From Roseibacterium elongatum DSM 19469 (GTDB lineage Bacteria; Pseudomonadota; Alphaproteobacteria; Rhodobacterales; Rhodobacteraceae): DNA of 64,000 nt. Numbering within the stretch: the stretch's first letter is position 1; the number at the start of each line of letters is the position of its first letter. A program made the translations under genes and the position numbers. A model generated the notes under the pieces. It was not told where the DNA came from, did not search any database, and saw only the letters and a program-made list of their open reading frames with translations. Of the stretch, positions 1-64,000 are shown piece by piece. The DNA lies in assembly GCF_000590925.1 (NCBI RefSeq), contig NZ_CP004372.1, positions 3,391,001 to 3,455,000 on the forward strand, read 5' to 3'.

Positions 1-30
1 CGCCCCGCGCAATACTGACAAAGAGGGCGT

Positions 31-1563
31 ATTTCGTTGAAAAACTCGCCCTTGATCGAAGGGCCTTCGGCTGATTCAATTCCCGTGTAGGGTGGGAGGA
101 TCCGGCGATGATGGGACCGCGGCAGGAGGCGCAACCGGCGCTGTTCTACGAGTTCTCGCTCGAGGATCATGTCCCGCAGAACCACCTGCTGCGCTCCATA
201 GACCGGTTTGTGGACCTCTCGGGCCTCCGCGCCTACCTTGCCGATTTCTACAGCCACACCGGGCGGCCATCCGTCGATCCCGAGCTCCTGATCAGGATGC
301 TGCTTGTGGGCTATTGCTTCGGCATCAGGTCGGAGCGGCGGCTATGCGAGGAAGTGCATCTGAACCTTGCGTATCGCTGGTTTTGCCGCCTGGATCTCAG
401 CGACCGGGTCCCGGATCACTCGACCTTTTCCAAGAACCGGCACGGCCGTTTCCGCGACAGCGAACTGCTGCGGCATCTATTCGAGACGACCGTCGCGAGA
501 TGCATCGAAGAGGGCTTGGTCAGTGGCCAGCGCATGGCCGTGGACGCGAGCCTCATCGAAGCCGATGCCAACAAACAGAACTCGACGCCGAAGGAGGAAT
601 GGGACGCCGGGGTGATCAATCTCGCCGATGCACCGCTGGCCGTTCGCGAGTATCTCGAAACCCTCGATGAGGCCGCCTTTGGCGCCGCCAGCGAGGTCCA
701 GCCGAAGTTCACCTCGCATTCCGACCCGGCGAGCCAGTGGACGGCCGCCCGCAAGGGCCCAGCGTTCTTCAGCTATTCCGACAATTACCTGATCGACACC
801 GATCACGGGGTGATTGTCGATGTCGAGGCGACACGGTCTATTCGGCAAGCCGAGGTCGGATCGACCAAAACCATGTTGGATCGGGTGAAGGTCAGGTTCG
901 ACCTGCACCCGGAACGCCTGATCGCGGATACCGCCTACGGCACCGGGCCGATGCTGGGCTGGCTGGTAGACCGCAAGATAGCCCCTCACATTCCCGTATT
1001 CGACAAGTCCGGACGCAGTGACGGGACCTGGACCCGCGCCGACTTTGAATGGGATGCGGAGAACGACCATTACATTTGCCCCGAGGGGCACGAGCTGAAG
1101 CAGTTCCGCCGGAACTACTCCGACCCGAACCGGGGGCCGACCGGCAAAGGCACAGCCCGGTATCGCGCCCTGAAAGAAGTCTGTCAGGCCTGCCCATCAA
1201 AGGCACAGTGCTGCCCGAATGCGGATGCCCGCAAGATCACCCGCGAAGAACATGAGGACGCCCGGCAGGTCGCACGGGACATTGCGAAGACCGAGCAATA
1301 CGTGATCTCGATGAAGCTGAGGAAGAAGGTCGAGATGCTCTTCGCCCATCTCAAACGGATCCTTGGCCTCAACCGGCTCCGATTACGTGGACCATGCGGT
1401 GCAAAGGACGAATTCCTCCTCGCCGCAACAGCCCAGAACCTTCGCAAACTGGCCAAGATCCTTCCTGCACCGCAGCAACCAAGAAACGCCTGACAAGACA
1501 GGCGCCCACGCCACTTCAGCCGTCGATATTCTGCGCTCGCGAACGGGTGTTTTTCCACAGAAT
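31..1563 (+). mobile_element. IS1182-family insertion sequence
   Basis: A complete-looking element carrying one transposase gene. Imperfect terminal inverted repeats are visible: the left end at 31-51 reads ATTTCGTTGAAAAACTCGCC and the reverse complement of 1544-1563 reads ATTCTGTGGAAAAACACCCG, sharing a GAAAAAC core. The ends are placed from this match only and could be off by a few bases. No clear target duplication was found. The element lies at the left edge of the defence island, 180 bases upstream of gajA. Confidence 0.65.
108..1493 (+). CDS. IS1182-family DDE transposase
   Basis: Transposase of 461 aa that would cut and insert the surrounding element. The N-terminal half is the DUF772 type (FYEFSLEDHVP, then the VDPELLIRMLL stretch around residues 56-66). 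The catalytic DDE residues appear as D146 in AVDASLIEAD, an Asp in IADTAYG near residue 275, and a Glu in KVEMLFAHLKRILG near residue 420. A Cys-rich stretch (CQACPSKAQCCP) sits before the last motif, as in the IS1182 group. Full length and no internal stop, so it may be active. The second ATG of the pair at 108/111 is equally possible as a start. Confidence 0.9.
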   Translation: MMGPRQEAQPALFYEFSLEDHVPQNHLLRSIDRFVDLSGLRAYLADFYSHTGRPSVDPELLIRMLLVGYCFGIRSERRLCEEVHLNLAYRWFCRLDLSDRVPDHSTFSKNRHGRFRDSELLRHLFETTVARCIEEGLVSGQRMAVDASLIEADANKQNSTPKEEWDAGVINLADAPLAVREYLETLDEAAFGAASEVQPKFTSHSDPASQWTAARKGPAFFSYSDNYLIDTDHGVIVDVEATRSIRQAEVGSTKTMLDRVKVRFDLHPERLIADTAYGTGPMLGWLVDRKIAPHIPVFDKSGRSDGTWTRADFEWDAENDHYICPEGHELKQFRRNYSDPNRGPTGKGTARYRALKEVCQACPSKAQCCPNADARKITREEHEDARQVARDIAKTEQYVISMKLRKKVEMLFAHLKRILGLNRLRLRGPCGAKDEFLLAATAQNLRKLAKILPAPQQPRNA

Positions 1564-1744
1564 CGGCGGTAACCAGACCTTCGCTGCGCGGAGCCCTAAG
1601 GTCAGCGATGCGCAGAAAGCCGACACCCTCCTCGAGCTGCAAATGTCAACGGGGCCACCGCTTAGGCTCCTCCTCTAATGACAGTTCCCTGCAATCCGGA
1701 TACGCCCGTAGGTTGAAAGCCTGAATCACAGAAGGAGTGAAGTA

Positions 1745-3625
1745 TTGAGAGCATGTCGTGTCAAAGTCAGCGATTTTCGAGGCGTCAAGGACGCGACGAT
1801 TATGCTTCCCCACCACGCTGTTCTTATTGGCGATAATAATACTGGCAAGACTACACTACTCGAGTCGCTCGACCTGGCGCTGGGTCCAGACAGACTGAAC
1901 CGTACACCGCCAATTGATGAACATGACTTTTATGAGGGCCGATACCTCGCCAAGGCAACTCCTGACACATCGACCGAGGGTGAGGACGTCTCACCTGAGG
2001 GGGGTGACGCTGAGACGGTTGAAGGTGAGCTCGAGAATGTGACGGACGATGCAGCACCGCGCATTGAGATCGAAGTGACGGTGACCGACCTCTCGGAAGA
2101 GCAGAAGGCTCGCTTCGGCGACTTTCTCGAATTCTGGGACTCGACCACCGATGCCTTCTACGACCAGCCTGACCCAGCTGGCGTGGACCCAGCCCATGTC
2201 GCGGAGGCGCTTCGTGTCACTTTCCATGGTTGGTACGACCCCGAAGAGGATGACTTTGAGGGGCGAACATACTTTTCCCGAAGCCTTTCCGAAGGCGGTT
2301 CTCCCGTCCCGTTCAGCAAAAAAGACAAGCAGATATGCGGCTTCTTGTATCTGCGCTCGCTTAGAACGGGTTCACGAGCATTGAGCCTGGAGCGGGGAAG
2401 CCTTCTCGATATCATTCTTCGGCTCAAGGAAGTGCGCCCGCAGATGTGGGAAGACACCTTGGGAACACTCGCTGAGTATTCTGTTGCCGCTGACCCGGCT
2501 CTCGGCATTTCAGGTGTTCTTGAGAGCATCAACAAAGCCCTGAAGAAATACGTCCCCAAGGAATGGGGCGTCGAACCACATCTGAAGGTATCCAATCTGA
2601 CCCGTGACCACCTCCGAAAGGTGATCACGGCGTTTATTGCCACCGGTGAAGGCAAACATGCTGCGCCTTATTTCAGACAGGGAACCGGCACCATCAACAT
2701 GCTCGTTCTGGCCATGCTGTCCCAGATCGCAGCCGATAAGCAGAACGTCATCTTTGCGATGGAGGAGCCGGAAACCGCCATACCGCCCTATGCACAGAAA
2801 AGGATTGTGCACGAAATCCGCAAACTGGCCTCGCAAGCCATCTTCACTTCTCATTCGCCCTACGTGCTTGAGGAGTTTGCGACGGAGGAAACTGTAGTTC
2901 TCGGTCGTGACACGGATGGGGCTCTCTCTCGAAAGCCGATTGTGCTCCCAGATAATGTCAAACTGAAGCGTTACCGGCAGGAATTCCGCACCCGCTTTTG
3001 TGAAGGGTTGTTGGCACGCCGGGTCCTGATCGCCGAAGGCCCGACAGAAGCGTCCGCCTTTCCAGTGGCGTGCCGGAGGCTCGCAGAGATCAATCCTGGC
3101 ACATACAGCTCCCTCGAAGCCTTGGGCATTTGCGTCGTCGATGCCGATGGAGAGAAAAACATCCCGGGCATGGCAAAGCTGTATCGAGAACTCGGAAAAC
3201 GCATTTTCGCTCTATGCGACCAACAAGACGCCGCGAACAAGACCCTGATCGAGGCGGAAGTTGATATCCTACTCATGCATACCGAAAAGGGCTTCGAGGA
3301 TCTTGTGCTGAAAGGCACAAATGAAGATGCGCTCAAGCGCTTCGCCGCTCTTCTCGATTGGCCCGGTCACCTTACCAGCAAGTATCCGGACCCATCCGCC
3401 GACGTTTTCAATGCACTTGCCGATTATTTCTCATGGTCGAAGGGGAATTGGGGCATCGCCGACTTCTTCGCCCAATGCGCAGAGGATGAAATTCCGGAAT
3501 GGGTACGAAATGCCTGTTCTCAACTGAAAACGGCCTGCGACCCAACCCCGCATTTGGATGATGCGGCTGAACCCGTCGGCGAGAGCGATGCTGATCCGGG
3601 GGCGTCTGCGGATGGAGCTGACTGA
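1745..3625 (+). CDS. gajA: Gabija protein GajA: OLD-family ATPase with TOPRIM nuclease domain
   Basis: Protein of 626 aa. The N-terminal ABC/SMC-like ATPase has a Walker A motif GDNNTGKTT (residues 29-37), a signature-like FRQGTGTINML near residue 315 and a Walker B FAMEEPE near residue 340. The TOPRIM domain (about 425-510) shows the metal-binding pattern IAEGPTE followed by CDQQD. This is the layout of overcoming-lysogenization-defect (OLD) nucleases. A UvrD-type helicase gene directly overlapping downstream makes it the GajA subunit of a Gabija anti-phage system, where GajA nicks DNA and is held in check by nucleotides. The start is a TTG with a good ribosome binding site (AAGGAG, seven bases upstream). 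An acidic insert (about residues 70-115) lengthens it beyond the roughly 580 aa of the Bacillus protein. Confidence 0.88.
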   Translation: MRACRVKVSDFRGVKDATIMLPHHAVLIGDNNTGKTTLLESLDLALGPDRLNRTPPIDEHDFYEGRYLAKATPDTSTEGEDVSPEGGDAETVEGELENVTDDAAPRIEIEVTVTDLSEEQKARFGDFLEFWDSTTDAFYDQPDPAGVDPAHVAEALRVTFHGWYDPEEDDFEGRTYFSRSLSEGGSPVPFSKKDKQICGFLYLRSLRTGSRALSLERGSLLDIILRLKEVRPQMWEDTLGTLAEYSVAADPALGISGVLESINKALKKYVPKEWGVEPHLKVSNLTRDHLRKVITAFIATGEGKHAAPYFRQGTGTINMLVLAMLSQIAADKQNVIFAMEEPETAIPPYAQKRIVHEIRKLASQAIFTSHSPYVLEEFATEETVVLGRDTDGALSRKPIVLPDNVKLKRYRQEFRTRFCEGLLARRVLIAEGPTEASAFPVACRRLAEINPGTYSSLEALGICVVDADGEKNIPGMAKLYRELGKRIFALCDQQDAANKTLIEAEVDILLMHTEKGFEDLVLKGTNEDALKRFAALLDWPGHLTSKYPDPSADVFNALADYFSWSKGNWGIADFFAQCAEDEIPEWVRNACSQLKTACDPTPHLDDAAEPVGESDADPGASADGAD

Positions 3626-5432
3626 GAAGCAAATCCAGGTCTTGGATGCTGACGGCCACCTTCTTGTTACCGGAGGGCCGGGGTCCGGCAAGACAACCAT
3701 TTCCATATTCAAGGCCGCTCAGGTTGCCGAGGCTATCCTCCGGCCAGGGCAAAAGGTGCTGTTTCTGAGCTTTGCCAGAGCGACAGTATCTCGGGTCGTG
3801 GAAGCTATCGAATTTGAGCAAAAAATCCCCAAGGAAATCAAACGCCGGATAGACGTTGAGACCTACCATTCCTTCTTTTGGCGCATCCTCAAGGCGCACG
3901 GTTACCTCGCAGGTCTTCCGAGGGACCTCACGATTCTTACGCCTTCCGCCGAAGCGATTGCCCTTTCCGACATTCGCAACAGCCACGGAGCCGACAACAA
4001 ACTGAGCGACCCTCAGAAACAGGCAAAGCGAGCGGCGGAGACGGCTAAAAGATACCGTCTGGCAACTCACGAGGGCCGCGTGTGCTTCGACCTCTTCGCG
4101 CCGTATGTCGGCGATCTGCTGCATGGAAGCCAGACACTGAGGCGGCTTATCGCCACCATGTATCCCGTTATCATCCTTGATGAATTTCAGGATACGAACC
4201 CAGAGCAATGGCGTGTGGTTCAGGCGCTCGGAGCCTTCTGTCGCCTCATTGCACTTGCTGACCCGGAGCAACGCATTTTCGATTTCATCGGGGCCGATCC
4301 GGAACGACTGAATCATTTCCGGTGCACCTTTGCTCCAACCGAGATCGACTTCGGTACCGACAACTATCGAAGTAGCGGTACGGACATCGCCACATTCGCG
4401 AACGACATTCTGAAGGGCACCTTTAGCCAGAGCTCCTACACCGGTATCGATTTTGAGCTTTTCGACCCCTTCCCGGACCCGGCCATGACCAAGCTGATTA
4501 CGACCACCTATGCTGCACGAGGACGACTTGTAGCGTCCGGTAAATCTGATTGGTCCTTGGCTGTGCTGGTGCCGACGAAGAAAATGACCCGTCTCGTGTC
4601 TGACAAGTTTCGGGAACCACCAGCCGGGATGCAGCCCATTGCCCATACCGCTGTCGTTGAACTCGAAGCGGCTATTCTCGGATCAGAGATTATTGCGCAT
4701 TTGATGCTGCCTGACTTGGGCGACGCTCATTTTTCCGAATTCATTGATCTGGTCTGCAACTTCTTTCAGGGGAAAGGCGGTGATCGGCCGACAACCGGCG
4801 CTCTCAAAGAGGCGGCAGCTGTCCGCAGTGCTTATGAAAAGTGGCTTGCGGCACTTGCCGCTGGAAAGAAACCGCATGCGAACAGCATGATACATGCTCT
4901 TGCTTCGGTCTACGAGCAAGCGCGCTCAGTCACGTTGACGGGAGACCCTGATAAGGACTGGCGAGCCGTAAGAGCCACGTTGGAAGCAGGGGCGTGTTCC
5001 CGGCTGAAGGAAATTGGCTTGGAGGTTCGCAATATTCGTCTCTTAGAGCGTGGTGGCCAATTACGTCAGGACCTCACACAGGACTGGCGGAATAACGGTT
5101 CCTATGCAAACGCGCACGCAATCGTTCAGCAGGCTTTTGTCCAAGAGCATTTCGCCACGGGAAGTAAGCCTGAGACTGGTGTGATTGTGATGAACATGCA
5201 CAAGGCCAAGGGAAAGCAATTCGACGAAGTAGTCATCTTCGAGGGCTGGCCGCGCAGGAATAAGGGAAAGATCGTCGCAAATCTTGACCGTATTGTACGC
5301 AACAATGACCGTGACGAAATCAATGACGGATCACGCCAGAATTTCAGGGTAAGCGTCACCAGAGGGCGACAGCGTACAACGATTTTGACACCAAAAGGTG
5401 ACCCGTGTGTACTGCTGCTTCCTGATGAGTAG
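3612..5432 (+). CDS. gajB: Gabija protein GajB: UvrD/PcrA-like SF1 helicase
   Basis: Superfamily 1 helicase-like protein of 606 aa. It has Walker A GGPGSGKTT (residues 21-29), motif II ILDEFQDT near residue 188 and a C-terminal VSVTRGRQRT motif VI. In Gabija, GajB senses or processes DNA ends and works with GajA. The start at 3612 (MELTEKQ) overlaps the gajA stop by 14 bases, indicating translational coupling. An upstream in-frame ATG at 3558 would add 18 residues with no resemblance to helicase N-termini. The protein is longer than the roughly 490 aa of the Bacillus cereus GajB. Confidence 0.86.
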   Translation: MELTEKQIQVLDADGHLLVTGGPGSGKTTISIFKAAQVAEAILRPGQKVLFLSFARATVSRVVEAIEFEQKIPKEIKRRIDVETYHSFFWRILKAHGYLAGLPRDLTILTPSAEAIALSDIRNSHGADNKLSDPQKQAKRAAETAKRYRLATHEGRVCFDLFAPYVGDLLHGSQTLRRLIATMYPVIILDEFQDTNPEQWRVVQALGAFCRLIALADPEQRIFDFIGADPERLNHFRCTFAPTEIDFGTDNYRSSGTDIATFANDILKGTFSQSSYTGIDFELFDPFPDPAMTKLITTTYAARGRLVASGKSDWSLAVLVPTKKMTRLVSDKFREPPAGMQPIAHTAVVELEAAILGSEIIAHLMLPDLGDAHFSEFIDLVCNFFQGKGGDRPTTGALKEAAAVRSAYEKWLAALAAGKKPHANSMIHALASVYEQARSVTLTGDPDKDWRAVRATLEAGACSRLKEIGLEVRNIRLLERGGQLRQDLTQDWRNNGSYANAHAIVQQAFVQEHFATGSKPETGVIVMNMHKAKGKQFDEVVIFEGWPRRNKGKIVANLDRIVRNNDRDEINDGSRQNFRVSVTRGRQRTTILTPKGDPCVLLLPDE

Positions 5433-5965
5433 GAGGAAACCCAATATCCGTACGCCCTCGGGCTTTGCAACTGCATCAAAGGTCCAAATCCTGCCCTTCT
5501 TGCGGGGCATTCCGGCGTGAGCGGCGGTAGGAATCATGTCCGCTTTTAGTTGGTAGCATTAATCCAGCGCGATCAGCATAAAGGGCAGCTCTGGGCCGAT
5601 TTCGCGCGCTGGTAAAAGGAGACCCTGTCCGAAATGTCTATTCTGTAGCAGGCGCTGACCCTTCGCCACCGGCCGTCCGCGAAGGTAGCGGGACGATGTA
5701 TTCCCGTGGATAGTCCAGCCGTCAAACTGAAAACCGGGTGGCCGTCCGACGACATCTAACGTTTTCTCTTCAATCGAAATTGTGCAGACCGTCGAGAATT
5801 GAATGCTTCTCGCCTCTGAGACGGCGGTGCGCGGAAATTAAAGAAACCCTCGGAAAAAGTTGAGAATGGGGATGTTTCACCCCATGGGGATGATGTTGTC
5901 CCTTTCTCAACAGGCGACGGAAACAGAGGAAAAAGCGGCAATCGGCAGAATTGGGCGGAACGGGC
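5433..5965. other. Intergenic region between convergent gajB and recombinase genes
   Basis: No open reading frame with a ribosome binding site or recognisable product is seen in these 533 bases. The only structure found is the hairpin near 5859-5911, listed separately. Confidence 0.5.
5859..5911. terminator. Inverted repeat between convergent genes, possible bidirectional terminator
   Basis: Outer arms GTTGAGAA (5859-5866) and TTCTCAAC (5904-5911) enclose a smaller ATGGGG / CCCCAT stem (about 5865-5884). It lies between the 3' ends of gajB (+) and the recombinase gene (-). A transcription stop for either gene is possible, but there is no strong T tract, and it could also be an element end. 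Confidence 0.35.
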
Positions 5966-7294
5966 TCATAGCATCAACTCCACCCGGGTCGTCCGCCGCC
6001 CTTCGATGTAATCCTCGAATTCATTGGCGGATTTCAGCCCCTCTGCATGATCATAATGCCGTAGCGTAATGGCCTCGTCCACGTGTCTGAGAAGCGTCTT
6101 CGCGGCGTACGCGCCACCGACCAGATGTTCCGAAGCCTCCGTGGCGACATTGTCGCGCAAACGGTGGATCGGGATACGCACGCCGAACTCCCGCTCGGTC
6201 AGGTTCCCCGTCAAGCGGCCCAGCTGTTTCGACATGATGGCGCCCCGCTTTCCACGGACCGATGGGAAGAGGTGAAGACCGTCGTCGAAGAGCGGACGAT
6301 AGAACGAGCGATAGGCATGCAGCGCCTCTGCGAGCCCGGCATTCTCGAAGACCACGTCATAGCCTTCCCGGGCCTTGCGCGCCTCGGGGTATTTCAGGGC
6401 TTCCCCGGGCAGGACCACATGCAGATACTTGCGGTCGATCAGATTGAGGGTGCGGTCGAATTCGAGCCAGGTGAGCGCCCGGGCACGCTCAGGGAGCGCG
6501 GCCCCTACGGCCAGGATGAGACCGTTGCGAAAGATCGTTGCCGCCCGGACACCCCGGACGGGCCGTGAATGCGCCTCCGCCATCATGCGGAAGCCGAACT
6601 GGTAGAGCATGCTTGCGCCCACGAGCTGACTGCCGGTCTTCGTCGAGGCCCCCTCCGCCCTTGCCCGCTCGCGCCAGTCGGCAACCACGAAACCACAGGC
6701 GGTCGACCGGAATTGCCCACGTGTCGCCACGGGCAACCCGGCGAGGATCCTCTGCAGGTAGTTCGCGGCAGTGCCGGTGCTTGTGGGCAGCCGGTCGGAC
6801 ACCGGTTGAACGAGGCGACAGGCATATCGATGAAGCGCCGATGCGGTAGGAAGCAGAGGAATCCCCTCTGCGGCACAGTAGGTGACCCAACGGCTAAGCG
6901 CAGCGAGAACCGATTTTGTGTAATCAACACTCCAAATCGTCTTTCCGAGAACCGCCTGCCCCTTCTTCGAGACCGTGATCTGCTCGGCAAGTGGCTCCTG
7001 CCACTCGGCCGGCAGAGACGCGATCATCCGCCCAACCGCCTCCCAAGGGCATCGGTCGGGCGGCTTGATCGAAACACGCGCCTCCCTCAACACGCGCGCG
7101 AAGTGCGCGGTCTTCTCGGTGCCCAGGGCATTGGCCGCCATCCGTTGAAGATAGGAGAATTCGGCAAAGGCCGTTACACCGACCTCGTCGATCCGGACGG
7201 CCAAGTGGTCGGTCAACGCCTCGCGCGACGGAGCGGAGTCCAAGGGCGATGCGCCGCGAAGCTTGCGCAGGAGGGCAAGGTGATCGTTCATCAT
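5966..7294 (-). CDS. Tyrosine recombinase (second of a pair)
   Basis: Site-specific recombinase of about 442 aa. The C-terminal half carries the family residues: an Arg in LPERARALTW, the HRLR box (IHRLRDN), and LRHVDEAITLRHYDHAEG with the last His and the presumed nucleophilic Tyr. The N-terminal half is a SAM-like core-binding domain. The start is taken at the ATG-ATG pair at 7294/7291; a longer frame reaching 7498 reads as low-complexity Arg/Pro sequence overlapping the upstream gene and is unlikely. It follows the larger recombinase gene on the same strand after 38 bases. Paired or tripled tyrosine recombinases are typical of Tn554-like and RIT-like elements. Confidence 0.78.
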   Translation of the reverse strand: MMNDHLALLRKLRGASPLDSAPSREALTDHLAVRIDEVGVTAFAEFSYLQRMAANALGTEKTAHFARVLREARVSIKPPDRCPWEAVGRMIASLPAEWQEPLAEQITVSKKGQAVLGKTIWSVDYTKSVLAALSRWVTYCAAEGIPLLPTASALHRYACRLVQPVSDRLPTSTGTAANYLQRILAGLPVATRGQFRSTACGFVVADWRERARAEGASTKTGSQLVGASMLYQFGFRMMAEAHSRPVRGVRAATIFRNGLILAVGAALPERARALTWLEFDRTLNLIDRKYLHVVLPGEALKYPEARKAREGYDVVFENAGLAEALHAYRSFYRPLFDDGLHLFPSVRGKRGAIMSKQLGRLTGNLTEREFGVRIPIHRLRDNVATEASEHLVGGAYAAKTLLRHVDEAITLRHYDHAEGLKSANEFEDYIEGRRTTRVELML

Positions 7295-9361
7295 GTCATG
7301 TCCGAGAATTCGATAGGTTTCCGGACGGCCGCTCACGCACCCGTCTTCGCCTTGGTTTCGAGGTAGGTCTGCCAGCCATCCATGACGAGCGTCTCGTCGA
7401 GCTCGGCATAATATTCGACGGTGGTCTTCAGGCTCTTGTGCCCAAGCAGGCGCTGGACGCGCGGCAGGTTGTCCATGCTTGCCTTGAGCCAGATCCATCC
7501 GATGAGATGTCTGTAGAGATGCGGGTTGATCTGCACCCCGACATGCTGGTGCAACAGGCGCGTGACGCGTTTCAGGATCGCGCGATAAGGCGCGTTGATC
7601 TTGAATTTGCCACCTTCCTGACGCGGAAACAGGTACGGATTCTCTGCATCTTCGGAGTGCAGGAGGATCGGGCGGATCTTGTTGATATAGTTTTCCATCA
7701 ACCGGCTGGCGCGGTCCCCCAGGTGAACGACGTAGTCCGGATCGCCTGCTTTCCGCCCCTTCACCTCTGGCGCGGGGATCGTAAGAACCGCCTTACCATC
7801 CTGGTACGCGATCCAGTCGAGATGTGCCTCAATCACGTTCGAGCTGCGTGGCGCGCGCGTGAGCAGGATGTCATGTGCCAGCACGGCTGCGATATCGCGT
7901 GCCAATTCGACGTCGATGACGTCGAGGCGATCCGGCAGGACGCCCGTCTTCTTCCTGACCGCCTTCCGCCGTCGATCAATCTCGGTGTTGATACCCGTCA
8001 TCACGGTGCCGGACAGGTCGATTGTCGACTGGATGCGGGCTTCGGTGAATTCCCGCAGTTTCTTCTTGTTCTTCGGGGCTATGCCACGACGGCCGGTCTC
8101 GTAAAAGCGGATCAGGGAGCGGATATCCTCGACCTCCTGTTCCGACTTGGCGGCGTAGCCGACGGCGATCTTCTTCATTGCCTTGAGTACGGACACAAGA
8201 TATCCGGTGTCCTTTCGTCCCCCGTTGGCCTCGTAGAGAGCGGCGGCAGCGGCCTGCAAGATATGGTAATCCGTGAGAGCATGCATGCCCGGCACGACTA
8301 TGTCGTGCGACGCTACCAAGGCCTTCGCGAGAGAGATGACGTAGCCGCGGCGAGTCGCGATGGTGTCCTCGGACCAGCGGTAATCGGTGGTAAGGAACCC
8401 GTATTCCCGCATCTTCGACTCGCGGCGCTCCACACGCGCCACCGTTGGGGGATTCCCCCGGCAACCTCGACTTCTCAGCCATGCTCTTCTGAAGCCGAGC
8501 CTTCATCTCGGAAAGCGGATCCGCGTCCCGCTGCTCTTCTCGATCCAGTGCCTCGAGGAAGGCGTCGTAGGTCAGTCCGTCGCGGGAGATCTCTCCCGCC
8601 GCCCAAGGGGCCACTCGGGTGTCAAACTCGGTCAGCAGAGCCTCGAGCATACTCGTGTCGACACCGAATTTGTCGCGCTGATCAGAAAATGGCGACGCCA
8701 CGGCCTTAAACCCGAAATGTGAGGTGCACGGGTGGCTTTCGAGATGGCCAAGAAGCGTGACCACATTGCAGACATGCTTGCGGCATTTTGGTTCCGTCAC
8801 GACTCCGGTCTCAAGCCGATGCGCGTAGTAGTCTGCCAATGTCTTGGTCGTTATCTTTGCAGGTGTGATCCCGCGATCAAATAGATAGACCATGAACGGC
8901 CCGGCCTTCAGTCGGCAGTCCGTCGGGATATCGGAGTCCTTCGCAGCCTTGTAAGCGTCGGCCCAGATGCCGCCGATATCGGCGACACCGCGCGGACGAT
9001 TGCGAACGCCATGTTGATCGATGGCCGCAAGGATATCGCACTTGTACGTCGACCGGCTTCCTTTCGAGAGACCAAGGCTGACCTCATTATGGCGGTGAAA
9101 AAAATCGATAACGTCATGCCGGCAGACCGGTTGGTTTGGATGCCAGTTCGCCTTGCGCATGATCCAACGGACCCGGCTGGCCAAGGTCTTGTGGCCAGCC
9201 CCTTCGAGCTTTGCGACCAATTTGCCAAAGGTCAAAGGTGTCGAACCGACCGCAGCACTGACGAGGTCTCGCCCCGTCGCCCGCGAGAGCGCGGCTGACC
9301 TGAGACCCGTTTCCTCATCCATTTTGAGGTAGAGTCCGTCCCAACGAAGGAGACGGACGGA

Positions 9362-9628
9362 ATGAAGAGATCACGGTTCAGCGAAGAGCAGATTATCGCG
9401 ATCCTGAAGCAGCAGGAGAGCGGCCTGGCGACGGCGGATGTGTGCCGGGAACATGGGATCAGCTCGGCCACGTTCTACAAATGGAAAGCGAAGTTTGGTG
9501 GGCTCGAAGTGTCGGATGCCCGGAAGCTGAAGGCGCTTGAGGACGAGAACACAAAGCTGAAGAAGCTGTTGGCCGAGCAGATGCTGGACAACGCGATGCT
9601 GCGAGACGTTGCATCAAAAAAATGGTGA
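9362..9628 (+). CDS. IS3-family transposase OrfA
   Basis: Protein of 88 aa with an N-terminal helix-turn-helix ([13 protein letters not shown] through [17 protein letters not shown]) and a leucine-zipper-like C-terminus ([15 protein letters not shown]), the standard IS3 OrfA layout for binding the element ends. A slippery run of seven A (9616-9622) precedes its stop codon and would allow a -1 shift into orfB to make the OrfAB transposase. Confidence 0.93.
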
Positions 9629-10461
9629 CGCCCGCGGCCAGGCGGGAAGCCGTGGCGCATCTGTGCGAAGCGCACCAGGTGAGCCAGCGGCGGGCGTGTT
9701 CAGTTGTCGGGGCGGATCGGTCGAGCGTACGCTATCAAAGCGTGCGCCCGGACGATGCCGATCTACGCAAGGCGATGAAGGCTGTGGCGGCCGAGCGCCG
9801 TCGGTTCGGCTATCGGCGGGTGCATGTGATGCTGGAACGACAAGGCTGGCAAGTGAACCTGAAGAAGCTGAGGCGGCTTTACCGCGAGGAGAAGCTGCAG
9901 GTGAGGAAGCGCGGCGGTCGCAAACGGGCGCTCGGGACACGCAGGCCGATGCTGGTTCCGGAACGGCCCAATGAGCGCTGGAGCCTGGATTTCGTCTCGG
10001 ACGCCTTTACAGATGGACGCAGGTTCCGGGTTTTGGCCATCGTGGACGACTTCAGTCGCGAATGTCTGGCATTGGTTGCGGACACTTCGCTTTCGGGGCT
10101 GCGGGTCACACGAGAGCTGTCAGCGATCATGGCCAGACGCGGACGACCCAGAACGATTGTCAGCGACAACGGCACGGAACTAACCAGTATGGCGGTGCTC
10201 AGATGGTGCCAGGAAACGCGGATCGGCTGGCACTACATCGCGCCGGGAAAGCCGATGCAGAACGGCTTCATCGAATCGTTCAACGGCAGCTTCCGGGACG
10301 AGCTCTTGAACGAGACCCTGTTCTCAACGCTGGCCGAAGCCCGTGAAAAGATCGGCGCATGGAAGGAGGACTACAACCGAAACAGACCCCACTCATCCCT
10401 GGGCAATCTCACGCCGCAGGAGTTTGCAATGAAATCGAGACTGGAAACGAAGGCCGCATGA
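9622..10461 (+). CDS. IS3-family transposase OrfB (DDE catalytic subunit)
   Basis: Protein of 279 aa with an HTH_21 segment ([16 protein letters not shown]) and an rve integrase core. The DDE triad is visible as [19 protein letters not shown] and, about 35 residues on, [14 protein letters not shown]. It ends in the typical [14 protein letters not shown]. It overlaps orfA by seven bases in the -1 frame, so it is probably made mainly as an OrfAB fusion through the A7 slippery site. No truncation is seen. Confidence 0.93.
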
Positions 10462-10696
10462 GGCCAGAAATCAACCGACGGATTCTCCTGAAGGCTGGAG
10501 GGAAGTCGGGTCTCAGGTCACGGCCAACGTTTTGTGCCGCGACTTTAGGCCTTCAATTGACAGGATTGCGGATACGGTTTTCTCACTCAGTCCTGCCCGC
10601 AGCGAAAGAGCGCGCATGGATTCACCGGTTTCTTTCAGGTACGCTTGCAGTTCATTGCGAACGGTCATGGTCTTGCCTCTTGTGAACCTGCGACCG

Positions 10697-10930
10697 TTAC
10701 TCGTCATCGAGCTCGAGAGCCGGCCTTCCATCATTAGAAGGCCGGGATCGATGCTCGAAGAGGACGACGTCTTCTTCGGTGGCGAACCACCGGCGTCCCA
10801 GCTTCCGGGCAGGCAGCTTCACACGCCCGTCACCGGTGGGGCAGCCCTTCCGGATCCAGTCGATTATGCAGCGCGGCGTACATCTGAAACGGGCTGCAAG
10901 TTCCTCTGTCGTATATATTTTTCTCTCCAT
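10697..10930 (-). CDS. Small HTH / excisionase-like protein
   Basis: Protein of 77 aa (MERKIYTTEELAARF...) with a winged-helix excisionase pattern: YTTEELAARFRCTPRCIIDW is the HTH, followed by KLGRRWFATEEDVVLFE, the wing typical of HTH_17/Xis-like proteins. The ATG at 10930 has a good ribosome binding site (AAGGAG) nine bases upstream; upstream in-frame ATGs would add a hydrophobic tail of no clear meaning. The recombinase gene starts 28 bases downstream on the same strand, so it probably works as that recombinase's directionality factor. Confidence 0.7.
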   Translation of the reverse strand: MERKIYTTEELAARFRCTPRCIIDWIRKGCPTGDGRVKLPARKLGRRWFATEEDVVLFEHRSRPSNDGRPALELDDE

Positions 10931-11058
10931 TTCCGTTCTCTCCTTACTCGGCATGAACGGAAATAGGGAAACGAGGGCGGCGAACCCAAACACCGCGTCA
11001 GGAATTTACTGACATGGCCTTGAGGTGTTTCTGGCAAGTTACCCGCCCCCTTACCAAA

Positions 11059-12609
11059 TCACTCCGTGCCTGTAAGGGGCAGATGGAGCTGGACGACATT
11101 GCTCTCCAGATCATCTCGGGCGTCCCGATAAAGGTGGGAAGCCGGATTGGACCTTTCGCGGCCACGGCACAGTTCGCGCAGGCGGCGTTCATTGCGCTTG
11201 CGCTCGTTCAGCAAGAGCCGCGCTTTAATCTCGTCCCGGCGCCCCTCGATGGCCGAGGATTTCTCCCGTGCATCACTTGTTGCATCGAAAAGCCCGGGCA
11301 TTTCCTCGATCTGGTTCAGGACTGAAAGGATCTCCCCGATCTCGCCTTTCTCGAACTGCGCACGCTGCTGCTTGCTGAGGGCCCGGCTAACCTCCCGGCC
11401 GGTCACAGGCTTGCCCGCGTCCGACACGCGCGCTCTTGCATCGGCGGCAACTTGGATCCGGGAGGTTTTCGCGCGGTCGTACTGCTGGACGATATGGAGC
11501 GCACTGAGGAAATGATATTCGGCGAAACGGGTTGCGAGGTCAGCGGTCTCTATATCGACTGGTCGGCGCGACTTCCCAAGCAGGAAATGCAGAACCATGA
11601 GGTACCGAAGCACGGCGAAACCAATCCTCCGTATAAACGACTTCGGAAGCGCGCTCTGCCCCCATGACTGGCGCAGACCGGACCACCAAGCCTTGAGATA
11701 AGGTAGAACCTCGTCGTTCAGCGTGTAGGCCTCGCAGGCGCCGTCTTGGTCGCAGAGCGCATCCCAGATCTCTGCGAGGCAGTCGCGGCGCGGATCCACC
11801 TTCGGACCCTCGAAATAGAGGAAGTGATCGAAGATGTCCGTGTCACCCCGCGGGACAGCGACATAGTAGCTGAACCGCTGACAGAAGCCGTCGAGCATGC
11901 TGCTGAGGTCGATATCATCCCGCCAGGTCTCATCCACCGTGAGCCCGTGAAACGTGAAATACGGCCGATCGATGACGAGCTTGTTCTTCTCGCTCTTGAG
12001 CCGGTTCGCGATCGGCTTGTGCGAATACGCATCGAGACACCAGGGCTTTATGCGGCGATAATTTCCGTCGGTAAGGATGCTCTTGAAGGTCTTCCCGACC
12101 TCATCCTGAAACCAGAACGCGCCGTTATTGTCGTTCAGTTCCACGATCCATTGGGCATCGGTGCAGCCGGTCGCGAGACGGTTCAATGGGAGGCCCTTAC
12201 CCCGTGAGATGATGCGGTCGATTTCCTCGGAAGCGAGCGTCTTGGAGGAACCCGAGCCTGCAAGGCCTATGGTCCACAGGGTCGGCAGAACGCGTCCGAC
12301 CCCCGGAACCTCGAGACAGGCTCCGTTCTGCGTAAGGAAGGAAGCTGTGATCATGACGACATGCATGACCGGCAAGGCATAAGAAATGTCCGTATCCTCG
12401 AAATGGCGTACGATGCGCTCCAGAAAACTGCCCTTGGGGATCAGGTTCCGGACATCGAATTCCTCAGGCGCGGCTTTGACTGCCAGCATTTGAATCAGCG
12501 CATCGCGTTCATATTTCTTGAGGCGGCGTGTACCCTTGCGTGTTTTGACGGTGAGTTCGCGCAAGAGGGCGTGTTCTGCGGTGGTCGGGGTCTTTCGTGT
12601 TGTGGTCAT
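11059..12609 (-). CDS. DUF3987-like ATPase of a mobile element
   Basis: Protein of about 516 aa resembling DUF3987 (YfjI-type) proteins that accompany primases and replication genes of phages and integrative elements. It has a P-loop-like GLAGSGSSKT, in which Ser replaces the usual Gly before the Lys, and a following WFQDEVGKTF. The last 130 residues are charged and probably helical. The start at 12609 (MTTTRKTPTT) has AGG seven bases upstream; in-frame starts at 12624 and 12645 are possible. It is upstream of the excisionase and recombinase genes on the same strand. The exact function is unknown; a role in element replication is inferred. Confidence 0.6.
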   Translation of the reverse strand: MTTTRKTPTTAEHALLRELTVKTRKGTRRLKKYERDALIQMLAVKAAPEEFDVRNLIPKGSFLERIVRHFEDTDISYALPVMHVVMITASFLTQNGACLEVPGVGRVLPTLWTIGLAGSGSSKTLASEEIDRIISRGKGLPLNRLATGCTDAQWIVELNDNNGAFWFQDEVGKTFKSILTDGNYRRIKPWCLDAYSHKPIANRLKSEKNKLVIDRPYFTFHGLTVDETWRDDIDLSSMLDGFCQRFSYYVAVPRGDTDIFDHFLYFEGPKVDPRRDCLAEIWDALCDQDGACEAYTLNDEVLPYLKAWWSGLRQSWGQSALPKSFIRRIGFAVLRYLMVLHFLLGKSRRPVDIETADLATRFAEYHFLSALHIVQQYDRAKTSRIQVAADARARVSDAGKPVTGREVSRALSKQQRAQFEKGEIGEILSVLNQIEEMPGLFDATSDAREKSSAIEGRRDEIKARLLLNERKRNERRLRELCRGRERSNPASHLYRDARDDLESNVVQLHLPLTGTE

Positions 12610-12890
12610 TTTTGCCTCTGCCATGCTGGTAGGCAGGACGTGCATTCATCGATTTCCCGACGGAAACGAACGCCGACAACTTTCACATAAGCCATTGTGA
12701 AAATGTCTTTTTTTTCGATCTAACGAGCCGACAGCGAGCCGACAAGTTGCTGCGCGAATTTGCTTCGCCGTCTTGTTGGTTGTCTGAAGCATTTGTAATG
12801 TTCCGGCGCCGTCCGCGGGCGGCGCCGGCTGGTTCCTGGCACGAATACTGGCACCCCCTTCTTCAGGGCGCAGGTATCATTTCTGCGCGC

Positions 12891-13319
12891 TCAAAGGTGT
12901 CGCCGGATCGCTTGCTCAGCTCGCAGGCGGTGCAGGGCATTGTTTCGGGCATGTTCGAAATCCCGCAGCAAGCCCATCAATCGATCAAGCTCTTCCCCTC
13001 TTTCCGTGAGGATCGGCAGATCAATCACATCGCCGACCGCACCGAGTTCCGGATCGTAATGGCCATCGAACACCCGTCTGTGGCCGCGATGTTCTCCTGC
13101 CAATTCGCGGGAGATGATGTCCCTCAGGGCCGCGATCGCGCCGCTGACGCTCTCCCGGAGAAGATCGCCATTTTCGAGGTCGGTGAGGCATCGCAGTGTC
13201 GTTGACCGCTCTGCAGCCGAGCCAGGCGCAGTCAGGCGTACTGCATCGGCAAACAGTCTTACACTTTGATGCGCGGCGGCGGTGATTGTGTCGAGATCTT
13301 GGTCATCGATATGGTGCAC
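12891..13319 (-). CDS. Hypothetical protein (142 aa)
   Basis: Not recognised. A predicted helical, acidic protein with no Cys cluster, signal peptide or membrane segment. The start is a GTG at 13319 with AAAGGGA upstream. It ends about 280 bases before the DUF3987 gene and follows another unknown small gene (13398-13799) after a hairpin terminator. Confidence 0.55.
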   Translation of the reverse strand: MHHIDDQDLDTITAAAHQSVRLFADAVRLTAPGSAAERSTTLRCLTDLENGDLLRESVSGAIAALRDIISRELAGEHRGHRRVFDGHYDPELGAVGDVIDLPILTERGEELDRLMGLLRDFEHARNNALHRLRAEQAIRRHL

Positions 13320-13368
13320 GAAATATCCCTTTCTGTGCTGAGCTGACCCTTCGCCAGCTCGTCAGAAA

Positions 13369-13392
13369 CGGCCCCTGTCGTGGCAGGGGCCG
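13369..13392 (-). terminator. Hairpin terminator
   Basis: A nine-bp stem CGGCCCCTG / CAGGGGCCG with a six-base loop, starting six bases after the stop of the 13398-13799 gene. On the minus strand it is followed by TTTCTG. It separates the two small unknown genes. Confidence 0.6.
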
Positions 13393-13397
13393 AGAAA

Positions 13398-13799
13398 TCA
13401 CGCAGCGATGGAGGCTTGCACGATTTCGTCCGATGTCTTCAAAAACTCGACGAAATCCTCCAAGCGATCCGACATCAAACAGATATCGTGGACTCGCGGG
13501 TCGTCCGGCTCGACAAGGCCGAAGTAACCGCATTCGTCCGGCTCAAGCTGCCCTACCCGCTCGAGACTGAGAAGCGCGAGCAAAGCATTGAGTTCCCTGA
13601 TGCAGGATTTGCTTGAGAGAGTTCCGTCTTTGACCGCTTCACACAGCGCCAATGCGCGGCGTTGCCACCGGTCTCCGCCAAGAGCGGCGGCACATGTCCG
13701 AAGTGCGGACCCGTATTCGTTGAGAAACCGGCGGGTTCGTGCAACAGCATCCGCGTTCGGCGATATGCCATGTGCATTGGTTTTCGGAAATTTTTGCAT
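13398..13799 (-). CDS. Hypothetical protein (133 aa)
   Basis: Not recognised. Soluble, mostly helical by composition, with an acidic middle (LEPDECGYFGLVEPDDPR). The ATG at 13799 (MQKFPKTN) has TTGGAG eight bases upstream, preferred over the in-frame TTG at 13811 that forms part of that site. It may be co-inherited with the 12891-13319 gene. Confidence 0.55.
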   Translation of the reverse strand: MQKFPKTNAHGISPNADAVARTRRFLNEYGSALRTCAAALGGDRWQRRALALCEAVKDGTLSSKSCIRELNALLALLSLERVGQLEPDECGYFGLVEPDDPRVHDICLMSDRLEDFVEFLKTSDEIVQASIAA

Positions 13800-14165
13800 G
13801 TTGATCTCCAAGGAATGCTGCCCGATCGGCAGCGTCAGAAACAGGTTCCCTCCTTTCCGGGTTAGAGGGCTTCACAGGCGAAGACCCTTTCGTTGAGCCC
13901 GCTTCCCTGCTGCGCGCTCTCATCAAGAGGAGCGCGCAGCAGGGAGGCAGGCGAACGCATAGGCGGCATACTTGGGTTCACCGCTTGAGAAGGTGGTAGG
14001 GCCCTTGGAATCCGCCCCGTAAAAATTGAACCGCTGGACACTCGCCTCACACCGCATCGAACCTCTGATCGAGATCACAAGAATTGATCCCACGCAGGTT
14101 TCCGAAGATAAAAGGCGCAAGCAATTCAAACGACTGGCGAAACAGCGCCAAGGAAGAGACGGCAG
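13800..14165. other. Divergent intergenic region upstream of hsdM
   Basis: No convincing gene in these 366 bases. The region holds the strong inverted repeat at 13904-13945 and must contain the promoters for the leftward small gene and the rightward hsd operon. The hsdM ribosome binding site (AAGGAAGAG) is at its right end. Confidence 0.5.
13904..13945. repeat. Perfect 16-bp inverted repeat
   Basis: TCCCTGCTGCGCGCTC (13904-13919) is exactly inverted at 13930-13945 across a ten-base spacer. It lies upstream of both divergent genes, so a terminator role would only make sense for unseen antisense or leader transcripts. An operator for the restriction-modification operon or a relic element end are alternatives. 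Confidence 0.8.
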
Positions 14166-15686
14166 ATGACCATCGAAAAGACGCTTTTTGCAGCCGCCGA
14201 CAAAATGCGCGGGTCCATGGATCCGGGCGAATACAAGCATGTGGCCCTCGGTCTGCTCTTCCTCCGCTACATCGGCGTGGCCTTCCAGCGGAAGTATGAC
14301 GACCTGCTCCCCGAGGGCATGGATGTGGCCGAGGATGTCGATGAATACCTTGCCGAGGGCATCTTCTGGGTGCCCGAGGCCGCGCGCTGGAGCACGCTGG
14401 CCGCGAATGCAAAGGACAAGGGCATCGGGGTCAAGGTCGACAATGCCATGCGGGCGATCGAGGCCGACAACGAGCAACTCAAGGGTGCGCTCCCCAAGGT
14501 CTTCGGACGCGAGGCGCTCGACCCGGCCATCGTCACGGGCCTGATCGACCTTTTCTCGAACATCGAGTTTTCGGGCACGCCAAAGGACTTCGACCTCATC
14601 GGCCGCATCTATGAATATTTCATCTCGGAATTCGCCAGCAGCGAGGGCAAGCGCGGTGGCGATTTTCACACTCCGAAACCGGTGGTCGAACTGATCGTCG
14701 ACATGATCGAGCCGATGAAGGGCCGCCTCTATGAGCCATGCTGCGGCTCCGGCTCCTTCATGGTGCAATCCGAACGCTTTCTCGAAAACCACGCCGGCCG
14801 TCGCGCCGATCTGGCCGTCTACGGGCAGGAGCGGAACCACACGACCTATGGCCTGGCCCGGATGAACCTCGCCATCCGGGGCATCGTCGCGAACATCCAG
14901 TGGAACGCCGAAGGCACCCTGCTGCGCGATGCCTTCCCGGACGAGAAATTCGATTTCGTGATGGCCAATCCGCCGTTCAACATCTCGGACTGGTCCGGTG
15001 ATATCCTGGCCGAGGACCGGCGCTGGAAACACGGCACGCCCCCGGTCGGCAATGCCAACTTCGCCTGGATGCAGCACATCTACGACAAGCTGGGCAGCAC
15101 CGGCATCGCGGGCGTCGTCATGGCCAACGGCTCCATGTCATCGATGTCGAGCGGAGAGGGCGACATTCGCCGCGCCATGGTCGAGGCCGAGGCGGTGGAC
15201 GCCATGATCGCCCTGCCGGGGCAACTCTTCTATGGCACGCAGATCCCGGCCTGCATCTGGATCCTGGCCAAGGACAAGTCGAACGGCGTCGCCAAGGATG
15301 CCAAGCTGCGCGACCGGCGCGGCGAGGTGCTGTTCATCGACGCCCGCAAGATGGGCGCGCTGGTGCCGGGTTCGCGCAAGCAGAAGGAGCTGTCTCGCGA
15401 GGAGATCGCGCGCATTGCCACTGCCTATCACGCCTGGCGTGGAGAGCCGGACGCGGGCGCCTATGCCGACGAGCCCGGCTTCTGCAAGGCGGCCTCCACG
15501 GAGGAGATCTCGAAGCACAACTACGTCCTGACCCCGGGCCGCTATGTCGGCGCCGGCGCGGCCGAGGAGGATGGCGAGCCCTTCGAGGAAAAATTCGACC
15601 GGCTGACGGCGGACCTGCGGGCGCAGTTCGCGGAGGGTCGACGGCTGGAGAATGAGATAGAGGCCCGGCTGGAGAGCTTGGGATGA
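14166..15686 (+). CDS. hsdM: Type I restriction-modification methyltransferase subunit HsdM
   Basis: N6-adenine methyltransferase of 506 aa, the modification subunit of a type I system. The N-terminal HsdM_N bundle is followed by motif I (EPCCGSGSFM, near residue 195) for S-adenosylmethionine and the catalytic motif NPPF (near residue 268). It forms M2S with HsdS, and M2S with HsdR2 makes the restriction complex. The start ATG has AAGGAAG upstream. The stop overlaps the hsdS start as ATGA, giving translational coupling. Length is typical for the family. Confidence 0.95.
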   Translation: MTIEKTLFAAADKMRGSMDPGEYKHVALGLLFLRYIGVAFQRKYDDLLPEGMDVAEDVDEYLAEGIFWVPEAARWSTLAANAKDKGIGVKVDNAMRAIEADNEQLKGALPKVFGREALDPAIVTGLIDLFSNIEFSGTPKDFDLIGRIYEYFISEFASSEGKRGGDFHTPKPVVELIVDMIEPMKGRLYEPCCGSGSFMVQSERFLENHAGRRADLAVYGQERNHTTYGLARMNLAIRGIVANIQWNAEGTLLRDAFPDEKFDFVMANPPFNISDWSGDILAEDRRWKHGTPPVGNANFAWMQHIYDKLGSTGIAGVVMANGSMSSMSSGEGDIRRAMVEAEAVDAMIALPGQLFYGTQIPACIWILAKDKSNGVAKDAKLRDRRGEVLFIDARKMGALVPGSRKQKELSREEIARIATAYHAWRGEPDAGAYADEPGFCKAASTEEISKHNYVLTPGRYVGAGAAEEDGEPFEEKFDRLTADLRAQFAEGRRLENEIEARLESLG

Positions 15687-16993
15687 CCGGCTGGCAGTTG
15701 CGAACCCTGGAAGACATTGTCGACTTCAGCAATGGCCTGAACTTCTCAGAGAAAAACGACGGCGTTGGCCTGAAAATCGTTCGCGTGAAGGACTTCGGGG
15801 ATCGGCATTTCGTCGACTGGACGGAGCTATCAGAAATTAACCCAACGGGGCTGAAGATATCGGAAAAAGTCTATCTGGAGCCAGACGATATTGTCATTGT
15901 CCGGTCCAATGGGAATAAGGACCTCGTCGGGCGTTCGATGATCTACGCAGGACCGGCGAGGACCACGGCATTTGCCGGTTTCTGCATCCGAGCTCGGGTA
16001 AGGAAATCGCAGGCCCTTCCGAAGTTCGTTCATTACTGGTTGAGATCGCCGACGACGCGAGAAAAGCTGAGCCGCGAGGGCGGTGGAACAGGCATTCAGA
16101 ATGTCTCGCAGGGCCTTTTGAAGATGCAGGAGATCGCGCTTCCCCCTTTATCCGAGCAGGAACGGATTTCTGGGACACTGGCTGCCCTCGACGACAAGAT
16201 CGAGCTGAACCGCCGGATGAGCGCGACGCTGGAGGAGATGGCGCGGGCGCTCTATCGGTCCTGGTTCGTGGATTTCGACCCCGTCCACGCCCGCGCCCTC
16301 GGCCAGCCCCCCGTCCACATGGCCCCCACCACCGCCGCCCTCTTCCCCGACAGCTTCGGCCCCGACGGCCTGCCGAAGGGGTGGGAACGTCGGCCATTCT
16401 CCGATCAGGTCGCGATTATCAGCGGTGGCACCCCCAAGACAGGTGTGCCGGAATACTGGGGAGGCGAAATTCCGTGGTATTCGGTCGTCGATGCGCCCGA
16501 AGCCGGAGCGGTCTTCGTTCTTGATACCGAAAAGAAGATCACTGCTGCTGGCTTTGATAGTTGCTCAGCGAAAATGATCTCCGGAGGCACAACCATTATC
16601 AGCGCAAGGGGCACCGTGGGCAAACTGGCGATGGCGGCAGGCGACATGGTTTTCAACCAGTCTTGCTATGGCTTGCAGGCGACCCGTCAGCACACGGGTG
16701 AGTTCGTCTATTTCTCCGCTGTTCGCGCGGTGGACATCCTGCAATCTATGTCTCATGGGTCGGTCTTTTCCACAATTACGCGAAAGACCTTCGACGGTCT
16801 CGAGATTGTCTATGCGCCAGATCCCGTTATCAAAGCGTTCGCCGGGCAAGCCAGTGTAATGCTTGAGCGAATTCTTGGCGCTCAACGAGAGAGCCAGACC
16901 CTCGCCGCCCTCCGCGACACCCTTCTCCCCCGCCTCATGTCCGGAGACCTCCGCATCCGCGAGGCCGAGAAGCAGGTCGAGGAAGTCCTATGA
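15683..16993 (+). CDS. hsdS: Type I restriction-modification specificity subunit HsdS
   Basis: Specificity subunit of 436 aa with two target-recognition domains (about residues 1-150 and 235-390). They are separated by the conserved spacer SEQERISGTLAALDDKIELN...LYRSWFVDFDPVH, and a second copy of the spacer (AALRDTLLPRLMSGDLRI) closes the protein. The two domains set the bipartite recognition sequence, which cannot be read from sequence alone. Overlaps hsdM and the next gene by four bases each. Confidence 0.94.
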   Translation: MTGWQLRTLEDIVDFSNGLNFSEKNDGVGLKIVRVKDFGDRHFVDWTELSEINPTGLKISEKVYLEPDDIVIVRSNGNKDLVGRSMIYAGPARTTAFAGFCIRARVRKSQALPKFVHYWLRSPTTREKLSREGGGTGIQNVSQGLLKMQEIALPPLSEQERISGTLAALDDKIELNRRMSATLEEMARALYRSWFVDFDPVHARALGQPPVHMAPTTAALFPDSFGPDGLPKGWERRPFSDQVAIISGGTPKTGVPEYWGGEIPWYSVVDAPEAGAVFVLDTEKKITAAGFDSCSAKMISGGTTIISARGTVGKLAMAAGDMVFNQSCYGLQATRQHTGEFVYFSAVRAVDILQSMSHGSVFSTITRKTFDGLEIVYAPDPVIKAFAGQASVMLERILGAQRESQTLAALRDTLLPRLMSGDLRIREAEKQVEEVL

Positions 16994-17436
16994 GCGAGCC
17001 TGCGGCCGACTGGCTTTTGACGGAAGAGGATCTGGGCTTGCTCCAACTTGTTCGAGACGAGATCTGGTCGTGGCGATCGGTCTGTCGTGGTCCCGAACAC
17101 CTGCTTGCCTTGGGTGCGATCGTTTCTGGTGTAGATGCGCTTTTGGCCGGGAAAACGCCAGACGCCGCAGCGACGGTTTCGTTCAATCATGTCGCCAGCG
17201 GAGAGAACAGATCGACCGCGATCTCTTTGAACGAGGATACCTTGGCGCTTTCCCATTCCGCCCAGTTTTATAGCCCAGCCGCTGGTGGCGATAGCGAAAG
17301 TCACGTCGACGCTCTCTTCGACCAGAACGGTCGATGCAGCGAGGTTGGCGTTGCCGATTGGTTGAATCTTTGTGCTGAATTGCGCCCACTGGCCAATGAA
17401 CTTGAGGTTGAAATTCACACGTTTCCTGAAGTGTAA
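16990..17436 (+). CDS. Hypothetical protein embedded in the type I R-M operon
   Basis: A 148-aa acidic protein not recognised as any family. It begins MSEPAADWLLTEEDLGLL, is rich in Asp/Glu and Ala, and has no membrane segment or metal-binding cluster. Its start overlaps the hsdS stop as ATGA and the next gene begins eight bases after its stop, so it is clearly part of the operon. Small and acidic, it could be a regulator, an inhibitor of the nuclease, or a DNA mimic; none of these is shown. Confidence 0.7.
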   Translation: MSEPAADWLLTEEDLGLLQLVRDEIWSWRSVCRGPEHLLALGAIVSGVDALLAGKTPDAAATVSFNHVASGENRSTAISLNEDTLALSHSAQFYSPAAGGDSESHVDALFDQNGRCSEVGVADWLNLCAELRPLANELEVEIHTFPEV

Positions 17437-17444
17437 GGCTCTCC

Positions 17445-18598
17445 ATGTTCCAGATTGACCGTTCCGCCAACCGCCTGCGCAAGCTCGAGCGCACCAGCTT
17501 CTCCGAGGTCGGGTTCCGAGAGCGGGAGCATCTTCAGGAATGGCTTGCCACCATGCCGGACGCCCTCTGCGAGGCGATGAGCGAGGGTGAGGACGGCCTT
17601 CTGATCATCCAGAAGGAGTTCGACGGGTTCGATGGCACCCGGGAGCGGCTGGACCTGCTGGCGCTGGACCGGACCGGGCAGCTTGTCATCATCGAGAACA
17701 AGCTGGACGATTCCGGCCGGGATGTCGTCTGGCAGGCCCTGAAATACGCCGCCTATTGCTCGAGTCTGAAGAAGGCTGAGATCGTCGGCATCTTCCAGAA
17801 GTATCTCGACCGCCAAGGCGGCGGAGACGCAGCCGGGCTGATCTGCGAGTTCCTTGGTGAGGACACGCTGGACGAGGTCGTCCTGAACGACGGCACCAAC
17901 CAGCGCGTCGTCTTCATCGCGGCAAATTTCCGGCGTGAGGTGACGGCGACGGTGCTCTGGCTGCGCGAGCACCAGATCGACGCGCGCTGTGTGAAGGTCG
18001 TGCCCTACCGGTTCGGCGAGGAGATCTTCGTCGACCTCCAACAGGTGATCCCGACGCCGGAGGCGGCCGATTACATGATCCGGATGGCTCAAAAAGAGAG
18101 TGAAGAAAGATCAGCCAGCACCGCACAAGGTCATCGGCACAAGGTCAGGCTCGCATTCTGGCAACAGGCCTTGGAAAAACTCCGAGAAGACGGATCATCA
18201 AGGCATCAGAATGTCAGCCCCACTAAGGAGAATTGGCTGAGTGTCGGAACTGGCGTTTCGGGCTGTTCTTACACCTTGGTGCTGTTGAAGAGCCAAGTGC
18301 GCGTGGAGGTCACCATCCAGAGAGCGAGCGCCGCAGAAAACAAATGGATCTTCGATCAGTTGTTTGCACAGCGAGAAGTGATTGAGCACGAGTTCGGCGA
18401 AAAGCTCGATTGGCATCGCAATGACGATCAGAAGCGATGCCTGATCAACTTGTCGCAGCCCTGGGATGGCTTCGACTCTGAGAACTGGCCTGACATGATC
18501 TCTTGGATGAGTGGTCGAGTCAGGCGCCTTGAAGCCGCGTTCGCAGAACCTTTGACGCAATTGAACCAACGCCTGAAGGCAGGCGAGGCAACGATATA

Positions 18599-18599
<1 letters not shown>
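17445..18599 (+). CDS. PD-(D/E)xK nuclease-like protein with DUF4268 C-terminus
   Basis: A 384-aa protein. The N-terminal 180 residues resemble DUF91/NucS-like restriction nuclease folds: RLDLLALD followed by [10 protein letters not shown] gives the D...ExK active-site pattern near residues 65-87. The C-terminal part (about 220-380) resembles DUF4268, a domain common beside R-M and other defence genes. It lies inside the hsd operon, before hsdR, and its TAA overlaps the hsdR ATG by one base. It is not a standard type I subunit. An accessory nuclease or a second defence function riding in the operon is inferred. Confidence 0.75.
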
Positions 18600-21691
<3,092 letters not shown>

Positions 21692-21918
21692 GTGATTTGG
21701 GCTGCGCATACTTAGCGGCGTGACTGTTTCACGGAGCACAACTCGGTCGTTCTCACCGGATTTCGTGGTCTTAGGACCACTTGAGGGCAGTGTGACGTAT
21801 TTCCAACAGACTCGCCGGACGCGCTATTTCTCGAGCATCGATCGATGCGCCGCGGTCGTTGCCGAGTGATTGGCCTTGGACTCGTGCGAGCTCGTCGCGG
21901 ACCAAGCCGAATCTGTCA

Positions 21919-22530
21919 TGACCCCTCATGGGGGGATGTTGCATGTTCAGCACGGCCGAAGCCGCGACTGTCCTGACCCCTCATGGGGGATGTTGCATGT
22001 TCAGCACGGCCAAAGCCGCGACTGTCATGACCCCTCATGGGGGATGTTGCATGTTCAGCACGGCCAAAGCCGCGACTGTCCTGACCCCTCATGGGGGATT
22101 TAGCATGTTCAGAACGGCCAAAGCCGCATCTGTCATGACCCCTCATGGGGGATGTAGCATGTTCAGAACGGCCAAAGCCGCGACTGTCCTGACCCCTCAT
22201 GGGGGAAGTAGCATGTTCAGAACGGCCGAAGCCGCATCTGTCGTGACCCCTCATGGGGGAAGTAGCATGTTCAGAACGGCCGAAGCCGCATCTGTCATGA
22301 CCCCTCAAGGGGGATTTTGCATGTTCAGAACGGCCGAAGCCGCATCTGTCGTGACCCCTCAAGGGGGATTTTGCATGTTCAGAACGGCCGAAGCCGCATC
22401 TGTCGTGACCCCTCATGGGGGATTTTGCATGTTCAGCACGGCCGAAGCCGCATCTGTCGTGACCCCTCATGGGGGATTTTGCATGTTCAGAACGGCCGAA
22501 GCCGCATCTGTCATGACCCCTCAAGGGGGT
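21919..22530. repeat. Array of twelve 54-bp tandem repeats
   Basis: Units begin with TGACCCCTCA at 21919, 21974, 22028, 22082, 22136, 22190, 22244, 22298, 22352, 22406, 22460 and 22514. Spacing is 54 bases except the first (55), and the last unit is cut after its first hairpin. A degenerate half unit precedes the array at about 21897-21917. Each unit holds two possible hairpins: CCCC-TCAT-GGGG and CGGC-CGAA-GCCG. The loops vary (TCAT/TCAA, CGAA/CAAA) but the stems do not. A GTTC-A-GAAC palindrome is present in the later units, GTTCAGCAC in the earlier ones. The array begins 228 bases after hsdR. Both strands are open in one frame because 54 is a multiple of three. Confidence 0.95.
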
Positions 22531-22754
22531 AAGCGAAGCACGAGCGGTTTGATGCGATGCAGATCTGCGAAACATCTTGGCTCGTTGGCCCCGCTACAGG
22601 AGAGATGGTTCTCTTCGAACATTCCCAAAATCGAAAAGCCGAAAAAAGTGAAAAAAATGTCCCGCCGCGGATACCTTTGATGTCCTGCCCTCCGCATGAC
22701 GTCGCCAGTTCCCTGAATGGTACCAGCGCGAACATGCATGGCCTGCATGCATTT
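22531..22754. other. Non-coding stretch after the repeat array
   Basis: No gene is supported here. It joins the repeat array to the degraded insertion-sequence scraps. An AAAA-rich stretch lies at about 22619-22660. Confidence 0.4.
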
Positions 22755-22964
22755 AGCCACCTCGACACGGCCTTCCACCGCGCCGGGAACAATCTCGATC
22801 CGCTCCATCGGAATTGCGGCCTCCGGGAAAGCCGTCGCCCGCTTGCGTCGCACAAAACCAACCGCGCCTTCACATCATCCGGCGAACGCCGCCGACAGTC
22901 CTCGTAGATCACCAATCCCAGTGACCTGAGCAACTACGTCATCGTCTCCATAGAGAGAATCCAT
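22755..22964 (-). pseudogene. IS66-family TnpA remnant
   Basis: Degraded minus-strand coding sequence in shifting frames: MDSLYGDDDVVAQVTG, then CRRRSPDDVKARLVL, then IPMERIEIVPGAVEGRVEV. These resemble the beginning, the RRRWPxxVKARIV segment and the end of IS66-type TnpA proteins, with the middle missing. Identification is from family memory, so moderate confidence. Confidence 0.45.
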
Positions 22965-23200
22965 CCGTGTAGTCCCACGATAACGGACTCGCAGGACCGA
23001 AAAATCACAGGAAGGTGAGGGCTGAACACCGCCCGCGAGACAGACGCGAATGCCAGCCCCGGGACCAATCATGCCGTCTCCACCGTCCGGATCAACCGGA
23101 TCAGTGCCGCCCCAGCCATGGTAGTGTCGAACCGAAGACATCGCCCGCCTGAGAGGCGAACTGCCACCGGAACAGATCTTACCGACGCAGGTTCGGGCAC
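22965..23200 (-). pseudogene. IS66-family tnpA 3' end / tnpB 5' end remnant
   Basis: One frame ends MAGAALIRLIRTVETA with its TGA at 23069-23071. A second frame starts MIGPGAGIRVCLAGGV at 23072, overlapping as ATGA. This is how tnpA and tnpB join in IS66 elements (TnpB usually begins MIP..GxRVWLAxGVTDMR). TnpB breaks off after about 20 residues and the next remnant begins. Confidence 0.45.
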
Positions 23201-23274
23201 AACATCACCTGCTGGCCGAAGGTCGAGCGGCACAAAAACTGCGGGCCTGATCCGGAGACCAGAGCCCCTTCCCC

Positions 23275-23436
23275 TTAGCCTCGTGCCGCCAGGCATACGA
23301 AGCTGTCATGCACCTTGGCTGTCGTCGCCTGAAGGCCGTGAACAATACCGGTATACACATCGACGCCCACATGAGCCTTCATGGCGGTGTACCCATTGGT
23401 GCCCTTCTTTATGGACGGCGCGTCGATGATCGTAGT
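23275..23436 (-). pseudogene. IS5-family transposase fragment
   Basis: A short open stretch reading TIIDAPSIKKGTNGYTAMKA followed by HVGVDVYTGIVHGL and KVHDS matches the catalytic core of IS5-family transposases (usual form: APSxTKN...GMKAHIGVDxxxGLVHS...AxVxD). Both ends of the gene are missing. Confidence 0.65.
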
Positions 23437-23618
23437 ACGCACCCGCGTGACCGAGCACAGCGTGATCCCCTTGCCGGCGCGGTGTCCGTTCATCTCGCGA
23501 AGGTTTCGTCCGTCAGCCCATGTCGGTCCAGAGGATGGCGGAAGTCGAGGGTAGTCGCCTCTCAATTTGGGGGCGACTCAGACTTTAGCCTGCTTCGGGT
23601 TGCATCCGACTGGCTGCA

Positions 23619-23813
23619 TCACTCCGGATACTTCCCTTCGACCACTTTCATGATGAGAGAGTGGCGCCAGCGGCTCGAACGACCTTGTTTCTGCGGTGGC
23701 GGAAACGTGCCCCGTTCGATGTCGCGATAGATGCTTGCCTTGGAACGAGCGACAATTTCACAGACCGTCGTGATGGGCAGCAGAACGTCGTGTGGGATTT
23801 TTTCGTGACTCAT
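23619..23813 (-). CDS. AlpA-family regulatory / excisionase-like protein
   Basis: Small 64-aa protein starting MSHEKIPHDVLLPITTVCEI. The pattern ITTVCEIVARSKASIYRDIE plus GTFPPPQKQGRSSRWRHS is the MerR-like HTH of AlpA prophage regulators, which switch on excision or integrase genes. The ATG at 23813 has GGAG seven bases upstream; a longer frame to 24002 has no such site. It is the island gene nearest to tRNA-Phe. Confidence 0.82.
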   Translation of the reverse strand: MSHEKIPHDVLLPITTVCEIVARSKASIYRDIERGTFPPPQKQGRSSRWRHSLIMKVVEGKYPE

Positions 23814-24015
23814 TCTTCTTCTCCAGGTGCTGGACTGGAGGTGAAATGGTGTTGATCGAGTTTCGCCGGAAACGGAGATGTGCCAGTATTCGCGCCTGAT
23901 GCAATCGATCAAAGGAGGGAAGTCTGTCGTCCCGCTGTCGTCCCACAGCCAAATACAGCGCATTCGCAGCAACCTTACGGGCGCAATAAATCCATATTTC
24001 ACAGTGGGTTATAAA

Positions 24016-24090
24016 TGGTGCCCGGGGGCGGAATCGAACCACCGACACGAGGATTTTCAATCCACTGCTCTACCCCTGAGCTACCCGGGC
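24016..24090 (-). tRNA. tRNA-Phe (GAA)
   Basis: The cloverleaf is complete on the minus strand: acceptor GCCCGGG pairs with CCCGGGC, D arm GCTCAGGGGTAGAGC, anticodon loop TTGAAAA with anticodon GAA, T loop GGTTCGATTCC, and an encoded CCA. Its 3' end (24016) faces the accessory island, making it the likely integration target. Confidence 0.97.
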
Positions 24091-24201
24091 ACGGGAGAGG
24101 CAATCGCGCGACCGCCTTGGGTGAGGCGCGTTCTAGGGCCTTCCTTGCGGGGTGTCCATACCCTCGGGCATGAAAAATCGCCTCTCGCCGGGACCCGCCT
24201 T

Positions 24202-24384
24202 TCAGTGGGGTTTCGACGCGGCGCGGCGCGCCTCTTGCTCGGCGCGCTCTGCGTCCTCCGGGTCTTGCGACGGCACCGCGTAGGAGCCGTTCAGCCAACG
24301 CGCCAGATCCACATCCGCGCAGCGTCGCGAACAGAATGGGCGATAGCTTGGCTCTGTGTTCTTGCCGCAGATGGGACAGCTCAT
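24202..24384 (-). CDS. yacG: DNA gyrase inhibitor YacG
   Basis: A 60-aa zinc-binding protein (MSCPICGKNTEPSYRPFCSR...) with the CPIC and CSRRC cysteine pairs of YacG, which binds GyrB and blocks DNA binding. The tail is charged and disordered. The ATG at 24384 follows GGAGGG. It lies downstream of the RNase G/E gene, as in many Rhodobacteraceae, with a transglycosylase gene running the other way between them. Confidence 0.9.
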   Translation of the reverse strand: MSCPICGKNTEPSYRPFCSRRCADVDLARWLNGSYAVPSQDPEDAERAEQEARRAASKPH

Positions 24385-24529
24385 CTCGCCCTCCTTTCCG
24401 GGGTTGCGCGACCACTCGGCGGCACTATGCCGAACGCACCGCGGGGCCGCAACGGGGGCCAAGGCCACGCTTTACGTCACGGCCACGCGGCGGCTACCAA
24501 TACCTTGCAACGGTGGGCGGGAGAGACAG

Positions 24530-25795
24530 ATGCTGGTTTCGCGACGGAATGTATTGACGACGGCGGGCGCGGCGGCCCTTGCGGCGACGGGCTGCACACC
24601 CGCGCTCGGCCCGAGCGGGGCCGTGGGTGCCGCGGGCCCCAGCGACGATCCGGCCTTTCGCCCGCAACCCAATGCCGCGTATGACGCCTGGGTCGCTGCG
24701 TTTCGCCCACGGGCACTGGCCCAAGGCATCAGCGGCGACGCCTTTGACCGGGCCTTTCGGGGGCAGGGCTATCTGCCCGGCGTGATCGAGCGCGATCGCA
24801 ACCAGACCGAATTCCGCCGCACGACCGAGGATTACCTGGCGCTGGTCGCCTCGGACGCGGATGTCAGCCTCGGCCGTGGCCGCATCCGCCCGCACCGGGC
24901 CACGCTCGGGGCGATTGAGGACGCCACGGGTGTCGCCGCCGCGGTCATCGGGGCGATCTGGGGCGTCGAAACGGCGTTTGGCACGCGCCTGGGCGATATT
25001 CCCGTGATCTCCGCCACCTCGACCTTGGCGTGGGAGGGGCGGCGCGAGGGCTTTTTCACGGCGCAATTGCTGGACGCCATCCGCATCGTGCAATCGGGCG
25101 ACACCACACCGGACCGGATGCTGGGGTCCTGGGCCGGGGCCATGGGGCACACGCAGGTCATGCCCTCGGTCTACCAGGAATACGCGGTCGATTTCGACGG
25201 GGACGGGCGGCGCGGCATCTGGTCGGCCGATCCGACCGACAGCCTTGCCACCGCGGCCACCTATCTGCAACGCCACGGTTGGCGGCGCGGGCAGCCTTGG
25301 GGCATGGAAGTACGCCTGCCAGAGGGGTTCGACACATCGTCCACCGGGCGGCGCAATCGCCGCGCCACCACCGACTGGCAGGCCATGGGGGTCCGGCAGC
25401 CAACCGGCGGTTCCCTGCCCGACCACGGTGCGGCCGCCATCCACGCGCCGGGCGGCGCAAATGGTCCTGCCTGGATCCTGTGGCGCAATTTCGATGTGAT
25501 CCTGCGTTACAACCCCTCGACCAATTACGGCATCGGCGTCGGCTACCTGTCGGACCGGCTGGCAGGAGGCGGACCGCTGTCGCGCAGCTTCGGGCCGGAC
25601 AGCACCGGGCTGACGCAGGCCGAGCGGCGCGAGGTGCAGCGCTTGCTGACCCGTGCGGGGTTCGATGCCGGCACACCGGACGGGGTGATCGGCCGCGGAA
25701 CCGAGGCCGCGATCCGCGCCTTTCAACAGGCGCGGGGGCTGCCCGTGACGGGCGAGGCGTCGCCCGACCTGCTGATGGCGCTGCGGCGCGCCTGA
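24530..25795 (+). CDS. Lytic murein transglycosylase (MltB-type lipoprotein)
   Basis: A 421-aa envelope enzyme that cleaves peptidoglycan glycan strands. The N-terminus MLVSRRNVLTTAGAAALAAT followed by Gly-Cys is a lipoprotein signal with twin arginines. The SLT_3/MltB domain has the catalytic Glu in IWGVETAFG and GSWAGAMGHTQVMPS. The last 60 residues form a PG_binding_1 domain (LTRAGFDAGTPDGVIGRGTE). The start at 24530 follows GGGAGAG; the frame extends upstream to 24356, but that part would spoil the signal. Confidence 0.9.
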   Translation: MLVSRRNVLTTAGAAALAATGCTPALGPSGAVGAAGPSDDPAFRPQPNAAYDAWVAAFRPRALAQGISGDAFDRAFRGQGYLPGVIERDRNQTEFRRTTEDYLALVASDADVSLGRGRIRPHRATLGAIEDATGVAAAVIGAIWGVETAFGTRLGDIPVISATSTLAWEGRREGFFTAQLLDAIRIVQSGDTTPDRMLGSWAGAMGHTQVMPSVYQEYAVDFDGDGRRGIWSADPTDSLATAATYLQRHGWRRGQPWGMEVRLPEGFDTSSTGRRNRRATTDWQAMGVRQPTGGSLPDHGAAAIHAPGGANGPAWILWRNFDVILRYNPSTNYGIGVGYLSDRLAGGGPLSRSFGPDSTGLTQAERREVQRLLTRAGFDAGTPDGVIGRGTEAAIRAFQQARGLPVTGEASPDLLMALRRA

Positions 25796-25798
25796 TCC

Positions 25799-26857
25799 TC
25801 AGCTATGCGCGCCGGGCCACACCTGGGCCAAGGGAAAGCGGTCGCGTTTTCGCTGCACTTCGTAATGGCCCAGCGGCGTCCAGCCGGCCAGCACCGCCTC
25901 GGCCCCATCCTGCCGGAATGCGCGGCGCAAGGCGTCCTCGAATACGCGGCGCTCTTTCTTTGGCATCGGCGCGAGGTCGAGCACCACCTGCCCGCCCAAG
26001 CCCTTGATCCGCAACGCACCAGGCAGGCTGCGCGCCAGTGCCAGGTTGGCCTTGAGCCCGGCCGAAAGCGACGTATCCCCGCCGGTATTCACGTCAACGG
26101 CGACAAGGGCGCGTGTCGGCTCGATAAAGGCAAAGGCATCCCCCGTCAGGCGGAGGCGCGTCGACAAGGCCTCTTCGATCGCGTCCAGCGCGCCCGACGC
26201 CTCGAAACAGCCGGGGCGATCCTCGACCTCGTCTGGGGTCGGCTCGGCCCAGTCACGCCAGGCCAGAAGATGCGCGTCGGGGGCATCGACCAGCAGTTCG
26301 GCCCGACCGACAGCATCGGCCATCACGGCGGCGGCAAGATCACGCATCGCCGCGATATCCTCGGCCAGCACCTCTTCGGGCTGGTCGCCGGCGGCGCTGC
26401 GCAGGATCAGGCCGTGGCCATCGGGCGCGCCCTGCATGGTCGCATGCGCGATTTCCAGCAGGCGGTCGCGCTCGGCCTCGTCCTTGATACGGCGCGAGAT
26501 ATTCAGCCCCGGCGCATCGGGCGTGATGATGGCAAAGCGGCTTTTGAACAGCGGTTTGAGGGTGACCGGCGCGGCTTTGTCCGGCTCGGCCACGCCCGCG
26601 ACCTGAACCAACAGCGTGGTGCCCGGCGCAAGCCCCTTGGCCGCGCGCAGATACCCCTTTTCGCCATCGCCCAAGGTCAGTGTCAGCCCGCCCTGCCCTT
26701 TCATCGGCCGGTCGGCCACCGCGCGGTAGATCGCACCGGGCTGCGGGCCAGCCGTCTCGGGTGGATCGATCAGCAGATCGGCCAGGTGACCATCGACCAT
26801 CAGGGCCGCCGCCCGGCGACCGGCCACCTGATCGAGGAGAACGACACGCCCTTTCAT
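25799..26857 (-). CDS. Ribonuclease G/E family protein
   Basis: A 352-aa protein of the short alphaproteobacterial RNase G/E-like type. It carries the catalytic motif [11 protein letters not shown] and a second acidic segment VVLDLAPM, but lacks the S1 extension and large C-terminal scaffold of RNase E. It likely cleaves single-stranded RNA. Its ATG overlaps the maf stop as ATGA, so it is translated with maf and infA from one transcript. Confidence 0.85.
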
Positions 26858-27430
26858 GCCGCCCCCCAGATGCGCAGGCCAGCCGCCTGCAGCAACTGCG
26901 CCGTCTCGGCCATTGGCAGGCCAACGATGGCCGTGTAACTTCCTGAAATCCATGGGATAAACGCCCCGGCCGGCCCCTGGATCGAATAGCCGCCGGCCTT
27001 GCCCTGCCAATCGCCTGTCGCGAGGTAGCCGTCGCGTTCGGTCGGGAATAGCGGCTTCATCCGCACGCGCGACTCGACCAGGCGTTCACGGATCGTGTCG
27101 CCGGTTTTGACCGCCACGGCCGTGTAGACCCGATGCCGGCGCCCCGACAGAAGATCGAGAAAGCGCCGCGCCTCGGCCTCATCGGCGGGTTTGCCAAGGA
27201 TGCGCCGCCCCAGAGCCACCGTCGTATCGGCGCAGAGCACAATATCCTCGGGGCCTGCCGCGATGGCAGCCGCCTTGTCACGGGCAATGCGCGCGCAATA
27301 CGGGCGCGGCAACTCGCCCGGCTGCGGATCCTCGTTGATGGTCGGGGGGGGTGACGGCATCGGGCACAAGGCCCAGAACGCCCAGCAACTCGCGCCGGCG
27401 CGGGCTGCCTGACCCGAGGATCAGGCGCAC
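26854..27430 (-). pseudogene. maf: Maf-type nucleoside triphosphate pyrophosphatase, frameshifted
   Basis: Maf proteins hydrolyse non-canonical or excess NTPs. The frame starts with GTG at 27430 ([20 protein letters not shown]), which includes the signature SxSPRR. It is lost in a run of eight C (27344-27351, G on the + strand). With seven C it continues [18 protein letters not shown] and on to ADTTVALG and the C-terminus at 26854. Whether this is a real mutation or a sequencing error is not decidable here, but error is likely because everything else is intact. The start lies two bases after the infA stop. Confidence 0.88.
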
Positions 27431-27432
27431 CG

Positions 27433-27651
27433 TTACTTGAAGCGGTAGTTGATGCGACCCTTGGTCAGGTCGTAGGGGGTCATTTCCACCTGGACCTTGT
27501 CGCCTGCCAGAACACGGATGCGGTTCTTGCGCATCTTGCCTGCCGTGTGCGCGATGATCTCATGGCCGTTCTCAAGCTCGACCCGGAACGTCGCGTTCGG
27601 CAGGAGTTCCTTCACGACACCAGGGAATTCGAGCATTTCTTCCTTGGCCAT
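27433..27651 (-). CDS. infA: Translation initiation factor IF-1
   Basis: A 72-aa single S1/OB-fold protein that binds the ribosomal A site during initiation. [31 protein letters not shown] and the end GRINYRFK are the standard sequence. The ATG at 27651 is chosen over one two codons upstream to match the usual N-terminus. It is followed closely by maf and the RNase gene. Confidence 0.97.
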
Positions 27652-27725
27652 GTTCACTCCTTCATTGTCGCACCATGCCGGTGCAGGTAGGCGCTAAATG
27701 CGCCTGATCCGCCCGTTTTTCAAGG

Positions 27726-28607
27726 CTAATCTATGTCGCGGGGCAAAACCTGCGCCCGCGTGGCGCTTTCCGGCCAATGGGCATGGTTCAAGACCGCCCC
27801 GTGCGAGCGGACGCGCGCAATCGCCGTTGGATCTACCTCGGCCATGACCCATCCGGGCGCGTTCAGTTCCCCCTCGGCGATCACGCCCGTGGGCGGAAAC
27901 CCCAGATCCGGCGGCCCGTAGATCGCCGCCGCGCCCACGTTCTCATCGACCGCAGGCGACCAGGCCGCATCGCACACAGTCGGCGCATGCACCACAACGC
28001 ATTGATTTTCCAAGGCGCGCGCCATCGCCCCCACCCGCACGCGCGAATAGCCGGCCAGGGCATCGGTGCACGAGGGTACGAGCAGGATTTCCGCACCCGC
28101 CTCGGCCAATGCGCGCCCCAAAAGCGGGAACTCGGCGTCATAGCAGATCAGGACACCGACACGCCCCAGGCCCGTGTCGAAGACGTGCAAGGGACCGCCC
28201 GGCACGACATCCCAGGTTTCGCGTTCGAACCGCGTCATCACCTGTTTGTCCTGATGCCCCAGTTTCCCCGCCGGCCCGCAGAACGTGGCGCGGTTTACCG
28301 GGCGCGACCCACCGTCGAAGACCGGCCCCGACGGCGCAAGGATGTGAACGCCATGCTCGCGCGCCAGATCCTCCATCAGCCTGTCGGCGGATCCGGTCCA
28401 GCGCGCGGCCGCCGCGAGGCTGGCCTCGAGATCCCCGGCGACATCGGCACCATCGAATGCGGCCAATTCCATGCGACCGTATTCGGGAAACACCAGCAGA
28501 TCGGCCCCCGCCGCCGCCGCCGCGCCAACCCATTCCCGCGACTTGGCCTCGTAGGCCGCCCAGTCGGCCAGCGCGTCCAGCGGATAGGCTGCAGCCGCGA
28601 GTTTCAT
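27726..28607 (-). CDS. Carbon-nitrogen hydrolase (nitrilase superfamily)
   Basis: A 293-aa amidase/nitrilase-fold enzyme. The catalytic triad is visible as Glu in VFPEYG, Lys in GHQDKQVM and Cys in LICYDAEF. The substrate is not known. The start (MKLAAAAYPL) overlaps the stop of the acetyltransferase gene as ATGA; these two genes are often neighbours and sometimes fused in other bacteria. Confidence 0.88.
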   Translation of the reverse strand: MKLAAAAYPLDALADWAAYEAKSREWVGAAAAAGADLLVFPEYGRMELAAFDGADVAGDLEASLAAAARWTGSADRLMEDLAREHGVHILAPSGPVFDGGSRPVNRATFCGPAGKLGHQDKQVMTRFERETWDVVPGGPLHVFDTGLGRVGVLICYDAEFPLLGRALAEAGAEILLVPSCTDALAGYSRVRVGAMARALENQCVVVHAPTVCDAAWSPAVDENVGAAAIYGPPDLGFPPTGVIAEGELNAPGWVMAEVDPTAIARVRSHGAVLNHAHWPESATRAQVLPRDID

Positions 28608-29188
28608 AGGTGCTTGATCCAGAATTGCAGCGGCTTCTCGGTTTCGGCCTGATCGCCGATATCGCGCCACTGAAACCGCGCGACAACCCCATCAAGCGGC
28701 GCATAGCCGCGTTTTCGCCAGAACGGATCGAGGGGGCGATAGCCGGCCGGTCGCGCCGGGTGATCCTGTGGACGGATCACTGAACAAAATGTGGAAAATG
28801 TGAAACCGAGGCGCTTTGCATGGGCCTCGCGCCGGTCAAAGAACGCGTGTCCAGCACCCTGCCCGCGAAAGCCCGAAGCAAGAACAGATTCAGCGCAGTA
28901 GAAGACTTTATTAAAGTCAATTCTCACAGTTTCGAAGGCCGACGCGAAATCATCCGCATGATCGGATAATGGCATGCCGGTCGAGGCACCCACCATCTCC
29001 GACCCGTCAAAGGCGGCGACGACGAGGCTGTCGCCGCGGGCGTAATCGGCCAAATAGGCCCGTTCGTACGCGAGGTCACCGTCATACAGGTAGGGCCAGT
29101 CGCGAAACACCGAAATCCGCAGGCGCGCAAGGCTATCCACGACCTGAGTGATCGCGTCACCACGATAGTCGCGGAAGGTCAGGCTCAT
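28604..29188 (-). CDS. GNAT-family N-acetyltransferase
   Basis: A 194-aa protein with the acetyl-CoA-binding segment SGFRGQGAGHAFFDRREAHA (R-x-x-G-x-G/A loop) around residue 110. Substrate unknown. Overlaps both neighbours by four bases, so it is in an operon with the nitrilase-type hydrolase and the NTF2-like gene. Confidence 0.85.
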   Translation of the reverse strand: MSLTFRDYRGDAITQVVDSLARLRISVFRDWPYLYDGDLAYERAYLADYARGDSLVVAAFDGSEMVGASTGMPLSDHADDFASAFETVRIDFNKVFYCAESVLASGFRGQGAGHAFFDRREAHAKRLGFTFSTFCSVIRPQDHPARPAGYRPLDPFWRKRGYAPLDGVVARFQWRDIGDQAETEKPLQFWIKHL

Positions 29189-29601
29189 TCCGAGACCTGC
29201 CGCATCCAGTCGGCTAGATTGTAATAGGTGACCACGCGCGTGATCAGCCCACCCTCGACCGAAAAGAACCCGCCGGCCGGCAGGACATAGGTTTGCCCCG
29301 TCGCCTCGGGCAGGCCGTCATCCGTCGCCAGATAGGTGCCGTTCACGGTGAACTCGGCGGCGGCGCGCGTGCCATCGGGATGGGCCATCACGAAGACATC
29401 CGACAGGCTTTCGCGGTAGCAGCGGGTCATATGGGCGCAGAAGGCACGAAACCTCTCGTGCCCCTCGCGCAGGCCGCCTTCGTTCACATGATGCGCGACA
29501 TCTGGAGACAGGCAGGCGATCATGCCCTCGACATCCCCCGCGTTGAACGCCGCATAGTAGCGTGTCACCAGGGCCCGCGTGGCCTCCATCGCGTCGCTCA
29601 T
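29185..29601 (-). CDS. NTF2-like / ketosteroid isomerase-related protein
   Basis: A 138-aa protein starting MSDAMEATRALVTRYYAAFN, with the cone-shaped NTF2 fold pattern (AGDVEGMIACLSPDVAHHVN). Members of this group bind small hydrophobic ligands; no specific reaction can be assigned. In the given sequence it reads in frame with the phosphatase upstream, but that is probably an indel artefact (see the phosphatase). Confidence 0.78.
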   Translation of the reverse strand: MSDAMEATRALVTRYYAAFNAGDVEGMIACLSPDVAHHVNEGGLREGHERFRAFCAHMTRCYRESLSDVFVMAHPDGTRAAAEFTVNGTYLATDDGLPEATGQTYVLPAGGFFSVEGGLITRVVTYYNLADWMRQVSE

Positions 29602-30072
29602 GTTGCGTCCTCTCCGGGTTCCGGAGGGGGGGCCGAACCGGTCCACCATGCGTTTGACGATCATGTCGCGCGCCTGCCGATAAGCCGCAAGCTTTTCCTC
29701 GCGGGAATGCCCGAGACCCGAGGGATCCAGGACAGGCCAGTATTCCACATCGAGATGATAACTGCTGGTCAGTTCCAACGCGCGCCGTTGGCTGGCGGGC
29801 GACAGCGACACGATCAGGTCAAAGCCCGAGATATCGTCGCCCCATTCCTGCATATCGTCGAAGCTGCGCACGCGGTGGCGCTGCAACTCCACACCGATCT
29901 CGGAGCAGACGGCCACGGCAAAGCCGTCGATCTCCAACTCGTTCATCACGCCGGCCGATTGCACGTAAGCCCGGTGGCCGTAGAATTTCTTCATGATCCC
30001 CTCGGCCATGGGTGACCGAATGGAGTTGTGGTCGCAGCAGAACAGTACCGACTGGGGGAAGTTCTGCGACAC
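29598..30072 (-). CDS. Low-molecular-weight protein tyrosine phosphatase family protein
   Basis: A roughly 157-aa protein with the phosphatase loop FCCDHNSIRSP (C-x5-R) at residues 11-21 and the general-acid segment WPVLDPSG. Such proteins are tyrosine phosphatases or arsenate-reductase relatives. As given, the frame continues into the next gene without a stop. With six instead of seven C at 29626-29632 it would read GPPPEPGEDAT and end in a TGA overlapping the next ATG, the expected gene junction. I therefore treat it as a separate gene. Confidence 0.82.
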
Positions 30073-30078
30073 GGCCCG

Positions 30079-30555
30079 TCAGCCCCCGAAATGCAGCACG
30101 CAAATCAGCGTGAACAGCCGCCTTGAGGTGTCGATATCCACATCCGCCTTGCCCTCGAGCCGTTCCTGCAGGATGCGCGCGCCTTCGTTGTGAATTCCGC
30201 GGCGGGCCATGTCGATGGCCTCGATCTGGCTGGGCGGCAGCTTTTTCACCGCATCGTAATAGCTTTCGCAGATTTGCCAGTAATCCTTGACCACCTGGCG
30301 AAAGGGCGACAGCGACAGATGGAACTCGGCGGCATCCGCGCCCTCGTCGGTATCGACATCGAACACCAGCCGCTTTTCGCGGATCGCAAGGGTCACGCGG
30401 TACGGGCCGTCCGCGGCATCGCTCCCGTCCCGCGGCGGAATGGTGAACCTGTTCTCCTCCAGCAGGTCGAAGATGGCGACCTTGCGTTCCTGCTCGATCT
30501 CGGGCGTGGGGGCGGGCATGCCCGCCGTGTCGATTTCAATGTGGCAGATGCTCAT
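30079..30555 (-). CDS. UPF0262 family protein
   Basis: A 158-aa protein of the alphaproteobacterial UPF0262 family, function unknown. It begins MSICHIEIDT and contains the family stretch LSPFRQVVKDYWQICESYYD. It lies between hisD and the phosphatase gene in the conserved Rhodobacteraceae order, ending six bases before the phosphatase start. Confidence 0.9.
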   Translation of the reverse strand: MSICHIEIDTAGMPAPTPEIEQERKVAIFDLLEENRFTIPPRDGSDAADGPYRVTLAIREKRLVFDVDTDEGADAAEFHLSLSPFRQVVKDYWQICESYYDAVKKLPPSQIEAIDMARRGIHNEGARILQERLEGKADVDIDTSRRLFTLICVLHFGG

Positions 30556-30577
30556 GCCCTCTCCCCCTGCTGCGCCC

Positions 30578-31882
30578 TCATTCGCGGTTCAGCCGATCCA
30601 GCCGCGCGCGGACGGACAGGCCGTGCGCCTCGAGGCTTTCCGAGATTGCCAGTGTTTCGGCCGCAGGTCCAATGGCACGCAGGGCCGCAGGCGTCATCTG
30701 CGCCAGGGTCGAGCGCTTCATGAAATCGAGCACGGACAGGCCCGAGGAAAAGCGGGCCGAGCGCGCGGTGGGCAGCACGTGGTTGGGGCCGCCTATGTAA
30801 TCGCCGATCGCCTCGGGCGTCCATTGCCCCAGGAAGATCGCGCCAGCATGGGTGATCTTGCCCAACAACGCCTCGGTATCCGCGACGCACAGCTCAAGGT
30901 GTTCGGGCGCCACGCGGTTGGAAAATTCTGCCGCCTCGGTCAGGTCGCGGACGGTGATCACCGCGCCATAATCACGCCAACTGGGCCCGGCGATGTGCCG
31001 CCGCTCCAGCGTTTCGAGCCGCGCCTCGACGGCGCGCGCCACCGCCTCGCCAAACGCCGCGTCATCGGTGATGAGAATGGACTGCGCCACCTCGTCATGT
31101 TCGGCCTGGCTGAGAAGGTCGAGCGCCACCCAATCCGGGTCGTTCTCGGCATCGGCGATCACCAGGATCTCGGACGGCCCCGCGATCATGTCGATCCCGA
31201 CCTTACCGAAAACCCGGCGCTTGGCTGCCGCGACAAAGGCATTGCCGGGGCCCGTGATCTTGTCGACGGGCGCGATGGTTTCGGTGCCATAGGCCATCGC
31301 CGCCACGGCCTGTGCGCCCCCGATGCGATAGATCGTGTCGATGCCCGACAGCTTCGCCGCCAGCAGGACCAGCGGGTTGGCCGTGCCATCCGGCGTGGGC
31401 GCGCAGATCACAAGGCGCTCGACCCCCGCCACCTGCGCGGGGATCGCGTTCATCAGGACCGACGAGGGGTAGCTGGCAAGCCCGCCCGGCACATAAAGCC
31501 CCGCCGCGCCCACGGCGGTCCAGCGCCAGCCGAGTTCCACGCCCTCGGGGTCGGTCCAACGTGCATCCTCGGGGCGCTGGCGGACATGGTAGGCGCGGAT
31601 ACGCTCGGCGGCCAGTTCCAGCGCGTCCCGCTCCGCCGCGGGGACGGTGGCGATGGCGGCGTCGATCTCCTGGGGTGAAAACGCAAGCGTGTCCGGCGTC
31701 AGTGTCAAACGATCGAATTTTTCCGTCAGCTCGATAACCGCCGCATCGCCGCGGTCACGCACATCCGCGATGATCCCGGCGACGATATCGTCGACCTCGG
31801 GCGCATCTTCACGCTTCATGTTGAGCAGCGCGGCAAAGCGCGCGTCGAAATCGGCGTCTCTGCTGTCGAGAAACTGGGGCAT
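30578..31882 (-). CDS. hisD: Histidinol dehydrogenase
   Basis: A 434-aa zinc enzyme that oxidises histidinol to histidine in two NAD-dependent steps, the end of histidine synthesis. Diagnostic segments are GGLASYPSSVLMNAIPAQVA, TGPGNAFVAAAKR, DMIAGPSEI and GGPNHVLPTARSARFSSGLS. The ATG at 31882 has AAGGAGAGG upstream. The length is typical, and no other his genes are nearby. Confidence 0.96.
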   Translation of the reverse strand: MPQFLDSRDADFDARFAALLNMKREDAPEVDDIVAGIIADVRDRGDAAVIELTEKFDRLTLTPDTLAFSPQEIDAAIATVPAAERDALELAAERIRAYHVRQRPEDARWTDPEGVELGWRWTAVGAAGLYVPGGLASYPSSVLMNAIPAQVAGVERLVICAPTPDGTANPLVLLAAKLSGIDTIYRIGGAQAVAAMAYGTETIAPVDKITGPGNAFVAAAKRRVFGKVGIDMIAGPSEILVIADAENDPDWVALDLLSQAEHDEVAQSILITDDAAFGEAVARAVEARLETLERRHIAGPSWRDYGAVITVRDLTEAAEFSNRVAPEHLELCVADTEALLGKITHAGAIFLGQWTPEAIGDYIGGPNHVLPTARSARFSSGLSVLDFMKRSTLAQMTPAALRAIGPAAETLAISESLEAHGLSVRARLDRLNRE

Positions 31883-31963
31883 CGTCCTCTCCTTCTGGCC
31901 GTGCCCCGTCTAGCGCCTCTCGGCGACAGGGTGAAGCGGTGATCGTGTAGCACCCGCGCCGCG

Positions 31964-31977
31964 TTGACTCATATCAA
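31964..31977 (+). promoter_or_regulatory. FNR/FnrL-type binding site
   Basis: TTGACTCATATCAA matches the FNR-family palindrome TTGAT-N4-ATCAA with one mismatch. Its end is 97 bases before the cytochrome c start codon, in the correct region for activation under low oxygen. Roseobacters carry FnrL and related regulators; which one acts is not known. Confidence 0.6.
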
Positions 31978-32074
31978 TTACAACAATTTCCATACGCGAT
32001 AATATCTGCTTGGTCCCGGCCTTGCCTGGATCATGCGCGCGAGGGACGCGCATTCATTGACGGAGGAGGATCCA

Positions 32075-32476
32075 ATGAAGCACGCAGTACTCAGCAGTAT
32101 CGTGACGGTCGGCATCGCCCTTGGCGGGGCGGCGTTTGCCCAATCCGATGCGGGTGCCCAGGAATACGTTCAAGCCTGCGCAAGCTGCCACGGGGTGGCC
32201 GGGCATGGCGATGGGCCGCTCGCCGAGTTCATGACGGTCGAAGTCCCGGACCTGACCCAGATCGCGATCAACAATGACGGCGTGTTCCCGATGCTTCAGG
32301 TGATCCAGATCATCGACGGGCGGACCGGGGTGCGCGGTCACGGGTTCCCGATGCCCATCTGGGGCGATCGGTTCGAGGCGCAGATGCCCGATGACATGGG
32401 CACCTACGCCACCGAGTTGATGGTCCGCGGCCGGGTTCTGGCACTGGCCACCCATCTCGAGGCCATTCAGGAGTGA
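32075..32476 (+). CDS. Periplasmic c-type cytochrome
   Basis: A 133-aa protein with an N-terminal signal (cleaved near AAFAQS), a single heme-binding CASCH motif near residue 37 and probable Met ligand in HGFPMPIWG. It is an electron carrier, probably for a respiratory chain at low oxygen given the FNR-type site upstream. The ATG follows GGAGGAGG; the frame extends upstream to 32033 but would lengthen the signal without reason. Confidence 0.9.
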   Translation: MKHAVLSSIVTVGIALGGAAFAQSDAGAQEYVQACASCHGVAGHGDGPLAEFMTVEVPDLTQIAINNDGVFPMLQVIQIIDGRTGVRGHGFPMPIWGDRFEAQMPDDMGTYATELMVRGRVLALATHLEAIQE

Positions 32477-32498
32477 TCCTGCCAACCGATTGATCCTG

Positions 32499-32527
32499 TC
32501 AGGTGGCCCGCGACTTGGGCCACCTGA
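32499..32527. terminator. Hairpin terminator after the cytochrome gene
   Basis: An 11-bp perfect stem TCAGGTGGCCC / GGGCCACCTGA with a seven-base loop, 22 bases after the cytochrome stop. Little T tract follows on either strand. Confidence 0.65.
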
Positions 32528-32672
32528 CGCCATTGTTGATCCGCTTGTCGCGAGGTCCGCGCAACGATCAGGGCATCAGGGCGCAAAACGCCCCGTATCT
32601 GTGACGGCCGCCGGCCACGACGTTAGGCTGCACTTGGTCCAAGGCGGTCTTTGCCCCAAGGGGCAGCAACAC

Positions 32673-33140
32673 TCACTCTGGATGTCCCGGAACCTTGCCC
32701 GACGGCGCGACATAGGGCCGGGTCACGTCGCGCAACGTCACCTCCAGCGCTTCGACGTCCAAGGCCACCGCGCCATCGCCGGCAAAGACCAGCGTCACAC
32801 GTCCGGCGCCATCCTCGGCCGGAGCCCATTCGATCGCCAGCAACGACAAGACGATATCCCGATCGGCCCGATCGATCCCCTGGCTCGAGACGCGCTGCAC
32901 ATCCTCGATCGCCAGAACGCTCTGGACCCGTTCGGGCGGGCTGTGGCGGCCGGCGTCCTCCCATCGAAACCGATTGAGCAACAGGGCAAAGCGGCGTCGG
33001 GGCCGGTCCCAGGTCATCTCGACGACGGGCAGGACCGCGTCCTGTGTCAGGCTCGAGATGACCTCGAGATCGCCGGCATCGAGCGCGCGCAGGGCGACGG
33101 GCCGGTCTGCACCGTCTTCGAACCGGGCGTCTTCAACCAT
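32673..33140 (-). CDS. DUF2948 family protein
   Basis: A 155-aa alphaproteobacterial protein of unknown function ([20 protein letters not shown], then [16 protein letters not shown]). The family is found beside murA and hisD in this group. The start at 33140 overlaps the 3' end of murA by eight bases. Confidence 0.88.
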
Positions 33141-34404
33141 CGTCCTTGACCCTTTTGATCTTTGCCCCAACGGCGGACAGCTTTTCCTCGACCCGTTCGT
33201 ATCCGCGATCGAGATGATAGACGCGGCTGACCACCGTTTCACCCTCTGCCGCCAGGCCGGCCAGGATCAAGCTGACCGAGGCGCGCAGATCGGTCGCCAT
33301 GACCGGCGCGCCCTTGAGACGGGAGACGCCGGTGACCGTCGCCGTGCCGCCATGCACGTCGATCCTGGCGCCCATGCGGATCAGTTCGGGCGCGTGCATG
33401 AAGCGGTTTTCAAAGATCCGCTCCTCAAGCACGCTGACCCCGTCGGCCAGGCACAGCAGCGCCATCATCTGCGCCTGCAGGTCGGTCGGGAAGCCGGGGA
33501 AGGGCTCGGTCACGACATCGACGGCGCGGATACGGCCCTCGCCGCGTGACACGCGCAAACCGCGCGGCGTCTCCTCGACCTCGGTCCCGGTCGCGCGCAG
33601 CTTGTCCACGAAGGCGGCGACCAGGTCGATCCGCCCGCCGGGCAGATCGACCGCCCCGCCCGCGATGGCCGGGACCAGCATGTAGGTCCCCAGTTCGATC
33701 CGGTCTAGCACCACCGGATGCGTGGCACCATGCAGACGGTCGACCCCCTCGATCACGATGTCCGAGGTCCCCTCGCCCTCGATCTGTGCGCCCATCTTGC
33801 GCAGGCATTGGGCCAGATCGACGATCTCCGGCTCTCGCGCGGCGTTTTTCAGAACCGTCGTGCCCTTGGCCAGGGTGGCCGCCATCAGCGCGTTTTCCGT
33901 GGCCCCGACCGAGACCAGCGGAAACTCGAACACCGCCCCCTTGAGCCCGCCCTTGACCTGCGCATGGACATACCCGTCCCGCAATTCCAGATCGGCCCCC
34001 ATCGCCTCGAGCGCCTTGAGATGCAGATCGACGGGGCGCGCGCCGATGGAACACCCGCCCGGCAGGCTGACGACGGCCCGGCCATCGCGCGCCAGCATCG
34101 GCCCGAGCACCAGGATCGAGGCGCGCATCTTGCGCACGATGTCGTAATCGGCGGTGTGATTGTCGAGACTATGTGACGACAGCGTCAAGACCTGGCCGTC
34201 ATTGAGCGGCTGCACCTCGGCACCCAGCGATTGCAGCAGCGTCGACATGGTGCGGATGTCCGACAGCCGCGGCGCATTGGTCAGCGTCAGCGGTTCCTCG
34301 CTGAGCAGCGTGGCGGGCATGAGCGTCAGGCAGGCATTCTTTGCGCCCGCGATGGGGATTTCCCCATGCAAGGGGCCTGCCCCCTCGACGATGATTCTGT
34401 CCAC
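33133..34404 (-). CDS. murA: UDP-N-acetylglucosamine 1-carboxyvinyltransferase
   Basis: A 423-aa enzyme that makes the first committed step of peptidoglycan synthesis, transferring enolpyruvate to UDP-GlcNAc. The catalytic Cys lies in [16 protein letters not shown], so the enzyme should be fosfomycin-sensitive. The N-terminus [20 protein letters not shown] and full length are typical. It is followed by DUF2948 and then, beyond the oppositely oriented cytochrome, hisD. Confidence 0.97.
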
Positions 34405-34419
34405 GGCTCTGCCCTTTCC

Positions 34420-34599
34420 TCAATCCTGTTGCGGCTCCGCACCGTCATTGTCGGTCGCGGGCCCGGCCCGTTTGCGGGCCTGTGCCTTGCGTCTCGCCAG
34501 ATTGGCCTTGAGGGCCGCCTTGAGCCGCGCCTCTCGATCCCCGGCCTGTCGGGCCGCGCCCGATTTGGCGGGCTGGTCTGCCTTGCGTCGCATCGTCAT
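34420..34599 (-). CDS. Small basic conserved protein (59 aa)
   Basis: A short reading frame starting MTMRRKADQPAKSG, very rich in Ala, Arg and Lys, with a helical centre (RLKAALKANLARRKAQARKR). Similar tiny basic proteins are seen upstream of murA in Rhodobacteraceae. No obvious ribosome binding site. Function unknown. Confidence 0.5.
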   Translation of the reverse strand: MTMRRKADQPAKSGAARQAGDREARLKAALKANLARRKAQARKRAGPATDNDGAEPQQD

Positions 34600-34689
34600 G
34601 GGGCGGGGTTTACCGCGCTCGGCGAAAGGCGTCCAGATTGCCCTTGCATCGTCCGGTCGAAGCGTCTAGAGGACCGCCCACATGATGTC

Positions 34690-34764
34690 GCCGCAGTAGC
34701 TCAGTGGTAGAGCGCACCCTTGGTAAGGGTGAGGTCGGGAGTTCAATCCTCCCCTGCGGCACCA
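34690..34764 (+). tRNA. tRNA-Thr (GGT)
   Basis: Complete cloverleaf: acceptor GCCGCAG / CTGCGGC, D arm GCTCAGTGGTAGAGC, anticodon stem-loop CACCCTTGGTAAGGGTG with anticodon GGT, T loop AGTTCAATCCT and encoded CCA. Confidence 0.97.
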
Positions 34765-34937
34765 CCGCCCTCTCGGCTTTCGACATGCAATGCGGTCTTG
34801 ATGCCGCCGACGGCGGCTTTCGGTCAACGGGCGCGGCGCAATTGCCTTGGCCTAATGCCGCGCATCGCCCGGTCATGCCCCTCTTGCGCAGTAAAACGCC
34901 CCTTCTTCGCGGCAATCCCGGCTGCTAGCCTGCGCGC

Positions 34938-36710
34938 ATGCTGGACGATCGCACCCTGATTTCCGGGCTTTTTGTCGGGTTCTTCCTCCTCCTGCTATGG
35001 GGGCGTATCCGCTATGACCTCGTGGCTTTTGGCACATTGGTCCTTGCCGCTGTTCTGGGGCTTGTGCCCTATGACGGGCTGTTTGCCGGGTTCGGGCATC
35101 CGGCGGTCGCCATCATCGCGCTGGTGCTTATCATCAGCCGCGGGCTTTCTTCCTCTGGGGCCGTGGAACTGGTTGCAGCGCGCCTGATCGACCCGGAACG
35201 CCCGGTGCCGCTGCATATCTCGGTCATTTCCGGCATCGGGGCGATCCTGTCGGCGGTCATCAACAACGTCGCGGCCCTGGCCGTGTTGATGCCGCTGGAC
35301 ATGGACGCGGCCAGAACGGCCAAGCGCGCCGCCGGCAAGACCCTGATGCCGCTGTCCTTCGCCACGATCCTGGGGGGCATGATCACGCTGATCGGGACGC
35401 CGCCCAACATCGTGATCTCGGAGTATCGCACGGACGCTTTGGGCGAACCCTTCTCGATGTTCGACTTCACGCCCGTGGGCCTGACGGTGGCCTGTGTGGG
35501 CATCCTTTTCTTGTCGGTCATCGGGTGGCGGCTGCTGCCGGCGCGCCTGCAGGATGAAACCCCGGAGGAGGTCGCGCGCGGACGCTACATCGCCGAATTG
35601 CGCGTCGGCGATCAGGACCCCGAGCAACCCGTCCTCGTGCGCGATCTCGACCAGCAGGCCAACGCCGCCGACGTCCACATCATCGGCCTGATCCGAAACG
35701 GGTCGCGGCGGCCCGGCCTGGCGCGGCGCGAGACCATCCGGGGCGGCGATTTCCTCGTGGTCGAGGGCGACCCAAAGGCGATCGAGGCGTTCATGGGCAA
35801 GGCGGCGTTGGAGTTTGCCGGCGCCGAGAAGCACGAAGGCGGCCTGACCAGCAAGGGGCTGACGCTGAGCGAGGCCATCGTGCCCGACGGCGCGCGCATA
35901 CAAGGCCGGACCGCGCGCCAATTGCACCTGTTGAACCGGCATTCGGTCACGCTGCTGGGTGTCGCGCGCGAGGGGCGGAGGTTCCGCGATCGGGTCCGCC
36001 TGCTGGCGATCCGGGCCGGTGATGTCCTGCTTTTGCTGGGGACACCGGAACGGGTTGCCGATGCCATCGAGTGGATGGGCGTTCTGCCGATCGAGGGGCG
36101 CAGGACCGATGTGATCCAACGCCACAAGGCCGCGGCAACGATCGCGATTTTCCTCTGTGCGGTGCTATTGGCCGTTCTGGGGCTGCTGCCCCTGCTGGTC
36201 GCGCTGGCCCTTGCCGTGATCGGGTTCATCGGACTGGGTCTGATCAGCGGGCGCGAGGTCTATGCCTCGGTGGAATGGAAGGTCATCGTGCTGCTTGGCA
36301 GCCTGATCCCCCTGACCGCGGCCTTTGAACGAACCGGCGGGGCCGAGTTTCTGGCCAACCAGATCATCGCCGCGATGCAAGGCTACCCGGAATGGGCAAT
36401 GCTGACCGTCTTGATGATCGTCACCATGACCATGTCCGATTTCCTCAACAACGTGGCCACCACGCTGATCGCCGCGCCGGTCGGCCTGTCGCTTGCGGCC
36501 GAGACGGGCACGAACCCCGACACCTATCTGATGGCCGTGGCTGTGGCGGCCTCTTGTGCCTTTCTCACACCGATCGGGCATCAGAACAACACAATCATCC
36601 TGGGGCCGGGCGGTTACCGCTTTGCCGATTACTGGCGCATCGGGCTGCCGCTCGAGATCATCGTGATCGCCGTCTCCATCCCCATGCTGCTGATCGTCTG
36701 GCCCCTGTAG
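34938..36710 (+). CDS. SLC13-family permease with two TrkA-C domains
   Basis: A 590-aa inner-membrane transporter. Hydrophobic helices fill residues 1-200 and 390-590, with the ion-transporter signature segments NNVAALAVLMPLDMDAARTA and NNVATTLIAAPVGLSLA. Between them lie two soluble RCK_C/TrkA-C regulatory domains (about 210-375). Members carry sulfate, dicarboxylates or other anions, usually with sodium; the substrate is not clear here. Confidence 0.88.
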   Translation: MLDDRTLISGLFVGFFLLLLWGRIRYDLVAFGTLVLAAVLGLVPYDGLFAGFGHPAVAIIALVLIISRGLSSSGAVELVAARLIDPERPVPLHISVISGIGAILSAVINNVAALAVLMPLDMDAARTAKRAAGKTLMPLSFATILGGMITLIGTPPNIVISEYRTDALGEPFSMFDFTPVGLTVACVGILFLSVIGWRLLPARLQDETPEEVARGRYIAELRVGDQDPEQPVLVRDLDQQANAADVHIIGLIRNGSRRPGLARRETIRGGDFLVVEGDPKAIEAFMGKAALEFAGAEKHEGGLTSKGLTLSEAIVPDGARIQGRTARQLHLLNRHSVTLLGVAREGRRFRDRVRLLAIRAGDVLLLLGTPERVADAIEWMGVLPIEGRRTDVIQRHKAAATIAIFLCAVLLAVLGLLPLLVALALAVIGFIGLGLISGREVYASVEWKVIVLLGSLIPLTAAFERTGGAEFLANQIIAAMQGYPEWAMLTVLMIVTMTMSDFLNNVATTLIAAPVGLSLAAETGTNPDTYLMAVAVAASCAFLTPIGHQNNTIILGPGGYRFADYWRIGLPLEIIVIAVSIPMLLIVWPL

Positions 36711-36721
36711 AAGCAGCCAGA

Positions 36722-36739
36722 CGGCCCGAAGGCGGGCCG
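36722..36739. terminator. Hairpin between convergent genes
   Basis: CGGCCCG / CGGGCCG stem with an AAGG loop, between the 3' ends of the SLC13 gene (+) and the SMR gene (-). Likely a shared terminator, without a clear T tract. Confidence 0.5.
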
Positions 36740-36752
36740 CACCATCGGGCGA

Positions 36753-37082
36753 TCAGGCGACAGGCCCTTGGGTAGACAGTTTCATCAGCGCCATGCCCAG
36801 CACGATCAGGGCGGCGGCGGCGATGCGCATCGGGTTCAGCGCCTCGCCATAAAGGATGATGCCCGCGATAAAGGCCCCGACCGCGCCGATGCCCACCCAG
36901 ACCATGTAGGCGGTTCCCAGCGGCAAGCTGCGCATCGCGATGGACAAGAGCCCGAACGACCCGAGCATGGTCACGATGGTGATCACGCTGGGCCAAAGCC
37001 GGGTGAAGCCGTCGGATTGTTTCATCGCCGTGGCCCAGACGATTTCCAGCAGGCCCGCGACCGTCACCAATATCCATGCCAT
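36753..37082 (-). CDS. SMR-family exporter of the SugE/Gdx type
   Basis: A 109-aa protein with four membrane helices. MAWILVTVAGLLEIVWATAM has the membrane Glu (AGLLEIVWA) used for proton antiport, and SLPLGTAYMVWVGIGAVG fits the SugE/Gdx branch that exports guanidinium and small quaternary ammonium ions. It starts seven bases after the dmmC stop on the same strand, so it is probably the last gene of the dmm operon. Export of methylated amines is an inference from position only. Confidence 0.82.
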   Translation of the reverse strand: MAWILVTVAGLLEIVWATAMKQSDGFTRLWPSVITIVTMLGSFGLLSIAMRSLPLGTAYMVWVGIGAVGAFIAGIILYGEALNPMRIAAAALIVLGMALMKLSTQGPVA

Positions 37083-37089
37083 GTGTTGA

Positions 37090-38133
37090 TCAATCCTCTG
37101 GAAAGATGCCGGGCGAGGTGGGCGCGCCATCGTCGAATTGCGACAGGTGGTTCACGATCACGTCGCGGTTGACGGCAAAGCCCTTGTAATCGGCCAGATC
37201 GGGGTCGATGTCGCGCAGCACGCGGTGCAGGCGGCGGGCCCATTTCGGCTGCGTGACCAGATCGTCGAGGCTGGCAAGGTAGCAACGGATCGGAAAGGCC
37301 AGCGCGTGCGAGCGCGGCAGGCGGAAAAAGGTCTGCAACTCGACCCGCAAGAATTGCTTGTGGCCCACGTTCTCGGGCGTGATCGTCCGTTTTTCCGGGC
37401 CCCATTTGTGATAGTTCTCGGGCGAGGTATCGAGGCGCGGGTTCACCGTCATGGTCCAGTTGAGGCGGCGGTAATGCTGCCCCTGCCCGACGGCGAGCAG
37501 GAATTTCAACGCCTTGTCGAAGACCCCCATCTGGCGCGCCTTGGGCACCGGCGCGTGCCATTCGAAGAAGTTCATGCCGACATCGAAATCCAGCGACCAG
37601 TCGGCCTGCGAGGTGACCATGCCCGCATCCATCCACAGGTTGCCATCTCGTTCATGCAGCAGCGCGAAATCGCCCTGTGTCTGGCGGGTGATGTATTCCA
37701 TCGGCCCGTAGGGCAGCGTCGCGGCATCAAGAAAGATAAAGCGCTTGTCGATGCCCATGGGCCTGTTGATCCAGTGCCAGTCGTTGCCGGCGCGGGTCAG
37801 CGAAAACAGGTCGGGATAATCCCGTGCCTTGCTGACCATGATCAGCTCCAGCAGATCCCAGCCCGCCAGTTCCATATGCGGCAGCGACTGGCAGCGCAGC
37901 GGGTCTTCGGCCAGCGTGATCTCGCGGTCGCGCATCTCGGCGACGTAATGCTCGTCGACATCGAACATATGCTCGAACGGGCTGCCTTTCGGGCCGCCGG
38001 GGTGCTGCTCGATATTGACGGAATAGGCGTAGCTGTCGCGATCGAAGGGGAAGGGAAAGCGCCGGATCGCCTCGGGGGAATTGCGATAGGTGTAATCGCC
38101 GCGAAAGGTCTCGTCGTTGAATTGCATCGTCAT
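37090..38133 (-). CDS. dmmC: Dimethylamine monooxygenase subunit DmmC (DUF3445, heme-dependent)
   Basis: A 347-aa protein of the DUF3445 family, the heme-dependent oxidative N-demethylases. It begins MTMQFNDETFRGDYTYRNSP and ends in HLSQFDDGAPTSPGIFPED. With DmmA and DmmB it forms the dimethylamine monooxygenase described in Ruegeria pomeroyi, which converts dimethylamine to monomethylamine and formaldehyde. The neighbours match that operon: dmmD, dmmA and dmmB lie upstream in order. Confidence 0.87.
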   Translation of the reverse strand: MTMQFNDETFRGDYTYRNSPEAIRRFPFPFDRDSYAYSVNIEQHPGGPKGSPFEHMFDVDEHYVAEMRDREITLAEDPLRCQSLPHMELAGWDLLELIMVSKARDYPDLFSLTRAGNDWHWINRPMGIDKRFIFLDAATLPYGPMEYITRQTQGDFALLHERDGNLWMDAGMVTSQADWSLDFDVGMNFFEWHAPVPKARQMGVFDKALKFLLAVGQGQHYRRLNWTMTVNPRLDTSPENYHKWGPEKRTITPENVGHKQFLRVELQTFFRLPRSHALAFPIRCYLASLDDLVTQPKWARRLHRVLRDIDPDLADYKGFAVNRDVIVNHLSQFDDGAPTSPGIFPED

Positions 38134-38147
38134 GGTCGGGGTCCTCT

Positions 38148-39095
38148 CTACAGGTCGAGTTCCAGCCGCGTTCCCGTGAACCGCGACATGCAGGGCATGA
38201 TTTTCGTTTGCGCCGCGCGTTCATCCGCGCTGAGCCAGTGATCGTTGTGTTCGATTTGGCCATCGCAGGCCGTGACCGCCGTTTCGCAGCGCCCGCAGGC
38301 GCCGCCACGGCAGGAATAGTCGATCTCGACCCCGGCCTGTTCCAGCGCTTCCAGCAGGCTTTGGTCGGCCTTGACCGCGACGGTCTGGCCGGTCGAGGCG
38401 ATGGTGACCTCGAACGGCTCGCCCGGCGGCGGGGCAGTGAAGGCCTCGGAATGAACGGCGCTTGTCGGCCAGCCAAGGCGCGCGGCCTGGTCGGCCACGG
38501 CAGCGATCAGCCCCTCGGGGCCGCAGGTATAGACATGTGTGCCAAGCGGGTGCCCATCGAGGATGGCACCAAGGTCCATCCGATTGCCTTCCTCGGAAAT
38601 GTGAACATGGATATGCGCGGCTTGCGGCAGCAGCGCGATGCCCGCCGCCTCGGCGCGGGACCGGGCAGCGTAGTGCAACTCATAGGGTTGCTGTGCGCGG
38701 TCCAACTGGCGCAGTTGCGACAGAAACGGCGTGATGCCGATGCCGCCGCCGATGAGCACATGCTTGCGCGCCCGCAGGTCCAGCTGGAACAGGTTCGCGG
38801 GCACAGAGACAGTGATCGTGTCGCCCTCGGCCACGGCGGTATGCATGTGGCGCGAGCCGCCGCGCCCTGTATCCTCGCGCCGCACAGCGATTTCATAGCC
38901 GGACGGGTCATAAGGGTCGGAGATCAGCGAATAGGAGTTGCGGCGGATCGTGTCACCATCGGGCATCTCGACGGTGATATGCGCGCCACCCGAGAAGACA
39001 GGCAGCGGCGCGCCGGTCGGGTCCTCGAAGCGGAAGCGCTTGACCAGAGGCGTCAGCTCTTCGACGGCGGTCACCTTGAGGGCAAGTTTGCTCAT
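38148..39095 (-). CDS. dmmB: Dimethylamine monooxygenase reductase subunit DmmB
   Basis: A 315-aa phthalate dioxygenase reductase-like protein that feeds electrons from NAD(P)H to the monooxygenase. A flavin-binding RRNSYSLIS motif and nucleotide-binding GGGIGITPFLSQ are followed by a C-terminal plant-type ferredoxin domain with CRGGACGRC and a later Cys (MPCMSRF) for a 2Fe-2S cluster. The start MSKLALKV at 39095 overlaps the dmmA stop as ATGA; a longer upstream frame overlaps dmmA and is not real. Confidence 0.9.
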   Translation of the reverse strand: MSKLALKVTAVEELTPLVKRFRFEDPTGAPLPVFSGGAHITVEMPDGDTIRRNSYSLISDPYDPSGYEIAVRREDTGRGGSRHMHTAVAEGDTITVSVPANLFQLDLRARKHVLIGGGIGITPFLSQLRQLDRAQQPYELHYAARSRAEAAGIALLPQAAHIHVHISEEGNRMDLGAILDGHPLGTHVYTCGPEGLIAAVADQAARLGWPTSAVHSEAFTAPPPGEPFEVTIASTGQTVAVKADQSLLEALEQAGVEIDYSCRGGACGRCETAVTACDGQIEHNDHWLSADERAAQTKIMPCMSRFTGTRLELDL

Positions 39096-39693
39096 GGGCG
39101 GATCTCCTCGGTGGCGGGGATGTCGCCGGGCGTTTCGGCATCGACGCAGACGCCCTGAAACGCGCCAAGGCGACGCGAGAAATGATCGCGGACGAACAGC
39201 GTCAGGCCGCAATGGGAACAGGTGAAGGGATCGGTCGTGACCCCGTCGGTGATGCCCTTGCAATGCACACATTGCATGCGCCGTGCGATCGAGCCGCGAT
39301 GCTCCATCTGGATGTCTTCCAGAGCCAAGCCGGATGCCAGCGCCATGGCCGAGATATGGCCCATAAGCCCCTCGGACCCGGCCAGAAACATCTGCGTGCC
39401 CATCCGCGCCTGCGACAGCACCTGCGGACGATGGGGGTCGCCGTGTCGAGATCGGGCACGGTCTGCATGGCGGCGGGCGACAGGGCGGCCATCGCCGCGC
39501 CGGTTTCGGCCGCGACGCCGACAAGGACCACATGCGACTTGGCCATCGCCGTGGCATCGGCCGTTGCGAGGTCGGTCAGCGCCGCGGCCCCGGCCTCGTC
39601 CGCGACCATGATCGCGGGGGCACCGGAACGCGGGGCAAGCCCGGCATAGGTCGGGCGACTGTCGATGGACGGGGAAAAGACGGTGTTGGGCAT
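39092..39693 (-). pseudogene. dmmA: Dimethylamine monooxygenase subunit DmmA, frameshifted
   Basis: About 200 codons. The N-terminal half (MPNTVFSPSIDSRPTYAGLA) runs to DTATPIV. A single missing base near 39424-39430 then shifts the frame; the rest (QVLSQARMGTQMFLAGSEG) continues in another frame and ends in two cysteine pairs, CVHCKG and CSHCGL, which probably bind metal. This N- and C-terminal layout is that of DmmA proteins. Located between dmmD and dmmB. A sequencing error is likely because the other operon members are intact. Confidence 0.82.
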
Positions 39694-39772
39694 GATCGGG
39701 CCTCGGTCTTGCGGATGTCTGGATCGGCGGGAAGTGGATGTGTCCCCTCCCCGCCCGTGTCGCGTCAGGGCC

Positions 39773-40906
39773 TCAGCCCTTGGCCGTGCGGCGCTTTTTC
39801 TCGACGTCGTAGAACGGCATCGGGTGCGCGATGGCGGGCACCTCGGCCTCGCCGATCTTGACGGTCAGGGGCGTGCCCTCGACCGCGCAATCGACGGGCA
39901 TGCGGGCGATGCCCACGTTGTGCGCGTTCAGGGGCGAATACATGCCGATGGTCACCACCCCGACCGCGACCCCGTCTTTCATGAGCGGCGCGCCCTCGGG
40001 GGCGGGATCCGTGCCCTCAAGCTTCACGCCGAAGATCTTGAAGCGTTCCTTGCCCTTGAGGCGATAGTGTTCCTCTGCCCCGCGAAACCCGGTCTTGCCA
40101 GGCGAGACCGTGAAATCGAGGCCCAGTTCCCACAGCGTGTCGCCCGGCCCCTCGTCGTCGAACGGGTACATCTCGGAATTGTCGTAGGGAAAGAACAGCA
40201 GGTAGCTTTCGGCGCGCAGCCAGTCGAGCGTGGTAAAGCGCGTGGGAATGATGCCCATCTCGGCCCCCTCGGCCACGATCGTGTCCCAGATCTCGGGCGC
40301 GTCCTGTCGGCGGCAGAAAATCTCGTAGCCGCGTTCGCCCGTGTAGCCGGTGCGCGAGATCATGACGGGCTTGCCGAACAGCGTGGTCTGGATGTGGCTG
40401 AAATAAACCACCTCGCGGATGCCGGGGACTTGCTTTTCAAGGAAATCGACGGCCAGCGGCCCTTGCAGCGAAATATCGTGCAGATCGTCGTCAAACATCA
40501 TCGTGACGTTGCGGCCAGCGGCGTACATCGACAGTTGCTCGTGACCCGCGCCCGAGCCATGAACCACCATGAAGCTGTGCGGCCCCATGCGGTAGATGAC
40601 GCAGTCGTCCACGAACTTGCCCTGGTCATTCAGCATCGTGGCATATGTCGAGCGGCCGGGCTTCAGTTTCTCGATGTTGCGGGTGGTGGCCTTGTCGATG
40701 ACGTATTGGGCGTGCGGCCCGTTCAGGTGGACCTTTTTCAGGCCCGAGACATCCATCACGCCGGCCTTGGTGCGGATCGCGAGGTATTCCTCGGTCTGGT
40801 CCTTGTCATAGCTCCAGGCGGTGCCCATTCCGCTCCAGTCTTCCAGGTCGGAGCCGAGGGCGCGGTGACGGTCGGCCAACGCCGAAAATCTCCAGGATGC
40901 GATCAT
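39773..40906 (-). CDS. dmmD: DmmD: GcvT-like tetrahydrofolate aminomethyltransferase
   Basis: A 377-aa protein of the glycine-cleavage T-protein family that places one-carbon units from methylated amines onto tetrahydrofolate. Family segments are ISRTGYTGERGYEIF and WLRAESYLLFF. In R. pomeroyi, dmmD is needed for growth on methylated amines though not for monooxygenase activity itself. It is upstream of dmmABC on the same strand with an 80-base gap. Confidence 0.87.
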   Translation of the reverse strand: MIASWRFSALADRHRALGSDLEDWSGMGTAWSYDKDQTEEYLAIRTKAGVMDVSGLKKVHLNGPHAQYVIDKATTRNIEKLKPGRSTYATMLNDQGKFVDDCVIYRMGPHSFMVVHGSGAGHEQLSMYAAGRNVTMMFDDDLHDISLQGPLAVDFLEKQVPGIREVVYFSHIQTTLFGKPVMISRTGYTGERGYEIFCRRQDAPEIWDTIVAEGAEMGIIPTRFTTLDWLRAESYLLFFPYDNSEMYPFDDEGPGDTLWELGLDFTVSPGKTGFRGAEEHYRLKGKERFKIFGVKLEGTDPAPEGAPLMKDGVAVGVVTIGMYSPLNAHNVGIARMPVDCAVEGTPLTVKIGEAEVPAIAHPMPFYDVEKKRRTAKG

Positions 40907-40995
40907 GTCTGTATGTCCTCAGGGTCTTTGTGCGATTGGGCTGTGGGGTGGGGTGCCCCGGCGGCAGGTAAGGCCGCCGGGGGCGTGCGATGGGG

Positions 40996-41172
40996 TCAGC
41001 TGTCGGGTTTGGTGGCCGCGTAGGCGTGTTCCTCGTGACGCCAGCCAAAGACGATGGCGGTCACGATCATGGCGAGGATGGCAATCAGCCAGAGGCCTTC
41101 GACCGATCCGTAGCCTGCGTAGATGGCACCGCCGATACCGTCCCAGCTTCTTGCTTCAAAAGGGGCTTCCAT
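40996..41172 (-). CDS. 58-aa single-span membrane protein
   Basis: A short gene (MEAPFEARSWDGIGGAIYAG...) with one strongly hydrophobic helix (GLWLIAILAMIVTAIVFGW) and a short charged tail. It has an AAAGGA ribosome binding site. It lies 26 bases after amtB and before dmmD, all on the minus strand. Not recognised; it may be a partner of the Amt transporter or anchor the pathway at the membrane. Confidence 0.72.
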   Translation of the reverse strand: MEAPFEARSWDGIGGAIYAGYGSVEGLWLIAILAMIVTAIVFGWRHEEHAYAATKPDS

Positions 41173-41198
41173 GGTGGTTTCCTTTCCGTTTCAGGGGG

Positions 41199-42579
41199 TT
41201 ATTCCGCCGGGCTGACCGAGGGGTGCAGCGCCTCGGGGTAGGCCGATGCCGGCACCTTGACCTTGTCGAGGCCCATGACCTCGGCGCTTTCGGGGACACG
41301 CAGCTGGCCCGTCACCTTCAGGAGGAAGGAGATCACGTAACCGGGAACGAACCCGAGCAGACCCATGACCGTGGCGCCGACAAGCTGGCCGACAAAGGTG
41401 ATAGTGACGACATCCTCGCCGAACAGCGCAGGGTAGCCCTGGGCCGCGATGCCCACCGCGATCAGGCCCCACATGCCGAGGAAGCCATGCACCGCAAAGG
41501 CGCCCACGGCATCGTCGATGCCCATCTTCTCGACGAAGGAGGCGACGAAGGGCATGGCGCTGGCGCCGATGAAGGCGATGGCGAAGGCCATGGGCGGGTA
41601 CCACAGGTCGAGACCCGCCGCGCAGGAGATGATGCCGCCAAGCGCGCCGGACATCATCCAGAACGGATCGCGCGTGACCATCCAGGCCCCGATGATGCCG
41701 CCGGCAAAACCCATCAGCGTGTTGAAGGTCATGCCCGAGATCGTCATGGGCGTGCCGTAGATCGTGGTTTCGATCGACGCGCTCCAGGACCAGGCCTCGC
41801 CCGGCACGATCACGCAGCCCATGAGAAAGCCCCAGAAGCCCGCGATGATCAGCATCAGGCCGATCAGGGTCATCGGCATCGAATGGCCGGCGATATGGTT
41901 GGCGCTGCCATCCGCGTTGAACTTGCCCACCCGCGGCCCGAGGTTGATCAGGACGCCGAGGGCAAAGAATCCGGCGATCATGTGCACGACCCCGGCCGCG
42001 CCGAAGTCGTGATAGCCAAACTGCGTGACAAGCCAGCCATCGGCATGCCAGCCCCAGGCGGCGGCGAGGATCCAGACAAACGCCCCCAGCGCGATGGACA
42101 GCACGACAAAGCCCGTCAGCTTGATGCGTTCGATGACGCTACCCGACAGGATCGGAGGCGGTGGTGGCCGCAAACAGCACGAAGGCGCCCCAGAACACGC
42201 CCGAGGCGCGATCATCGAGGTTGGGCCCCATGAACTCGCTCCAGGGCAGGGCCACGGCATTGGCATAGGCGAGGCCGGAAATGCCCATCGCGCCCTCGGA
42301 CAGGGTAAAGCCCGTGGGGAAGGCCCAATAGATCCACCAACCGACGAAATAAAAAAAGGGCACGATCATCGCGATGGCGAGGATGTTCTTGATGCCCGAG
42401 GACAGCGCGTTCTTGGAGCGCGAGGCCCCCATCTCGTAGGCGAGGAACCCGGCATGGATCAACACCATCAGCGGGATCGTCAGATAATAGAAGGTTTCCG
42501 AGAACGTGCCGTTCGTCGCGGCGATGCTCCCTTGCAGTTCGGCCACGGCGGCAGCCAAGGTCTCGAGTTCCTGTTCCAC
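41199..42579 (-). pseudogene. amtB: Ammonium/methylammonium transporter Amt, frameshifted
   Basis: About 460 codons of an Amt/MEP transporter with the two pore histidines visible (AAGVVHMIAG and FAVHGFLGMW). It starts with GTG at 42579, seven bases after AAGGAG. At about 42150 one extra base breaks the frame (SDPVG then stop); removing a C from the CC pair gives TASILSGSVIERIKLTG, the expected sequence. Within a methylated-amine cluster it may take up methylammonium or recapture released ammonium. No glnK gene adjoins it. Confidence 0.86.
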
Positions 42580-42626
42580 GTCCGTCTCCTTGTTTTGAGA
42601 GCCTTCGGCGGGTCACGCGCCGAATT

Positions 42627-42640
42627 TTGGTTGGGACCAA
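42627..42640. promoter_or_regulatory. Candidate GntR operator upstream of amtB
   Basis: TTGGT-TGGG-ACCAA, a perfect 5+4+5 palindrome, about 50 bases upstream of the amtB start. FadR-type GntR proteins often bind TTGGTnnnACCAA-like palindromes. The same palindrome lies in front of tmm. Confidence 0.65.
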
Positions 42641-42950
42641 TCCTGTCAACTGGCTCAATTGGTGTCTCAACGAGGCGCAAGAGATCACCTTTGGTCAAAG
42701 TTTTTTCCTGATGGGAATTTCTTCGAGGCCCTGATCTGACCCGCTGTGGCGTAATGAATGGCGCTACGCACAGCCCGAGATCAATTTCTGAGCAGAGTTG
42801 GACTCATTCCAAACCTGCCAAAACCCTCCGCGAATGCAGCCCCGCACCGGATCGGCCGCAGCCCACCCGTCGGACGGCGCCTCGGCCGACGGGGATTCGC
42901 GAACGCCCCGACCTGACATGGCGTGGGTTGGGTTTTGACCAGGCGGTCAG

Positions 42951-42965
42951 ATTGGTTGCACCAAT
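42951..42965. promoter_or_regulatory. Second palindrome of the GntR-operator type
   Basis: ATTGGT-TGC-ACCAAT, a perfect six-base palindrome with a three-base centre, just beyond the 3' end of the GntR gene and about 380 bases upstream of amtB. The spacer is one base shorter than in the other two sites. Confidence 0.55.
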
Positions 42966-42971
42966 CCTGCG

Positions 42972-43685
42972 TCAGTCTTCCTGCAACAGGAGACGTTGAT
43001 CTTCGATCAAGGCAAGCTTCATGAACTCGCTGGCCTCTTCGATATCGCGCGCGGTGATCGCGTTGAACAGGCCGTTATAGCCGCGTTGGTAGATCGCGAT
43101 CCGCGCCGGTGTCAGATGGCGCCGATACATGGCCGTACGAAACGATTGGCGCCGGGCATCCAGCACCAGGTTGTAGCAGGCCAACAGCAGGGGATTGCCC
43201 GTGCCTTCGGCCAACAGGCGATGAAACTCTTCTTCCAGTCGGACAAAGGCGGTCGCGTCGGTCTGGACAGCTTCCATCCTCGACAGAACCACGGACAGGG
43301 CCTCGATCTGGCGGGGCGTCATGTTCACGATCGCAAGGCGCACCATTTCCGGCTCGAGGATGCCGCGCACCACCTGCAATTGCAGGGGCCCCGTATCCAG
43401 CGCAACAGGCGCCAGCGCAGCGTCCTGTCCCTCCGGGTCATAGGTGACGAAAGACCCGGATCCGGCCCGGCGGCGGATCAAGCCACGGCTTTCCAATTGG
43501 TCCAATGCCTCGCGCACCGTGTTGCGCGCCACGCCCAGATCCTGCGCCAGTTGCCGTTCCGACGGTAAACGCTCTTCCGAGGCGTATTCCTGCGTCACGA
43601 TGCGGGTGCTCAGCGTCTCGTACACGTATTTGACGGTTGCGCCGGGGAACGGGGCGGCGCCGCGCGCCGGGTTGGTCTTGGGCAA
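42972..43685 (-). CDS. FadR-subfamily GntR transcriptional regulator
   Basis: A 237-aa regulator. The N-terminal winged helix is clear (LPSERQLAQDLGVARNTVRE, then SRGLIRRRAGSGSFV), and the C-terminal FCD domain (about 100-230) has Asp/His residues for a metal or acid ligand (RLEEEFHRLLAEG). The TTG at 43685 is chosen for its AAAGGGAAA site; the frame continues upstream to 43757 through a half operator (ATTGGTCTAA, 43716-43725) and is better read as leader. It is positioned to control the methylated-amine genes around it; ligand unknown. Confidence 0.86.
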   Translation of the reverse strand: MPKTNPARGAAPFPGATVKYVYETLSTRIVTQEYASEERLPSERQLAQDLGVARNTVREALDQLESRGLIRRRAGSGSFVTYDPEGQDAALAPVALDTGPLQLQVVRGILEPEMVRLAIVNMTPRQIEALSVVLSRMEAVQTDATAFVRLEEEFHRLLAEGTGNPLLLACYNLVLDARRQSFRTAMYRRHLTPARIAIYQRGYNGLFNAITARDIEEASEFMKLALIEDQRLLLQED

Positions 43686-43767
43686 GGTCGGTTTCCCTTT
43701 GGGCCTTTTCCCTCGTTTAGACCAATTTTTGGGCACTGGTCCAGCGCCCTGCCCCAAAACAGGCCAA

Positions 43768-43794
43768 GGGGCGCGGCAAGCCCCCCCGCGCCCC
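43768..43794 (-). terminator. Hairpin downstream of purU
   Basis: Nine-bp stem GGGGCGCGG / CCGCGCCCC with a nine-base loop, 42 bases after the purU stop and before the GntR gene. On the minus strand a TTTT follows after about ten bases. Confidence 0.5.
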
Positions 43795-43835
43795 TGTCAC
43801 CAAGCCCCATCGCCCAAAAAGACGGGTTTAAGGCC

Positions 43836-44720
43836 TCAGCCCATGCGTTCGCTGGAATATCCCCCCGGCGAGGCCGGGAAGACCACCGTCTTGTTTCCAT
43901 TCAGGAACACGCGGCGATGCGCATGGGCGTGAATGGCGCGGGCCAGCACCGCGCTTTCGACGTCACGGCCCAGCGACACGAAATCCTCGGCGCTTTGCGC
44001 ATGGGTGATGCGCACCACGTCCTGCTCGATGATCGGCCCCTCATCCAGATCGGCCGTGACGTAATGCGAGGTCGCCCCGATCAGCTTTACCCCGCGGGCA
44101 TAGGCCTGCTTGTACGGGTTCGCGCCCTTGAAGGACGGCAGGAACGAGTGATGGATGTTGATGATGCGCCCCGACATCTTGGTACACATTTCGTCGCTGA
44201 GGATCTGCATGTAGCGCGCCAGCACGATCAACTCGGCCTCGGTATCCTCGACCACCCGCATGATCGCGGCCTCGGCCTCGGGCTTGTTGTCCTTGGTGAC
44301 GCGGATGCAATGAAAGGGAATGTCGTTGTTCACCACGACTTTCTGGTAATCCATGTGGTTCGAGATCACGGCCACGATCTCGACCGGCAGGGCGCCGATC
44401 CTGACCCGATAGAGCAGATCGTTGAGGCAGTGGCCAAAGCGCGAGACCATGATGACGACCTTCATCTTCCGCGTCTCGTCATGGAAGGCAAAACTCATGT
44501 CGAAGGCCTCGGCGATGTCGGCGAATGCGGCCTCGAGCGCGGTCTGGTCGGCACCTTTCTGCGACGCGAAACTGACCCGCATGAAAAACTGGCCCGTTTC
44601 CATGTCGTCATATTGCGAGCTGTCGGTGATGTTGCAGCCCTGATCGGCAAGAAAGGTCGCGATCGCCGCGACGATCCCGCGTTGCGTCTGGCACGTCACG
44701 GTCAGGCAAAATTTCGTCAT
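43836..44720 (-). CDS. purU: Formyltetrahydrofolate deformylase
   Basis: A 294-aa enzyme that releases formate from 10-formyl-THF, regenerating THF. An N-terminal ACT domain (TVTCQTQRGIVAAIATFLAD) is followed by a formyltransferase-like catalytic domain with INIHHSFLPSFKGANPYKQA and SHYVTADLDEGPIIEQD. With FolD it completes oxidation of methyl groups to formate. The ATG at 44720 has GGAG eight bases upstream. It lies next to folD, as in other methylated-amine clusters. Confidence 0.94.
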   Translation of the reverse strand: MTKFCLTVTCQTQRGIVAAIATFLADQGCNITDSSQYDDMETGQFFMRVSFASQKGADQTALEAAFADIAEAFDMSFAFHDETRKMKVVIMVSRFGHCLNDLLYRVRIGALPVEIVAVISNHMDYQKVVVNNDIPFHCIRVTKDNKPEAEAAIMRVVEDTEAELIVLARYMQILSDEMCTKMSGRIINIHHSFLPSFKGANPYKQAYARGVKLIGATSHYVTADLDEGPIIEQDVVRITHAQSAEDFVSLGRDVESAVLARAIHAHAHRRVFLNGNKTVVFPASPGGYSSERMG

Positions 44721-44807
44721 GGTGCTCTCCATCTGCGGGGTGGCGCGGGTCGCGCCCCCTGTTGATCCTTGGGTTGGTCGGTTTCGGTGTGGTGAGGGCT
44801 CAGGCGG

Positions 44808-45709
44808 TCAGGCCGTCAGACCCTCGGGCTCGGGCAATCCATTGGCGCGGCAGGCGGCGGTCACGGTATTGGCCAGCAGGCAGGCGATGGTCATCGGGCC
44901 GACACCGCCGGGAACCGGGGTGATGGCGCCCGCCACCTCGGCCGCGCTGGCAAAGGCGACATCGCCGACCAGCCGCGTCTTGCCCTCGCCCTTTCGGGGG
45001 CCGGCACACGGTTGATGCCCACGTCGATCACCGTCGCACCGGGCTTGATCCAGTCAGCCGTCACCATCTCGGGCCGGCCCACGGCGGCGACGAGGATATC
45101 GGCGCGGCGGCAGACCTCTTCGATATCCTTGGTGCGCGAATGGGCGATGGTGACGGTGCAACTGTCACCCAGCAGCAGTTGCGCCATCGGTTTGCCGACG
45201 ATGTTCGAGCGCCCGATCACCACCGCGTTCAGGCCGGACAGGCTGCCCAGATGATCGCGCAGCATCATCAGGCATCCCAGCGGCGTGCAGGGTACCATCG
45301 ATTTCTGCCCTGTCCCCAGCAGCCCCACATTCGAGATATGAAACCCGTCCACATCCTTGGCCGGGTCGATGGCGTTGATGACAAGGTCGCTGTCCAGATG
45401 CCCCGGCAGCGGCAATTGAACCAGAATGCCATGCACCGCCGGGTCGGCGTTCAGTTGCTCGATCAGGGCCAGCAGATCGGCCTCGGACGTGTCGGCTGGC
45501 AGTTTGTGCTCGAACGAGGTCATCCCGACCTCGACCGTCTGCTTGCCCTTGTTGCGCACATAGACCTGGCTGGCGGGATCCTCGCCCACCAGCACCACGG
45601 CCAGACCCGGTGTGATGCCGTGATCGTCTTTCAGGCGCGTCACATGGCCCGCCACCTTGTCGCGGACGGTAGCTGCAAAGGCCTTTCCGTCGATGATATG
45701 TGCCGTCAT
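44808..45709 (-). pseudogene. folD: Methylene-THF dehydrogenase / methenyl-THF cyclohydrolase FolD, frameshifted
   Basis: About 300 codons. Catalytic Lys in [13 protein letters not shown], and [18 protein letters not shown] and [14 protein letters not shown] are all present. One base is missing near 44990-44996 after INRVPAPE; restoring it gives [14 protein letters not shown] and the normal end PEPEGLTA with TGA at 44808. It oxidises methylene-THF to 10-formyl-THF. Its ATG overlaps the mgdD stop (TAATG). The lesion is probably a sequencing error. Confidence 0.88.
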
Positions 45710-46281
45710 TACGTCAATTCTCCGTCTGTCTGGGCACCGATCCGGCGCGCGGCGGTGCTCAGCGCGTGCCACAGCGCCCCCGCGTAGGTCCGCATTCCGA
45801 TCACCGCAAGCCTGTCTTCGGCCCGACGGATCAGGAAAACCCCGATATGTTCAAGGGTCGTTCGTGTCGCGCAGCCGGGCCCGAAGGCCAGCGGGTCGAG
45901 ATTGACGAGCTTGCGCATGATCTCATCAAGGGGGGCTGCGCCGCCGGTCGACGTGATGTCGAAGGCGGCAAACCCGTCCGTCTGTTCGGTGACCGACGCC
46001 TCGGGCACCTCGGATTTGAGCAACGCGGCAAGGTCTTGAGCGCCCGCCATTTCGATCATCCATTGGTCGCGTCCAGTCCAGAAGGCGCCGTAGTCGCCCA
46101 TCTGCACGGCCCGGCCCACGTCGGGCAGGGTCAGGCCAAAGGGCGTGGGCACCCCCTGCCCCTTGCGCAGGCTCAGCGAGGCGAGGGAGAGGTCAGGCTG
46201 CTCGGTCAGGGTCAGCGCGCCGAAAACTTCCGATCGCGCAACCGTGCCGCCAAGCGCGGTGATGGGGGTCAGGTCAGTCAC
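45709..46281 (-). CDS. mgdD: N-methylglutamate dehydrogenase subunit MgdD (SoxG-like)
   Basis: A 190-aa protein related to the gamma subunit of heterotetrameric sarcosine oxidase, which helps hold the folate-binding face. It starts [20 protein letters not shown], overlaps the mgdC stop by eight bases and is overlapped by folD. Assignment rests on its length and its place after an alpha-like subunit as much as on sequence. Confidence 0.82.
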
Positions 46282-49221
46282 GCAAGCGTCCTCCTTCGGG
46301 GTCGACGAAATGGGCCGAGACGACTTCGACGCTCACCTCCTGCCCCTCCAACGGGTTGGCGGCGGTGATGACCTCGCCCATGCGAGCGTCGCCCTCTTCA
46401 AGGAAGCCAAGCGCGATATGGCTTTCCAGATGCGGCGAATAGCAAGCCGACGTGACCCACCCCTGATCGTTCGCCATGTCGCGCGGTGCATCCTTGGTGA
46501 ACAGATGCGCACCGGCGGCCACGGGTTTTTGTGCGTTCACGGGTTTCAGCCCCACGAGGCGGCGTCGGTCGGCGGCCAGCCCCTCGCGGCGCGACAGGAT
46601 TGCGCCGACGCTGTCCTTCTTGACCGAGACCATGCGGCCCAGCCCCAGCATCTGCGCCGTGGTCTGGCCGTTCAACTCGGCCCCGGCGGCGTGGCCCTTT
46701 TCGATCCGCAGAACGCCCAGTGCCTCGGTGCCGTAGGGGGTTGCGCCCAGATCCGCGCCCTTTTCCATCAGACGTTCCATCAGGGCGTGGCCGTAGCGGG
46801 CGGGCACGGCAACCTCGTAGGCCAGCTCGCCCGAGAACGAGATGCGGAAAAGACGCGCGCGCAAACCGCCGCAAATCGTCAATTCACGGCACGCCATGAT
46901 GGGAAACGCCTCGTTCGAGATGTCGGCGTCATCGACAATGCGCTGCAGCAGCGTGCGAGACTGCGGCCCGGCCACGGCGATCTGCGCCCAGGCATCGGTG
47001 GTCGAGATCAGTTGCACATTGAGATCGGGCCAGACGGCTTGGCGAAAGAACTCCATCTGGCGATAGACCAGACCGGCGTTCGCTGTCGTGGTGGTGACGA
47101 CATAGTGATCCTCGGCCAGTCGGGCGCAGGTGCCGTCGTCGTAGCAATGGCCATCCTCGCGCAGCATCAACCCGTAGCGGACCATGCCGACCTTCAGCGT
47201 GCCCATCATGTTTGCATAGACGCGGTTAAGGAATTCACCGGCATCCGCGCCCTGCACGTCGATCTTGCCCAGCGTGGTCACGTCGCACAGGCCCACGCCC
47301 GAGCGGACGGCCAGAACCTCGCGATCGACGCTTTCGCGCCAATGGGTTTCACCCGGTTGCGGGAAGAATTGCGCGCGCATCCACGGGCCGACCTCGACGA
47401 ATTCGGCACCTAGCGCCTCGGCCCAGTGGTGGGTGGGGGTCAGGCGTTTGGGCCGGAAATGCGGCCCCGTGTCACCGCCGCCCAGCACCGAGAGCGAGAC
47501 GCCGGTATAGGGCGGTCGGAAAATGGTCGTGCCGGTCTGCGGGATGGTCTTGCCCGTCAGTTCGGCCATTACCGCCAGCGCCGAGATGTTCGCGGTCTTG
47601 CCCTGATCGGTGGCCATGCCCAGCGTCGTCCAACGCTTCAGATGCTCGACCGGGCGCATGTTTTCCTTATGGGCCAAGGCGATATCCTTGACCGTGACGT
47701 CGTTCTGGAAATCGACCCAGGCGCGACGTTTGCTGGGGACGTGCCAGAAAGCGTCCTGTGCGGCGGGGGCGTTTTCGGCCTGCGGCAGGGGGATGGGCCT
47801 GGCGGCGATGTCGATCTCCAGAAGCGCCGTAATCGCCGCTTGCATCCCATCGGCCAGAGCCTCCGCCGTTCCGCCCTTGCCCGCCGCAGCGCCCGCCGGG
47901 ATCAGGCCTTGCGGGCCGTTCGGCCCCGGCACGAAGGCCAGCAAATCGTCATCCCAAACTGGCCGCCCGCGATGATGCGAGGCGAGATGCACGTTCGGGT
48001 TCCACCCCCCCGCAACGCCCAGCGCGCCGACCGAATGCCATTCGGATTGGCCGTTGCGCGTCACCTCGATGGCATAGAGGCTCTGGCGGCCCTTGGTGCC
48101 GGTCACGGTGGCCCCGGCAAAGACCTGATAGTCGCCAAAACACGGCGCATCCGCGCGGCTGTCGATCACGCCAAGCACACGCGCGCCATGGGCGATCAGG
48201 TCCATTGCCGTGCGGTGGCCGTCTCGCCATTGGTGAAGATGGCAATGGGGTCATCGGCATGCTTCAGCGGCGTGACGGCCCAACGGTTGGCATAGGCGCG
48301 CATCGCCCCGGCCAGCATGATGCCGGGGCGGTCATTGTCGGCAAAGGGGATATTCCGCTCGGTCGCGCCGGCGGCCAGCACCGCGCGTTTCGCCGTGATC
48401 CGCCACAGCGTCTGGCGCACGGTGTCGCCGGGTGTGGGCAGGTGGTCGGCCACACGCTCGACCGCGCCATAGATGCCGTGATCGTAGACGCCGAAAACGG
48501 TGGTGCGCGGCATGACGCGGACGTTCGGCAGGCTTTCCAACTCGGCGCGGGTGGTGGCCACCCAGTCGGCCGCCTTGGCCCCGTCCAGCATATCGCGTTC
48601 GGCCAGCAGACGCCCGCCAAGGGCAAAATCCTCATCAGCGAGGATCACCTGCGCGCCTGCTCGGCCCGCCGTCAGTGCCGCCGACAACCCCGCCGCGCCG
48701 CCACCGATGACCAACAGGTCGCAATGCAGGAAACCTTTGTCATAGGCATCAGGGTCAGCCTGCATCGACAAGGCCCCCAGCCCCGCCGCGCGGCGGATCA
48801 CGGGTTCATAGAGCTTTTCCCAGAACGCCTTGGGCCACATGAAGGTCTTGTAATAGAAGCCCGCTGCGAGGAAGGGCGACAGCAGGTCGTTGACCGCCAA
48901 CAGGTCCCGGCCAAGCGATCCGATATGGTTCTGCGAGCGCGCGCTGAGGCCATCATAGAGTTCGGCCACGGTGGCGCGGGTGTTCGGCTCGGCCCGCGCG
49001 CCATCGCGCAGGGTGACCATGGCGTTCGGCTCTTCCGACCCAGCGGCGAACACCCCGCGCGGGCGGTGATACTTGAAGCTGCGGCCCATCAGCTGCACGC
49101 CATTGGCCAAAAGCGCCGAGGCCAGCGTGTCGCCCTGATAGCCCCTATACTCGGTGCCATTGAAGCTGAAGCGGAGGCGCGCGGCGCGGTCGATCAGACC
49201 GCCCTTGGACAGACGGGTCAT
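46274..49221 (-). pseudogene. mgdC: N-methylglutamate dehydrogenase subunit MgdC (SoxA-like), frameshifted
   Basis: About 983 codons of the large alpha-type subunit. The N-terminal part has the ferredoxin-like YRGYQGDTLASALLANGV and the NAD-binding LLVIGGGAAGLSAALTAGRA; the C-terminal 380 residues are a GcvT-like THF-binding domain. One base is missing near 48220: FTNGE should lead into DGHRTAMDLIAHGARVLGV. The lesion is not in a homopolymer. The enzyme oxidises N-methylglutamate to glutamate and methylene-THF. It overlaps mgdB and mgdD, as in one operon. Confidence 0.87.
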
Positions 49222-49499
49222 TGCGCCCCCCCCGGTTTCACGTCGCTGGCCAGTTCCGCGCCAAGGATCTCATGGGTGGTGGTGTCACGTGTGACGACCA
49301 GCCAGGATCGGTCGCCGGCCTCGTGAAACCACAACTCGCGATGCACGCCCGCCGGGTTGTCGCGCAGGAAGACGTAGTCGGCAAAGGCCTCCTCGGCGTC
49401 GTCGCGCGTGGGGTCAGGCCGCTGCATCAGCGATGCGTCGCCGAGATAGGTGAATTCCTGCGCGTCACGCAGGCCAAGCAGGGGATGGGGGATCAGCAT
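49218..49499 (-). CDS. mgdB: N-methylglutamate dehydrogenase subunit MgdB (SoxD-like)
   Basis: A 93-aa delta-type subunit (MLIPHPLLGLRDAQEFTYLG...WFHEAGDRSWLVVTRDTTTH). The fold pattern matches SoxD, but the three zinc cysteines of sarcosine oxidase SoxD (in CPxCG and the later Cys) are replaced by His, Leu and Asp; the His of WFH remains. The upstream frame to 49703 overlaps mgdA and is not coding. The stop overlaps the mgdC start as ATGA. Confidence 0.83.
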   Translation of the reverse strand: MLIPHPLLGLRDAQEFTYLGDASLMQRPDPTRDDAEEAFADYVFLRDNPAGVHRELWFHEAGDRSWLVVTRDTTTHEILGAELASDVKPGGAQ

Positions 49500-49509
49500 C
49501 CGGGCGACC

Positions 49510-50760
49510 TCAATGCAGGTTGGGTTGGGCGCCAACGCCCTTTTCATCGATGACATGGCCGCGCGCGAAGCGGTCGAACCGGTAGGCGGTGGCCGTCTCG
49601 TGCGGGCGGTCGGTGGCCAGCAGATGGGCAAAGGCGTAGCCGGAGGCCGGCGTCGCCTTGAACCCGCCATAGCACCAGCCACCGTTGAAATAGAGGCCGT
49701 CAATGTCGGTACGATCGATGATGGGCGAGCCGTCCATCGACATGTCCATCACCCCGCCCCAGGCGCGCAGCAGGCGGGCGCGCCCGATCATCGGCATCAG
49801 GGCCATGCCGCCCTCGATCACGTCCTCGACCACGGGCAGGTTGCCGCGCTGCGCGTAGGAGTTGTAGCCGTCGATATCGCCGCCAAAGACCAGCCCGCCC
49901 TTGTCGGACTGGCTGACATAGAAATGCCCCGCGCCAAAGGTGATGACGCCGGGGATGGTGGGTTTCAGCCCCTCGGAGACGAAGGCCTGCAAGACGTGGC
50001 TTTCGATCGGTAGGCGCATGCCGGCCATGGACATCACGCGGCTCGAATTGCCGGCCACGGCGACGCCCACCTTTTTCGCACCGATATACCCGCGCGAGGT
50101 CTCGACCCCCTGCACCGCGCCACCCTCGATCCGAAAGCCGGTGACCTCGCAATTCTGGATGATGTCGACGCCGCGCTGGTCGGCCCCGCGCGCATATCCC
50201 CAGACGACACCATCGTGGCGCGCGGTGCCGGCGCGGGACTGCATCAGCCCGCCCTTGATGGGAAAGCGCGGGTTGTCGTAATTCAGGAACGGCACCATCT
50301 GGCGCAGCTCATCTCGCCCCAGCAAGCGCGCATCAGCCCCCGCCAGCAGCATCGCGTTGCCGCGCCTGCGATAGGCGTCGCGTTGGCCATCGGTGTGGAT
50401 CAGGTTGATGATGCCGCGCTGGCTGACCATCGAATTGAAATTGGTTTCCTGTTCCAGGTTCTCCCACAGCTTCATGGAAAACTCGTAGAACGGCTCGTTG
50501 CCCGGCAGCAGGTAATTGGAGCGGATGATCGTGGTGTTGCGCCCGATATTGCCCGAGCCGAGCCAGCCCTTTTCCAGCACCGCGACCTTCAATTCGCCAA
50601 AGGTGTGCGCGAGGTAAAAGGCCGTGGCCAACCCATGCCCGCCGCCGCCGACGATGACGATGTCATAGGCCGGTTTCGGATCCGGGTCGCGCCAGAGGGG
50701 GCGCCAACCCTTGTGGCCGGTCAGCGCCTCTTTCACGACCTTGAAGCCAGAGAATGTCAT
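49510..50760 (-). CDS. mgdA: N-methylglutamate dehydrogenase subunit MgdA (SoxB-like)
   Basis: A 416-aa flavin-binding beta-type subunit of the sarcosine oxidase family, the site of N-methylglutamate oxidation. The FAD motif IVIVGGGGHGLATAFYLA lies near residue 35, and MDGSPIIDRTDIDGLYFNGG and CYGGFKATPASG near the C-terminus are typical. It is the first gene of the mgdABCD-folD-purU run and divergent from an AraC-type regulator. Confidence 0.9.
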   Translation of the reverse strand: MTFSGFKVVKEALTGHKGWRPLWRDPDPKPAYDIVIVGGGGHGLATAFYLAHTFGELKVAVLEKGWLGSGNIGRNTTIIRSNYLLPGNEPFYEFSMKLWENLEQETNFNSMVSQRGIINLIHTDGQRDAYRRRGNAMLLAGADARLLGRDELRQMVPFLNYDNPRFPIKGGLMQSRAGTARHDGVVWGYARGADQRGVDIIQNCEVTGFRIEGGAVQGVETSRGYIGAKKVGVAVAGNSSRVMSMAGMRLPIESHVLQAFVSEGLKPTIPGVITFGAGHFYVSQSDKGGLVFGGDIDGYNSYAQRGNLPVVEDVIEGGMALMPMIGRARLLRAWGGVMDMSMDGSPIIDRTDIDGLYFNGGWCYGGFKATPASGYAFAHLLATDRPHETATAYRFDRFARGHVIDEKGVGAQPNLH

Positions 50761-50881
50761 GCGGTGCTCTCCAAATGCCTTGTGATTTTTCTAACCGGGA
50801 AACGTGTTTGTCTCTTCCTGTTTCAGGCCATTTTCATTCATAATCGAGACATGCTTTCGAAGTTGCGGACCCAAATGCCCG

Positions 50882-51829
50882 ATGAAGAGAATAGCCTTTC
50901 TGCTGCTGGACGGTTTCGCGCTGATGTCGACGGCCTCGGCGTTGGAGCCGTTGCGCGCGGCGAACCTGTTTTCGCCAACCATCCGCTATGACATCACGCT
51001 GCTGTCAGATACCGGGCGGCAGGCCACGTCCTCGGCCGGGGGTGTGTTCGAGGCGCGGCCCTATCGCGATGCGGTGCCGCTTTACGATCTGCTGTTCGTG
51101 GTGGCCGGCGGCGACCCTGCGCAGGTGCATGACCCCGCCCTTTTCGCATGGCTCAGGCAAGCGGATCGCAATGGCGTGGCGCTTGGCGGCATTTCGGGGG
51201 GTGCGGTGGTGCTGGCAAAGGCGGGGCTGTTGAAAAACCGCCGCTTTACGGTGCATTGGCACCACTACGAGGAATTCGAAACCCTGCCCGGCGAGTGGCT
51301 GCTGGAACGGCGCCTGTTCGTGATCGACCGCGACCGCTACACCTGCGCGGGCGGATCGGCGCCACTGGACATGATGCACGCGATCATCGCGCGCGATCAC
51401 GGCACGGGCTTTGCGCAACGCATTTCCGATTGGTTCATCCAGACCGAGATACGCGGCGCGGATGCCCCCCAACGCCGCGCGACGGCGCGGGCCTATGGCG
51501 CGGTGCCGCCCCCGGTCGAGGCTGCGCTGGACCTGATGGAAAGCCATGTCGCCGATCCCCTTTCGCAGGACCAGATCGCGGTGCTGTCGGGCCTGTCGAT
51601 CCGGCAATTGCAGCGCCAGTTCCGGGCCGTGACGGGGCGGTCGGTGATGCAGGAATACCGCCGCATCCGGCTGGAAACCGGGCGCGACCTGGTCACCGAG
51701 ACGCGCCTGCCGCTGGCCGAGATCGCGCATATGACAGGGTTTTCGTCGCAGGCGCATTTCTCGGATGCGTTCTCGGCGCTGTTCGGCGCGGCGCCTTCGA
51801 CCTTGCGCAAACAGAAAGGCCCGGACTGA
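50882..51829 (+). CDS. GlxA-type AraC-family transcriptional regulator
   Basis: A 315-aa regulator with an N-terminal DJ-1/PfpI-like domain (MKRIAFLLLDGFALMSTASA, with CAGGSAPLDMM) and a C-terminal AraC double HTH (SIRQLQRQFRAVTGRSVMQE and IAHMTGFSSQAHFSDAF). This family controls betaine, carnitine and methylamine-type catabolism in other bacteria. It is divergent from mgdA, 121 bases apart. The frame extends upstream to 50804, but the DJ-1 domain begins at 50882. Confidence 0.88.
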   Translation: MKRIAFLLLDGFALMSTASALEPLRAANLFSPTIRYDITLLSDTGRQATSSAGGVFEARPYRDAVPLYDLLFVVAGGDPAQVHDPALFAWLRQADRNGVALGGISGGAVVLAKAGLLKNRRFTVHWHHYEEFETLPGEWLLERRLFVIDRDRYTCAGGSAPLDMMHAIIARDHGTGFAQRISDWFIQTEIRGADAPQRRATARAYGAVPPPVEAALDLMESHVADPLSQDQIAVLSGLSIRQLQRQFRAVTGRSVMQEYRRIRLETGRDLVTETRLPLAEIAHMTGFSSQAHFSDAFSALFGAAPSTLRKQKGPD

Positions 51830-51839
51830 GCCGGGCCTT
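51816..51839. terminator. Bidirectional hairpin terminator
   Basis: Nine-bp stem AAGGCCCGG / CCGGGCCTT with the AraC gene's stop codon in the six-base loop. It separates the convergent AraC-type regulator and gmaS. Confidence 0.65.
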
Positions 51840-51859
51840 CTGGCAAAAGATCGTCGCGC

Positions 51860-53176
51860 TTAGATATCGAGCGTGTGCTCCTTCTCCCATCGCGAAAAAT
51901 GCGACACGAAGGAGTTCCATTCCTGGTGCTTCATCTTGATGAAAGAGGACGAGAAATCGGGGCCCAGCATTGCCGTCAGCTCGTCATCAGCCTCGAGCGC
52001 GCGAATGGCGTCCAGCATGTTCAGCGGCAGTTTCGGCGCGCCCTCGATCTTGTGGCCCTCGGCATACATGTCGATGTCGTAGCGCGGGCCGGGATCGGCC
52101 TTGGTGCGGATGCCCGACAGGCCCGCCGCGATGATGACCGCCTGCAGCAGATAGGGGTTCACCGCCCCGTCCGGCAGCCGCAACTCGAACCGGCCCGGCC
52201 CCGGCACGCGCACCATGTGGGTGCGGTTGTTGCCCGTCCAGGTCACCGTGTTGGGCGCCCAGGTCGCGCCCGACATGGTGCGCGGTGCGTTGATCCGCTT
52301 GTAGGAATTGACCGTGGGGTTGGTGATTGCGGCCAGCGCCTCGGCGTGTTTCATGATCCCGCCCAGGAAATACCCGCCCTGCTGCGACAGGCCGACCTCG
52401 CCGATCTGGCCGCCCGCGTCGCCCGCAAAGGCGTTGGTCTTGCCGTCCAGATCCCAGACCGAGATATGCGCATGACAGCCATTGCCCGTCAGGCCCGCGA
52501 TGGGTTTGGGCATGAAGGTGGCGCGCAGCCCGTGCTTTTCAGCGACCGATTTGACCATGAACTTGAAAAAACTGTGGCGATCGGCCGTGACCAGCACATC
52601 GGCGAACTCCCAATTCATCTCGAACTGGCCGTTCGCGTCCTCGTGGTCGTTCTGATACGGCCCCCAGCCCAGATCGAGCATGTAGTCGCAGACCTCGGCC
52701 ACCACGTCGTAGCGGCGCATCACGGCCTGCTGGTCGTAGCAGGGCTTTTCCGCCGTATCGAACGGGTCGGAGATCTGATCGCCCTCGGGCGTCAGCAGGA
52801 AGAATTCCGCCTCGATCCCTGTCTTGACGCGCAGCCCCTCGGCCTCGGCCTCGGCGATCAGCTTTTTCAACACGTTGCGCGGGGCCTGTTCGACGGGCGC
52901 GCCCTCCATCACGCAATCGGCGGGCACCCAGGCGACCTCTGGCTTCCACGGCAGTTGGATCGCGGCGTCGGCGTCCGGCACGGCCAGCATGTCGGGGTGC
53001 GCCGGCGTCAGATCCAGCCATGTGGCAAACCCGGCAAAGCCCGCGCCCTCTTCCTCCATGTCGGCGACGGCCTGCGCGGGCACCAGTTTGGCGCGCTGCC
53101 CGCCGAACAGATCGGTGTAGGAGATCATGAAATACTTGACGCCGGTCTTCGCGGCGAAGTCTGCCAGTTTGCTCAT
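51860..53176 (-). CDS. gmaS: Gamma-glutamylmethylamide synthetase
   Basis: A 438-aa glutamine synthetase homologue that joins monomethylamine to glutamate with ATP. Metal- and ATP-site segments are GIEAEFFLLTPEG, NGCHAHISVWDLDG and RVPGPGRFELRLPDGAVNPY. The position next to mgsABC distinguishes it from GlnA. The ATG at 53176 follows AAAGGA; the frame's earlier ATG at 53185 overlaps that site. Confidence 0.92.
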   Translation of the reverse strand: MSKLADFAAKTGVKYFMISYTDLFGGQRAKLVPAQAVADMEEEGAGFAGFATWLDLTPAHPDMLAVPDADAAIQLPWKPEVAWVPADCVMEGAPVEQAPRNVLKKLIAEAEAEGLRVKTGIEAEFFLLTPEGDQISDPFDTAEKPCYDQQAVMRRYDVVAEVCDYMLDLGWGPYQNDHEDANGQFEMNWEFADVLVTADRHSFFKFMVKSVAEKHGLRATFMPKPIAGLTGNGCHAHISVWDLDGKTNAFAGDAGGQIGEVGLSQQGGYFLGGIMKHAEALAAITNPTVNSYKRINAPRTMSGATWAPNTVTWTGNNRTHMVRVPGPGRFELRLPDGAVNPYLLQAVIIAAGLSGIRTKADPGPRYDIDMYAEGHKIEGAPKLPLNMLDAIRALEADDELTAMLGPDFSSSFIKMKHQEWNSFVSHFSRWEKEHTLDI

Positions 53177-53204
53177 CGTCGTCATCCTTTATCCTGTTGA
53201 TGAA

Positions 53205-53226
53205 AGAGGGGCGCAGTGGCCCCTCT
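53205..53226 (-). terminator. Hairpin between mgsC and gmaS
   Basis: Eight-bp stem AGAGGGGC / GCCCCTCT with a six-base loop, 19 bases after the mgsC stop, followed by TTTC on the minus strand. It may reduce read-through from mgsABC into gmaS. Confidence 0.5.
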
Positions 53227-53244
53227 CGATCCTGTCCGCTCGCG

Positions 53245-54570
53245 TCAGAAACCCGGCTTGCCCGGATACCAGTTGGTCCCCGACAGTGGCACCTGCGCCA
53301 TGGCGGCCGCCTCGAGCGTCAGCGCGCACAGGTCCTCGGGTTCGAGGTTGTGGACATGGTTGTGCCCACAGGCCCGCGCGATGGTCTGGCATTCCAGCGT
53401 CATCACGTTGAGGTAGTTGCGCAGCTTGCGCCCGGCCGCCATCGGGTCGAGACGCTTCATCAACTCGGGGTCCTGCGTGGTGATGCCGGCAGGGTCGCGC
53501 CCCTCGTGCCAGTCGTCATAGGCGCCCGCGGTGGACCCGAGCGCCTGATACTCGGCCTCCCATTTCGGGTCATTGTCGCCGATGGCGATCAGCGCCGCCG
53601 ACCCGATCGAGACCGCATCGGCCCCCAGCGCCAGCGCCTTGGCCACGTCGGCCCCGCTGCGGATCCCGCCCGAGACGACAAGCTGAACCTCGCGGTGCAT
53701 GCCCAGATCCTGCAAGGCCAGCACGGCGGGGCGGATGCACGCCAGCGTGGGCTGGCCGACATGTTCGATGAACACGTCCTGCGTGGCCGCCGTGCCGCCC
53801 TGCATCCCGTCCAGCACGACCACATCCGCGCCCGCCTTGACCGCCAGCGCGGTGTCGTAATAGGGGCGCGCGCCGCCCACCTTGATGTAGATCGGCTTTT
53901 CCCAGTTGGTGATTTCGCGCAGCTCGAGGATCTTGATTTCCAGATCATCGGGGCCCGTCCAATCCGGGTGACGACAGGCGGAACGCTGGTCGATGCCCAC
54001 CGGCAGGTCGCGCATGCCCGCAACGCGTTCGGTGATCTTTTGCCCCAGCAACATGCCGCCGCCGCCAGGTTTAGCCCCCTGCCCCACGACGATCTCGATC
54101 GCGTCGGCGCGGCGCAGGTCGTCGGGGTTCATCCCGTAGCGCGACGGCAGGTATTGATAGACCAGCTTTTCGGAATGGCCGCGCTCTTCCTCGGTCATGC
54201 CGCCGTCGCCCGTGGTGGTCGAGGTGCCCGCCATCGTCGCGCCGCGACCCAGCGCCTCCTTGGCATTGGCAGACAGCGAGCCGAAGGACATGCCCGCAAT
54301 GGTGATCGGGATCTTCAGCTCGATGGGCTTTTTCGCGAACCGCGTGCCCAGCGTCACGGCCGTCTCGCATTTTTCGCGGTAGCCCTCGAGCGGGTAGCGC
54401 GACATCGACGCGCCCAGAAACAGCAGGTCGTCGAAATGCGGCACACGGCGTTTCGCGCCCCCGCCCCGGATATCGTAGATGCCGGTATCGGCCGCGCGAC
54501 GGATCTCCGAGTTGATCGAGTTGGAAAACGTCCAGCTCTGGCGCGGTTCGGTCTGTGGTGTCTTGTCCAT
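53245..54570 (-). CDS. mgsC: N-methylglutamate synthase subunit MgsC (GltB-like FMN domain)
   Basis: A 441-aa protein like the central domain of glutamate synthase that transfers the methylamino group to 2-oxoglutarate to give N-methylglutamate. The FMN-binding TIM-barrel segments KIPITIAGMSFGSLSANAKE, GGGGMLLG and GGIRSGADVAKALALGADAV are clear. The start MDKTPQTEPR at 54570 is preferred over the upstream frame to 54663, which overlaps mgsB. Confidence 0.92.
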   Translation of the reverse strand: MDKTPQTEPRQSWTFSNSINSEIRRAADTGIYDIRGGGAKRRVPHFDDLLFLGASMSRYPLEGYREKCETAVTLGTRFAKKPIELKIPITIAGMSFGSLSANAKEALGRGATMAGTSTTTGDGGMTEEERGHSEKLVYQYLPSRYGMNPDDLRRADAIEIVVGQGAKPGGGGMLLGQKITERVAGMRDLPVGIDQRSACRHPDWTGPDDLEIKILELREITNWEKPIYIKVGGARPYYDTALAVKAGADVVVLDGMQGGTAATQDVFIEHVGQPTLACIRPAVLALQDLGMHREVQLVVSGGIRSGADVAKALALGADAVSIGSAALIAIGDNDPKWEAEYQALGSTAGAYDDWHEGRDPAGITTQDPELMKRLDPMAAGRKLRNYLNVMTLECQTIARACGHNHVHNLEPEDLCALTLEAAAMAQVPLSGTNWYPGKPGF

Positions 54571-54580
54571 GTCGCGCTCC

Positions 54581-55267
54581 TCAGTATTCGTCGGCGTGGT
54601 CGATGTTGAAATTGTACAACTTGCGGGCCGAGCCATAGCGCTTGAACTCTTCCGGCTTGGCATCAGCGCCCGCCTCGTCCAGCAGCTTGGCCAGGATTTT
54701 CAGGTGCTCGGGCCGCATCTCCTTCTCGATGCAGTCGGCGCCCAGCGACTTGACGCTGCCGCGCACGAACAGCCGCGCCTCGTAAAGCGAGTCGCCCAGC
54801 GCATCGCCCGCATCGCCCAGCACGACAAGGTTGCCCTTTTGCGCCATGAAGGCGGACATGTGGCCGATGTTTCCGTGCACCACAATGTCGATCCCCTTCA
54901 TCGAGATACCACAGCGCGACGAGGCATTGCCCTTGATGTTGAGCAATCCGCCATGCCCCGTGGCCCCCGCATATTGGCTGGCGTCGCCCTCAATCGTGAC
55001 GGTGCCGGACATCATGTTCTCGGCCACGCCCGGCCCGGCGGACCCTTCGACCGTGACGGTGGCTTCCTTGTTCATCCCGGCGCAGTAATAGCCGGTCGAG
55101 CCCTTGATGGTGACCGCTAGCGGCCCGTCGAGGCCGCAGGCCATCGCATGCGCCCCGCGCGGGTTGATGATCTCGTAATCCTCGTTGGCCTGTGCGCGGG
55201 CCGCGGCCTGAAGCGTGGTGTTGACCGCGCGCAGGTCGGTCGCGGTCAGATCGAGCGTGGTGGTCAT
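54581..55267 (-). CDS. mgsB: N-methylglutamate synthase subunit MgsB (GXGXG domain)
   Basis: A 228-aa protein with the right-handed beta-helix GXGXG repeats of the glutamate synthase C-terminal domain (GATGHGGLLNIKGNASSRCG). It begins MTTTLDLTATDLRAVNTTLQ at 55267, four bases after the mgsA stop, and is followed ten bases later by mgsC. A longer frame reaching 55651 lies inside mgsA and is not coding. Confidence 0.9.
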   Translation of the reverse strand: MTTTLDLTATDLRAVNTTLQAAARAQANEDYEIINPRGAHAMACGLDGPLAVTIKGSTGYYCAGMNKEATVTVEGSAGPGVAENMMSGTVTIEGDASQYAGATGHGGLLNIKGNASSRCGISMKGIDIVVHGNIGHMSAFMAQKGNLVVLGDAGDALGDSLYEARLFVRGSVKSLGADCIEKEMRPEHLKILAKLLDEAGADAKPEEFKRYGSARKLYNFNIDHADEY

Positions 55268-55271
55268 TGGC

Positions 55272-56162
55272 TCAGCGCTCCCAGAAATAGACGGTGGCAG
55301 GTTCGGGTTCCCAGACGCGGGCCGCCTCGATCCCCGGCAGATCGGCAAAGGCCCGGTATTCCGAGGCGAAGGCGACGTAATCCTCGGTCTCGGCCATGAC
55401 GGCGGGCTTGCAGGCGATGGGGTCGCGCACCACGCCGAACCCGTCTTTCGTGCCGGTGACGAAGGTGAAGAACCCGTCAAGGTCCTTGATCGTGCCCTCG
55501 AGCGCCTCGCCCAGGGTGGCCCCATCGGCGATCCGAGACGAGATATAGGCCGCGCCGACCTCGGTATCGTTCTCCGAGCGGGTGAAAACGCCCTTGCGCG
55601 CCAGCGTGCGGCGCATCTGGTTGTGGTTCGACAGCGACCCGTTATGCACAAGGCATTGGTCGTCGGCGGTCGAAAAGGGATGCGCGCCCATCGTGGTCAC
55701 GGCCGATTCCGTGGCCATTCGGGTGTGCCCGATCCCGTGCGAGCCACCCATGTCACGCAGGCCAAAGCGCGCGGTGACATCCTTGGGCAGGCCGACCTCC
55801 TTGTAGATTTCCATCGAGCTTCCCGCGCCCATGATGCGCAGGCCGACCTCTTCCAGCCACGCGATCGCTGCGGCCTCTGAGGCCTCGGGGACGGTCAGGA
55901 CGGCATGGGTATCGACGACCTTGATCGTCACCGGCCCGTCGATCGCCGCCGAGACCGCGACGTCGAGATTGCCGAACGCCTCTTCGGGGCTGTCCGATTG
56001 TACCGTGATCTTCACCATGCCCTCGGTCTCGGGGCCGTAGATCGCGATACCCGCGCTGTCGGGGCCGCGATCGGTCATGGTAATGAGCATATCGGTCAGC
56101 ATGTCGCCCAGTTGCGGGCGCAGGTCATCCTTTTTCAGGAAGAGGCCAACAATGCCACACAT
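55272..56162 (-). CDS. mgsA: N-methylglutamate synthase subunit MgsA (class II glutamine amidotransferase)
   Basis: A 296-aa Ntn-type amidotransferase. After removal of Met1, Cys2 of MCGIVGLFLK is the nucleophile. GHTRMATESAVTTMGAHPFS and VHNGSLSNHNQMRR bind the glutamyl moiety. It hydrolyses the gamma-glutamyl bond of gamma-glutamylmethylamide so that methylamine reaches MgsC. First gene of mgsABC. Confidence 0.92.
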   Translation of the reverse strand: MCGIVGLFLKKDDLRPQLGDMLTDMLITMTDRGPDSAGIAIYGPETEGMVKITVQSDSPEEAFGNLDVAVSAAIDGPVTIKVVDTHAVLTVPEASEAAAIAWLEEVGLRIMGAGSSMEIYKEVGLPKDVTARFGLRDMGGSHGIGHTRMATESAVTTMGAHPFSTADDQCLVHNGSLSNHNQMRRTLARKGVFTRSENDTEVGAAYISSRIADGATLGEALEGTIKDLDGFFTFVTGTKDGFGVVRDPIACKPAVMAETEDYVAFASEYRAFADLPGIEAARVWEPEPATVYFWER

Positions 56163-56359
56163 AGGTTCCTCCGTGATGGGTGTGATCCCGGCGAGGTTCG
56201 CGCCGTCACGACATCACTAAAGAGAAACCTATTTTCCCTTCAAGAAAGTATTCCACGATATGCGAGAAATCCCGCCCCGTGGCTGCGTTTGCATGTTTTT
56301 CGGGCAGAAACCGCCAGCCATCGTCGATTCCGCCCAGTTTTCGGGCATGTTTCGCCCGA

Positions 56360-56992
56360 TTAGTGGGCTTGGGGATAAGTGATGATCGACAGGTAGCGGG
56401 CGGGAATCTCGACCAACTCCTCGGGGCCATGGGGGGCGTCGGCATCGAACAGCAGCGAGTCGCCCGGTTCCAGATCGTACATCTTGTCGCCGTGGCGGTA
56501 GCTGACCCGCCCCTCCAGCATATAGAGGACCTCGATCCCCTCGTGTTGAAAGGCCGGGAACCGATCGGACGTACTGTCGAGCGTGATCAGATAGGGTTCG
56601 ACCACCACGCCGGAATTGTTCGATCCGATATGTCCCAGCAGGTTGTACTGATGCCCGGCGCGCGTTCCGGCGCGCTCGATCTCGGCGCCCTGCCCCGCCT
56701 TGACATGCATGCAGCCGCGATCTTCCTCGTATCCGGCGAACAGTTGCACCAACGGCACGCGCAACCCGTGCGCCAGCGCCGAAATCGTGTTGAGCGAGGC
56801 CGAAATCACCCCGTTCTCGATTTTCGACAGCATGCCGACCGAGATACCCGTCTGCGCCGCCAGATCGGCCCCCGTCATGCGCTGACGCTTGCGCAGCTCG
56901 CGCACCTGCCGCCCGATCGCAACCTCGAGGTTCTTTTCCCGTGGTTCCTTTACGGCATGGGGGTTTTGCTGCAGCCTGTTGCGCTCGGGCAT
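56360..56992 (-). CDS. XRE-family regulator with C-terminal cupin domain
   Basis: A 210-aa regulator. The HTH lies at about residues 25-80 (LAAQTGISVGMLSKIENGVI), and the cupin barrel at about 110-205 contains HEGIEVLYMLEGRVSYRHG and LEPGDSLLFDADAPHGPEEL. This PuuR-like class senses small ligands, often amines. The ATG at 56992 has GGAGGAAAGGA upstream; a longer frame to 57397 overlaps the next gene. It lies 198 bases before mgsA on the same strand and probably controls it. Confidence 0.88.
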   Translation of the reverse strand: MPERNRLQQNPHAVKEPREKNLEVAIGRQVRELRKRQRMTGADLAAQTGISVGMLSKIENGVISASLNTISALAHGLRVPLVQLFAGYEEDRGCMHVKAGQGAEIERAGTRAGHQYNLLGHIGSNNSGVVVEPYLITLDSTSDRFPAFQHEGIEVLYMLEGRVSYRHGDKMYDLEPGDSLLFDADAPHGPEELVEIPARYLSIITYPQAH

Positions 56993-57033
56993 GTCTTTCC
57001 TTTCCTCCGGCGGTGCGGGGCGCACCGGGTTTC

Positions 57034-58321
57034 TCAGTCGTCGGCCAGGGCGCGGGCCAGGTCGGGCTTGGCACGCTGGTGCCACAGCTGGTGCAATGCC
57101 TCCAGTTCCGCGACGAGAAGGGGGCCGTTGCCCTTGAGCCAATCCAGCACCGAGCCGAATTCCTGTATGCGCGCCTTGCCGTCGCGGATCGCCACAACCG
57201 GCCAATCCCCCACCAGGGCGTTGTCGATCCCGAACACCTCGGTTCCCCACCAGCTTGCCAGACCGAAGGCATGGGGCATCCGCCGCCCCCGCTTCAACGC
57301 CGTCAGAACGGTGGCGGGCGTCAGACTGTCGGCGGTTTCGACCGCCTCGTGCCACAAATCCAGGATGAAGGCATATTCCCAGCTGACCGCGGACCACAGG
57401 CCCGGAAACCTCTCGTTGTAGCTGTCGAAAAATGCCTTGGGCCGGTGAAAGAAAAACGCCGAGTCGCCCAGCTTTGGGTCATCGAAATCGGGAAACTGAA
57501 AGGTGACCCGCTCCATGAACCGGGACGAGGTGCGTTCAATCAGGCGTTGGTAATTGTCACAGGTGCAGGACAGGATCTGCCCCGTGAACCCGGCCTCGAA
57601 GGCCGCCACCGTCAGCGCCTCGACCATCGGCGGCGCGGAAGAACACCAGCACAGGATATCCGGATCACGGGCCAGCATCCGCGCGACGATCTCAGCCGCA
57701 TCGGCAGTATCGGGATCGTAGGAGATTTCGGCCACGATCTCGCGCGCGGCCACCTTGAAGGCGGCGCGATAGGTCGCCAGTGACGGCAAACCCATCAGAT
57801 CGGTCTGCGAACACATGGCCACGCGCCGCGCCTTGGGCCGATGCCGCGCCAGCCAATCCACCCCCGTGACATTGAAGAACGGGTGCACCTCGGCCGGGGC
57901 GATCAGATAGGGGTGATCCGGCGACAGGTCCGAGGGCAGCAAGGTAGCGGTCAGCACCCGTCGCTGCATCAGATAGGCCAAGGCAAGGCCCAACTCGCCG
58001 CCCCCCACGCGTCATGACCAGGCGCACGCGCTGCATCTCGACCATCCGCCGCGCGGCCTCCAGCGCGCCCTCCGGCCCGGCGGCGCTGTCTTCGACGATC
58101 AACTCGACCAAATGCCGACGCCCGGCCACCATCATGCCGCCATGGGCGTTGATCCACTCGACCCACAGGCGGCAGCCCTGGACACCGGGCCGGCCCCAGC
58201 GTTCTTCGCGGCCCGATAGCGGCACCAGGGCGCCGACCCGGATCGGCGCGCGATCCTGAACACTCAATCTCGGAAGCGCGCCGGCAACGGCAAGTCTCTG
58301 CGCCAGCGACGATGTGCTCAC
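57034..58321 (-). pseudogene. AmiC-like periplasmic-binding-fold protein without signal peptide, frameshifted
   Basis: About 429 codons of a type I periplasmic-binding fold (Peripla_BP_5/AmiC-like): RVGALVPLSGREERWGRPGV, VDWLARHRPKARRVAM, FAFILDLW-type C-terminal segments. A run of six C (58001-58006) has one base too many; with five, TRGGGELGLALAYLMQ reads through. The start is taken as the GTG at 58321 (MSTSSLAQRLAVAG); ATGs at 58378 and 58399 are possible. None gives a signal peptide and no ABC-transporter genes adjoin it, so a cytoplasmic sensor role like AmiC is likely, perhaps with the XRE-cupin regulator next to it. Confidence 0.72.
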
Positions 58322-58458
58322 TTTTTGGTCTCCCGCATATTTTTTCGCCAATCCGTATTCGCAGGTCGGTGGATTCATATTCCTCCAAAGAAAATTCATT
58401 GACCATAGGAAAAATATTGGCCCACACCGAAGTCATCAGATAGAACCAGTTGTGAAGA

Positions 58459-58472
58459 TTGGTTCATACCAA
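58459..58472. promoter_or_regulatory. Candidate GntR operator upstream of tmm
   Basis: TTGGT-TCAT-ACCAA, the same 5+4+5 palindrome as upstream of amtB, ending 26 bases before the tmm start. Further GAACCA half sites flank it (58443-58448 and 58479-58484). Binding here would block transcription or initiation of tmm. Confidence 0.65.
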
Positions 58473-58498
58473 AGCAGCGAACCAATGGAGCTATGACC

Positions 58499-59842
58499 AT
58501 GACAAAACGAGTCGCCGTAATCGGTGCCGGCCCCTCGGGCCTTGCGCAACTGCGGGCGTTCCAGTCCGCCGCCCAGAAAGGTGCCGACATCCCCGAGATC
58601 GTCTGTTTCGAAAAGCAATCGAATTGGGGCGGGCTGTGGAATTACACATGGCGTACCGGCGTCGATGAAAACGGCGAACCGGTTCATGGCTCGATGTATC
58701 GCTACCTGTGGTCGAACGGACCCAAGGAAGGTCTGGAATTCGCCGACTATTCCTTCGAGGAGCATTTCGGCAAGCAGATCGCCTCCTACCCGCCGCGGGC
58801 GGTGTTGTTCGATTATATCGAAGGCCGTGTGCTCAAGGCCAATGTCCGCGACTGGATCCGCTTTTCCTCGGTCATCCGCTGGGTCGACTATGACGAGGCG
58901 GCGGGCGATTTCGAGGTGACGGTGCACGACATGGTCGCAGATCGCGTCTACAAGGAACGTTTCGACCACGTGATCGTGGCGTCGGGGCATTTCTCGTCAC
59001 CCAATGTGCCGGAATACCCCGGTTTCGACCAGTTCAACGGCCGGATCGTGCATGCCCATGACTTCCGCGATGCGCGCGAGTTCGCGGGCAAGGATGTGCT
59101 GGTGGTCGGATCGTCCTACTCGGCCGAGGATGTCGGCTCGCAATGCTGGAAATACGGCGCCAGGTCGATCACCAGTTGCTATCGCTCGGCGCCCATGGGG
59201 TTCGCCTGGCCCGACAACTGGGAAGAAAAGCCCGCGATGGAAAAGGTCGTGGGCAAGACGGTGTTCTTCAAGGACGGCACCACCAAGGATGTCGACGCGA
59301 TCATCCTGTGCACGGGCTACAGGCATTATTTCCCGTTCCTGCCCGACGATCTGCGCCTGAAAACGGCCAACCGGCTGGCCACGGCCGACCTCTACAAGGG
59401 GGTGGCCTATGTGCATAACCCCAAGCTGTTCTATCTTGGGATGCAGGACCAGTGGTTCACCTTCAACATGTTCGATGCGCAGGCGTGGTATGTGCGCGAC
59501 ATCATCCTGGGCCGGATCGCGGTGCCCGCCGACAAGCAGGTGCTGATGGCCGACGTGGCCGAACGCGAGGCGCGCGAAGAGGCCTCGGACGATGTGAAAT
59601 ACGCCATCACCTACCAGGCCGATTACATCAAGGAACTGATCGCGGATACCGATTACCCGTCCTTCGACGTGGACGGCGCGACCGAGGCGTTCCTGCAGTG
59701 GAAGAAGCACAAGGCACAGGACATCATGGCGTTTCGCAACAACTGCTACAAATCGGTCATCACCGGCACGATGGCGCCGATCCATCACACCCCCTGGAAG
59801 GATGCGCTCGACGACAGCATGGAAGCCTACCTGCAGAACTGA
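58499..59842 (+). CDS. tmm: Trimethylamine monooxygenase
   Basis: A 447-aa flavin-containing monooxygenase that oxidises trimethylamine to trimethylamine N-oxide using NADPH and oxygen. FAD motif [12 protein letters not shown] at the N-terminus, FMO signature [11 protein letters not shown] (F-x-G-x3-H-x3-F) and NADPH motif [12 protein letters not shown] are visible. It matches the bacterial Tmm N-terminus ([11 protein letters not shown]). The ATG at 58499 has GGAG eight bases upstream; the one at 58493 is too close to it. tdm follows after a hairpin. Confidence 0.95.
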
Positions 59843-59860
59843 GCGCATCGCTCTGTCCCG

Positions 59861-59887
59861 CCGGGGGGCGCGCAATGTGCCCCCCGG
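59861..59887 (+). terminator. Hairpin between tmm and tdm
   Basis: Nine-bp stem CCGGGGGGC / GCCCCCCGG with a nine-base loop, then TCATTTTCC. It lies 18 bases after the tmm stop, so tdm may be expressed at a lower level than tmm. Confidence 0.55.
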
Positions 59888-59917
59888 TCATTTTCCATAC
59901 GACCGTTGGAGCCCCCC

Positions 59918-62291
59918 GTGATCCTCGACCCTTCCGGCCTGCCCTTTCGCCCCGGACCGCCCAAAAGCTCGCATGCGCGGCGCGCCGCCGCCTATCGCCT
60001 GGCCCCGACCGAGGAACGCCATAGCGTGCCCGGCGGCGGTGCCGCCCTGTGGGAGGTCAAACCCGGCGACCGCATCGCCATCACCAATGCCGAGGGCGGG
60101 CAGATGGGCGAAATGCTGGTTGCTGACGCGGCCGGACGCATCGCGCCGGGGCTTTTGGGCGCATCGGCAGATGCCGCGGGCGACGGGTTGCGCGCCACGC
60201 TGGCCAGTGACCGCCCCGGCATGGCGCGTCTGCGGGCAGGGTTGGCGCGACGGGAGATCGAGATCGCCAACGCACCCGCCATAGGCCTTTTCGGTCCGAA
60301 AACCCCGGCTGGCGAGGCGGTCAGCCTGACCGCCCAAGCGGCAGGTTGGGTGTTGATCACCGCGCCCGCACCCGCCCCGGATTTCGAGGCGCAATTAACG
60401 GCCACGCCGCTGTCGGTCACGATCACCCGCGCAACGCCCCGCCATGCTGGCAGCTATGCCTTGCCCGACCCGCTGGCTGACCCGCTGCAGGACATCCGCG
60501 TGGCTTCTGCCACCGCGCGCGCCTACCGTGTGAAAAAGGGCGAGTTCATCCAGATCATGGATGTCGACGGCCGCCAGTGCACCGATTTCCAATGCTTTGA
60601 TGCGCGCAAGGTCGACAGGGGTATCTTCCACCCGCTCGACGTGACCAGCACCCGCACGATCCAGGGCCATGCCTACCCGATGCCGGGGTTGCATGCGAAG
60701 TATTTCGACCAAGACCTGACCCCTCTGGTCGAGGTGGTCCAGGACACCTGCGGCCGCCACGATGCCTTCGCCCTGGCCTGCAACGCCAAGTATTACGACG
60801 ATATCGGCTATCCGGGGCACGCCAACTGTTCCGACAATTTCAACGCGGAACTTGCGGACTACGGCATCCCCGGACGCCCCCGGCTGGATGGCGGCGAATT
60901 TCTTTTTCAACACCGCCATCGACCATGACGGCGTGATGTATGCCGACGAGCCGTGGTCGCGCCCCGGCGATTACGTGCTGTTGCGCGCGCTGACCGACCT
61001 GATCTGCGTGTCGTCCGCCTGTCCCGATGACACAAGCGCCGCCAATGGCTGGCACCTGACCGACATTCATCTGCGCACCTACAGCGCGGATGAGCGGTTT
61101 TCCCGCGCCACGGCCTGGCGCCCGACCCCTGACGAGGACCCGATCATGACGCGAGAAAGCGCCTTTCACGACAGCTTTGCCGCGATGACACGCGATTTCG
61201 CGGACTATAACGGCTTTTGGCTGCCCAACAGCTTCCCGCAATGCGATGCGGTCGAAAGCTATTGGGCCTGCCGCGAGGGGGTCGTTGTGGTGGACCTGTC
61301 GGTGTTGCGCAAATTCGAGGTGACCGGCCCCGATGCCGAGGCGCTGCTGAACTGGGTGCTGACGCGCAATGTCGAAAAACTGGCCATCGGGCAGGTCGTC
61401 TATTCTGCCATGTGCTACCCCCATGGCGGCATGATCGACGATGGCACCCTGTTTCGGTTGGGCCAGCATAATTTCCGCTGGATCGGCGGCTCGGACGAGG
61501 GCGGCGCATGGATGCGCGAAGAGGCACATCGCCTTGGCCTGAACGTGATGATCCGGTCCTCGACCGACCAGATGCACAACCTTGCGGTCCAGGGGCCGAA
61601 ATCGCGCGAGCTGATCACCTCGATCTTCTGGACCGCGCCCCATCATGTCGATTTGTCGGAAATGGGGTGGTTCCGCTTTGCCCCGGCGCGCCTCGGCGGC
61701 CCCGAGGGGGTGCCGGTGGTCATTTCGCGCACGGGCTATACGGGCGAATTGGGCTACGAGGTCTTTTGCCACCCAAAGGATGGGCGCGCGATTTTCGACG
61801 CCATCTGGCAGGCGGGGCAGCCGATGGGCATCCGGCCGATGGGCTTGGCCGGGCTGGACATGGTGCGGATCGAGGCGGGGCTGGTCTTTGCCGGTTACGA
61901 TTTCTCGGACCAGACCGACCCGTTCGAGGCCGGGATCGGCTTTACCGTACCGCTGAAATCCAAGACTGCCGATTTCGTCGGGCGCGAGGCGTTGTCACGG
62001 CGCAAGGAACACCCCTCGCGCAAGTTCGTGGGTTTGGAGATCGAAGGGCAGAACGCCTTGGCCCATGGCGATTGCCTCCGCGTCGGGCGCGCTCAGGTGG
62101 GCGAGGTCTGTTCCGCCATGCGCTCGCCCCGAACCGGCCAATGGATTGCACTGGCGCGGCTGGACGTGGCCCATGCCGCCGAGGGCACCCAGCTGCAAGT
62201 CGGGCAATTGGACGGGCACCTGAAACGATACGCCGCCCGTGTCGTGCCCTTTCCCCATTACGACCCGCAAAAGACGCGGCCACGATCCTAA
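59918..62291 (+). pseudogene. tdm: Trimethylamine N-oxide demethylase, frameshifted
   Basis: About 791 codons. The N-terminal half is a DUF1989-type metal domain (RQCTDFQCFDARKVDRG, GRHDAFALACNAKYYDDIGY) that splits trimethylamine N-oxide to dimethylamine and formaldehyde; the C-terminal half (from about residue 415) is a GcvT-like THF-binding domain that captures the formaldehyde (SRTGYTGELGYEVF). The run of five C at 60887-60891 should be four: GIPGRPGWMAANFFFNTAID then reads through. The GTG at 59918 follows GGAG by seven bases. Frame break most likely a sequencing error. Confidence 0.9.
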
Positions 62292-62320
62292 CCGCGCCAT
62301 CGGGCGCCTGCCCTTTCGCG

Positions 62321-63022
62321 CTAGCGCAGCAAGGATCGGGCAATCGGCACGTCATGCTGTTGGCAGGCGGTCAGGATCGCCTTGGTCGCGCGCGCGAACG
62401 CGTCCGAGCCGATCACGACCGGCGGGCCCGAGCGCCGCGCAATCGATATCCCGTTGCTGTCGCGGGCGATCATGATCGCCCCTGCCGCCCCCGGCCGACC
62501 GAGCGCCAACGCCAACGGGGCAAGCGCCCTAACCCACCGCGGCAAGCCGCGCCGCCACGGCCCGATTTCGGCCATCTCGGCGAAGGGCACCGCAAAGCGG
62601 CGGCGACCGGTCTCGACCTCCAGCCCTGTTTGCGTGATGCGCACGGCCATCGCGGCATAGTGCCACCCGATGCCGGTGAAGATCAGGAAGAACAGCCCGG
62701 CCGGCCAGGCCAGCACCGCCGAAGGATGCAGCGCGCCGCCCCCCATAGGCCAGGCGGGTTCGGCCCAGAACGGGATCGCAAGGAATGGCGGCGCGAACAG
62801 AAAGCTGAGCAAATCCGGGCCGATCACGGCAGGACCGCGGTCATAGACCCAAGCGTCGGCAGGCGGCTTGGGGATCGGGGCGGCAACGTAAACGACAAGG
62901 GCAAGCACACCCAAGCCCACACCCGCGGCCCAGGACAGGCGCGCCGCGGCGATGCATGCAGCCAGTAACAGCGCGACCGTCACGGCCCGCTGCAGCGCAA
63001 GCGACAGGCCCCGCCCGGTCAT
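62321..63022 (-). CDS. Hypothetical inner-membrane protein
   Basis: A 233-aa protein with two hydrophobic helices in the first 60 residues, another pair near 85-130, then a soluble segment (RITQTGLEVETGRRRFAVPF) resembling PH-like domains of membrane proteins. Not recognised further. It converges on tdm with a 29-base gap. Confidence 0.65.
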   Translation of the reverse strand: MTGRGLSLALQRAVTVALLLAACIAAARLSWAAGVGLGVLALVVYVAAPIPKPPADAWVYDRGPAVIGPDLLSFLFAPPFLAIPFWAEPAWPMGGGALHPSAVLAWPAGLFFLIFTGIGWHYAAMAVRITQTGLEVETGRRRFAVPFAEMAEIGPWRRGLPRWVRALAPLALALGRPGAAGAIMIARDSNGISIARRSGPPVVIGSDAFARATKAILTACQQHDVPIARSLLR

Positions 63023-63183
63023 CGCGCCACCTCTGCAAGAGGTACGACACGTGGCACACGGCCCGCGGCGCACCCCGCAATCGGGAGCATCATGTCCATT
63101 TGTCGACCACCCTTTTGCACGGTCCGGGACAACCGGATGCGCTCAGCCTAGGGCGTGGGGTCGGCCGGCTGACATGACTCAGG

Positions 63184-63942
63184 TCAATCCGGATTGCCCG
63201 GCGACGGGGCCTTGCGCGCCGATAGCGCATCGCCCAACGGCAGATCCACCTGCCCGAGCCAGTCGGCCATCGCGGCGGTCACGGGCGCGGGCTGCTCCAA
63301 TGTCGGCAGATGGCCGGCCCTCGCGACCATGACCAGCGTCGCCGCCGGGATCAGGCGGTGCATCAGCCGATGCCGGTCAGGCGGGCACAGCCGATCCTCG
63401 GCTCCGCACAGGATCAGCGACGGGACCTCGACCGCGGCCAGCGTCGCCTGCTGATCGGGCCGGTCACGCAGGGCAACCGACTGTCGCAGGAAGACCTCGG
63501 GCCCCAGAGTGCGGGCCATGGCCATGCACAGATCGAGGATCTCGGCATGGGTCTTGCCGCCGGCGGCCAGGTAGTTGGGTTTGAGCTCTTCGCGCATGAC
63601 CTGATCCAGAAGACCCGCGCGCACCTTGGCCATCTGCGGACCGCGCCGGGCCTTGACCTCGGGTTGTTCCGCAAGGGGGTTCGTATCGAGCAAGGCCAGC
63701 CCCGCCACGCGGTCAGGCGCCTGACGAAGGACCTCCATCGCCACGATGCCGCCCATCGACAACCCGGCCAGCGCAAACCGCGCAGGCGCCTGCGCAAGCA
63801 CCTGCGTCGCCAGATCCTGCACGGTATCCGCGCCCGTCAGATCGCCGACGACGACCGAGCGACCGGGTGACACTGCCGCGATCTGCGGTTCGAACAACCG
63901 GCGGTCGCACATCATGCCCGGCAACAGGACCAGCGGTGTCAT
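63184..63942 (-). CDS. Alpha/beta hydrolase
   Basis: A 252-aa serine hydrolase. The nucleophile is in FALAGLSMGGIVAM, the acid in CGAEDRLCPPD and the His in ARAGHLPTLEQP. Substrate unknown. Its ATG overlaps the stop of the gene upstream. Confidence 0.85.
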   Translation of the reverse strand: MTPLVLLPGMMCDRRLFEPQIAAVSPGRSVVVGDLTGADTVQDLATQVLAQAPARFALAGLSMGGIVAMEVLRQAPDRVAGLALLDTNPLAEQPEVKARRGPQMAKVRAGLLDQVMREELKPNYLAAGGKTHAEILDLCMAMARTLGPEVFLRQSVALRDRPDQQATLAAVEVPSLILCGAEDRLCPPDRHRLMHRLIPAATLVMVARAGHLPTLEQPAPVTAAMADWLGQVDLPLGDALSARKAPSPGNPD

Positions 63943-64000
63943 GCGATCTGCCGCGCGCCCTCGACCATCGCGGCAAGCTTGGCATAGGCGATCTCCGGAT
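63939..64000 (-). CDS. 3' end of an unidentified gene (partial)
   Basis: Only the last 19 codons are in the window (PEIAYAKLAAMVEGARQIA, then TGA). The stop overlaps the hydrolase start as ATGA, so the two are co-transcribed. Too short to identify. Confidence 0.6.
   Translation of the reverse strand, partial: PEIAYAKLAAMVEGARQIA

What the first reader, a model, noticed from the sequence alone, without database searches (positions are those of the whole stretch)
21897..22530. Twelve-copy 54-bp array with conserved stems and variable loops
Units are contiguous with no spacers. Each can form two short hairpins, CCCC-TCAT-GGGG and CGGC-CGAA-GCCG. Across copies the loops change (TCAT/TCAA, CGAA/CAAA), as do the linker and the base before TGACC, while both stems stay intact. 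That pattern fits selection on structure (an RNA, or a binding-site array) more than on protein. It follows hsdR by 228 bases inside a defence island. The nature of the array is unknown.
Basis: partly seen in the sequence, partly recalled or inferred. Interest (0 to 1): 0.7.

Follow-up and report, generated by a model that had tools for sequence, protein, structure and literature searches.

The report
Noncoding 54-base repeat in mobile island
A 54-base DNA unit repeated twelve times head to tail in a bacterium's mobile island is real and shared with one related species, but it is most likely an ordinary noncoding minisatellite, because the case that its hairpins are preserved by selection is weak.

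Summary
The array is real: period 54, 11.6 copies, the only tandem array reported in the window. A homologous 14-unit array lies in one other species of the same genus (G003). No other array turned up in the genomes searched.

It is not a protein: in G003, 8 of 13 spacings are 55 bp, so the frame shifts repeatedly. In G003, 3 of 14 units have a broken second stem; the two stems show no compensatory change; stem columns are not significantly quieter than other columns (p = 0.08 window, 0.18 both genomes); two such hairpins arise in 9% of shuffled units.

The array lies about 1.5 kb from a tRNA-Phe gene whose 3' end is repeated 27.9 kb away beside an integrase gene. In G003 it stands upstream of a two-gene module that the window also carries.

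Interior units are better conserved between species than synonymous sites of that module, so constraint, or recent exchange, is not excluded. Best reading: a noncoding minisatellite carried on mobile DNA.

The parts
21897..22529 (+). tandem array: 54-bp units (first spacing 55), 12 copies of hairpin CCCC-TCAW-GGGG and 11 of CGGC-CRAA-GCCG; left-end copy degenerate
22530..22649 (.). near right flank, 112 of 120 aligned columns identical in G003 and joined to the array at the same base in both genomes; opens with a large imperfect inverted repeat
22650..22784 (.). far right flank, identity to G003 falling from 34/40 to 28/40
13398..13799 (-). gene1 of a two-gene module (133 aa, unknown function), homologue lies just beyond the array flank in G003
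12891..13319 (-). gene2 of the module (142 aa, unknown function)
13897..13952 (.). inverted repeat (23-nt arms, 91% complementary) at the edge of the shared module; possible rearrangement point (inference)
14166..21691 (+). type I restriction-modification operon (hsdM, hsdS, a 148-aa ORF, a DUF4268/PDC-S11 gene, hsdR); it lies between the module and the array in the window only
24016..24090 (-). tRNA-Phe; its last 48 bases are repeated exactly 27.9 kb away (G000:C1:3387135-3387182)

Best explanation
A noncoding minisatellite (variable-number tandem repeat) carried on mobile DNA. A 54-bp stretch that happened to hold two short palindromes was duplicated in tandem, probably helped by hairpin formation and slippage, and the array then grew, shrank and was partly homogenised by recombination between units. 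It moved between species of one genus with its right flank and probably with a two-gene module. Shown: the repeat, its homologue, frame loss, copy-number difference (12 against 14 first-stem copies), degenerate end units, block repeats within the G003 array, different chromosomal settings. Inferred: slippage and recombination as the drivers, and the absence of a selected function.
For: Head-to-tail identical-length units without spacers. Homologous array with a different copy number and 54/55 mixture through G-run length changes. Identical or near-identical units recur at a distance in G003 (rows 3 = 6, 2 = 9, 1 and 10 two apart), as after block duplication. End units are the degenerate ones. 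No compensatory change in the two stems. No Rfam family matched there. Found in 2 of 195 relatives by blastn and as an array in 2 of 190 by covariance model. The setting is mobile: tRNA 3'-end repeat plus integrase gene, IS scraps beside it, module and flank 85-89% identical against 79% for a core stretch, and a different neighbourhood in G003.
Against: Interior units are more alike between the species than a neutral array should be if it diverged as much as the module's synonymous sites (dS 0.29 and 0.20): 40 of 49 columns are invariant in 23 units, 4 polymorphisms are shared, none is fixed. Simulated neutral arrays match this jointly in 0 of 5600 runs at divergence 0.20-0.29 and 1 of 2800 at the near-flank value of 0.067 (two degenerate G003 end units dropped). 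With all 25 units it is 0 of 4200 and 30 of 2100. So a fully neutral array fits only if its divergence was about 0.03, or if sequence was exchanged between the lineages. The near flank is also conserved (112 of 120).
Confidence: 0.58

Rival explanations
1. A selected cis-acting hairpin array. Array plus near flank form one functional noncoding element of the mobile DNA: an RNA or single-stranded-DNA binding array, a transcription insulator, or a control region. Several units are kept because multiple copies are needed.
For: Low divergence of units and near flank against synonymous sites; conserved array-flank junction in both genomes; first stem intact in 25 of 25 aligned units; on the minus strand the second hairpin loop is UUCG (that cUUCGg is an unusually stable tetraloop is recalled); near flank folds well on the minus strand in G003 (z = -3.6) but less in the window (z = -1.8); four terminator-like hits on the + strand against 1.1 expected (sd 1.6).
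Against: Second stem broken in 3 of 14 units of the homologue, no compensation; terminator-like tails in only 4 of 12 copies; no sigma-70-type promoter match in 21600-22900; none of the 25 loci fetched for the module gene shows such an array except G003 itself, nor do 12 wider stretches; rarity.
Confidence: 0.3
2. Recent exchange: the array DNA itself was transferred or gene-converted between the two lineages after their modules had diverged, which explains the alike units without constraint.
For: Some units are identical over 50 columns between genomes (window units 6 and 9 with G003 unit 4) although gene1 and gene2 differ by dS 0.20-0.29; identity falls with distance from the array, 38/40 to 28/40.
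Against: No donor or intermediate found. The falling identity fits constraint equally well.
Confidence: 0.09
3. Protein repeat: the 18-residue repeat is translated.
For: Open frames of 250 aa (+) and 219 aa (-) run through the window array. hmmscan of the 250-aa ORF gives two Pfam names above their cut-offs (PF23795, PF08132), though with no stretch that passes on its own, which is typical of summed weak repeats.
Against: In G003 8 of 13 spacings are 55 bp and no frame stays open through the array. In the open frames most distinct changes are nonsynonymous: 9 of 10 in the MFRTAEAA frame, 7 of 10 in the open minus frame.
Confidence: 0.03

Closest known systems
Bacterial noncoding VNTR (minisatellite) in a genomic island, e.g. 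the octanucleotide VNTR upstream of clbR in the E. coli colibactin island (PMC7364221, passages seen)
   Same: Noncoding head-to-tail array in a genomic island with copy number that differs between genomes.
   Different: The clbR unit is 8 bp, strain variation is documented, and the array is in the 5' untranslated region with a measured effect on transcription. Here the unit is 54 bp, only two genomes are known and no effect has been measured.
REP / REPIN palindromic repeats (definition recalled)
   Same: Short palindromic, hairpin-forming intergenic units.
   Different: REPs are dispersed over a genome and linked to a RAYT transposase; here the unit is confined to one locus in the window's genome.
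Iteron arrays and other replication or partition control regions of mobile elements (recalled)
   Same: Direct repeats in a mobile element, next to an A-rich stretch in the flank.
   Different: Iterons are usually near 20 bp (recalled). The DUF3987 proteins of the two islands show no meaningful similarity (E = 0.31), so no shared initiator is apparent.
CRISPR arrays
   Same: Tandem repeats with short palindromes in a region rich in defence genes.
   Different: No spacers: units are contiguous.

Membership tests
Noncoding VNTR / minisatellite | head-to-tail copies of a 10-100 bp unit | tested here: met
   period 54, 11.6 copies; period 55, 13.9 copies in G003
Noncoding VNTR / minisatellite | no conserved reading frame | tested here: met
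   8 of 13 spacings are 55 bp in G003; mostly nonsynonymous changes
Noncoding VNTR / minisatellite | copy number differs between related genomes | tested here: met
   12 against 14 first-stem copies, two genomes only
Noncoding VNTR / minisatellite | copy number differs between strains of one species | not testable with these tools
   one genome per species is held
REP / REPIN | unit dispersed at many sites of the genome | tested here: not met
   only the array locus in the own genome by blastn and by covariance model, 12 matches, all in the array
REP / REPIN | RAYT transposase in the genome | not tested
   no whole-genome search for this family was made
CRISPR array | unique spacers between repeats | tested here: not met
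   units contiguous
Structured RNA family | match to a described RNA family | tested here: not met
   Rfam at gathering cut-offs gives only two tRNAs in the window
Structured RNA family | compensatory base changes in the stems | tested here: not met
   0 of 8 pairs; the sequences are few and close, so power is low
Replication or partition repeat array | cognate initiator or partition protein shared by both elements | tested here: inconclusive
   only the DUF3987 proteins were compared: no meaningful similarity
Repeat protein gene | frame kept in homologues | tested here: not met

The most novel reading that the evidence does not exclude
The array and its near flank are one selected noncoding element of a mobile module: a multi-copy hairpin platform, read as RNA (with UUCG loops on the minus strand) or as single-stranded DNA, that binds a module or host factor and is maintained with its ancestral unit variants in two species.
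Probability: 0.25. Interest if true: 0.55.

Novelty: new member of a known kind. Interest (0 to 1): 0.28.

Why it matters
As an ordinary minisatellite it matters little beyond being a possible strain-typing marker and an example of how identical stems across tandem copies can look like selection when they are one inherited unit. If the unit conservation does reflect function, it would be an undescribed hairpin array on a mobile element, and two genomes with shared ancestral unit variants already give a starting point for a test.

Tried and rejected
Protein repeat: rejected on frame loss in the homologue and on mostly nonsynonymous changes.

Known RNA family: none at Rfam gathering cut-offs.

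Wider homologues: no match in plasmids or phages. Two viral-contig patterns gave none; a 16-base pattern gave 15 contigs, whose covariance-model scores stay at or below 20.5 bits and show no array. The strict 38-base pattern in genome contigs gave one record, NZ_JAHVKE010000001.1. Blastn found the array in 2 of 195 relatives. With array plus flank, 2 of 394 family genomes matched, one being the own genome and the other (G074) only 40 bases of the far flank; G003 is not among the matches there, so it was presumably not drawn.

Covariance-model matches: 20 of 190 genomes matched at E <= 0.01. Apart from G000 and G003 these are 18 genomes with scores of 26.5 bits or less. I ran the model again on 11 of those 18 loci, one match each, and looked at the sequence of 11 of 18, which read by eye as coding DNA. 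The other loci were not examined closely.

Link of array to the module gene: 22 of 190 relatives have gene1 homologues, G000 and G003 included. Tandem repeats within 1.5 kb of 25 fetched loci: the array only in the G003 locus, otherwise short runs of under 3 copies. In 12 wider stretches of other genomes, runs of 3.7 copies or fewer. The right flank against 20 such loci: four scored above the best of 40 shuffles of one locus (25-28 against 24), too weak to use.

Replication-region reading: the DUF3987 proteins are not alike. Flank ORF: no plasmid match, no Pfam match.

Literature: five searches gave listings in which I saw nothing that describes this array; one paper was read in passages only.

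Full report
Observation. Tandem Repeats Finder gives 21904-22529, period 54, 11.6 copies, 94% matches, and no other array in the window at its default score. There are 12 copies of the CCCC/GGGG hairpin, 11 full copies of CGGC/GCCG, one spacing of 55, and a degenerate copy at the left end. In the 11 units aligned from the window the variable columns are 11, 18, 26, 27, 33 and 44 of columns 1-49, plus the linker, none in a stem.

A homologue exists. Of 195 relatives searched by blastn, two match: the window's own genome and G003, same genus. A strict pattern finds the same array in NZ_JAHVKE010000001.1, labelled Maritalea mobilis DP3N28-3, a contig of the same length as G003's contig 1. The covariance model built from the 25 units gives scores of 42-85 bits only in these two genomes of 190; 18 others have matches of 26.5 bits or less (11 of those 18 loci rechecked, one match each). 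Array plus flank in 394 family genomes gives the own genome and a 40-base flank match in G074.

Not a protein. The G003 array has 14 units, and 8 of its 13 spacings are 55 bp because of longer runs of G or an added A, so each frame breaks. In the window the long open frames follow from the unit being a multiple of three; 9 of 10 distinct changes in the MFRTAEAA frame and 7 of 10 in the open minus frame are nonsynonymous. Two Pfam names rise above their cut-offs for the 250-aa ORF with no stretch passing alone; I read this as weak scores summed over repeats.

Structure. Within the window no stem column varies, but 0 of 16 against 6 of 33 is not significant (p = 0.079), and with both genomes it is 3 of 16 against 12 of 33 (p = 0.18). 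Two G003 units carry an A-C at one pair of the second stem, and the right-end unit has two G-G oppositions. The first stem holds in all 25 units; there is no compensatory change in the 8 pairs. An outward extension of the second stem is unpaired at one position in 14 of 23 distinct rows. Two such hairpins arise in 9.2% of shuffles. Single units fold with z from -0.10 to -2.45. Four-unit pieces fold with z -3.0 and -4.5, which counts the same hairpins several times.

Setting. tRNA-Phe lies at 24016-24090, and its last 48 bases recur exactly at G000:C1:3387135-3387182, 27.9 kb away. A gene with Phage_integrase and Arm-DNA-bind_3 domains stands 0.3 kb inside that repeat. This fits an integrative island, though genes matching thiamine-biosynthesis families lie beside the integrase gene, so the boundary is not proven. 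G+C is 0.54-0.63 up to 24000 and 0.69 just beyond. Between array and tRNA are transposase scraps and a weak AlpA-like ORF below Pfam's cut-off. In G003 the array lies about 4.4 kb from a tRNA-Asn gene, with an integrase-like ORF between them.

The module. Window 12777-13943 matches L020 10252-11415 at 88.7%. It holds two small genes of unknown function. In G003 the order on one strand is: an ORF that I read by eye as an integrase fragment (no Pfam match), array, flank, gene1, gene2. In the window the module and the array face each other across the restriction-modification operon, and one of them is inverted relative to G003. An inverted repeat at 13897-13952 sits at the module edge. That an inversion or insertion split the module there is inference. 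Gene1 homologues occur in 22 of 190 relatives, but no such array was seen near them except in G003. A core stretch next to tRNA-Phe is 79% identical between the two genomes, below the module and the flank (85-89%), which suggests transfer.

Rate of change. Gene1 has dS 0.287 and dN 0.069; gene2 0.201 and 0.079. The near flank is identical at 112 of 120 columns, then 34/40, 32/40 and 28/40. Leaving out the two degenerate G003 end units, 40 of 49 unit columns are invariant, 4 polymorphisms are shared and none is fixed. I simulated neutral arrays that start from the shared polymorphisms, with random unit replacement. The joint pattern was reached in 66 of 2800 runs at divergence 0.03, 1 of 2800 at 0.067 and 0 of 8400 at 0.12-0.29. 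With all 25 units and ends exempt from replacement (34 invariant, 5 shared, 0 fixed) it was 421 of 2100, 30 of 2100, 2 of 2100 (0.12) and 0 of 4200. An earlier run that asked for invariant columns alone was easier to satisfy: 34 of 60 at 0.067 with the highest replacement rate. So units changed more slowly than synonymous sites, perhaps as slowly as or slower than the near flank. Constraint and exchange both explain this. The decay of end units, in contrast, is what homogenisation of an unconstrained array gives.

Conclusion. The simplest account is a noncoding minisatellite on mobile DNA, 0.58. A selected hairpin array is the main rival, 0.30.

Noticed in passing
window 1745-5432: A Gabija defence pair: GajA (best model E = 3.4e-268) and GajB (E = 5.8e-232).
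   Followed up: partly
window 17445-18599: A DUF4268 gene matching the candidate defence family PDC-S11 (E = 2e-165) sits between hsdS and hsdR, after a 148-aa ORF without a family.
   Followed up: no
window 12891-13799 (-); L061; L052; L062: A two-gene pair of unknown function, with gene1 homologues in 22 of 190 relatives and several tandem gene1 paralogues in G017, often beside integrase or DUF3987 genes where I looked.
   Followed up: partly
G000:C1:3387135-3387182 and window 24016-24063: Exact 48-base repeat of the tRNA-Phe 3' end, 27.9 kb apart; G001, G002 and G004 also hold displaced copies of 47-51 bases, so tRNA-Phe looks like a recurrent integration site in this genus.
   Followed up: partly
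L004 (NZ_JAHVKE010000001.1): The record is labelled Maritalea mobilis, which NCBI places in Devosiaceae, yet it is held in the same genus as the window; plasmid relatives of the module are Thioclava and Paracoccus. The label may be wrong.
   Followed up: no
window 5966-7498 (-), 7976-9322 (-): Two long ORFs without Pfam or PADLOC matches in the island; the first has a translated resemblance to a stretch of G003 near the array (L020 15773-16772, 46% over 269 aa in one tblastx piece).
   Followed up: no
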